Origin: a virus | IMG/VR virus record: IMGVR_UViG_3300048597_000644 | Span: 1-33,827 of that record | Strand: one strand, 5' to 3' | Length of the DNA stretch: 33,827 bases | In this document: one piece after another, positions 1 through 33,827 of the stretch | Layout of the letters: each line of letters begins with the position of its first letter | How positions within the stretch are numbered: the stretch's first letter is position 1 | The notes under the pieces: model-generated | What the model was told of the DNA's origin: nothing | The model's database searches: none | The model's input: the letters and a program-made list of their open reading frames with translations, nothing else | Translations under genes and position numbers: made by a program

Positions 1-3000
1 ATGAATATCAGACTACCGCCACTAATCAGGTTTGCTGTCTGCGTGGACGGAAATCCGGTATCCCAGATTCTTGTGCCGGAAACTTGCGAAGACTTCACGG
101 TCGCTCCATACGACGAAGCGCGGGTCAAAGGCTTCTTGTTGGAGCAAGTCGAAAATGAGCGGAGTGTGTTGCTCGTTACAAATAGCGCAAAGCCTCGAGA
201 TGAATTCAATTATGTCATTCGAAAAGTCGGATTCGAACTGGATTCTGGTGCCGCTAGCGCAAATCTGAAGGACCTTCAATGGGAAAGGCACTCGCTTTTG
301 CCCACCCAGGGCCTTAACAAGCTATCGGACTATGAGGCAGTTGTTACCTCCGTGCGTGAATCCTGGGCTGGGAAGTTCGCGTACAGTGTCGAGGATCTAA
401 ATGTAGGCAAGCCCGGACTAAGGCCACCGCAGATTGGAGCGATACATGCAGCTCAATCCCACTTTACGGTACATCGTCATCCGGCGACCATTGTTCTTCC
501 AACCGGAACTGGCAAGACTGAAACCATGTTGTCAGTGTTGGTGGCTGAGCGATGCGAGCGGCTACTAGTTGTTGTGCCAACAGATGCATTACGAACGCAG
601 ATCTCGAACAAATTCCAGACTTTTGGTGTACTGAAGCAATTTGGCATCGTGTTGCCTGATGCCCAATTTCCTATTGTTGGCGTTCTTAAGCACAGATTCA
701 AAACTTCGAAGAATCTCAACTCATTCATTCGCAAATGCAATGTTGTAGTGGCAACTATGCCGCTGGTAGGCGGATGGGATCAAAAGACACACAAGCAACT
801 CGCGTCGTTATTCTCTCATCTGTTTATCGACGAGGCTCATCATCTAGGAGCGCCAAGCTGGGAGTATTTTCGGGAGGCATTTTCAGACTGTAAGATACTA
901 CAGTTTACGGCCACGCCATATCGTAACGATGGAAAGCTGATTGGCGGACAACCGATTTTTAATTACCCCCTTGCGCAGGCACAAAAAGACGGATACTTCA
1001 AACCAATTAATTTCAGGCCAGTCATTGAGTTTGATCCAAAGAAACGAGATCGTGCGATCGCTGAAGCTGCGGTCGAGCAACTTCGAAACGATCTCAAGAA
1101 GGGCCATATGCTTATGGCGCGCGTTCGAGATGTCCCCCGGGCACGCGAGGTATTTGAAATCTATGAAGAGTTTTCTGAGTTCAATCCAGTTCAGATTCAC
1201 ACTGGTCTCGGAGTACGAGAGCGTGAAGCAACTCGGCAAAAGATACTCAACAAAGAAGCACGGATTCTCGTCTGCGTCGACATGCTAGGCGAAGGTTTTG
1301 ACCTGCCCGAACTCAAAATCGCTGCTTTCCACGATATTCGTCAATCACTGCCTATAACACTTCAACTCGCAGGACGATTTACAAGGTCGCGACCGGACTT
1401 AGGCGACGCAACATTTATCGCAAACATCGCGGACGTTTCAGTAAAGGAAGAGCTGCGCAGGCTTTATCAACGTGACGTCGACTGGAACCAATTACTACCT
1501 TCGTATAGCGACGCTGCAATCGCGGAAGAGTTTGACCTCTGGGAGTTTCTCGGGGGGTTCAAGAAGTTTCCAAACGAGATTTCGCTTCAGAACGTGAATC
1601 CAGCTCTGAGTGCGGTGGCATATAAGACGAAATGCAAGGAGTGGTTGCCAGAGAATTTCGCAGTGGGGATACCAGGATATGAATCTCTTGATCGATCATA
1701 CTTCGATATCAACGCGAAGGAAGACACTCTGGTCGTACTGACGACGAAGCGCATTCCCTTGAAATGGGCGCAAATAGACGACATATACTCGTGGGATTGG
1801 CAGCTATACATTCTGTTCTGGGACCGAAGCAAAGAACTACTCTTCATCCACAATTCAAGTAACAGTGGTTTTTTTAAGGATCTAGCCAAGGCTGTTTGTG
1901 GCGATGAGGTCAAGATAGTTGGCGGTCCAGAGATATTCCGATGTCTGGCAACTGTGAACCGTCTTCGGCTAAATAATGTCGGACTTCTTGAACAATTAGG
2001 GCGGTTCATCCGATTCACGATGCGAGCTGGTTCCGATGTTGAAAGTGGTCTATCGGAGGCTCAAAGACAGCATGCAGTGAAGTCGAATCTTTTTGGAACG
2101 GGGTTTGAGAATGGACAGCGAACGAGTATTGGCTGCTCCTACAAGGGGCGTATATGGTCACATCAGACAACAAATCTGCGTGAGCTGAAACGTTGGTGCC
2201 AAGTAGTCGGATCAAAACTAGTCGATAAGTCTCTCGACCCAAATGTGGTTCTCGAAGGTACATTGCGACCAGAATCAGTTGCAACAAGACCAGATTCGAT
2301 GCCCATTGCCGTTGACTGGCCCGATTTCATACTGCGAGATATGAATCGACCTCTCCAGTTCAGGCTCGGAAAGAGGGAGGCTTATTTTCAAGATCTAGAC
2401 TTGTCAGTCAAAGACCCGGACGAGAAAGGTGAATTGAAAATCATTCTATCGACGAGAACCGACAAGGCTGTTGTCGGTCTCGAATTGTTTAAGAGCGGCG
2501 ACTCCGCTGATTTTCGTTTCGTTCCGAAAGTGGGAGCAGCGTACGTCTCGCACGGGGACGATGAACAGACCCTAGAAAGTTTTTTCACAGAGAATCCGCC
2601 GACCATTTGGTTCGCCGATGGGACTTCGCTTTGCGGAAGCGAATTGGTTCAACTTCCGAAGAAGCCAAATCCTTTTCCGAAAAAGCTTATCGAAACGTGG
2701 GATTGGAATGGAGTGGATATTACCAAGGAGTCGCAGGGCATCGAGCGTCAAAAAGATTCGATTCAGTATTACGTTATCAACAGGTTGAAGAATCGCAAAC
2801 TAACGGTTTTATTCGACGACGATGATAGCGGTGAGTCAGCCGACGTTGTTGCCATCGTCGAGCGAAAGTCCGCGATTGACGTTGAGTTCTACCACTGCAA
2901 GTTTTCTTCTGACGCTAAGCCAGGTGCGAGAATAGATGATTTGTATGCCGTTTGCGGCCAGGCTCAGAAAAGCGTTCGATGGATGGAGCAACCAACTGAC

Positions 3001-3261
3001 CTTTTTACTCATCTACTAAAGAGAGAACCGCGGGAATACAAAGGAAAAACCGGCACACGATTCGAAGTTGGCAGCGATGACGACTTATGGCGAATAAGGG
3101 AAAAGAGTCGCCGGACCCGGGTTAATCTGAAAATCTCCATTGTGCAGCCTGGAGTCTCAAAAGCAAAAGTCTCTCGGAGCCAGCTTGAGCTTTTAAGCGT
3201 AACTGAGAACTATCTGAAAGAAACCTTTATGGTTTCCTTCAGTGCTATTACCAGTGAATAG
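1..3261 (+). CDS. SF2 DEAH-box helicase, probable defence/restriction type
   Basis: An ATP-dependent nucleic-acid translocase or helicase of superfamily 2. Visible motifs are Walker A TGTGKT at residues 168-173, the DEAH box (IDEAHH) at 277-280, motif III FTATPYR near 302, and motifs V/VI in the segment ending QLAGRFTRSR near 455-465. The C-terminal third has D-rich and YHCK elements around residues 938-970 (DVVAIV, then EFYHCKF, then DDLYAVCGQAQKS) that could be a degenerate PD-(D/E)xK nuclease core; this is an inference. At 1086 aa it is longer than a bare helicase and matches multi-domain restriction or anti-phage helicases. The ORF begins at base 1 with ATG, so an upstream extension cannot be excluded. 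It is followed by a terminator-like hairpin and faces the convergent integration operon, so it is probably a stand-alone unit at the element's edge. Confidence 0.8.
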   Translation: MNIRLPPLIRFAVCVDGNPVSQILVPETCEDFTVAPYDEARVKGFLLEQVENERSVLLVTNSAKPRDEFNYVIRKVGFELDSGAASANLKDLQWERHSLLPTQGLNKLSDYEAVVTSVRESWAGKFAYSVEDLNVGKPGLRPPQIGAIHAAQSHFTVHRHPATIVLPTGTGKTETMLSVLVAERCERLLVVVPTDALRTQISNKFQTFGVLKQFGIVLPDAQFPIVGVLKHRFKTSKNLNSFIRKCNVVVATMPLVGGWDQKTHKQLASLFSHLFIDEAHHLGAPSWEYFREAFSDCKILQFTATPYRNDGKLIGGQPIFNYPLAQAQKDGYFKPINFRPVIEFDPKKRDRAIAEAAVEQLRNDLKKGHMLMARVRDVPRAREVFEIYEEFSEFNPVQIHTGLGVREREATRQKILNKEARILVCVDMLGEGFDLPELKIAAFHDIRQSLPITLQLAGRFTRSRPDLGDATFIANIADVSVKEELRRLYQRDVDWNQLLPSYSDAAIAEEFDLWEFLGGFKKFPNEISLQNVNPALSAVAYKTKCKEWLPENFAVGIPGYESLDRSYFDINAKEDTLVVLTTKRIPLKWAQIDDIYSWDWQLYILFWDRSKELLFIHNSSNSGFFKDLAKAVCGDEVKIVGGPEIFRCLATVNRLRLNNVGLLEQLGRFIRFTMRAGSDVESGLSEAQRQHAVKSNLFGTGFENGQRTSIGCSYKGRIWSHQTTNLRELKRWCQVVGSKLVDKSLDPNVVLEGTLRPESVATRPDSMPIAVDWPDFILRDMNRPLQFRLGKREAYFQDLDLSVKDPDEKGELKIILSTRTDKAVVGLELFKSGDSADFRFVPKVGAAYVSHGDDEQTLESFFTENPPTIWFADGTSLCGSELVQLPKKPNPFPKKLIETWDWNGVDITKESQGIERQKDSIQYYVINRLKNRKLTVLFDDDDSGESADVVAIVERKSAIDVEFYHCKFSSDAKPGARIDDLYAVCGQAQKSVRWMEQPTDLFTHLLKREPREYKGKTGTRFEVGSDDDLWRIREKSRRTRVNLKISIVQPGVSKAKVSRSQLELLSVTENYLKETFMVSFSAITSE

Positions 3262-3266
3262 CATTT

Positions 3267-3287
3267 GCGGCGAAAGCAGCCGCTTTT
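3267..3287 (+). terminator. Rho-independent-type terminator of the helicase gene
   Basis: GCGGC, a seven-base loop, GCCGC, then TTTT, starting five bases after the stop codon of the helicase gene. The stem is short but GC-pure and the U-run is directly attached. Confidence 0.55.
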
Positions 3288-3388
3288 AGTGAGTCAGTTA
3301 GTTTGAAGTTCCCCAAGATTTGTAGGCCGTGAGTCACAATATGTCATGACCGAGCGATTCGACAGCTACTCTCTTCTATGTGGGAACC

Positions 3389-3790
3389 TCACTTAATCGT
3401 TTGCCTTATCAGCCGCTTCCACATTATCCGCTGCTTTTCCCAGTTTGGCATGATAGCGATTGTACGCACTTCGCGTTCGCGGAATCGTGGGACAGGGTCA
3501 GTGGTTGGTTCGAGGTCAAGGATCGCTTGCTGGATATCGGGGGCGAGGTTGGTGAGGTTGATGATCTGCGTTACGCGGGCGCGGGTGATTCCGGCGACAC
3601 GGGCGATCTCGGCTTGGTCTTTGACTTGGCCGGTGGCGAGTAAATGTTCCAGTCGAATGGCCAACGCCATAAGCTTGGTGATGTGAGGAAGCTTGGCCGG
3701 CGCACTTGGCATCTTGGGCCTTGGGACACCGACGCGTTTTCGACCATGCGAGGAAGCACTGGTTTCAAACTTGGCTTTCATGTGGCTCAT
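3389..3790 (-). CDS. HTH (KorB/ParB-like) DNA-binding protein
   Basis: A 133-aa basic protein with a helix-turn-helix in its middle (QAEIARVAGITRARVTQIIN, about residues 59-78) followed by a short helix LAPDIQQAIL, the arrangement seen in KorB/ParB-type HTH domains. Its ATG overlaps the stop of the serine recombinase gene by four bases (ATGA), so the two are probably translationally coupled; a second in-frame ATG lies three codons later. Small HTH proteins downstream of serine recombinases may act as directionality or repressor factors, but nothing in the sequence proves that role. It is the last gene of the four-gene minus-strand operon and ends about 130 bases from the convergent helicase gene. 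Confidence 0.75.
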   Translation of the reverse strand: MSHMKAKFETSASSHGRKRVGVPRPKMPSAPAKLPHITKLMALAIRLEHLLATGQVKDQAEIARVAGITRARVTQIINLTNLAPDIQQAILDLEPTTDPVPRFREREVRTIAIMPNWEKQRIMWKRLIRQTIK

Positions 3791-5367
3791 GATTTCTTGG
3801 TTTCTTCGTTGTTAGGGTTGTTGGTTGCGAATGACTTTAGCCCGAGCGGGCTAAGCGTTATCGATAGCGTGCTGTCGGTGGGGTCGTGGTCGATGTTTGC
3901 TACCAACTGTGACATCAGTCGGCTTCGTTCGCCCATCGTGAGATGCTCCCACAATCCCTCGAGATTCTTGATCGCCTTCAGGATGGTTTGTCGGTCTGGA
4001 GTACCAGCTTGGATCTTCGCGAGTTGATCTTGCAGATCATTGCGCCGGCGGAGGTCGCGAGTCTGTTGTTCCGTGAGTGATGCAAGCGAGTCGAGACGTT
4101 TGACTTCGCGAGCATCGTCACTAGTGGGAATCGCGAAGGCTTCAATCGCTCGCTCGAGGTTGACCAAGCTTTCATTCAGTAGGGAAAGCTCTTTCCGAAT
4201 CGCGTCCCCTTTATCGTTAATGGTCCGGCTGACGCGGTGGCAAGTTTCATTGAGAAGTGATTCGTCAATTGTGAGCGATTGGAGCTGTGCAACGACGAAG
4301 CGTTCGACCTCCTCCGCTGGCAACGAAGGCCTGGGGCAGGTTTTGTGGCCGCGTTTCGTTGCCTTATTGCAGACGTAGTAGCGATATCGCTTGCCGCGCC
4401 CGCTGCCACCGCTGGTCGAATGCGTCATCATCGAATCGCAGGCGGAGCAACGCAGCAAGCCAGCTAGCACCCCTGGTGATTTTCCGTGGATGCGATCTCC
4501 CAAGTTGACACGGTTGGCATTGAGCTTCTTCTTTACAGCCGCAAACACAGCCGGATCAACGATCGCCTGGTGTTCGCCTTCGTACATTTCATCATGGTAG
4601 GTGACCTTGCCGAGATAGATCGGATTGGTCAATAAAGCATGGAGCGTCGTCTTGTAAAATTGGCCGCCACCTAGCTGCTTGTCTGTCTTCGTAACCCAAC
4701 TCTTTGCTCGCCAACCGCGGGCTTCGATCGCCTCAAGTGTTCCGATGAGCCCCTCGCACTCAAGATACAGATCGAAGATTTGCCGGACGCGTTCTGCCTC
4801 TAGTTCGTTGACGATCAGCTTCTTGGTTGCTCGATCGATATCGTAACCCAGTATTGGCCGGCCGCCGATGTACTTGCCCTTGCGTCTTGCGGCTGACATC
4901 TTGTCGCGAGTTCGTTCGCTGATGATCTCGCGTTCGAATTGTGCGAAAGAAAGCAGGATGTTCAGCGTCAATCGGCCCATACTAGAGGTTGTGTTGAACT
5001 GCTGCGTTACGGACACGAAGGAGACGCCCGATTTGTCGAACGTGTCCATGATGCGCGAAAAGTCCATCAACGAACGGCTGAGTCGGTCGACCTTGTAAAC
5101 CACAATGCAGTCGATCATGCCGGCCTTGATATCCTCCAGCAATTGCTTCAGCGCTGGGCGTTCCATGTTGCCACCCGTGAAGCCACCGTCATCGTATCGC
5201 TTGTCGATCTCTACCCAACCTTCATGGCGTTGGCTGGCAATGTACGAAGAGCATGACTCGCGCTGAGCATCGAGCGAGTTGAACTCTTGCTCTAAACCCT
5301 CTGTTGTGGATTTGCGGGTGTAGATAGCGCACCGAATCTCCTTGGTTCTCTTGTTAGTATCGATCAT
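3787..5367 (-). CDS. Large serine recombinase (phage integrase)
   Basis: A 526-aa large serine recombinase that would catalyse site-specific integration and excision through a 5'-phosphoserine intermediate. The N-terminal resolvase domain has the catalytic serine in IYTRKSTTEG (Ser20), with the family motifs LDAQRESC, DDGGFTGGNMERP and VVYKVDRLSR. The recombinase domain follows (GGRPILGYD to about residue 280), then a zinc ribbon with CSAC (about 310) and later Cys residues in YYVCNK and KTCPRP, then a coiled-coil-like C-terminus. The ATG at 5367 overlaps the end of the DUF2924 gene by four bases. Length and domain order are normal and no frameshift is visible. It is the best evidence that this region is an integrated element; the att sites were not found. 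Confidence 0.95.
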   Translation of the reverse strand: MIDTNKRTKEIRCAIYTRKSTTEGLEQEFNSLDAQRESCSSYIASQRHEGWVEIDKRYDDGGFTGGNMERPALKQLLEDIKAGMIDCIVVYKVDRLSRSLMDFSRIMDTFDKSGVSFVSVTQQFNTTSSMGRLTLNILLSFAQFEREIISERTRDKMSAARRKGKYIGGRPILGYDIDRATKKLIVNELEAERVRQIFDLYLECEGLIGTLEAIEARGWRAKSWVTKTDKQLGGGQFYKTTLHALLTNPIYLGKVTYHDEMYEGEHQAIVDPAVFAAVKKKLNANRVNLGDRIHGKSPGVLAGLLRCSACDSMMTHSTSGGSGRGKRYRYYVCNKATKRGHKTCPRPSLPAEEVERFVVAQLQSLTIDESLLNETCHRVSRTINDKGDAIRKELSLLNESLVNLERAIEAFAIPTSDDAREVKRLDSLASLTEQQTRDLRRRNDLQDQLAKIQAGTPDRQTILKAIKNLEGLWEHLTMGERSRLMSQLVANIDHDPTDSTLSITLSPLGLKSFATNNPNNEETKKS

Positions 5368-5864
5368 CGGGCTAGCTCCTTCTTGCCCTTCAATCCGAAG
5401 AACGTGAAGCCATTTACGTGCGAACCGGAGATCGCCTTCGCCACGGCTGACAGAGTGCTGTACGTCGTACCGTTGAACTCAAAAGTACTCTCGCCAACAT
5501 GAACAACGAGCTTTTGACCCTTGTAGGTTTTGTGCAATTGATCTCCTGCGGGCGGCAACCGGGGGTCACGACCAGGATCAATCACGGTCGTTTGCTCGCA
5601 TGCAAGCGATATCTGATCGGTGAATGATTGCGGTGGTCGCTTACGCAGATCGGCATCATCGGCCATTGCTAATGCACGTTGTCTCACTCGCTCGGGTAGA
5701 CCTCCTTGCTCGTTAGCTTGCAACCGCCACGCGATCTTCTTGATCATCCAATCGCGATTGCGGCTACGTGGTGGCTCGAGACAAACAGTCTCGAAGTACT
5801 CTTGAAGTGCAGCGGTCGCCATACTCTTCATGCGCGCGACCTCCTGCTTGATGTTGAGGCTCAT
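5364..5864 (-). CDS. DUF2924 family protein
   Basis: A 166-aa protein of the DUF2924 family. The N-terminal half has a basic helical segment (RSRNRDWMIKKIAWRLQ). The C-terminal half carries the family signature LPPAGDQLHKTYKGQKLVVHV followed by FEFNGTTYSTLSAVAKAISG and HVNGFTFFGL. The family is commonly found next to large serine recombinases in phages and genomic islands; its biochemical role is unknown and an accessory role in recombination is only a guess from gene neighbourhood. It overlaps the recombinase start by four bases, consistent with one transcript and coupled translation. Confidence 0.88.
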   Translation of the reverse strand: MSLNIKQEVARMKSMATAALQEYFETVCLEPPRSRNRDWMIKKIAWRLQANEQGGLPERVRQRALAMADDADLRKRPPQSFTDQISLACEQTTVIDPGRDPRLPPAGDQLHKTYKGQKLVVHVGESTFEFNGTTYSTLSAVAKAISGSHVNGFTFFGLKGKKELAR

Positions 5865-5941
5865 ACGTCCCTCCGTTGTAAATGGTCTTGTTGGTGGTTT
5901 CTCGCGGCGCGTTTACCGCCGGTCACAGAGAGCGATAGTTC

Positions 5942-6157
5942 TCAAGAATCCTCAAGCCCATCGTCGGAAGTTTCTGGCTTAACTGATTCCGAATCCAGTT
6001 TGCCCTGCGAGTTCTGCTGCAAGAGGGCTCGCACGACTCCGATCGCCAACAATTGCGCAATCTCAACTAGTCCTTGTTCGATGCTAACTTGTGCCAGTTC
6101 AGAGGGTTGCCTCATTCGTTTCATCCACTTCCGCGTTAAGTATTTGAAGCCAGGCAT
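5942..6157 (-). CDS. Small hypothetical protein, first gene of integration operon
   Basis: A 71-aa protein with a basic N-terminus (KYLTRKWMKRMRQP), a central hydrophobic helix (LVEIAQLLAIGVVRALLQQ) and an acidic tail. No family was recognised. The ATG at 6157 is preceded by AGGTAGAG, a reasonable ribosome binding site; in-frame ATGs at residues 12 and 15 are alternatives. It precedes the DUF2924 gene by 77 bases in the same direction and its start lies 23 bases downstream of one copy of the CCGGGTATTCC motif, which supports it as a real first gene of the operon. Confidence 0.6.
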   Translation of the reverse strand: MPGFKYLTRKWMKRMRQPSELAQVSIEQGLVEIAQLLAIGVVRALLQQNSQGKLDSESVKPETSDDGLEDS

Positions 6158-6180
6158 CTCTACCTGTTAAATCGCTTTCT

Positions 6181-6201
6181 CCTACCTGTTGGAATACCCG
6201 G
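6181..6201 (-). promoter_or_regulatory. CCGGGTATTCC motif, copy 1
   Basis: On the minus strand this reads CCGGGTATTCCAACAGGTAG. The same sequence, with one or two changes, occurs at 9896 and 29507 on the plus strand, each time just upstream of a small phage gene. Here it lies 23 bases upstream of the first ATG of the integration operon. It could be a promoter, operator or leader element. Confidence 0.5.
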
Positions 6202-6333
6202 CTGGACGCAGAATTGACGGACCAAAGGCGAATCTTTCTCGAGTCGTTGTTAACGGACGGCAAGTTCAAGAATATTTTCCGATTCCAAAAAGCTGTGACC
6301 AAAGGTGTCAAACGCGTGTGAATGATAGCTCTC

Positions 6334-6455
6334 GCGATTGGCAGTGGCTTGGCCTGGATGGAATCACATAGGACAACGGTCATGGACTGGCGGATGGGAT
6401 GCCCACGCTAGGAGTTTTGCACGGTGGAAGCCGTAGGCTGGCCACTGCCAATCGC
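6334..6455. repeat. 14-bp inverted repeat in a gene-free stretch
   Basis: GCGATTGGCAGTGG at 6334-6347 is exactly complementary to CCACTGCCAATCGC at 6442-6455, with 94 bases between. A smaller hairpin, ACGG/CCGT, lies inside near 6421-6434. The stretch 6158-6540 holds no convincing gene. It separates the minus-strand integration operon from the plus-strand gene pair and so must contain their promoters; the repeat could be a structured RNA or a protein-binding site such as an integrase or repressor region. Confidence 0.4.
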
Positions 6456-6540
6456 ATTTGTTTGCGTCAGTCGGTTGGATCGCTTGACGTTTTGATCAAT
6501 GAAGGATTGCTATGAAGTACTGATTTTCAAGGTTTACATC

Positions 6541-7728
6541 ATGACCGCTGTTCGACTTCCGCGTTTATCGCGCCCCGGTGTTTTGGAATCGATCGCTCCC
6601 AAGCGATTGTTCGAACTACTCCATCCTTACGCCGATTTCTTCGCAAATCGGTCTATCCCGATCGAAGCACCTGATTCGATCGATTGCCAAGCGGTCATTC
6701 GTGAGATAACCAAAGCGGATCGCGAGACGCCAGCGGACCTGCTGGACGCGATCTGCCTTATCGATGAACTAGCCAACACCGTCGCCATTGAGCTGTTGCT
6801 CGATCGAATTCCCGCTCACACATTGGGAATCCAGCCCAGTGGCAAGCACTCAGCAGCAGATATCGTCACAGCGGCGTGGCTGTCCAACCCAGAGAAGCTT
6901 GTCCAAACACATGCACTTTCTCGAATCAAGCGTGTTCGCTCGTACGACTATTTCCAAGCGAGCCAAACCACTGCTCCGAAGTTCGTGACCCCCGCAGAGG
7001 AGACGCTTGAGCAACTGGAACGCGACATCGATTCCTGGCATGTAGAGCGTTTCCGCGCCCAAGGAACAAGGGTTGAAGTCTTTGAAAATGCCGATGAAGT
7101 CGAATTCTCCATCATGCACGGTAGCCTCTTTCGACGTCAGCGAATCGTAGAGAACGGACGATTCGGATTTCAATCGTTCTGGCCTGTGCAAAGCGCATCG
7201 GCGATCTACAACCGCGAGTTTGGGGAGTTGCGGATCAATGCTAAGACCGGCAAGGAGAAAGCGTTGTATTGCCGGCTCCTGGGCAAACACATGTTTGGTA
7301 ACGAACACCTGTTTCCAACTGGCATTAAATACACACTTGATCCTCTTCGCGAGTTTGAATTCGATGCGCTGGCACCCGGTGGCATCGAGGGCATCAGCGA
7401 TGTTCGAATGATCGAATTGTGGCTTGGTGATCCAGATGATCGTTACGGTGTGACTACCATTCGCAAAGGTGACGACCTACTAGATTGGGCGCAAGCGAAG
7501 AAGAAAAACATTCGCCTTGAAAGACGTTTGATCTCCGCAACCTTCAAGATGGAGCTAGAGGGCCGAAAAAGCGAACTCGCAATTACTGTCCGCCCACCGA
7601 ATGTTGCCATCTACAGCCGCGGGCGAGTTTCTGCGACCATTGAAGATTGGCTGACCCAGCGTGGATTCATCATCTCGAAGCAAGCTCCAAGGAGGACTCG
7701 TCATGAGCCAGCCCTGGCAAGCACTTGA
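6541..7728 (+). CDS. Hypothetical protein (395 aa)
   Basis: Not recognised as a known family. The protein is predicted soluble, with no signal peptide or membrane segment. The N-terminal half is helical (KRLFELLHPYADFFANR, LLDAICLIDELANTVAIELL). The C-terminal half looks beta-rich and basic, with FRRQRIVENGRFGFQSFWPV and RLERRLISATFKMELEGRK, then a terminal helix IEDWLTQRGF. The chosen ATG at 6541 gives MTAVRLPRL; an in-frame ATG at 6499 would add 14 residues. The 3' end overlaps the next gene by 26 bases, so the two form one unit. The C-terminus resembles a nucleic-acid or sensor domain only in a general way, and no function is claimed. Confidence 0.75.
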   Translation: MTAVRLPRLSRPGVLESIAPKRLFELLHPYADFFANRSIPIEAPDSIDCQAVIREITKADRETPADLLDAICLIDELANTVAIELLLDRIPAHTLGIQPSGKHSAADIVTAAWLSNPEKLVQTHALSRIKRVRSYDYFQASQTTAPKFVTPAEETLEQLERDIDSWHVERFRAQGTRVEVFENADEVEFSIMHGSLFRRQRIVENGRFGFQSFWPVQSASAIYNREFGELRINAKTGKEKALYCRLLGKHMFGNEHLFPTGIKYTLDPLREFEFDALAPGGIEGISDVRMIELWLGDPDDRYGVTTIRKGDDLLDWAQAKKKNIRLERRLISATFKMELEGRKSELAITVRPPNVAIYSRGRVSATIEDWLTQRGFIISKQAPRRTRHEPALAST

Positions 7729-8785
7729 GCAGCTTAATGATGTGGCGACATCGCACTTGAGTTGGCGGCTGATGCTCGGCGATGCTTTTGATTTGCACTG
7801 TGATTTCCTCGTGCCGATCAAAGACTTGGCAGCGGCGCTGCCAGTTCCCAATCGTCCATACGAGTGGTTGGAAATTGTCGAGGTCGAGGATGGTGTCTTC
7901 GAAGGCTTCAACGAGAAGACCGAGGAGTACGTGCCCGTCGATCGCCGCGACATCGTTTGCTACGAGTTCAGCTTCAGCAAGTTGGCCGGGGAGCTTGCTT
8001 CGCTAGTCGGCTTTGAAGTGGCATTCGAACGGCTCGGAGGCCCGATGTATCGATACAGGCTTGGTCACTACGGGAATCCCAATGGATCTGGGTTCTCGTT
8101 GTTCCTGGCCAAAGTCAGCGATCCTTGCCGGCTAGATTGGTGCATCGATGCGTTCTTGGCAGAGTTTCAGCGACCGTTCGTTTTGTTTCTCACATCCAAA
8201 CGGATGCTGAGTAGCCGCAACGAGACGATGTTGGACTCGAGAGGCACTCTTGTGGTTCCGCTCGCTCAATCATTGTTGTTCAGCGATGGCGAGTGGTGCC
8301 TATCGCCCTGGGCGCGTCAACAGTTAGTTGCGTTCCGTGATCGACTGATGCCACCTGCCAAAACCGTGACTGGACGATTCCCAACTCCCAGTGGTAGCCG
8401 CTGGAGCGATGTGGAGATGCGTTTCAGCGACACCGAGAAGATCAGCGTAACCATCCGCGACCAGCGGCAAGTGTTGACGTACTCTCAACTTGGCTTGGTT
8501 GATTCGCGAAGTGGTAAGCCAAGCAAACAGTGGGAGCTTCTCCTAAAGTTTGCGAGAGAACATGGCATGATGACATGGCTCTCTCCTGACGCCTGCCGAA
8601 AGAATCGCAAGCAGCGAGAATTACTTAACAAGTCGCTTCAACAGTTCTTTGACATCGAGGGCGAGCCAATTGAGCTCACCGACGATAGAAAGGGCTGGAG
8701 ATGCGTTTTCAAATTGCATCCCGAGGACTGGGAGCACTCGTTCTCTTCAGCGAATCAACCAAATCGTCAACAAGACGAATGGTGA
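7703..8785 (+). CDS. Hypothetical protein (360 aa)
   Basis: Not recognised. The start at 7703 follows a strong GGAGG at 7691-7695 and lies inside the end of the preceding gene, so the pair is probably co-translated. The N-terminal 200 residues have alternating hydrophobic strands (WLEIVEVEDGVFEGF, RDIVCYEFSFSKLAGELASLVGFE, RPFVLFLTSKRML), suggesting an alpha/beta fold. The C-terminal part is basic (CRKNRKQRELLNKSLQQFF) and could contact nucleic acid. It ends tail-to-tail with, and overlaps by 39 bases, the small minus-strand gene at 8747-8995. The pairing with the preceding ORFan suggests a two-component function. Confidence 0.78.
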   Translation: MSQPWQALEQLNDVATSHLSWRLMLGDAFDLHCDFLVPIKDLAAALPVPNRPYEWLEIVEVEDGVFEGFNEKTEEYVPVDRRDIVCYEFSFSKLAGELASLVGFEVAFERLGGPMYRYRLGHYGNPNGSGFSLFLAKVSDPCRLDWCIDAFLAEFQRPFVLFLTSKRMLSSRNETMLDSRGTLVVPLAQSLLFSDGEWCLSPWARQQLVAFRDRLMPPAKTVTGRFPTPSGSRWSDVEMRFSDTEKISVTIRDQRQVLTYSQLGLVDSRSGKPSKQWELLLKFAREHGMMTWLSPDACRKNRKQRELLNKSLQQFFDIEGEPIELTDDRKGWRCVFKLHPEDWEHSFSSANQPNRQQDEW

Positions 8786-8995
8786 TATCGTCGCTGCGCC
8801 GGCAGCCATAACCAAAACTAAGCAACCGCGGGTTGTTCTGCTATACACACGGTTGTAGAGGGCTTTCTTTGGGTTGGTAAGCCAACCCCAACCTCTTGGC
8901 GCTTTGAGTCCCATGCGATGGCGAATCGCTCTCTTTACGGACGTGCGCGCCGCAATTCTTTTCTTCAGCGATGGTCTGCGAAATCCGAACTTCAC
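8747..8995 (-). CDS. Small conserved basic protein with C-terminal membrane segment
   Basis: An 82-aa protein beginning with GTG at 8995, placed after a strong AGGAGGAGGAA ribosome binding site. The N-terminal 60 residues match a recurrent small phage/bacterial protein pattern: SLKKRIAARTS, then MGLKAPRGWGWLTNPKKALY and NRVYSRTTRG. The last 25 residues are hydrophobic (VLVMAAGAATISPFVLLTIW), consistent with one transmembrane helix. The function of the family is unknown to me. Its 3' end overlaps the converging 360-aa gene. Upstream lie an AT-rich -10-like TAAAAT (minus strand, 9057-9062), a 19-bp palindrome and a GGAAAAACAT motif also seen in the minus-strand gene array. Confidence 0.65.
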   Translation of the reverse strand: MKFGFRRPSLKKRIAARTSVKRAIRHRMGLKAPRGWGWLTNPKKALYNRVYSRTTRGCLVLVMAAGAATISPFVLLTIWLIR

Positions 8996-9024
8996 GCGGG
9001 TTCCTCCTCCTACTCAACTGGGAA

Positions 9025-9043
9025 TTTTGGGAATTTCCCAAAA
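9025..9043. promoter_or_regulatory. 19-bp perfect palindrome, candidate operator
   Basis: TTTTGGGAA-T-TTCCCAAAA, nine-base arms around one central base, between the divergent genes at 8995 (minus) and 9280 (plus). A palindrome of this kind is typical of a repressor operator. A related GGGAATTT half-site lies just before it, and the same AATTCCCAAAA arm recurs at about 20777, upstream of another minus-strand gene. Confidence 0.5.
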
Positions 9044-9079
9044 CCCCACTCATTAGATTTTAGCAAATTTCTGATCGCG

Positions 9080-9099
9080 TTTCCCCAATGTTTTTCCAG
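9080..9099 (-). promoter_or_regulatory. GGAAAAACAT-GGGGAAA motif
   Basis: On the minus strand it reads CTGGAAAAACATTGGGGAAA. A nearly identical sequence, GGAAAAACATGGGGAAAA, lies upstream of the 44-bp element of the gene at 23722-23997, at a similar distance (about 85 versus 100 bases) from the start codon. A shared activator or operator site is the simplest reading. Confidence 0.4.
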
Positions 9100-9170
9100 T
9101 GTTTGCGGTAGTTGCGGTCGGGATTTTTTTTCTTTCCCAGGCCGTTTTGGGAATTTTCGCCAGTAGCGGA

Positions 9171-9276
9171 CGACAGGTCTGATTCACATCAGGAAACAGC
9201 CCGCAAATGAGCGGGCGAGCCTCACAGGCTTTAGCTCTCGGACCTGTCGCCTGTGGGGCCTCATTCAGGAGGTCCG
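9171..9276 (+). ncRNA. Structured, potentially switching leader RNA of the sigma gene
   Basis: CGACAGGTC (9171-9179) pairs with GACCTGTCG (9241-9249) and closes three perfect hairpins: (C)TGAT/ATCA(G) around 9179-9192, GCCCGC/GCGGGC at 9199-9216, and AGCCT/AGGCT at 9218-9230. The closing 3' strand can pair instead with the Shine-Dalgarno region: CGGACCT (9239-9245) is exactly complementary to AGGTCCG (9270-9276), which includes part of AGGAGG. A third option is a 10-bp pairing of 9220-9229 with 9249-9258. These folds exclude one another, the architecture of a translational switch. It matches no riboswitch class I recognise. Confidence 0.5.
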
Positions 9277-9279
9277 TTC

Positions 9280-9876
9280 GTGTCAGACAACCATTCAATC
9301 AATCTCGCCGATGACAATTTCGTTCGTAGTGTCATCAATCGCCAAGTCGGCAAGCTAATCGCCAAGTCCGACTTTACCCACCAAGACCGCAGTGATCTGG
9401 TCCAAGAGGTTTACGTTCGGGCCACTAAGAGCCTGCAACTCTACGATCCAGCTGTTGGTCATCTCTATCCCTACGTCTGCACCGTGGTGCAACGCCACTT
9501 GGCCAACGTCGTTCGCGATCGCTCCGTTGTTAAACGTGCGACTGTCGGCCGCGTAAGTCTGAGCAAGACAATTCGTGGTGACGACGGTGGGCAAATCGAA
9601 ATGTCCCAGACCTTACACGACAAGGATCAAGATCGACGGCTGGGGCGAGCGCGTCGACTTGGTGAAGAAGAGCTCAACGACCTGCGCATGGACCTCGCAA
9701 CTTTCATGACAAAGTTGCCTGAGAAATTTCAAGACGTTCTTCGTCGCCGTCAAACCCACTCGATGACCGAGATTTCTCGCGACCTCGGTATCCCTCGAAC
9801 CACGCTCAATGACTGGATGTTGCAGATCCGCAAGCTCTTCGAGGAAGCAGGATTTGAAAGATATCTGGAATCCTAA
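9280..9876 (+). CDS. Sigma-70 family (ECF-like) RNA polymerase sigma factor
   Basis: A 198-aa protein with sigma region 2 in the first 80 residues (HQDRSDLVQEVYVRATKSLQ, then LYPYVCTVVQRHLANVVRD) and region 4 at the C-terminus (LPEKFQDVLRRRQ, then MTEISRDLGIPRTTLNDWM). Regions 1.1 and 3 are absent, as in ECF factors, so it would redirect host RNA polymerase to a set of phage promoters. The start is the GTG at 9280, seven bases after AGGAGG at 9267-9272; an upstream ATG at 9253 has no binding site and lies inside the leader RNA. It opens the plus-strand early module, and its targets may include the repeated promoter-like elements of the minus-strand array. Confidence 0.82.
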   Translation: MSDNHSINLADDNFVRSVINRQVGKLIAKSDFTHQDRSDLVQEVYVRATKSLQLYDPAVGHLYPYVCTVVQRHLANVVRDRSVVKRATVGRVSLSKTIRGDDGGQIEMSQTLHDKDQDRRLGRARRLGEEELNDLRMDLATFMTKLPEKFQDVLRRRQTHSMTEISRDLGIPRTTLNDWMLQIRKLFEEAGFERYLES

Positions 9877-9895
9877 CCGTCAACTCACCCGTGTT

Positions 9896-9916
9896 CCGGG
9901 TATTCCAACAGATAGA
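9896..9916 (+). promoter_or_regulatory. CCGGGTATTCC motif, copy 2
   Basis: CCGGGTATTCCAACAGATAG, located 20 bases after the sigma gene stop and about 43 bases before the next ATG. It matches the copies at 6181 (minus) and 29507 (plus). It could start a new transcript for the replication module. Confidence 0.5.
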
Positions 9917-9959
9917 GAAGACAAGTTTTCATTCAACACAACCAAAGGACATCAAATCA

Positions 9960-10199
9960 ATGAGTGCACCCACCATGAATATCGACCAGCGTGTCACCGT
10001 CTCGCTCGCCTTGCAGCGATACCTGCGAGCCGTTGAACGCTTCGAAGCCGCTTCCAACGAATTCAACGAATCCTGCCAGACCATTCGTCAGGCACTTCCT
10101 CGTGAAAGCCGCTTCGTCGCCAACATCTCGCACCAGCACTATCTGGTGACCAGCGACAACGAAGGCAACTTCGAGGTCGAGTCCGTCGACACGGTTTGA
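9960..10199 (+). CDS. Small hypothetical protein
   Basis: A 79-aa soluble protein, not recognised. It has a long N-terminal helix (RVTVSLALQRYLRAVERFEA), then FNESCQTIRQALP, and ends in a short beta-rich part with an acidic tail. The ATG at 9960 follows AAAGGA at 9944-9949 with ten bases between; an upstream in-frame ATG at 9891 would overlap the CCGGGTATTCC motif and is less likely. It is the first gene behind that motif and is followed closely by the zinc-ribbon gene. Confidence 0.65.
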   Translation: MSAPTMNIDQRVTVSLALQRYLRAVERFEAASNEFNESCQTIRQALPRESRFVANISHQHYLVTSDNEGNFEVESVDTV

Positions 10200-10252
10200 T
10201 TCGAAACCTGTCATCCCCCTTTTCGACCTCCTCGCTGAAAGATCCACAAGCG

Positions 10253-10477
10253 ATGTCAACACGACCTTTACCCCATGAACCTGGTGATCGGAAGTGCCTG
10301 AAGTGCAACGAAACGTTCCGTTCCAAGAGTGCAGCTAATCGCATTTGCAAGAAGTGCTCGCAGATCAATGCGTCGCTGAAAGTGAGCGAAGCCCAGCTGG
10401 CTCGAGAACGAGGCGCTAAGCGACTCAATGGCATTCTGATCGAAGAACAAGACACCTACGAGATGAACTTCTCGTAA
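10253..10477 (+). CDS. Small zinc-ribbon protein
   Basis: A 74-aa protein with a four-cysteine zinc ribbon: CLKC near residues 14-17 and CKKC about 15 residues later, separated by a basic stretch (NETFRSKSAANRI). The C-terminal half is helical. Such small treble-clef or ribbon proteins are frequent in phage early regions as DNA-binding or adaptor proteins, but no specific role is visible. The ATG at 10253 was chosen because the longer reading frame would overlap the preceding gene's stop without a binding site. Confidence 0.65.
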   Translation: MSTRPLPHEPGDRKCLKCNETFRSKSAANRICKKCSQINASLKVSEAQLARERGAKRLNGILIEEQDTYEMNFS

Positions 10478-10525
10478 GCCTCAAGAAAACAAAGAAAACG
10501 CACCCAATTAAAGTTCGAAAGTCTT

Positions 10526-11572
10526 ATGTCACAAGCAACCCTAACCTCTGAAACGAGCGACAAGAACGTGCTGACCTACTCGGCACTCAACACGTTCCGC
10601 AATTGTCCTCGCAAATACAAACATCGTTACGTCGATAACCTGCGTCCACGGATGAAGGTTGAATCGCTGTCGTTCGGCAGCGTGATCCACAGTGCTATCG
10701 AGACTTGGTATCGCTCCGTGGACGATGCCAATCGACTATGGATTGTCTTGGATTTGATTGATCGCAGCTTCCCAGAACGAGCGACAGATGAGAACCAGCA
10801 AGCCTACTGGCACTTGGCTCGTGCCATCATGACCGGTTACGCTTCGCGCTATGCCACCGAGGACTTCACGATCATCGAGATCGAGAAATCATTTACTGGA
10901 AACATTCGCAATCCAGACACTGGCCGCTGCAGCCAAACGTTTGTGATGGCCGGCAAAGCCGATGCGATCGTCCAGCAATCCGATGGCATGTATCTGCTCG
11001 AGCATAAGACCGCGGCTTCAATCGACTCCAACTATCTCGATAAGCTGTGGACCGACACGCAGATCGCACTGTACTGCTACTACCTGCGTGAACTTGGCTA
11101 TCCGATCGTTGGCGTGATTTACAACGTGCTGCTCAAGAGCCGCCTCAAGCAAAGCAAAGGCGAAACGCAGGAAGAGTACGAAGCACGCCACGCTGAATTG
11201 GCTGCAAAAAACAAGAGTGGCAAATCAACGGCCAAACGTCAGTTGCCTGAAACCAACGAGGAGTTTCAAGGTCGGCTGGCAGCCTGGTACGCCAAGCCCG
11301 AGGCGTTCCATCGCGAGTTCATTTATCTCTCTGAAGATCGGCTTGCGATGCTGCAAGACGAAGTCTGGGAGATCACCCAGCAATATCTCGACGCGCGACG
11401 TCGTGGCAAATGGCTACTCAACACATCGAGCTGCTTCTCCTATCAGCGACCGTGTGAGTATCTGCCTTACTGCCAATCCGGCTTCAATCCAAATGTTGTG
11501 GACAACCTCTATGAGATCACTCCACCGCACGAGGAACTCAATTCAATCGATTCTGACGCACCCGTTTTATGA
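10526..11572 (+). CDS. PD-(D/E)xK exonuclease, RecB/Cas4-like
   Basis: A 348-aa nuclease of the PDDEXK_1 (RecB/AddB/Cas4-like) group, expected to resect DNA ends for phage recombination. The start of the fold is LTYSALNTFRNCPRKYKHRY. The active-site signature is GKADAIV followed by LLEHKTA (E-x-K near residues 158-160), then the helix with QIALYCYYL. Cys27 together with Cys303, Cys310 and Cys316 (CFSYQRPCEYLPYC) would bind an iron-sulfur cluster as in AddB and Cas4. It sits first in a run of DNA-processing genes and is followed 15 bases later by the Sak4-like ATPase, a pairing usual in phage recombination modules. Confidence 0.88.
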   Translation: MSQATLTSETSDKNVLTYSALNTFRNCPRKYKHRYVDNLRPRMKVESLSFGSVIHSAIETWYRSVDDANRLWIVLDLIDRSFPERATDENQQAYWHLARAIMTGYASRYATEDFTIIEIEKSFTGNIRNPDTGRCSQTFVMAGKADAIVQQSDGMYLLEHKTAASIDSNYLDKLWTDTQIALYCYYLRELGYPIVGVIYNVLLKSRLKQSKGETQEEYEARHAELAAKNKSGKSTAKRQLPETNEEFQGRLAAWYAKPEAFHREFIYLSEDRLAMLQDEVWEITQQYLDARRRGKWLLNTSSCFSYQRPCEYLPYCQSGFNPNVVDNLYEITPPHEELNSIDSDAPVL

Positions 11573-11587
11573 AAGGAATAACACCTA

Positions 11588-12370
11588 ATGTCAATTGTAT
11601 TACCAACCGAAGCATCCAAACCCGTGACCGAACTCGGCAAACAAACGATCCTGCTATATGGCAGCCCCAAGCTTGGGAAGAGCTCCTTCGCGAGTAAGGC
11701 TCCTGGTTCGCTCTTCTTTGAGTGTGAACCTGGGCTCAATCACTTGGAGGTTTTCAAAGTACCGACCTATTCGTGGGAGGCATTCCTCGAAGCTTGCAAG
11801 CTTGTGGCCAAGGGAGATCACAACTTCAAAACGATTGTGATCGACACCGTCGACAACGCTTTCAAGATGTGCTCGGACTATGTCTGTGCCAAGCATGGCA
11901 TCGAGTACGAAGGCGACATGGGCCACGGCAAAGGTTGGGCTCTCGTGAAGAACGAATGGCATCGCGTGCTGACGCGTCTGGCCAGTTTGCCCTATGGCTT
12001 GATCCTCATCTCGCACGCGGTCGACAAAACGATCGAAACGCGAACGGGCGAATACACCAAGACCCAGCCGAGCCTTCCCGATCGCGCTCGCAACGTGGTC
12101 TTGGGTCTGGTCGACATCATCCTCTATGGCGATTCGATCGCCAAGAAAGATGCCGCTGGCAACGTCACCATCGAACGCGTTGTGCGCACCAAGCCGCATC
12201 CAACCTACGAGGCCGGCGATCGCACTGGTCGTCTGCCTGAATTGCTCCCTCTCGATTATGAGCATTTCGTCAAAGCATTCAATTCTCCCGCTCGCAGCTC
12301 GGAAACCGGCACCAGCAGCACAGCGAAGAGTTCCACGCCGGCAAGCACCCCTTCAGGAAAGGCTAAATAG
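11588..12370 (+). CDS. AAA_24 / Sak4-like single-strand annealing ATPase
   Basis: A 260-aa P-loop ATPase of the AAA_24 (phage nucleotide-binding, Sak4-like) family, RecA-fold proteins used by phages for single-strand annealing. Walker A is GSPKLGKSS (residues 25-33) and Walker B is TIVIDTVDN near residue 90. The characteristic segment GLILISHAVDKTIETRTGEY follows, ending in a low-complexity Ser/Thr/Ala tail (STAKSSTPASTPSGKAK). The tail may bind ssDNA-protein partners. The stop is three bases before the ATG of the DUF669 gene, so the two are almost certainly coupled. The neighbouring RecB-like nuclease completes an exonuclease/annealase pair. Confidence 0.87.
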   Translation: MSIVLPTEASKPVTELGKQTILLYGSPKLGKSSFASKAPGSLFFECEPGLNHLEVFKVPTYSWEAFLEACKLVAKGDHNFKTIVIDTVDNAFKMCSDYVCAKHGIEYEGDMGHGKGWALVKNEWHRVLTRLASLPYGLILISHAVDKTIETRTGEYTKTQPSLPDRARNVVLGLVDIILYGDSIAKKDAAGNVTIERVVRTKPHPTYEAGDRTGRLPELLPLDYEHFVKAFNSPARSSETGTSSTAKSSTPASTPSGKAK

Positions 12371-12372
12371 TC

Positions 12373-12834
12373 ATGAGTGATTACGAATCATTCGAACCTA
12401 CCGATTCGCAAGTCGATCTCACCTCGTTTGATGACGAGTTCGAGACGGCAGACGCGCCGAGCTACGACGAGGTCCCCGACGGCAAGTACCAAGTGAAGAT
12501 CCAGACCGCTAAGCTTGAATCGAGTCAGAAGGGTGACCCGATGATCAAGTTCGATCTGGTGGTCATCTCGGGTTCGCAGGCTGGTCGGCACATCTTCAAG
12601 AACTCGGTCATCACCCAGGCATCGCTGCCTTACGTCAAGGGCGATCTCAAGACGCTTGGGCTGGAGCTGGCAAAGTTCAGCGAACTCGCGGGTCGGCTCG
12701 ACGAGTTGCTCGACAAGACGCTCGAAGTCACCAAGCGTACGCGAGGCGACTACACGAACGTGTATTTCAACCGTCGGCTGAATATCGCCTCCGCGCCGAG
12801 TGCTGGATTGGCGGACGAGGATCTTCCGTTCTAG
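12373..12834 (+). CDS. DUF669 family protein, probable ssDNA-associated
   Basis: A 153-aa DUF669 protein. Family features are the opening YDEVPDGKYQVKIQTAKLE, then DPMIKFDLVVISGSQAGRHI, the FKN segment, and a C-terminal LEVTKRTRGDYTNVYFNRRL, giving an OB-like beta structure. The acidic N-terminus (ESFEPTDSQVDLTSFDDEFE) resembles the protein-binding tails of ssDNA-binding proteins. DUF669 genes commonly follow Sak4-type ATPase genes in phages, as here, and a role in coating or handling ssDNA is the usual inference. The gene is followed by a 192-base spacer. Confidence 0.85.
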   Translation: MSDYESFEPTDSQVDLTSFDDEFETADAPSYDEVPDGKYQVKIQTAKLESSQKGDPMIKFDLVVISGSQAGRHIFKNSVITQASLPYVKGDLKTLGLELAKFSELAGRLDELLDKTLEVTKRTRGDYTNVYFNRRLNIASAPSAGLADEDLPF

Positions 12835-13026
12835 GCCGCTGGTCGCTTGACCGGCGTTAGTCGTTCCCTGTGAACGGGTGCGGCCGAGGCGGGATGGCGT
12901 GACTTGGAAGCAGTTCCTTGCGTTGTGGTTCTTTTGCCGGGTCCACATCGCGCTTCCTTGTCCAGACTCCCCGTGCCTGCCTCGGCTCTTTCTATTTCAT
13001 CACTCGGATTGGATTGTCAGGAAAAC

Positions 13027-13479
13027 ATGGATTTCCGAATCGTTATCGACTCGCGCGAGCAACAACCCTACACGTTCGCGTGTGAGGTAGTGAAAGCCAA
13101 ACTTGAGGCCGGTGATTACTCTGTGGTTGGCTTCGAACAGCGAGTGGCTGTTGAACGCAAGAGCCTGCGAGATTTCGTCGGCACCGTCATTCACGATTAC
13201 GATCGCTTCGCTCGCGAGCTTGCCAAGCTATCCGCGATGGAAGCGGCGTGCATCGTGGTCGAAGCTGATCTAACTGCTGTGCTTTGCGGCCAACACGCTG
13301 AAGCACTTCGGGCAGTCGCTCCACAATCATTGCTTGGTGTGTCCACATACATTGGCATCAAGTATCGGGTGCCTGTCTATTGGTGCGGATCGCGGCCAGG
13401 AGCCGTTCGATTCACCGATGCCTATCTACGATCGTTCATTCGTGTGATCTCCAACGCAGGAGATCTACACCATGAGTAA
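13027..13479 (+). CDS. ERCC4-domain nuclease
   Basis: A 150-aa stand-alone ERCC4 (XPF/Mus81-type) nuclease domain. The signature reads FRIVIDSREQQPY at the N-terminus, LEAGDYSVVG near residue 30, then VAVERKSLRDF, giving the D...ERKxxxD active site near residues 8 and 42-48, and YDRFARELAKL. Such domains cut branched or flap DNA and would resolve recombination intermediates. The ATG at 13027 is preceded by AGGAA at short spacing; a longer in-frame ORF from 12904 lacks the conserved fold. The 3' end overlaps the helicase gene by eight bases. The spacer 12835-13026 holds no gene, only an 8-bp GCCGAGGC/GCCTCGGC inverted repeat. Confidence 0.87.
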   Translation: MDFRIVIDSREQQPYTFACEVVKAKLEAGDYSVVGFEQRVAVERKSLRDFVGTVIHDYDRFARELAKLSAMEAACIVVEADLTAVLCGQHAEALRAVAPQSLLGVSTYIGIKYRVPVYWCGSRPGAVRFTDAYLRSFIRVISNAGDLHHE

Positions 13480-15640
13480 TCGTATCAGTGGTACGGTCGA
13501 TCGAGTTTTCTTCACCAGTGCCAAGTTCTCCGCCGGCGCACTTGTTCGCGAAGACGGCGATCGTGTGCGTTTTCGTGGGCCATTCTGCGTGAGTGAGGGC
13601 GAACTCGTCACACTGACCGGCCAGTGGAAAAGCGATCCCAAGTATGGACCGCAGTTCGACGCCAAGAGCGTTAGCTACGATCTGCCGGAAACGCCTGAAG
13701 GCTTGGTGCAATACCTTGCGAAGCATCCAGCGTTTACTGGCATCGGCGAAACCACGGCGCGGAAGATCGTCTCGTACGTTGCCAGCGCAGAGCATCTCGA
13801 TCGCGTGATCCGCCAGGACATCGAAGAACTGCATCGCGCTTTGAGGATTCCCAAACGGACACTGAATTCACTGCGTGAAGCGTGGATTGCCAACAGTGAT
13901 GAAAACGAAGTCCGAACGTACTTGGCCAGCTTCGGGCTGTCTCATCACCAGATGGAAACGCTTCTCGAGGAATTCGGCTCCTCGGTGGTAGGTGTTCTTC
14001 GTGCAAATCCATATTTGATCATTCGCTATATTAAGGGCTACGGTTTCAAGCGGGTAGACAAGATCGCACGTTCGATGGGCATTCCCAAAGAGCACCCGGG
14101 CCGACTCGAAGCCGCCCTATGTTATCTGGTTCGCGAAGAGGCGTCCGATGGTCATACATGGATCGCGCACGATGAGCTGATTCGCAAGGCGATCGATCTG
14201 CTGTTGCTCGATTCACTCGATAGTGGCTCGATTATCGAGGCTGCATTTCAGCGAGCCGTCGCGCAAGATGAACTGGTCGTCGATGGCGATGCCGTTGCTC
14301 TTGCTCGCTACGTTGAAGCGGAGCGACTGATCTATCAGTGCTTTGAATTGTACGGACAGGTCGTATATCCAATCGGAATTGAACCAGCATACGGCACCGG
14401 GCTAAAGCAAGCTCAATTTGCTGCTTACGAAGCTGCGATGCGACACGCAATCGTTGTAATCTCGGGCGGAGCCGGTACCGGCAAGACGCATACGTTGGCT
14501 CGATTGGCGAAGACTTTTAAGGAAGCCAATCTCCGAATCGCACTTTGCTCTCCAACTGGTAAGGCTGCCAAGCGGATCGAAGAGTCGCTGAGGGCTCTCG
14601 GACTCGATCTCGAAGCTAAGACGATCCACCGTCTACTTGCATACAACGGAAGGGAGTTCCGAAGGCAAAGTCTCTCGCCCCCAGATGACGAAGGCACACC
14701 AGGTATTCCGTCGGGTGATGGATTCGATGTCATCATTATTGATGAATTCTCCATGGTAGACGTGCCACTGATGGCAGAGCTACTACGTCGCATCGATCTC
14801 GACAAAACGCGATTGATTCTCGTAGGTGATCATAATCAGTTGCCCCCAGTTGGCGCTGGCAACGTCCTTCGTGACTGCATCAAACATAAGCTTGTACCGA
14901 CCTTCATTCTTGATGAAGTCGTACGCCAGGCCGGCGTTCTGAAGGTCAACAGCATGGCGATACTCTCGCAACGAGTTGTGCCAACGGCTGTTGGCGATCC
15001 AGCTTGGAACGTCATCGATTCACTCAAAGAGCCGATGCAAATTCAGGTCTACCTGCGTGACTTGGTTCTGAACCGCATTCCTGATCGGCTTGGTCTCGAT
15101 CCAGTGAATGACGTACAGATCATCACTCCGACGCATCTGGGAAAACTCGGTACCAAAGCCATCAACGAGATGATGCAGTATCTGCTGCATGGCGAGGCTG
15201 ATCGCAAGTTTGCAGCGGGCGACAAGGTCATTCAGACCTCCAACGATTATGACTTGGGAATCATGAATGGCACGATCGGTATCGTGTCGGGGATCGAGAT
15301 AGCGGATGGAACAAAATACATTGTTGATTTCGATGGAGACGGTCGCCGGAAAATCCAAGATGACCAGATTCTAAATCTTCAGCTTGCCTACGCGTTGACT
15401 GCACACAAGGCCCAAGGGAGTGAGTTCCCTTGCGTGGTTGTTCTCTGTCACAAGTCCCATTTCTTCGCCGATCGTAACTGGCTGTATACCGCGGTCACTC
15501 GCGCTTCCAAGTACTGCATCGTGGTCGGCGATCGTTGGGGACTCGGCAACGCTGTGAAGAAGAACAACGTTAGCCAGCGGCGAACGTTCCTAGATCGCTG
15601 GGCGACTGCGAATCTTGAATATTGGGAGGTGCTGCTTTGA
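13472..15640 (+). CDS. RecD2-like SF1 DNA helicase
   Basis: A 722-aa 5'-3' helicase of the RecD2/YrrC type. The N-terminus has the RecD2 OB-like domain (SGTVDRVFFTS, then LVTLTGQWKSDPKYGPQF), then the helix-hairpin-helix repeats (FTGIGETTARKIVSY, IRYIKGYGFKRVDKIARSMG). The motor has Walker A ISGGAGTGKTHTL near residue 330, DEFSMVD near 423, VGDHNQLPPVGAGN near 450, and the UvrD-like C-terminal LAYALTAHKAQGSEFPCVVV and LYTAVTRASKY. Length fits the family. It overlaps both neighbours by a few bases (ERCC4 nuclease before, primase after), so the three are one translational unit for phage replication and recombination. Confidence 0.92.
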   Translation: MSNRISGTVDRVFFTSAKFSAGALVREDGDRVRFRGPFCVSEGELVTLTGQWKSDPKYGPQFDAKSVSYDLPETPEGLVQYLAKHPAFTGIGETTARKIVSYVASAEHLDRVIRQDIEELHRALRIPKRTLNSLREAWIANSDENEVRTYLASFGLSHHQMETLLEEFGSSVVGVLRANPYLIIRYIKGYGFKRVDKIARSMGIPKEHPGRLEAALCYLVREEASDGHTWIAHDELIRKAIDLLLLDSLDSGSIIEAAFQRAVAQDELVVDGDAVALARYVEAERLIYQCFELYGQVVYPIGIEPAYGTGLKQAQFAAYEAAMRHAIVVISGGAGTGKTHTLARLAKTFKEANLRIALCSPTGKAAKRIEESLRALGLDLEAKTIHRLLAYNGREFRRQSLSPPDDEGTPGIPSGDGFDVIIIDEFSMVDVPLMAELLRRIDLDKTRLILVGDHNQLPPVGAGNVLRDCIKHKLVPTFILDEVVRQAGVLKVNSMAILSQRVVPTAVGDPAWNVIDSLKEPMQIQVYLRDLVLNRIPDRLGLDPVNDVQIITPTHLGKLGTKAINEMMQYLLHGEADRKFAAGDKVIQTSNDYDLGIMNGTIGIVSGIEIADGTKYIVDFDGDGRRKIQDDQILNLQLAYALTAHKAQGSEFPCVVVLCHKSHFFADRNWLYTAVTRASKYCIVVGDRWGLGNAVKKNNVSQRRTFLDRWATANLEYWEVLL

Positions 15641-18000
15641 GCTCTGTACCTCAACCACCACTTGAAGCCATCGAGCGAAACTGCCCGAGTTGCATTCGCG
15701 ATCGCAATCAGTGGGTTGCCTGGAAGTATGTCGAGCGCGGAGGCAAGCCGACCAAGGCTCCCATCAATCCTCACAATGGTTCGCTGGCGTCTTCCACCGA
15801 CGCATCCACCTGGGGAACCTTCGCTGAAGCGATCGAGGCTTGCCGGCGCAACGCTTCGTTAGCTGGCGTCGGGTTTGTATTCACCGCTGATGATCCGTAT
15901 TGCGGTGTCGATCTTGATGACTCAGTCGATGAGTCAACGGGCCAATTGAAGCCATGGGCTCAGCAGATCGTGGATCGCCTCGATAGCTATACGGAGATCA
16001 GTCCTTCGGGTTCGGGCTTGAAGGTATTCATCAAAGCCAGCAAGCCGGGCTCTCGTTGTCGTAAGGCATATGAAGATGGTGAAGTCGAGATCTATGATCG
16101 CGATCGCTTCTTCACGGTTACTGGTAATCGCCTCGCAAGTATCCCAAGTGAAGTCAACGTTCGCCAGGAATCGCTCGAAGCTGTTTATTCGCATGTGTTT
16201 GGCAGTGACGAACCAGGCACGAGCGCGACTCCATCCGCCAATCGAGGTCCGCGGCCAAGCGATAGCGGCTCGGTTTCGCTGAGTGACGACGAGATCATCG
16301 AGCTTGCATGTAAACGCCGCTCCACTGGCATGAAGTTTCAAGCTTTGTGGAATGGCGATTGGATCTCGCACTTCAATTCGGCCAGCGAAGCGGACTCATC
16401 CGTTGTTTTCACCCTCGCCTATTTCACGAAGGATGCGGCTCAGATTGACCGCCTCTTTCGACGCTCTCAGTTGATGCGTGATAAGTGGGATCAGAAACAT
16501 GGCAATGAAAGCTATGGACAACGGACCATCGCCAAAGCCCTGAGCAAGGTCACGAAACAGTACGAGCCGAAGAAAAAACGTCCTGCTGCTCCCAAGCAAG
16601 GAAGCCAGCCTCCCGCCAACCTTGGCTTTCCCAAGGCCGCCATCGACTGGGATTTCAAAAGTGACCAGACCGAAAACGCGATGGCTGTGGAATTCATCGA
16701 CGGCAACCAATCCAAACTGCGTTATGTGCCATCATGGAAGAAATGGCTTGCCTGGGACGGAAAGCGATGGAAGGTCGACATCGATCAAAGTCGAACGACT
16801 CGCTTGGCGCGGAGGCTAGTCCGCAACTACTGGGACCGGCTGCTAGCTATTCAAACAGAGAAGCAACAGAAGGAGTGGGCGGATTTCTGTCGCTGGGCCA
16901 ATCGCAAGACCACGATCGAGAACGTTGTCTCTCTCGCTCGATGTGATGCTAGGACGACGATTGATCACGAGCTGCTGAATCAGAACACGTACTTTTTGAA
17001 TTTGCAGAACGGAACTCTCGATCTGTCCACATGGGATTTTCGAGACCATCGCCAGACGGACTCGATCACGCAGATTGCAAACGTTGCGTACGATCCCAAG
17101 GCTCAATGTCCCAAATGGCGAGCGTTCATCGATCTGATTTTCGGTAGCGACGATGAAGCTAAGCGATACATTCAGGCATTACTGGGTTATTCGTGCTCTG
17201 GCGATGTCGGCGAACATATTCTGCCAATCTGCTATGGCTCTGGTGCCAATGGCAAGTCGACGTTGTGGAATGCAATCGTCGAGTTGCTTGGCGACTACGC
17301 CATGCTGGCTCCTAGCAAGCTTCTGCTGGGCACGGCGAATGAACACGACACCGTCATCGCGTCGCTCTACCAGCGGCGTTTGGTGGCCATCAGCGAGCCC
17401 GATGAGGGTTCAAAGCTGCGCGAGGCCCGTGTCAAGGAACTGACTGGCGACGAGCAGATCACTGCCAGGCGGATGCGTGAGGATTACTGGAGCTTTCGAC
17501 GGACGCATAAGTTCTGGCTCAGTACCAACCACCTGCCGCAGATCAACGGTACCGACGAAGGTATCTGGCGTCGCATCAAGCTGATTCCGTTTCGTGTAGA
17601 CCTCCGGATGGTTACCGAGCCCATCCCTGACTACCACAAACTGCTGGTCGGCGAGGAAGGACCAGGGATCCTGAATTGGCTCTTAGATGGCTTCAAAGAC
17701 TGGCGAGCCAACGGATTTATCGAGCCGCAATCGGTCGTCAGCGAGACGCAAACTTATCGCGGCAAATCAGACGAGATCGGTCGCTTCATCGACGACTGTT
17801 GCAACGTCTCACCCGAGCTAGTGGTCGTTTCCAGCGACCTCTATCACGCCTACAGGCAATGGGGTGGCGAGCAGTCTCAGACCCGTTTTTCGACCGCGAT
17901 GCAAGCGCGGTTTGTGTGCGCAAAACGCACCTTCGGACGCCTTCGAAACAAGCGTGTATTCGAGGGCATTTCAGTCGCAGAAATGGATGAAATTGAGTAA
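15637..18000 (+). CDS. Phage primase/SF3 helicase (P4 alpha-like)
   Basis: A 787-aa multi-domain replication protein. The N-terminal 200 residues resemble a primase-polymerase domain (RNQWVAWKYVERGGKPTKAP, GVDLDDSVDE with the metal-binding DLDD, SGSGLKVFIKA). A linker and a D5-type region follow, then an SF3 helicase with Walker A YGSGANGKSTLWN near residue 533, Walker B VAISEPDEGSKL near 583, and the sensor KFWLSTNHLPQING. It would initiate and drive element replication. The start is TTG at 15637: GGGAGG at 15624-15629 sits seven bases upstream and the codon overlaps the helicase stop (TTGA). A further TTG at 15622 has no binding site. A long hairpin follows its stop. Confidence 0.9.
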   Translation: MSSVPQPPLEAIERNCPSCIRDRNQWVAWKYVERGGKPTKAPINPHNGSLASSTDASTWGTFAEAIEACRRNASLAGVGFVFTADDPYCGVDLDDSVDESTGQLKPWAQQIVDRLDSYTEISPSGSGLKVFIKASKPGSRCRKAYEDGEVEIYDRDRFFTVTGNRLASIPSEVNVRQESLEAVYSHVFGSDEPGTSATPSANRGPRPSDSGSVSLSDDEIIELACKRRSTGMKFQALWNGDWISHFNSASEADSSVVFTLAYFTKDAAQIDRLFRRSQLMRDKWDQKHGNESYGQRTIAKALSKVTKQYEPKKKRPAAPKQGSQPPANLGFPKAAIDWDFKSDQTENAMAVEFIDGNQSKLRYVPSWKKWLAWDGKRWKVDIDQSRTTRLARRLVRNYWDRLLAIQTEKQQKEWADFCRWANRKTTIENVVSLARCDARTTIDHELLNQNTYFLNLQNGTLDLSTWDFRDHRQTDSITQIANVAYDPKAQCPKWRAFIDLIFGSDDEAKRYIQALLGYSCSGDVGEHILPICYGSGANGKSTLWNAIVELLGDYAMLAPSKLLLGTANEHDTVIASLYQRRLVAISEPDEGSKLREARVKELTGDEQITARRMREDYWSFRRTHKFWLSTNHLPQINGTDEGIWRRIKLIPFRVDLRMVTEPIPDYHKLLVGEEGPGILNWLLDGFKDWRANGFIEPQSVVSETQTYRGKSDEIGRFIDDCCNVSPELVVVSSDLYHAYRQWGGEQSQTRFSTAMQARFVCAKRTFGRLRNKRVFEGISVAEMDEIE

Positions 18001-18045
18001 TCGAGCTATGTCCAAAAACCTTCAAAAACACTGGGGTTTTCGCAA

Positions 18046-18135
18046 GTGCGCCGGGTTGCGCAGGGTTGTTTCATTATCTTCCATGCGCGCACGCGCATGG
18101 AAAACAACCAAAGTACCCAGCGCAACCCGGCGCAC
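18046..18135. repeat. Long nested inverted repeat (candidate origin or dispersed repeat)
   Basis: Three nested stems: GTGCGCCGGGTTGCGC (18046-18061) with its exact complement at 18120-18135; GGTTGTTT (18064-18071) with AAACAACC (18102-18109); and CCATGCGC (18081-18088) with GCGCATGG (18093-18100) around a GCAC loop. It starts 46 bases after the primase-helicase stop. In P4-type replicons an origin with repeats lies near the primase gene, so an origin is one possibility; a mobile palindromic repeat is the other. Confidence 0.5.
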
Positions 18136-18527
18136 TCGATGCAATCGAGGCCTCTCGGCGACCCAGTGTTCGAGTCCTGTTCGGTCACCGAACGAGACGC
18201 TTCGAACTGCTCTATGCAGCCCAGCCATCGACCCTGACCTTCGCGTCGAAACTTCGCAACTCCAGCATGCGTTCGAGTGTCGCACGACGTTGCGCACTGA
18301 CGCGAGATCTATGCCAACTCGCCCAATGCATCGACCAATCCACTCATCGCGTCAGTGGGCCAACAGTGGCCCTCACAACGCGTCTGCCACTATGGCACTC
18401 GCAAGCCCCAAACGATGGGTCCTCCCCCAGAAACCACCGCGTTCTTGGGCCGCGGGAACAGCCGCGCGATTAGTCACAGTTTGTTTGTTTTGTCCGACCC
18501 CAAACTCCCTAGCCAAAGGATTGCATT
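18136..18527. other. Gene-free stretch with several small palindromes
   Basis: No convincing gene. It contains CTCGAT/ATCGAG (18135-18149), a 15-base palindrome GTTCGGT-C-ACCGAAC (18179-18193), and GGGCCA/TGGCCC (18357-18372). A GTTCGAGTCC string at about 18168-18177 looks like a tRNA T-loop but no cloverleaf forms around it. Together with the long hairpin just before, this looks like a control or replication region ahead of the methyltransferase gene. Confidence 0.4.
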
Positions 18528-19922
18528 ATGACCACCCCAGCATTGCAGATTGAAATGTGGACGCTTGATCGCGTTCGCCCGTATGAAAACAACCCTCGCA
18601 ACAACGACAAGGCCGTCGACGCGGTCGCAGCTTCGATCAAGGAATTTGGATTTTCCCAACCAATTGTTGTCGACAGCGACAGCGTCATCATCGTCGGCCA
18701 TACGCGATTGAAGGCCGCGCAGAAGCTTGGACTTGAACGGGTCCCCGTCGTGGTCGCTTCGCACCTGACGCCAGAGCAGGTGCGTGCTTATCGCATCGCC
18801 GACAACAAGACCGCTGAGATCGCGGAATGGAATTACGATCTGTTGCCGATCGAATTGTCGGCCTTGCAGGAAGCGAACTATGATCTCGGGCTCCTCGGCT
18901 TCAACGCTGAGGAACTCGCGAAGCTAATGGACACCGGCATCAACGAAGGCTTGACCGACCCGGACGAGATCCCTGAGCCGCCAGACGAAGCTGTCACTCA
19001 ACCCGGCGATCTTTGGATCCTCGGTAACCATCGATTGCTTTGTGGCAACTCCTCATCGCCGGCAGACCTGGATCGTTTGCTGGCCGGCGCTGCCATCCAC
19101 CTCGTCAATACAGATCCGCCTTACAACGTGAAGGTTGAACCGCGATCGAACAACGCAATCGCCGCCGGCCTGTCGTCGTTCACGAACGATGGAGCTGCAT
19201 CGAGACTCAAAGGTGGCCAAGGAAACGCTGCTTCATTCGGTGTCGATCATGAGACTGGCAAACCGAAGCACGCGGCGACGCACAAAAAGCTTCGTGCGAA
19301 AGATCGTCCATTAGCGAATGACTTCGTTAGCGACGAGGCTTTTGATCAGTTGCTTGACGATTGGTTCGGAAACATTGCACGCGTCTTGCTACCAGGTCGC
19401 TGTTTCTACATCTGGGGCGGTTACGCAAACTGCGGTAACTATCCACCAGTGCTTAAGAAGCATGGGTTGTACTTCTCGCAATCCATCATCTGGGACAAAC
19501 AGCATCCAGTACTCACGCGAAAAGATTTCATGGGGGCACATGAATGGGCGTTCTACGGCTGGAAGGAAGGAGCTGGTCACAAGTACTACGGTCCCAAGAA
19601 TGCGACGGACCTATGGCAAGTGAAGAAGATCAATCCGCAGTCCATGTCACATTTGACTCAGAAGCCAGCGGAGCTCGCCGTTCGCGCTATGCAGTACTCG
19701 TCAGTGCAAGGTGAGAACGTGCTCGACCTATTCGGTGGAAGTGGTTCGACGATGATCGGTGCCGAGCAATGTGGTCGCAGTTCGTTCTTGATGGAACTCG
19801 ACACACTCTATTGTGATGTCATCGTTGATAGGTACCAAAGGTTCTCTGGCAACAAGGCCATCCTGGAACGGACCGGCGAATCTCCGATTCCGATGCAGCC
19901 TCGTGAACAGAACATGCGATAG
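18528..19922 (+). CDS. ParB-domain/DNA adenine or cytosine N-methyltransferase fusion
   Basis: A 464-aa fusion. Residues 1-100 form a ParB-like N-terminal domain (VRPYENNPRNNDKAVDAVAA, SIKEFGFSQPIVVD, IVGHTRLKAAQKLG), followed by AYRIADNKTAEIAEW. Residues 160-455 form an N6/N4 amino-methyltransferase: catalytic DPPY at 196-199 and the SAM-binding LDLFGGSGSTMIGAEQ near 400, the beta-class order. This architecture is common in phages and may protect phage DNA from host restriction or regulate it. The start ATG follows AAAGGA. It is the last plus-strand gene before the minus-strand island, and its stop is ten bases from the convergent last gene of that island. Confidence 0.92.
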   Translation: MTTPALQIEMWTLDRVRPYENNPRNNDKAVDAVAASIKEFGFSQPIVVDSDSVIIVGHTRLKAAQKLGLERVPVVVASHLTPEQVRAYRIADNKTAEIAEWNYDLLPIELSALQEANYDLGLLGFNAEELAKLMDTGINEGLTDPDEIPEPPDEAVTQPGDLWILGNHRLLCGNSSSPADLDRLLAGAAIHLVNTDPPYNVKVEPRSNNAIAAGLSSFTNDGAASRLKGGQGNAASFGVDHETGKPKHAATHKKLRAKDRPLANDFVSDEAFDQLLDDWFGNIARVLLPGRCFYIWGGYANCGNYPPVLKKHGLYFSQSIIWDKQHPVLTRKDFMGAHEWAFYGWKEGAGHKYYGPKNATDLWQVKKINPQSMSHLTQKPAELAVRAMQYSSVQGENVLDLFGGSGSTMIGAEQCGRSSFLMELDTLYCDVIVDRYQRFSGNKAILERTGESPIPMQPREQNMR

Positions 19923-19932
19923 GAGGTCGCAA

Positions 19933-20250
19933 TCAAAACCTATGACTATGCCAAGCCTCGTCTTCAAAGACATAGATGTACTCCGCTCCGCAGTTCCTAG
20001 CGAATTCGTGCAGGGCTGCGCGAGTGGGCATGACAACCGCGCGGTTGCCGTCGGTGAATCGTTCGGGCGTTCCGTCGTTAGCGAGCGATCGAATATCGCC
20101 GCCTGCGACGAGCGTTCGTGCCGACTCGATCGATGTGTAATGTTCTTTGAGGACTCTGCCGGCGTGGTCTTGGTAGCCATCGAAGTGAAGATAGATCGCC
20201 GCGTAGCGACCGTCTTCTTGCTTGCAGGCAATCGTTGCTCTTGTGGACAT
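19933..20250 (-). CDS. MSTRATIA-type conserved phage protein
   Basis: A 105-aa protein beginning MSTRATIACKQEDGRYAAIY, then LHFDGYQDHAGRVLKEHYTS and, near the C-terminus, YIYVFEDEAWHSHRF. This pattern belongs to a conserved family of unknown function found widely in phages and mobile elements. The ATG follows GGAAAC with eight bases between. It is the last gene of the c-b-a group (20721 to 19933), 12 bases after the DUF4314 gene, and ends tail-to-tail with the methyltransferase gene. Confidence 0.78.
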   Translation of the reverse strand: MSTRATIACKQEDGRYAAIYLHFDGYQDHAGRVLKEHYTSIESARTLVAGGDIRSLANDGTPERFTDGNRAVVMPTRAALHEFARNCGAEYIYVFEDEAWHSHRF

Positions 20251-20262
20251 AGGTTGGTTTCC

Positions 20263-20493
20263 TTACTTCGCTGGTTCGTGGTGGTTGGGTTCGACAATGG
20301 CGACGCAATCGTCGGGCATCGTCAACATGAGCGAGCGGCCGTTGTCCCAGTCGACATCGACCTGTGTCCAATCGCGATGCTCGTAAACTTCAACAACGGT
20401 CCCGAGCGATCCAACGGGGATCGGGTCTGGATCTTGCGGCATCGACACCAAGCGGATGCGATCGCCTTTCTTCAAACGTGTCTGCATAGTCAT
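20263..20493 (-). CDS. DUF4314 family protein
   Basis: A 76-aa protein with the DUF4314 pattern: LKKGDRIRLVSMPQDPDPIP, then GSLGTVVEVYEH and QVDVDWDNGRSLMLTMPDD. The fold is expected to be a small SH3-like beta barrel; the function is unknown. The start may be the ATG at 20493 or the in-frame ATG two codons later (20487), which is better spaced from AGGAA. It lies 12 bases from each neighbour in the same direction. Confidence 0.85.
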   Translation of the reverse strand: MTMQTRLKKGDRIRLVSMPQDPDPIPVGSLGTVVEVYEHRDWTQVDVDWDNGRSLMLTMPDDCVAIVEPNHHEPAK

Positions 20494-20505
20494 GGATTCC
20501 TTGTT

Positions 20506-20721
20506 TCATTTGGTGTTTGCATTGAGTTTGTCGAGCAGCTCGCCGGCTTGAGCGAGTCGGGCATTGACCTGGGCCATCGTGTGAACGTTCCGCCAACGCA
20601 GCGCTGGGTCATCTGGTGGTTGCAAAGCGTCGAGCGATTGACGCAATCGATCGAGGTAGTCGCGTGCTACGAGGTGAAGGTTTTCGTAGGGAGCTGCCGG
20701 CTCAAGGGTTGGTTTGGCCAT
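20506..20721 (-). CDS. Small hypothetical helical protein
   Basis: A 71-aa protein, not recognised, mostly helical: ENLHLVARDYLDRLRQSLDA, then RWRNVHTMAQVNARLAQAGE and LLDKLNANTK. The ATG at 20721 follows AGGAACC; a longer frame beginning at 20763 reads through the binding site. It is the first gene of the c-b-a group, and a degenerate copy of the upstream control sequence of the array lies 60-120 bases before it. Confidence 0.65.
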   Translation of the reverse strand: MAKPTLEPAAPYENLHLVARDYLDRLRQSLDALQPPDDPALRWRNVHTMAQVNARLAQAGELLDKLNANTK

Positions 20722-20776
20722 GGTTGGTTCCTGGTTGTTGGAGAAACGAAAGACGATCCTCAACAGTCAGCCAGTA

Positions 20777-20840
20777 AATTCCCAAAACATCAAGCCAACA
20801 TGCGAGCATGTTTTTCGAAATTTCCCGAAACATGTAGTTG
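20777..20840 (-). promoter_or_regulatory. Degenerate array leader with palindrome
   Basis: On the minus strand this contains TTGGCTTGATG, like the distal end of the 44-bp elements, but the invariant ACACACATGAGCC core is missing. AACATGC-GA-GCATGTT (20797-20812) is a perfect palindrome, and GAAAAACATG and GGGAATTT strings like those near other leaders are present. The rest of the gene-free stretch 20722-20964 holds a CGCGAC/GTCGCG hairpin near 20863-20876. Confidence 0.35.
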
Positions 20841-20964
20841 CGTTGGCGAACCGCGGTTTCGCGACGTGTCGCGTTGTGTTGTCTACTGGGGTTATGTTCG
20901 CATCAACGAGAAAACGCCCACACGATTTGAACGTGGGGCGATTAGTTGGGAATCAGTGGTGAGT

Positions 20965-21384
20965 CTAGTCGCGAACGGGAACCAAGACGCAGGCTCCTTC
21001 TCCGGTGATTGGATACTCCTTCAGTTCGCCTGTCCGTGCATACAGCAGGTCGCCTCGGCGAATCACATAATCAACATCTGCAAAAGACTCGGTTTCATCG
21101 ATGCGTCGAAGCCGATATCGAACTCCAGGTTCTGGTACGGCAATCTGGTCGATGTACAAATCCGATGTGATCCTTACCTCGTTGATGTAGGGACCAGCCG
21201 GACGCATGATGCCAAGCGTACTGCGAAAGGATACGCGTTGGCCGGTCGCCTGATTGGTAGCGATGACATGTGTGGTCTCGCCGGCCTTCGACGGTTGAAA
21301 AATCGATTCGACCTTAACTATGATTGTCTTACCGCAATGGCAAGCGACATACCGCTCGCCAATTCGAACATCCTTCGATCGCAT
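20965..21384 (-). CDS. Hypothetical protein, paralogous N-terminus to its neighbour
   Basis: A 139-aa beta-rich protein, not recognised. Its N-terminus (DVRIGERYVACHCGKTIIVK, then HVIATNQATGQRVSFRS) has the same pattern as the start of the next gene upstream (VKIGGKYYANVSGN, then DATNLATGKKILIKS), so the two share a small domain. The C-terminal half has RYRLRRIDE and YVIRRGDLLYART. The ATG is three bases after the upstream stop, so the pair is coupled. Confidence 0.7.
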   Translation of the reverse strand: MRSKDVRIGERYVACHCGKTIIVKVESIFQPSKAGETTHVIATNQATGQRVSFRSTLGIMRPAGPYINEVRITSDLYIDQIAVPEPGVRYRLRRIDETESFADVDYVIRRGDLLYARTGELKEYPITGEGACVLVPVRD

Positions 21385-21387
21385 GGT

Positions 21388-21957
21388 CTAACCTCGCACG
21401 GTAAATCGGCCGCGCTCGGTCTTCACGAACTTGCTATCGTCGCCCTTGGCCAAGTCGCGAAGGATCGCACTGTACAAGGTCGCGTGGGGCGTCTTGCCTC
21501 CGGGGCTTGTCCAGTAGCCCTTTGCTTCCATCGCGGTGATCAGCTCCTGAGCATTCATCGGCTCGCTCGATTCGCTGAGAACCTTCAAAGCCGCAGTGAC
21601 GCAGCTCAATCGCTTCTCGCCGGCGTCGGCCGTCTCGGTGGATGCCGCCTTTGCTTTTCGTGGTTTCTTGAGGACCGCAACCGCTGTGGAAGTATCGCCT
21701 CCGATCGTTTCGACTGTAGCCGGTTCGTTCTCAACCACCGTTACGTTACCTTCGGTGGTGACCTTCGCGCGTCCGCGCTTTGCACCCACTTCGCCCAGAA
21801 GGCGTTGAGCACTCTTAATGAGAATCTTCTTACCGGTTGCGAGGTTGGTCGCGTCCCAGCCGCCACGAGGCTTCTCGGCATCGATTTGAATCTCGCATCG
21901 GTTGCCCGAAACGTTCGCGTAGTACTTGCCACCAATCTTTACTTCTGCCTTCTTCAT
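21388..21957 (-). CDS. Two-domain protein with C-terminal HARE-HTH-like domain
   Basis: A 189-aa protein. Residues 1-60 are the small beta domain shared with the following gene. Residues 60-115 are a low-complexity Thr/Val/Ala/Lys linker (KKPRKAKAASTETADAGEK). Residues 120-189 look like a HARE-HTH (winged-helix) domain: SCVTAALKVLSESSEPMNAQ, ELITAMEAKGYW, KTPHATLYSAILRDLAKG and KTERGRFTVRG. Such domains are thought to read modified or special DNA and occur beside restriction enzymes and phage genes. The ATG at 21957 follows GGAG. Together with its neighbours it forms the f-e-d group behind leader element 1. Confidence 0.78.
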   Translation of the reverse strand: MKKAEVKIGGKYYANVSGNRCEIQIDAEKPRGGWDATNLATGKKILIKSAQRLLGEVGAKRGRAKVTTEGNVTVVENEPATVETIGGDTSTAVAVLKKPRKAKAASTETADAGEKRLSCVTAALKVLSESSEPMNAQELITAMEAKGYWTSPGGKTPHATLYSAILRDLAKGDDSKFVKTERGRFTVRG

Positions 21958-22050
21958 CTTCGTAACTCCAAATCTGTGTTCGTGGTTGGCTGCCATCGTC
22001 AGGCCGATCGAACCACCGATCGACTACGCGCGTCCGTGCTGCGTTTCGGC

Positions 22051-22365
22051 TTATTGACCAAAGACCAAGTCCGACAATCCTTCGCAAAGAAAGTCGACCA
22101 CCACCTGGACCTCCGTATTGACCGCCGGCACATCCAAGCCGCGGTCAAAGTTGAACATCACTTTGCGGTCGGACAGGCGTTGAACCCAAAGCTTCGAAAT
22201 CTTGCTTTTGTTCAATTCGTACGATTCGTGTTCTGCGTGCTCGGCGAAGACCAATGCTTCGAAACGGTATTCGTCGTTGATCTTGCCTTGTACCCAAGAT
22301 CCGCCAGCGGCTGGGGTTCGATTGCTGATCTTGGTGATCGTGAGGTCGAGGTCGTGTTGGGTCAT
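22051..22365 (-). CDS. Hypothetical protein behind leader element 1
   Basis: A 104-aa protein, not recognised, with alternating strands and a helix: LDLTITKISNRTPAAGG, YRFEALVFAEHAEHESYELN, KISKLWVQRLSDRKVMFNFD, EVQVVVDFLCEGLSDLVFG. The chosen ATG at 22365 follows GGAGA at normal spacing. The frame stays open upstream through the leader element (to MCVNAKTIHQ), so a longer product is formally possible but has no binding site. Confidence 0.68.
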   Translation of the reverse strand: MTQHDLDLTITKISNRTPAAGGSWVQGKINDEYRFEALVFAEHAEHESYELNKSKISKLWVQRLSDRKVMFNFDRGLDVPAVNTEVQVVVDFLCEGLSDLVFGQ

Positions 22366-22402
22366 CTGCTGGTCTCCGTTTTCTGGTTGGTGAATCGTTT
22401 TC

Positions 22403-22446
22403 GCGTTAACACACATGAGCCATGCGGTTTGAACCGCATCAAGCCG
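22403..22446 (-). promoter_or_regulatory. 44-bp array element 1
   Basis: One of nine equal-length copies, 37 bases before the ATG at 22365 and four bases after the stop of the preceding gene. The variable segment forms a perfect dyad with the core: ATGCGGTT-TG-AACCGCAT. The invariant core (plus strand) is ACACACATGAGCCATGCG and the distal end is CAAGCCG. Confidence 0.7.
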
Positions 22447-22449
22447 GAT

Positions 22450-22698
22450 TCAAAAGGAATTCGAATTCTTTTCTTCGGTGCATACCTGCGTTCGGAAATG
22501 TTGGGCGATCTTTGCTGCGGTGGCCTGCACATCAGCCAACTCGTCGAAGAAACGTTTCATGGTCGTTGGGTCGGCAGCGTTGAGGATCGGCATCTCTTCT
22601 ATCGCTGCATGCAGGTCGCTGATGGTCTCGAGCGCTCGTCGATGTGCGCTGAGGAACTGGGCCGAGGTCAGTCGTGGTCGATTGGTCATGGTTGGCAT
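22450..22698 (-). CDS. Small hypothetical helical protein
   Basis: An 82-aa protein, not recognised, nearly all helical: SAQFLSAHRRALETISDLHA, TTMKRFFDELADVQATAAKI, AQHFRTQ. The ATG at 22698 lies eight bases after AGGA; another ATG three codons in is possible. The frame is open upstream through leader element 2, but the long version has no binding site and would translate the leader. It stops only four bases before element 1. Confidence 0.62.
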   Translation of the reverse strand: MPTMTNRPRLTSAQFLSAHRRALETISDLHAAIEEMPILNAADPTTMKRFFDELADVQATAAKIAQHFRTQVCTEEKNSNSF

Positions 22699-22738
22699 CG
22701 TGTTGGTCCTGTATTGGGTTGGAATGAAACCGCGTTTG

Positions 22739-22782
22739 GTATGCACACACATGAGCCATGCGGTTTGAACGGCATCAAGCCA
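22739..22782 (-). promoter_or_regulatory. 44-bp array element 2
   Basis: Same length and core as the other copies, 40 bases before the ATG at 22698. The dyad is GTT-TG-AAC with one mismatch compared with the perfect palindrome of copy 1, and the distal end is CAAGCCA. Confidence 0.7.
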
Positions 22783-22850
22783 ATTCCAGCAGCATTTTCC
22801 AGTCTTTTTCCATGTTTCTCCGAATCGCCCAATTTCGCCCACGTTCGTTT

Positions 22851-22926
22851 GTGTCGCGTTCGTATTCATGTTGCATCATTGGGGGTAGGTAGAAGAAAGA
22901 ACGCGACACGTTTGATGTGTCGCGTT
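22851..22926 (-). terminator. Three-arm GTGTCGCGTT hairpin set, terminator-like
   Basis: GTGTCGCGTT at 22851-22860 and at 22917-22926 are both exactly complementary to AACGCGACAC at 22900-22909. The close pair forms a 10-bp stem with a seven-base loop; the distant pair is an alternative. It lies about 60 bases past the stop of the gene at 22987-23196. No U-run follows, so intrinsic termination is not certain. Confidence 0.45.
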
Positions 22927-22986
22927 GTGTTAGCCAGTCAACGCGGCGCATGCATTCGCCGCGGTTCTGAATTGACGCTGGGTCTA

Positions 22987-23196
22987 CTAGTCGGCGATGC
23001 CGAGATACTCTCGCAAGCCCTCGAGCGCTCGTGCCACCTCTCGCAGGGTGAAGCTTTGGTGCTCGTAGAAACTGAAGTTCTCATCATGTGGATTTGGGAA
23101 CTGGTCAATCCGTTCCTTGATAGAGGCCAGTTGGTTTTGAACCTCGGCCCAGTTGTCGTTGTACGATTCGTACTGTTGTGGTGTGTGACCGGCCAT
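22987..23196 (-). CDS. Small hypothetical protein
   Basis: A 69-aa protein, not recognised: an N-terminal helix (YNDNWAEVQNQLASIKERID), then a turn (FPNPHDENFSFYEHQ) and a second helix (TLREVARALEGLREYLGIAD). The ATG at 23196 follows AGGAGA. An overlapping minus ORF at 22938-23249 in another frame begins in the leader element and is rejected. It is the one array gene whose leader is not in phase with it. Confidence 0.68.
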   Translation of the reverse strand: MAGHTPQQYESYNDNWAEVQNQLASIKERIDQFPNPHDENFSFYEHQSFTLREVARALEGLREYLGIAD

Positions 23197-23235
23197 CCTG
23201 TTTCTCCTATGGGTTGTAGATGTGAAATCGCAATT

Positions 23236-23279
23236 GCGATGACACACATGAGCCATGCGGTTCAACCGACAGCAAGCCG
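23236..23279 (-). promoter_or_regulatory. 44-bp array element 3
   Basis: Same length and core, 39 bases before the ATG at 23196. The variable part gives CGGT-TCA-ACCG. It is the only copy out of phase with the common frame. A 9-bp hairpin (AAGATTCTG/CAGAATCTT, 23288-23314) lies just upstream. Confidence 0.7.
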
Positions 23280-23332
23280 AAGAAGAAAAGATTCTGAAGG
23301 TTTTCCAGAATCTTCTCCCCGGCGCATCGATG

Positions 23333-23355
23333 TGTCGCGGTCAACTATCGCGACA
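23333..23355 (-). terminator. TGTCGCG/CGCGACA hairpin at gene end
   Basis: TGTCGCG (23333-23339) pairs with CGCGACA (23349-23355). The stem spans the stop codon of the gene at 23341-23613 and matches the recurring hairpin core of the array. No U-run is present. Confidence 0.4.
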
Positions 23356-23613
23356 TGTTTCCCAAGCCCGCTTGCTGCCGTAGCAGATCTGCCCGCCTTC
23401 GACGATGTAGACCGTGTTGTCGTCGGCGACGTCTTGGGCGTCGTCGTCTTCATCCTCATCGTCGGACGCGTCGTTCATGTCGCGGCCGCTGGTCACACCG
23501 CAGATTCGGTTCTCGAAGGGCCAGTTCTGCTGGGTCATCAGTCGCACTTCGGCGTCGCCTCCGAACTCTTCGCGGTAGTCGTTGAGGATTTCGATCAGGG
23601 TGTCGAGGTTCAT
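23341..23613 (-). CDS. Small hypothetical acidic protein
   Basis: A 90-aa protein: MNLDTLIEILNDYREEFGGD, then AEVRLMTQQNWPFENRICGV, a run of acidic residues (DASDDEDEDDDAQDVADD), and NTVYIVEGGQICYGSKRAWE. The pattern of a short helix, a beta hairpin and a closing VYIVEGGQ strand is seen in small phage proteins of unknown function. The ATG follows GGAGAAC. It has its own leader element and its own end hairpin, so it looks like a single-gene transcript. Confidence 0.73.
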   Translation of the reverse strand: MNLDTLIEILNDYREEFGGDAEVRLMTQQNWPFENRICGVTSGRDMNDASDDEDEDDDAQDVADDNTVYIVEGGQICYGSKRAWETCRDS

Positions 23614-23650
23614 GTTTGGTTCTCCGTTTGGGTGAATGAAAATTGGTTAT

Positions 23651-23694
23651 GCGATAACACACATGAGCCATGCGGTTCGATTAACCTCAAGCCG
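23651..23694 (-). promoter_or_regulatory. 44-bp array element 4
   Basis: Same length and core, 37 bases before the ATG at 23613. The variable part gives GGTT-CGATT-AACC. Confidence 0.7.
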
Positions 23695-23721
23695 TCCTTG
23701 CAATGTTTTCAGCAGGTTTTC

Positions 23722-23997
23722 TCAGCATTCCTTGGAAGGCAGATATTCTTCGATTACTTCGGGCAGCACGCTGCCGGCAAGGACATCTATGGCCTCTTCG
23801 AACATGCGGAGTTCTGCTTCCAGGGCACGGGCCGAATCTGTACTCGCGACCACGAATGCGCCGGCCAAGTTGTCGGCCAATCGTTTCAACCTTGTGACCA
23901 CTTCGCGATAGTCCTCACAGAGGTCCATCGCGGTGGCGCGAGGCATTTGCCTAAAGGCGGTTCTGATAGCAATGGGTCTGGCGTTGGTTCGGGACAT
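23722..23997 (-). CDS. Small hypothetical helical protein (paralogue of 24835-25128)
   Basis: A 91-aa helical protein, not recognised. Its second half, with ALEAELRMFEEAIDVLAGSV then LPEVIEEYLP, aligns by eye with IQEELNLAEEALNLLCESAL then PVIILEE of the gene at 24835-25128, so the two are probably duplicates. The ATG at 23997 follows AGGAGA. The short leader ORF (MCVIAQRPTAFTPQ) ends in TAG inside this binding site. Confidence 0.7.
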   Translation of the reverse strand: MSRTNARPIAIRTAFRQMPRATAMDLCEDYREVVTRLKRLADNLAGAFVVASTDSARALEAELRMFEEAIDVLAGSVLPEVIEEYLPSKEC

Positions 23998-24040
23998 CGG
24001 TTTGTTCTCCTATTGCGGTGTGAAAGCTGTTGGTCGCTGG

Positions 24041-24084
24041 GCGATGACACACATGAGCCATGCGGTTCAACCGGCAGCAAGCCG
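24041..24084 (-). promoter_or_regulatory. 44-bp array element 5
   Basis: Same length and core, 43 bases before the ATG at 23997. The variable part gives CGGT-TCA-ACCG. Two GAAACATG/GAAAAACATG strings and GGGGAAAA lie just upstream on the minus strand. Confidence 0.7.
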
Positions 24085-24172
24085 ATTTCAGCTACTTTTC
24101 CCCATGTTTTTCCATGTTTCAGGGGAGGTCTTACGGGCCCCGACGTTGGCCCCTGTTGCGATGTTTTGATTG

Positions 24173-24270
24173 TTGGGTACTTGGTCGAAGGTTCCCACAA
24201 GAACGCGACTGCGGGCGAGTGTCGCGACCAAGCGGAAGAACGCCGCACTTCCGTTCGCGGCGTCCGTGGC
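24173..24270 (-). repeat. 98-bp structured repeat, copy A
   Basis: Imperfect direct repeat of 25745-25842. It starts 19 bases past the stop of the gene at 24289-24546. Stems: CTTGGT (24180-24185)/ACCAAG (24227-24232), CGCGAC/GTCGCG inside, and ACGCCGC (24240-24246)/GCGGCGT (24257-24263). Position and structure suggest a transcription end or processing site. Confidence 0.6.
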
Positions 24271-24288
24271 ATTCCGCTGGTCAGTGGC

Positions 24289-24546
24289 TTAGAGGATCTT
24301 TCCAAGGCGGCTGTTCTTCATCGCGTCCAGGGCTTGGACCGCGTTGAAGTGTTCGGTAAGAAGCGGGCCGGCGCTGGGTGTTTGTTGTGCGTCGGCGATC
24401 TCAAGGGTTTCTGCCAAGGTCATCAAACCCTCGATCGCCTTGTAGTAGGCTTCGCGGATCTCTTGGGCTTGGTGGGCATCCATCACCTTGAAGATCTGGC
24501 GAAGGGTTGCGTCGGTCGCTGCGTGTGGGTTGTTTGCGTTGGTCAT
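24289..24546 (-). CDS. Small hypothetical helical protein
   Basis: An 85-aa protein, not recognised, almost all helix: ATLRQIFKVMDAHQAQEIRE, AYYKAIEGLMTLAETLEIAD, and a C-terminal LTEHFNAVQALDAMKNSR. The ATG follows GGAGACAC at good spacing. Its untranslated leader is nearly identical to that of the gene at 24835, pointing to recent duplication of the control region. Confidence 0.7.
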   Translation of the reverse strand: MTNANNPHAATDATLRQIFKVMDAHQAQEIREAYYKAIEGLMTLAETLEIADAQQTPSAGPLLTEHFNAVQALDAMKNSRLGKIL

Positions 24547-24586
24547 GTTTGTGTCTCCGTTTTGGAAAAAGGTTTGAATCGTTTAC

Positions 24587-24630
24587 GCGATGACACACAT
24601 GAGCCATGCGGTAGGCGAAAGCTCAAGCCA
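24587..24630 (-). promoter_or_regulatory. 44-bp array element 6
   Basis: Same length and core, 40 bases before the ATG at 24546. Here the variable part has no local dyad; instead TGAGC and GCTCA pair across it, an alternative stem. An 8-bp hairpin GGCAGAAA/TTTCTGCC (24647-24670) lies upstream. Confidence 0.7.
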
Positions 24631-24795
24631 AGCCTGCGAGAATCTCGGCAGAAATCTGAATGTTTCTGCCTTTGCGAACAATTCGCACACGATGCCACCG
24701 TTCGCATTGTTGCAGACCGTTGGCCACTATTAGTTACATACACGAAACAGGCCCACATTGACGAACCGTTGGGCCAATATTGCCAAGGATTCGTC

Positions 24796-24817
24796 GACCG
24801 AACCTCCGTGTTCGGTC
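24796..24817 (-). terminator. GACCGAA/TTCGGTC hairpin
   Basis: A perfect 7-bp stem with an eight-base loop, 18 bases past the stop of the gene at 24835-25128. No U-run follows. The rest of the gene-free stretch 24547-24834 contains element 6 and its upstream hairpin, and otherwise nothing recognised. Confidence 0.45.
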
Positions 24818-24834
24818 TTCGCCTCTGCAGGGGT

Positions 24835-25128
24835 CTACTCGTCGGAGAGATCGGTATTGGGATTCGTTGCCCGTTCTTCAAGGATGATCACCGGCAACGC
24901 GCTCTCGCAGAGAAGGTTCAAGGCCTCCTCAGCGAGATTCAGTTCTTCTTGAATCGCGGTAGCTGGTTCCCCGCGTACTCCACAGCCCTCGCATTCGAGC
25001 GTTTCAATCAGTCGAGTCAGCGATCCGCAAGCGCTGTTGAACGTAGCAAGAATATCGCGTGCACTTCCTGGTTGCATGTTGTCCAGGGCGGTCTTGATCG
25101 CAGCGAGCCGGTCGTAGTTCAGATTCAT
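24835..25128 (-). CDS. Small hypothetical helical protein (paralogue of 23722-23997)
   Basis: A 97-aa protein, not recognised. It has helices LAAIKTALDNMQPGSARDIL and IQEELNLAEEALNLLCESAL, a CEGCG cysteine pair in the middle, and an acidic tail. It resembles the product of 23722-23997 in its second half. The ATG follows GGAGAAC. The leader uORF MCVIA ends at TAA, well before the start. Confidence 0.7.
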   Translation of the reverse strand: MNLNYDRLAAIKTALDNMQPGSARDILATFNSACGSLTRLIETLECEGCGVRGEPATAIQEELNLAEEALNLLCESALPVIILEERATNPNTDLSDE

Positions 25129-25168
25129 CTTGGTGTTCTCCGTTTGGAAAAAGGTTTGAATGGTTTAC

Positions 25169-25212
25169 GCAATGACACACATGAGCCATGCGGTTCCATG
25201 AACATCAAGCCG
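25169..25212 (-). promoter_or_regulatory. 44-bp array element 7
   Basis: Same length and core, 40 bases before the ATG at 25128. The variable part gives GTTC-CAT-GAAC. Confidence 0.7.
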
Positions 25213-25278
25213 AGTCTGAAAACATTTCAAAAAGATTCTGCCGGCGGCGCTGGGCCGCCGGCGAATCTGCGTCTTTCG

Positions 25279-25572
25279 TTAATCTTTCCGCATGAAGAAC
25301 TCGAGCATTTTTTGTTGTTCGAGGAGTTTTGTAAGTTCCGCTCTTGCCTCGCGTGCGGCGCGGAGGTCGCCCTCGGCGAAATCGACCCAGGACATGCTGC
25401 ATGGTTGGTCTGCCAGCAATGCCACGGTGTCTTTTATCGCCCCTTGAGCGCGTCGAAGCATGCATTGGGCTGCTTCATCCATTCGGCGTTTGGCATCGGG
25501 GATCATCCATTTGAGTCGTCGCAGTTGGTCCTGGATTGCTTGCTCGGCGCTCGTTTGATTCGTGTCGTTCAT
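25279..25572 (-). CDS. Small hypothetical coiled-coil-like protein
   Basis: A 97-aa protein, not recognised: AEQAIQDQLRRLKWMIPDAK, RRMDEAAQCMLRRAQGAIKD, and LRAAREARAELTKLLEQQKM with heptad-like spacing. The ATG follows GGAGAAAC. An overlapping minus ORF at 25205-25465 in another frame is considered a shadow. Confidence 0.7.
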   Translation of the reverse strand: MNDTNQTSAEQAIQDQLRRLKWMIPDAKRRMDEAAQCMLRRAQGAIKDTVALLADQPCSMSWVDFAEGDLRAAREARAELTKLLEQQKMLEFFMRKD

Positions 25573-25612
25573 CTTTGTTTCTCCGTTTGGGAAAGGGAAT
25601 GGGATCGTTTAC

Positions 25613-25656
25613 GTGATGACACACATGAGCCATGCGGTTGGGGAAAGCTCAAGCCG
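25613..25656 (-). promoter_or_regulatory. 44-bp array element 8
   Basis: Same length and core, 40 bases before the ATG at 25572. Like element 6 it uses the TGAGC/GCTCA outer stem rather than a local dyad. Confidence 0.7.
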
Positions 25657-25744
25657 ATTCCTAAATGTTTTCTGAATATTTTCCGCCGCTTTCTTGCAGG
25701 CCGCGTGTCGCACAACGTTCGCGTGTATTGCGTCCGTTTGGATC

Positions 25745-25842
25745 TTGGGTACTTGGTCGCATGCGGTGTGAAGAACGCGACAGTGCGCAAGTGTTGCGAC
25801 CAAGCGGAAGAACGCCGCGATTCCGTTCGTGGCGTTCTATGT
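25745..25842 (-). repeat. 98-bp structured repeat, copy B
   Basis: Imperfect direct repeat of 24173-24270, ten bases past the amidoligase stop. The terminal stem is kept with base changes: GAACGCC (25810-25816)/GGCGTTC (25831-25837). A third, partial copy is seen near 26921-26955. Confidence 0.6.
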
Positions 25843-25851
25843 GGTAGCGGT

Positions 25852-26709
25852 TTAGGCCGCGCGGTCGTATTTGCGGGCGAGCTCGAGGAGTTTGGTTTTG
25901 ATCATCTTCCATTCCGGTTTGGTTTCGCCGGCAATCTCTCCGTAGACCTTATCGCGAAGGGCACCCTTGTACCAACCTTTGGTCCATCCGAGTCGGTAGA
26001 ACAATCGGTTGAGTTCGGTCTCGCCAAGGCCGGCACCAGGGCGATCCCAGCAACTCTTGGTGCCTTCCTTCTTGATGTAATCCCATTCGCTGCATCGTTT
26101 GGTATTGAGGGCGAGTTCAACCAAACCCAAAACCATCATCAGGTAGCCGACCACCTTGGTCTTGTTGAGCGTTCCGCCGAAGGCTCGGAACTCGATTCGG
26201 TTCTTGCCGCGGGTCAGGTGGGTCAGGTTCAGCAGGTGGTAGCGATCCGATTCGCATCGGCTCTTGGCGTTGTCTTTGTTTCCGTATTGTTTGATTCGCT
26301 TGGCGTACATCATCTGTTCGCGTTTACGGGTTCCGGTCGAAGCGTAGATCGCTCGTTCGTGGTTGCCGACCAAGGAAATCAATCTTGCCAAGGCGGCTGC
26401 GTCTCCGTGCCAGCTAATGGTTACGTGAAGTCCGCAGCTGGAATTTACTCGGCCCCCGCGAGCGTTGATCTGGTCGATAGCGTTCTCGATCTGGCGTACG
26501 CCTTCAGCCCCTTTGAGTATTGGGCTTACAAATTCGCATCCTTTGCGAGAGGTGTTCTCGGGTCGGATGCTTCCATCGCGTTCTGCCTTCCATCCGGTTG
26601 GCAGCCAAGGTACTTGGTATCCGCTGTGGTAGGGTCCGATCGGTGTGTTGTCGGTGCTTGGGAGGGTGGTTTCGAATTCAATTCCGAAGGCGATTTCGTT
26701 TGCGTTCAT
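25852..26709 (-). CDS. Amidoligase family enzyme
   Basis: A 285-aa Amidoligase_2 protein (glutamine-synthetase-like fold), expected to form amide or isopeptide bonds using ATP. Visible signatures are the N-terminal FGIEFET (residues 7-13), GWKAERDGSIRPENTSRKGC, CGLHVTISWHG near the middle, and RIEFRAFGGTLN. The start is the ATG at 26709 after AAGGAAC; the frame continues open upstream through element 9 but without a binding site. Amidoligases occur in phages and in peptide-modification clusters; no partner such as a glutamine amidotransferase or ATP-grasp is seen nearby, so the substrate is unknown. It is the largest and first-transcribed gene of the island. Confidence 0.88.
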   Translation of the reverse strand: MNANEIAFGIEFETTLPSTDNTPIGPYHSGYQVPWLPTGWKAERDGSIRPENTSRKGCEFVSPILKGAEGVRQIENAIDQINARGGRVNSSCGLHVTISWHGDAAALARLISLVGNHERAIYASTGTRKREQMMYAKRIKQYGNKDNAKSRCESDRYHLLNLTHLTRGKNRIEFRAFGGTLNKTKVVGYLMMVLGLVELALNTKRCSEWDYIKKEGTKSCWDRPGAGLGETELNRLFYRLGWTKGWYKGALRDKVYGEIAGETKPEWKMIKTKLLELARKYDRAA

Positions 26710-26761
26710 CGTTCTGTTCCTTTGTGGTTCGAGGTGTGTTCTGCGTCGCGTTTTCTGCGTC

Positions 26762-26805
26762 GCGATGACACACATGAGCCATGCGTTTCGAGGAACATCC
26801 AGCCG
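26762..26805 (-). promoter_or_regulatory. 44-bp array element 9
   Basis: Same length, 52 bases before the amidoligase ATG, the longest spacing. It is the most diverged copy (GCGTTT instead of GCGGTT, CCAGCCG instead of CAAGCCG); the dyad is GTTTC-GAG-GGAAC-like. Two AAAACATGCAG direct repeats lie just upstream on the minus strand. The rest of 26710-26983 holds no gene. Confidence 0.65.
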
Positions 26806-26983
26806 ATTCCTGCATGTTTTTCCAGTAATTCTGCATGTTTTCTGGGAGGTCACCGGTGCCCCAACATTACGCCACTGTCGCGTCCAAACATGCTCCGCAT
26901 AACGAGGCGGACATGCCGTCAAAACGCGACCGTGCGCAAACGGTGGCCCCACGTTTCGAGATGCCAAACCATGGAGGAATGCG

Positions 26984-27190
26984 ATGAGTGAAGGAAACAA
27001 CCAGGTCGATCCAACCAGGCTTTCGGTAGAGCAAGCGGCGAAACTACTTTCAGCCGCTTTCCGAGAACGCGTCGAGCCAGAGAAGATCCGACTAGACCTA
27101 CAAAACGGTGCGCCGGTGAACGTTGATGGAACGATCAACCTCGTGCACTACAGCGCATGGCAAGCAAAGGAGATGGGACGTGGCGAGTGA
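26984..27190 (+). CDS. Small terminase-associated protein
   Basis: A 68-aa protein that precedes and overlaps the large terminase gene by 11 bases. Its sequence, DPTRLSVEQAAKLLSAAF then GAPVNVDGTINLVHYSAWQ, follows the same pattern as the N-terminus of the terminase (DPRKLKPSELCRLLNST, then DNKTVDLLRYCAWM), so the two share a small domain. The position fits a small terminase or terminase accessory subunit, but the protein is shorter than typical small subunits. The ATG follows GAGGAA. Confidence 0.7.
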   Translation: MSEGNNQVDPTRLSVEQAAKLLSAAFRERVEPEKIRLDLQNGAPVNVDGTINLVHYSAWQAKEMGRGE

Positions 27191-29450
27191 TCCAAGGAAG
27201 CTAAAACCAAGCGAGCTATGTCGACTACTCAACTCGACGCCACTCGGCGAGGTGATCAGCGAACGCCAACTATATCGGCATCGTCAACGCGCCGGCGCAC
27301 GCATTGGTGATAACAAGACCGTCGATCTCCTTCGCTATTGCGCGTGGATGCATATCGTACGACACACACCTCGCACGACAAACGGTGTCGATCCATACGA
27401 TGCGATGAAGGAGCGAGCGCGTGCACGCAATGCAGCGCTCGCTCTCGCGGGGCGTGATATTGGTGAACTACCAGAGGTCGATAACCCAGATCGCAAAGAT
27501 CGCGCGTCGCGTGACTTTCGATACTTCTGTGAAACGTATTTCCCTCTGACTTTTCATCTCGCTTGGTCACCAGATCACATCAAGGTCATCAACAAAATCG
27601 AGCAAGCGGTTGTGCACGGTGGCTTGTTCGCATTGGCGATGGCACGCGGTAGCGGGAAAAGCTCGATTGCTGAAGTCGCTTGTATCTGGGCCGTTCTTTA
27701 TGGGCATCGTAACTTCGTTTGTCTGATCGGCAGCGATGAAGGGCACGCATGCGATATGCTCGATTCGATCAAAACCGAACTCGATAGCAACGAGCTGCTC
27801 TTAGCCGACTTCCCCGAGGTCTGCTTCCCGATTCAAGCCCTCGATGGAATCTCGAATCGCGCAAATGGTCAGCTCTATAAAGGCAAACGCACGCAGATCG
27901 GATGGACCGCAAAGGAGGTTGTGCTGCCAACAATTGAAGGCAGCAGCGCCAGCGGAGCGATTATCAAGGTCGCCGGCCTAACCGGCCGCATCCGAGGTAT
28001 GAAATTCAAGCGTCCCGATGGCAGAACAGTACGTCCAAGTCTCGTGGTACTCGATGACCCGCAAACGGATGAGAGCGCTCGTTCGCTCTCGCAATGCGCC
28101 AATCGCGAAAGCATTCTCGCCGGCGCAGTGCTTGGCTTAGCTGGTCCTGGCAAGAAGATCTCTGGCATCATGCCCTGCACCGTTATTCGTCCAGGTGATA
28201 TGGCGGACAATATCCTCGATAGGAATCGCCATCCAGAATGGAATGGCGAACGAACCAAGATGGTCTATGCGTTCCCAAAGAATGACTTGTTATGGGAACG
28301 TTACGCCGAGATCCGCGCAGAAGGGATGCGTGGCGGTGATGGTGGTGAAGCTGCCACCGAGTTCTATCGTCAGAACCAAGCCGCGATGGACGATGGGGCT
28401 GTAGTCGCTTGGCAGGAGCGATTCAACTACGACGAACTCTCGGCGATTCAGCACGCGATGAATCTCAAATTGCAAGACGAAGCAGCGTTCTTCGCCGAAT
28501 ATCAAAACCAACCTCTGCCAGCGGAGACCGTTGTCGATGGGATGCTCAAACCAGAGGAGGTCGCGAGCAAGATCAACCGCATGGATCGTGGCTTGGTTTC
28601 GATTGGCGCGAATCATCTCACCGCCTTCATCGACGTCCAGCAGAAGCTGCTTTTCTATGTGGTCGCCGCATGGGAGGACGATTTCACGGGTTATGTGATC
28701 GACTATGGTTGCTACCCCGACCAGCAGCGTCCGTACTTCACGCTACGTGAGGCTCGGCAGACGTTGAGCTCCGAAGCGACTGGAACCGGACTCGAGGGAT
28801 CGATCTACGCTGGCCTCGAATCGCTGACATCGAAACTGCTCGAACGGGAGTGGCAACGCGATGATGGTGCAGCGATGCGTATCGGTCGCTGTTTGATCGA
28901 TGCCAACTGGGGGCAATCGACAGATGTGGTCTACCAGTTCTGCCGGCAGTCCAAGCACGCCGCTGTGATCATCCCCAGCCACGGTCGTTTCGTTGGTGCG
29001 TCGAGTTTGCCGTTCAGCGAGTATCGTCGCCGGCCAGGTGATCGCGTGGGACTCAACTGGCGTATCCCGAACGTACATGGCAAACGAGCCATACGACACG
29101 TGGTCTACGATACCAACTGGTGGAAGTCGTTTATCAACGCTCGGCTTCGTGTTTCGATGGGCGATCGTGGTTGCCTCTCGCTCTTTGGTACGAACGCCGA
29201 AACGCATCGCATGCTCGGCGAGCATCTGACTTCAGAGTACTTCATCAAAACCGAGGCCCGGGGCCGGAGCGTTGATGAGTGGAAGCAGCGTCCGGAGCAG
29301 CCCGATAACCACTGGTTCGACTGTTTGGTTGGCTCCGCAGTCGCGGCATCCATGGAAGGAGTGATTCTTCAAGGCATCGAAGGTAAAGCTGAAGTCCGTA
29401 AGGAACGAATGAGCTTTACTGAAATGCAAAAGCGACGCCGGAGCAAATAG
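27180..29450 (+). CDS. Phage terminase large subunit
   Basis: A 756-aa packaging motor with ATPase and nuclease. After an N-terminal domain resembling the preceding small protein, the ATPase has Walker A MARGSGKSS near residue 155, Walker B LVVLDDPQTDES near 287-298, and CTVIRPGDMAD after it. The nuclease (RNase H-like) half has FIDVQQKLLFYVVA near 483, LIDANWGQSTDVV near 573 and HWFDCLVGSAVAA near 710, giving three acidic positions. The start is GTG at 27180, seven bases after AAAGGAG; the longer ATG frame at 27123 would overlap the small gene heavily. This gene opens the head module and sits upstream of the portal, the usual order in lambda-like siphoviruses. Confidence 0.92.
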   Translation: MASDPRKLKPSELCRLLNSTPLGEVISERQLYRHRQRAGARIGDNKTVDLLRYCAWMHIVRHTPRTTNGVDPYDAMKERARARNAALALAGRDIGELPEVDNPDRKDRASRDFRYFCETYFPLTFHLAWSPDHIKVINKIEQAVVHGGLFALAMARGSGKSSIAEVACIWAVLYGHRNFVCLIGSDEGHACDMLDSIKTELDSNELLLADFPEVCFPIQALDGISNRANGQLYKGKRTQIGWTAKEVVLPTIEGSSASGAIIKVAGLTGRIRGMKFKRPDGRTVRPSLVVLDDPQTDESARSLSQCANRESILAGAVLGLAGPGKKISGIMPCTVIRPGDMADNILDRNRHPEWNGERTKMVYAFPKNDLLWERYAEIRAEGMRGGDGGEAATEFYRQNQAAMDDGAVVAWQERFNYDELSAIQHAMNLKLQDEAAFFAEYQNQPLPAETVVDGMLKPEEVASKINRMDRGLVSIGANHLTAFIDVQQKLLFYVVAAWEDDFTGYVIDYGCYPDQQRPYFTLREARQTLSSEATGTGLEGSIYAGLESLTSKLLEREWQRDDGAAMRIGRCLIDANWGQSTDVVYQFCRQSKHAAVIIPSHGRFVGASSLPFSEYRRRPGDRVGLNWRIPNVHGKRAIRHVVYDTNWWKSFINARLRVSMGDRGCLSLFGTNAETHRMLGEHLTSEYFIKTEARGRSVDEWKQRPEQPDNHWFDCLVGSAVAASMEGVILQGIEGKAEVRKERMSFTEMQKRRRSK

Positions 29451-29506
29451 CTCTAGGGGATTGAATCAAAAAAATCTTCTCGTTCGTCCGTCAATCTACA
29501 TGTGAA

Positions 29507-29527
29507 CCGGGTATTCCTACAGATAGA
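29507..29527 (+). promoter_or_regulatory. CCGGGTATTCC motif, copy 3
   Basis: CCGGGTATTCCTACAGATAG, 34 bases before the small gene at 29562 and 56 bases after the terminase stop. It may start a separate transcript for the head genes. Confidence 0.5.
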
Positions 29528-29561
29528 AGTCCACGTCTTCATTCTTAGGTAGGCCGATAGC

Positions 29562-29759
29562 ATGTCAGATAACTTGCAAGAGACGATTCGCGAGAGTGCG
29601 AAAGTACCCGCTAAGGCATCAGGAGATGCCGGTAGCGTCGAGCAGCATAAGCTGACCGAGCAGATCGCTGCTGACAAGTATCTGGCATCCAAGGCAGCCG
29701 CCTCCCAAAAGAAGCGTGGCCTTCGATTTAACAAGCTCGTGCCACCAGGGGCGGACTAA
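29562..29759 (+). CDS. Small protein in gpW (head-tail joining) position
   Basis: A 65-aa protein between terminase and portal, the place of gpW in lambda-like phages. The middle, QHKLTEQIAADKYLASKAAA, followed by SQKKRGLRFNKLVPPGAD, matches the pattern of small proteins repeatedly found at this position. A structural role in head completion is inferred only from position. It lies behind a CCGGGTATTCC motif. Confidence 0.7.
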   Translation: MSDNLQETIRESAKVPAKASGDAGSVEQHKLTEQIAADKYLASKAAASQKKRGLRFNKLVPPGAD

Positions 29760-29830
29760 TCGTTCGCAACTGATCGAGCTTGTTTCTATAGGCAGGGGTG
29801 TCGGGTTTAACAGTAGGGATTGTGTCACGG

Positions 29831-31315
29831 ATGTTTAAGTTGTTGTCAGGGATTCTGAGCAAGAACAGCGATCAAAAGGATCGATCGCTCGTCCGTGGAC
29901 GCTCGGCCCGACACCCCTGGTCGTTGATGAGGTTGCTGGGGCGTTACGACGCTGCGACCACCACGGTCGACAACGTTCGCCACTGGGCGGCCGCTGACGG
30001 ACTATCGGCCAGCGCGGCCAATAGCCCCGAAGTGCGCCGCACGCTACGCAACCGTTCGCGATACGAGATCGCTAACAATTCTTACGCTCGTGGCATCTCG
30101 CTGACTCTTGCCAACGACTGTGTTGGTACTGGACCTCGATTGCAGATGCTGACTGCGGATGCATTCGCAAACCGCTTTGTTGAGCAGGAGTTTTTTGCTT
30201 GGGCTGATGCAGTTGGACTCGCAGAAAAGCTACGCACGATGCGGCTCGCTCGCGTCTCAGATGGTGAATCCTTTGGTTTGCTAACTAGTAACCCAAGAAT
30301 CGATTCGCCAGTTCAGCTCGATCTCAAGCTGGTCGAAGCCGAACAGGTTACTTCGCCACTCTTGGCACTGGATGGTTATCGCTATCTCGATGGCATTCGC
30401 TTTGATGAGCATGGCAACGCGATCTCTTATGATGTCCTCCGAGAACATCCAGGAGACGACGCTTTCTCGTTGACCGAGAATTACGACACCATCGCCGCGA
30501 GTTCTATTCTTCACTACTTCCGAAGCGATCGGCCAGGGCAAATCCGTGGCATTCCCGACATCACGCCGGCGCTGCCGCTGTTCGCACAACTCCGACGATT
30601 CACACTCGCTGTTCTTGCGGCTGCCGAAACAGCTGCTGACTTTGCAGGGATTCTCTACACCGATGCGCCGGCAGGTGGCGAAGCCGACGCCGCTGAACCT
30701 TTCGAACCGATCGAACTGGAGAAGCGATCTCTGCTAACGATGCCAGGCGGTTGGAAGATGGCTCAGATGCACGCTGAGCAACCAGCAACGACCTACGCCG
30801 AGTTCAAACGCGAAATTCTCAACGAAATCGCACGTTGTTTGAACATGCCCTTCAATGTCGCTGCTGGAAATTCGTCGGGTTACAACTACGCCTCCGGGCG
30901 ACTCGATCATCAAACTTACTTCAAGTCGATCCGTGTCGAGCAGTCCCAAATGGCTCGCACCATTCTGGATCGCATTCTGTATGCATGGCTGCGCGAAGCG
31001 ATTCTCATCGAAGGCTATCTGCCTAACTCGCTTCGCACTCTCGACTCGTCGTTCGAGCATCAATGGTTCTGGGACGGACATGAGCATGTCGACCCGGCCA
31101 AAGAAGCTAATGCCCAGAAAATCCGCCTCGCCAATCATACGACAACTCTGGCCCATGAATACGCGAGGCAGGGGCGTGATTGGGAGGCGGAACTTAAACA
31201 ACGCGCGAAAGAGATCTCGCTCATGCGTGAGCTCGGACTCTCGACCGATTCAACTTCACTTTCTCCAGGAGAGGTAACGGATGACGAAGACATTGCAGTC
31301 GAACAAGCAGAGTGA
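29831..31315 (+). CDS. Phage portal protein (lambda family)
   Basis: A 494-aa portal protein of the lambda gpB type, forming the ring through which DNA enters the head. Features are the NSPEVRRTLRNRSRYEIANN segment followed by SYARGISLTLANDCVGTGPR, the mid-domain WADAVGLAEKLRTMRLARVS, the ILHYFRSDRPGQIRGIPDIT motif, and LNMPFNVAAGNSSGYNYASG near residue 335-355. The ATG at 29831 was chosen, 11 bases after TAGGGA; GTG codons at 29798 and 29822 are alternatives. The 3' end overlaps the next gene by 35 bases, implying coupling. Confidence 0.92.
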   Translation: MFKLLSGILSKNSDQKDRSLVRGRSARHPWSLMRLLGRYDAATTTVDNVRHWAAADGLSASAANSPEVRRTLRNRSRYEIANNSYARGISLTLANDCVGTGPRLQMLTADAFANRFVEQEFFAWADAVGLAEKLRTMRLARVSDGESFGLLTSNPRIDSPVQLDLKLVEAEQVTSPLLALDGYRYLDGIRFDEHGNAISYDVLREHPGDDAFSLTENYDTIAASSILHYFRSDRPGQIRGIPDITPALPLFAQLRRFTLAVLAAAETAADFAGILYTDAPAGGEADAAEPFEPIELEKRSLLTMPGGWKMAQMHAEQPATTYAEFKREILNEIARCLNMPFNVAAGNSSGYNYASGRLDHQTYFKSIRVEQSQMARTILDRILYAWLREAILIEGYLPNSLRTLDSSFEHQWFWDGHEHVDPAKEANAQKIRLANHTTTLAHEYARQGRDWEAELKQRAKEISLMRELGLSTDSTSLSPGEVTDDEDIAVEQAE

Positions 31316-33314
31316 GTTGGATGCCGAATCGGTACCCAGTTCGCTGCGAATCGTTTGTGACGATGCCAGTTCGATCAATTTACAAGCCGCTGAGGCTGCC
31401 GAAGAAGGCAAGCCCGCGCTTCGAAAGTTCTCAATGGTCGCTTATACCGGTGGCGCGATGCGTCTTGGTGGCTGGCCTTACCCTGTCGTTGTGGACCTAG
31501 CAGGCATGCGAGTGACTCGTAAGTCGCGCCCAATCCTCAAGGACCACGATCGCGCCAGTATCGTTGGTCATACCGATGACATCATGGTTCGCGATTCGCG
31601 ACTGGAAGTCGCCGGCGTGATATCGGGTGTAGGCAACACCGCTCAAGAAGTCATCGCCACCAGTGAGAACGGTTTCCCTTGGCAAGCATCGCTTGGTGCC
31701 AATGCCGACAAGGTTGTCTTCATTCCTGAAGGCAAGTCCGCAACCGCCAACAGTCGCGAGTTCAAAGGTCCTGTTTACATCGCTCGCAAGTCAACGCTCG
31801 GCGAAGTCTCGTTTGTGGCCCTTGGTGCCGACGATGACACCGAGGCTCGGATTGCAGCTGGCCAATCTGGCGATGACGAGGAGCTCGACAACGAAGAGTC
31901 GGAAAACGACAGCACCGACTCCGATGATTCGGAGCTCGACCCGGTAAACGCCAGCCTGGATATGGGCAGCAAGCCCAAGCGTCCTGTCACTAGTGGAGTC
32001 GTTTCCAAGATGCGCATCGAAGCCGCTGCTGAATCCAAACGTATCGCCGGCATTCGCAAAGTGTGTGCTGGCAAGCATCCAGAGATCGAAGCTCGCGCCC
32101 TTGAAGAAGGCTGGAGCGTTACAAAAACGGAGTTGGCAGTGCTGCGAATCGAACGACCCAAGGCTCCTGATCAACAGGCAAGCCAACCGATGTACCGCCG
32201 TGAAGTTCTCGAGGCAGCTTGCTGTCTATCGGTTGGACTCGACGAAACCAAGCTGCTCAAGGCCTATGGAGAGCGAACGCTTAACGCTGCCGACCCACTT
32301 CGTCATATCGGCTTGCGTGAACTCGTGGCCGAGTGCGCACGGCTCGAAGGCTTCGATGTTCCACGCGTGTTCGGTGATGGTACGGCAACGATTCGCGCCG
32401 GCTTCTCGACGCTGTCGCTGCCCGGCATCCTTGAGAACGTCATGAACAAGACGCTCCTGTCTGCCTATGAGTCGACACCGATCGCTGCGTTTGACCTCTG
32501 CAGCATCGGGACTGTGAGTGACTTCAAGGAGATATCGCGCTATCGTTTGCTTGGCACTGGCGGTTTCGAAAAGGTTGCGCCCGATGGTGAACTGAAGCAT
32601 GGCAAGCTCTCGGACCAGAAGTACAGCAACAAGGCTGATACCTATGGTCAGATCCTTGCGCTGACGCGTCACGACATCATCAACGATGACCTCAACGCAT
32701 TCATGGACATACCGCGTCAAATGGGTCGCAGCGGAGCGGAGTCGATCGACGACCTGTTCTTTACGTTGCTCCTCAAGAACACCGGGTTCTTCTCCTCGGC
32801 TAACGCCAACTTGCTCACGGGTCCAGACACAAAGTTCGGTCCCGAATCACTCACCGTTGCCAAGACAACCTTCCGCAAACAGAAGGCTGGACCGAGCAAC
32901 AAAGCCAAGGACCAAAAGCCGATTAACATTCGGCCCGAATTCCTGGTTGTTCCCGTCGAGATTGAAACCGACGCCGAACTGCTGATGGGCTCTGCGCAAT
33001 TGATGATCGATGCGCAAGGAACGCCGACCAAGATCCCGGTCGACAACCCTCACCGCAACAAGTACCGCGTCATTTCAACGCCGCACTTGTCGGACAGCTA
33101 CTACCAGGGAGCCAGCGGCTCGGCTTGGTATCTGTTCGCTAATCCGAATGTGCTGCCGGCGTTTGAGATTGTGTTCCTCAATGGTCGACGCACGCCGGTC
33201 ATCGAGCGCGTTGAAATGCCTGCCAACACACTTGGCATGGGCTTCCGTTCTTACATCGACTTCGGTGTGAACTCGCAAGACCCACGCGCTGCGGTGAAGG
33301 TCACCGGCGAGTGA
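31281..33314 (+). CDS. Fused prohead protease-major capsid protein
   Basis: A 677-aa fusion. Residues about 45-195 look like a prohead maturation protease (RKFSMVAYTGGAMRLGG, PILKDHDRASIVGHTDDIMV, FPWQASLGANAD, TLGEVSFVALGADDDTEAR). An acidic linker follows (DEELDNEESENDSTDSDDSE), then a basic helical stretch. Residues about 320-677 resemble the Mu gpT-type major capsid protein (AGFSTLSLPGILENVMNKTL, ALTRHDIINDDLNAFMDIPR, IDDLFFTLLLKNTGFFSSAN, GFRSYIDFGVNSQDPRAAV). The protease could free the capsid part by self-cleavage in the linker; this is inferred. The ATG follows GGAGAGG and overlaps the portal gene. Confidence 0.9.
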   Translation: MTKTLQSNKQSELDAESVPSSLRIVCDDASSINLQAAEAAEEGKPALRKFSMVAYTGGAMRLGGWPYPVVVDLAGMRVTRKSRPILKDHDRASIVGHTDDIMVRDSRLEVAGVISGVGNTAQEVIATSENGFPWQASLGANADKVVFIPEGKSATANSREFKGPVYIARKSTLGEVSFVALGADDDTEARIAAGQSGDDEELDNEESENDSTDSDDSELDPVNASLDMGSKPKRPVTSGVVSKMRIEAAAESKRIAGIRKVCAGKHPEIEARALEEGWSVTKTELAVLRIERPKAPDQQASQPMYRREVLEAACCLSVGLDETKLLKAYGERTLNAADPLRHIGLRELVAECARLEGFDVPRVFGDGTATIRAGFSTLSLPGILENVMNKTLLSAYESTPIAAFDLCSIGTVSDFKEISRYRLLGTGGFEKVAPDGELKHGKLSDQKYSNKADTYGQILALTRHDIINDDLNAFMDIPRQMGRSGAESIDDLFFTLLLKNTGFFSSANANLLTGPDTKFGPESLTVAKTTFRKQKAGPSNKAKDQKPINIRPEFLVVPVEIETDAELLMGSAQLMIDAQGTPTKIPVDNPHRNKYRVISTPHLSDSYYQGASGSAWYLFANPNVLPAFEIVFLNGRRTPVIERVEMPANTLGMGFRSYIDFGVNSQDPRAAVKVTGE

Positions 33315-33398
33315 TCTCCTTAGATGGGCTGGATCTGTCGGATTCGACCCATCCGTCCTAACAAACTCAAGACTCAAGACTCAGGACTCCAGACTGAT

Positions 33399-33728
33399 AT
33401 GCAAGCTCAATTTGTTCATGACGGTAAGGCCGTCGATTTCACTCCCACCGTTGATGTCGCGGTTGGATCAATCGTGATCCAAGGCGACTTGGTGGGGATT
33501 ACCAAACGCGACATCAAGGCCGGCTCGCTCGGCTCGATCGCTCTGGAAGGTGTCTTTGACATTCCCAAAGACCCCGCTCTGGCAATCGAGTTCGAAGCGG
33601 GCACCAAGGTCTACGTCGATGAAGACGGGGCTGTGGCCGCTGACGATGTTGGCACCAAGTATCTGGGCAAAGTCGTCACCGACGCTGCCGCCACTGATTC
33701 ATTTGTCCGCGTTCGCCTGAGCCAGTGA
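33399..33728 (+). CDS. DUF2190 capsid decoration-like protein, copy 1
   Basis: A 109-aa DUF2190 protein, a family of small beta-rich phage proteins often directly after the capsid gene and thought to stabilise or decorate the head. Visible pattern: VDFTPTVDVAVGSIVIQGDL, VGITKRDIKAGSLGSIALEG, VFDIPKD, TKVYVDEDGAVAADDVG. The ATG at 33399 is preferred; the longer frame reads through repetitive intergenic sequence. A second, similar gene starts 10 bases later. Confidence 0.88.
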   Translation: MQAQFVHDGKAVDFTPTVDVAVGSIVIQGDLVGITKRDIKAGSLGSIALEGVFDIPKDPALAIEFEAGTKVYVDEDGAVAADDVGTKYLGKVVTDAAATDSFVRVRLSQ

Positions 33729-33737
33729 TGAGACACC

Positions 33738-33827
33738 GTGAGCAACAACGCACAAATCATAAACATTGGAGCGATCCACGTTGCTGACGGCACGACCGTC
33801 GACTTCGTACCTGAGGTTGATGTGCCT
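33738..33827 (+). CDS. DUF2190-like protein, copy 2 (cut by window end)
   Basis: Starting at GTG 33738 the frame reads MSNNAQIINIGAIHVADGTT followed by VDFVPEVDVP, which parallels QAQFVHDGKAVDFTPTVDVA of the preceding gene. It is therefore a tandem duplicate; only the first 30 codons are in the window. Tandem DUF2190 genes are seen in several phages and may give two decoration proteins. Confidence 0.65.
   Translation, partial: MSNNAQIINIGAIHVADGTTVDFVPEVDVP

Follow-up and report, generated by a model that had tools for sequence, protein, structure and literature searches.

In the preQ1, preQ1-II and SAM-II riboswitches, a pseudoknot lies next to the Shine-Dalgarno (SD) sequence and can trade partners with it. 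Among phages, the mRNA leader of T4 gene 32 carries a pseudoknot that is bound by the product of the same gene; it is located 67 nt upstream of the start codon and nucleates protein binding over A+U-rich RNA, and the E. coli rpsO (S15) leader also has a pseudoknot (PMC3014915). The put RNAs of phage HK022, around 70 nt in length, are instead found downstream of early promoters (PMC9378689). Here, we compare with these systems the leader of a phage sigma gene, in which an earlier note, made from the DNA letters, had seen the layout of a switch that frees or covers the SD.

The sigma gene and its leader

The window, that is the whole stretch of DNA analysed, corresponds to a viral record 33,827 bases long, in which genes for terminase, portal and capsid were recognized along with a serine recombinase and two kinds of helicase, RecD-like and D5-like. 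On its plus strand, where all the features of the leader described below are located, positions 9280-9876 encode a phage RNA polymerase sigma factor (Pfam Sigma70_r2, 2.4e-6; PHROG 1740, sigma factor, 4.7e-15) that starts with GTG at 9280, is preceded by the SD AGGAGG recognized in the sequence at 9267-9272, and is followed on its 3' side by recombination and replication genes (a Sak4-like annealing protein and an ssDNA-binding protein). Close relatives of the window were found in Planctomycetota genomes, several of them labelled Pirellula, while a search of annotated phage and plasmid records gave no match to the sigma protein and a search of phage records gave none to the leader. Matches to the leader occurred once per record searched, adjoining either the sigma gene or a small ORF ahead of it. 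This ORF, of around 105 aa, lies directly 3' of the leader in L104, L108, L121, L259 and L261-L264, the one of L104 giving a weak EF-hand match, and a sigma-like gene is found 3' of it wherever the locus is long enough to show one. Indeed, in clade F and several others the small EF-hand-like ORF is the first gene and sigma the second.

The leader is conserved well beyond the silent sites of the sigma gene. Within clade A, the 116-nt leader is 91-98% identical to that of the window, with mostly 40-66% identity at the fourfold-degenerate sites of sigma (L015 and L016, close relatives of the window, are higher at both), and in clades B and C the corresponding values are 75-79% and 38-40%. The leader thus changes at a much lower pace than the silent sites and, as judged from these identities, is under strong selection. 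The earlier proposal of a structured leader placed directly before a phage sigma gene is supported. In parallel, the sigma proteins have diverged to weak similarity while the core of the leader has been kept.

A further conserved block, TTTTGGGAATTTTCGCCAGT (9145-9164), which had escaped the earlier note, is nearly invariant in clades A-D and always lies exactly 6 nt ahead of CGACRGG, a constancy that is overstated by the search because members were partly found through the block itself. Other clades show dyad-like variants (GCGAAATTTCGC, GCGACATGTCGC) followed by CAGT and the same fixed 6-nt spacer, so that in all members the block ends in CAGT or close to it, and in several clades it forms a dyad. 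The block may be promoter or operator DNA, a protein site, or the 5' part of the RNA, and it probably has a role of its own as it persists in L091 and L264, where the outer P1 pairing described below is lost. A standard sigma-70 promoter scan found none. Operator-like inverted repeats, TGGGAA/TTCCCA, are present ahead of the leader at 9019-9044 and 9130-9154, and also in relatives.

Other elements are found elsewhere in the window. A repeat of around 70 nt (core ACACACATGAGCCATGCGG) occurs in eight copies between 22393 and 26822, several of them directly preceding small ORFs of the minus strand, which would fit a leader or promoter element common to these ORFs. A match to the type II hammerhead ribozyme of Rfam (39.6 bits, cut-off 37) lies on the minus strand at 21984-22051, near the junction of two minus-strand ORFs, and scores equally in a related phage (L036, 1802-1869). 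Finally, a 45-bp inverted repeat at 18045-18136 has arms that are 84% complementary and 2 nt apart.

A covarying pseudoknot

Two long helices make up the leader in the window. P1 joins a 5' arm, CGACAGGTCTGA (9171-9182), to a 3' arm, TCGGACCTGTCG (9238-9249), in 12 bp with one G-U, and PK joins 9219-9229 to 9249-9259 in 11 bp, of which 9220-9229/9249-9258 form a 10-bp core with one G-U. Since P1 and PK have only base 9249 in common and the 5' strand of PK is located inside the P1 loop, the two can form together. All the pairings listed in the earlier note are present exactly in the sequence. In particular, its pairing of 9171-9179 with 9239-9249 is part of P1 and is kept in nearly all leaders, and its third, 10-bp pairing is the core of PK. 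The latter had been taken as a rival of the former, an exclusion that is ruled out by the single common base and by the conservation of both in the same sequences; on this comparative basis, P1 and the third pairing are one pseudoknot, the covarying core of the leader. The three hairpins thought to define the junction all exist, and only one is kept: GCCCGC/GCGGGC (9199-9216), within the P1 loop, is retained among close relatives with a C-G to U-A change inside clade A, and a shifted counterpart, ACCGC/GCGGT, can be read in the sequences of clades B and C. Neither the small TGAT/ATCA hairpin (9180-9191), which clades B, C, D and also L009 do not keep, nor the local hairpin at 9217-9231 that competes with the 5' strand of PK is conserved, so the junction is not defined by three hairpins. 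The nested fold of 9150-9310 reaches -58.4 kcal/mol (z -2.6, 4 of 200 shuffles being equally good), and a pseudoknot of this layout, with helices of 11 bp and 10 bp, was found in none of 400 shuffles.

The leaders collected from Planctomycetota phages or prophages fall into about ten divergent groups, the distant ones coming from pattern scans and further members in host genomes from a covariance model, R1, that has P1 as its sole pairing. Many viral pattern matches lacked the leader, being collagen-like repeats or other coding sequence, and were dropped; Planctomycetota genomes that matched only the upstream block, or the block with the P1 5' arm, were set aside as chance, their context lacking both the P1 3' arm and a sigma gene. 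P1 is kept in nearly all groups (96.5% of cells paired in 26 sequences, nine pairs counted) and PK in most, with no clear PK in three members (L091, L095 and L264). Conservation is highest, in nearly all clades and regardless of which gene comes first, in the outer part of P1 (CGACRGG/CCTGTCG) and in the upstream block, while the loops between P1 and PK vary in sequence and length among clades and their unpaired nucleotides are not conserved.

The homologous leaders also provide the covariation check that the earlier note had proposed. In a structure-blind MAFFT alignment of 18 leaders, 98% of the cells of P1 and PK are paired and five pairs have changed on both sides, a result matched by none of 500 shuffles; with distant leaders added, again in a structure-blind alignment, 20 cells are changed on both sides where shuffles give 5.4, these counts referring to sequences and not to independent events. 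In an alignment of 26 leaders fitted to P1 and not to PK, both-sided changes amount to 42 cells, compared with 12.4 +/- 3.3 for shuffled data (0/500), and 8 of the 11 PK pairs vary in a paired fashion, although for close members the independence of the test is incomplete because R1 carries sequence information for the PK columns. Pairing in the same alignment is 92% and falls to at most 48% when the strands are slid by one to three columns. Thus, P1 and PK are conserved and PK covaries. For example, L096 has GCCCCGGGGAG/CTCCCCGGGGC in place of GCCTCACAGG/CCTGTGGGGC of the window, and the PK helices of L262 (CGAGGGG/CCCCTCG) and L098 (CCGAAGC/GCTTCGG) are unlike any sequence used in model building, each being only suggestive when taken alone (p about 0.11). 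In L067, P1 is absent from the MFE-only fold and PK alone is within chance (p 0.2), and both are proposed there by comparison. Across leaders, G-U pairs (47) are far above A-C mismatches (6), which points to the plus-strand RNA as the folding molecule; the pseudoknot itself and its action as plus-strand RNA can be regarded as established by comparison.

It is very probable that the leader represents an uncatalogued regulatory RNA, as related viruses keep the knotted fold even as the letters change. Compensatory pairing is kept and the element stands before one gene or operon, as in structured cis-regulatory leaders. At the gathering score, Rfam 15 has no family at the leader in the window and seven related loci, permissive Rfam scans, run on the leader regions of both the window and L252, returned chance-level matches only, and a tRNA or tmRNA search found none.

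Strands that could cover the Shine-Dalgarno

In the window, as the earlier note had suggested, the SD can be covered by alternative strands whose pairings exclude one another. One of these pairings, here ALT, was already described there: AGGTCCG (9270-9276) is the exact 7-bp complement of CGGACCT in the P1 3' arm (9239-9245). ALT is exact and is kept throughout clade A with 7 bp and with 8-10 bp in clades E (L092, L096), F (L104, L108, L116, L121, L131) and G (L240), but in clades B, C, D and most others it is broken or missing altogether (L259 has a single mismatch in the pairing, and the leaders of L261-L263, as read, do not have it). It gives no covariation signal in alignments of related leaders and, when forced in the window, leaves a fold about 13 kcal/mol less favourable than the best nested one. 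Taken alone in the window, it is not beyond chance (p 0.16). In clades E and G, the A that finds a U partner in ALT faces a C in P1, a mismatch compatible with, though no proof of, a second constraint acting on that strand.

The other is an SD-sequestering hairpin, GGGCCTC/GAGGTCC (9256-9262 with 9269-9275; z -3.0), which is new with respect to the earlier note and overlaps the end of the PK 3' strand. It is found in clades A, E and G, with counterparts in L092, L096 and L240, and is weak in F. Complementary sequence falls precisely on the SD through both ALT and the hairpin in A, E and G, and through ALT also in F; clades B and C have neither, and their SD is open either way. Temperature control had also been considered. 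RNA thermometers such as ROSE and fourU rely on one weak, internally mismatched SD hairpin, and the leader is not of this type, given that the SD hairpin of the window is GC-rich and that of L240 long, and that the conserved element is a pseudoknot helix, mostly of 7-12 bp across members.

Translational control is the most likely function of the leader, and we infer that it works mainly at this level. In full, we consider it somewhat probable that this is a pseudoknotted cis-regulatory leader, mainly translational, before the first gene of a Planctomycetota phage sigma/replication operon. In the clade of the window, the closed knot would keep the P1 3' arm (9239-9245) and the PK 3' strand (9256-9259) off the ribosome-binding site, whereas in the open form either strand could cap AGGAGGTCCG; this balance would be shifted, and sigma output set, by an effector, either a metabolite or a protein of the phage or the host. 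Under an assumed knot penalty of +7 kcal/mol, the knot state and the best nested fold differ by about 0.5-7 kcal/mol, the two forms being close in energy in several clades. In the folding of alternatives, also proposed earlier, the computed SD exposure changes only modestly when the knot forms: it goes from 0.33 to 0.35 in the window, is nearly unchanged in B, C and D and falls in L098 and L262, a clear rise being confined to L003, L092, L121 and L240. As a complete account, the idea that knot formation frees the SD is weakened by these small changes in several clades.

More tentatively, the leader could sense a signal of the cell or of the infection, directly or via a protein, and gate sigma production as a decision point of the phage life cycle, thus representing a new class of phage regulatory RNA in Planctomycetota phages. 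The family is new to Rfam 15, comprises about ten divergent groups with good covariation, and is tied to a phage sigma factor in a host phylum whose phages are little studied. It would offer a handle on the timing of gene expression in these phages, and its covarying helices make direct mutational tests simple.

Alternative explanations and nearest known systems

Within translational control, the effector might be the product of the operon itself: sigma, or in other clades the small EF-hand-like protein, would bind the pseudoknot and repress its own translation in the manner of gp32. The phage precedent of a pseudoknot bound by its own gene product and the single leader match per record, adjoining the sigma gene or operon, are in line with this, but the core of the leader has been kept while the sigma proteins diverged, and we regard autogenous control as fairly unlikely; being a special case that names the effector, it is already counted within translational control.

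The main alternative outside translation, by analogy with HK022 put, is a promoter-proximal RNA that would act on RNA polymerase and promote terminator read-through in a long early operon, its nearness to the ribosome-binding site being incidental. The leader does open a phage operon that contains sigma and replication genes, the parts most conserved regardless of the first gene are outer P1 and the upstream block, and put RNAs lie downstream of early promoters. However, the SD itself has a complementary strand in four clades and PK ends about 18-36 nt ahead of a start codon across members, which makes this reading unlikely.

A riboswitch for a metabolite or ion, with the P1/PK knot as the aptamer, would again be a special case of translational control. 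The pseudoknot lies directly before the SD, as in preQ1 and SAM-II riboswitches, but comparison of the loops between clades found no conserved unpaired core for ligand binding, which is unusual for an aptamer, and the controlled genes are phage genes without a metabolic link; we find this possibility quite improbable. Finally, that the inverted repeats are DNA, namely operator half-sites of a repressor or of the phage sigma, is suggested by the dyad-like upstream block with its fixed spacing, which may itself be operator or promoter, and is very improbable, being for PK already largely refuted by arms that change together to unrelated yet complementary sequences and by an excess of G-U over A-C that DNA half-sites leave unexplained.

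Among described systems, HK022 put resembles the leader, by its description, in being a folded leader RNA close to the promoter of an early phage operon (PMC9378689); put consists of two stem-loops, the word pseudoknot does not occur in that paper, and complementarity to the ribosome-binding site belongs to the leader described here. With rpsO, it shares a knot in a translational operator controlling one gene, but rpsO encodes a ribosomal protein and has no known sequence relation to the leader. With respect to preQ1-II and SAM-II, the leader has neither a conserved loop core nor an Rfam match, and it precedes a phage sigma gene. T4 gene 32 offers a phage mRNA leader pseudoknot upstream of the ribosome-binding site of a regulatory or replication gene (PMC3014915); here, the knot is closer to the start codon (about 18-36 nt), its long loop is occupied by hairpins, and the knot itself includes strands with complementarity to the SD. 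Collectively, and with membership in neither claimed, the nearest functional parallels by analogy would be the T4 gene 32 pseudoknot and the pseudoknotted translational riboswitches.
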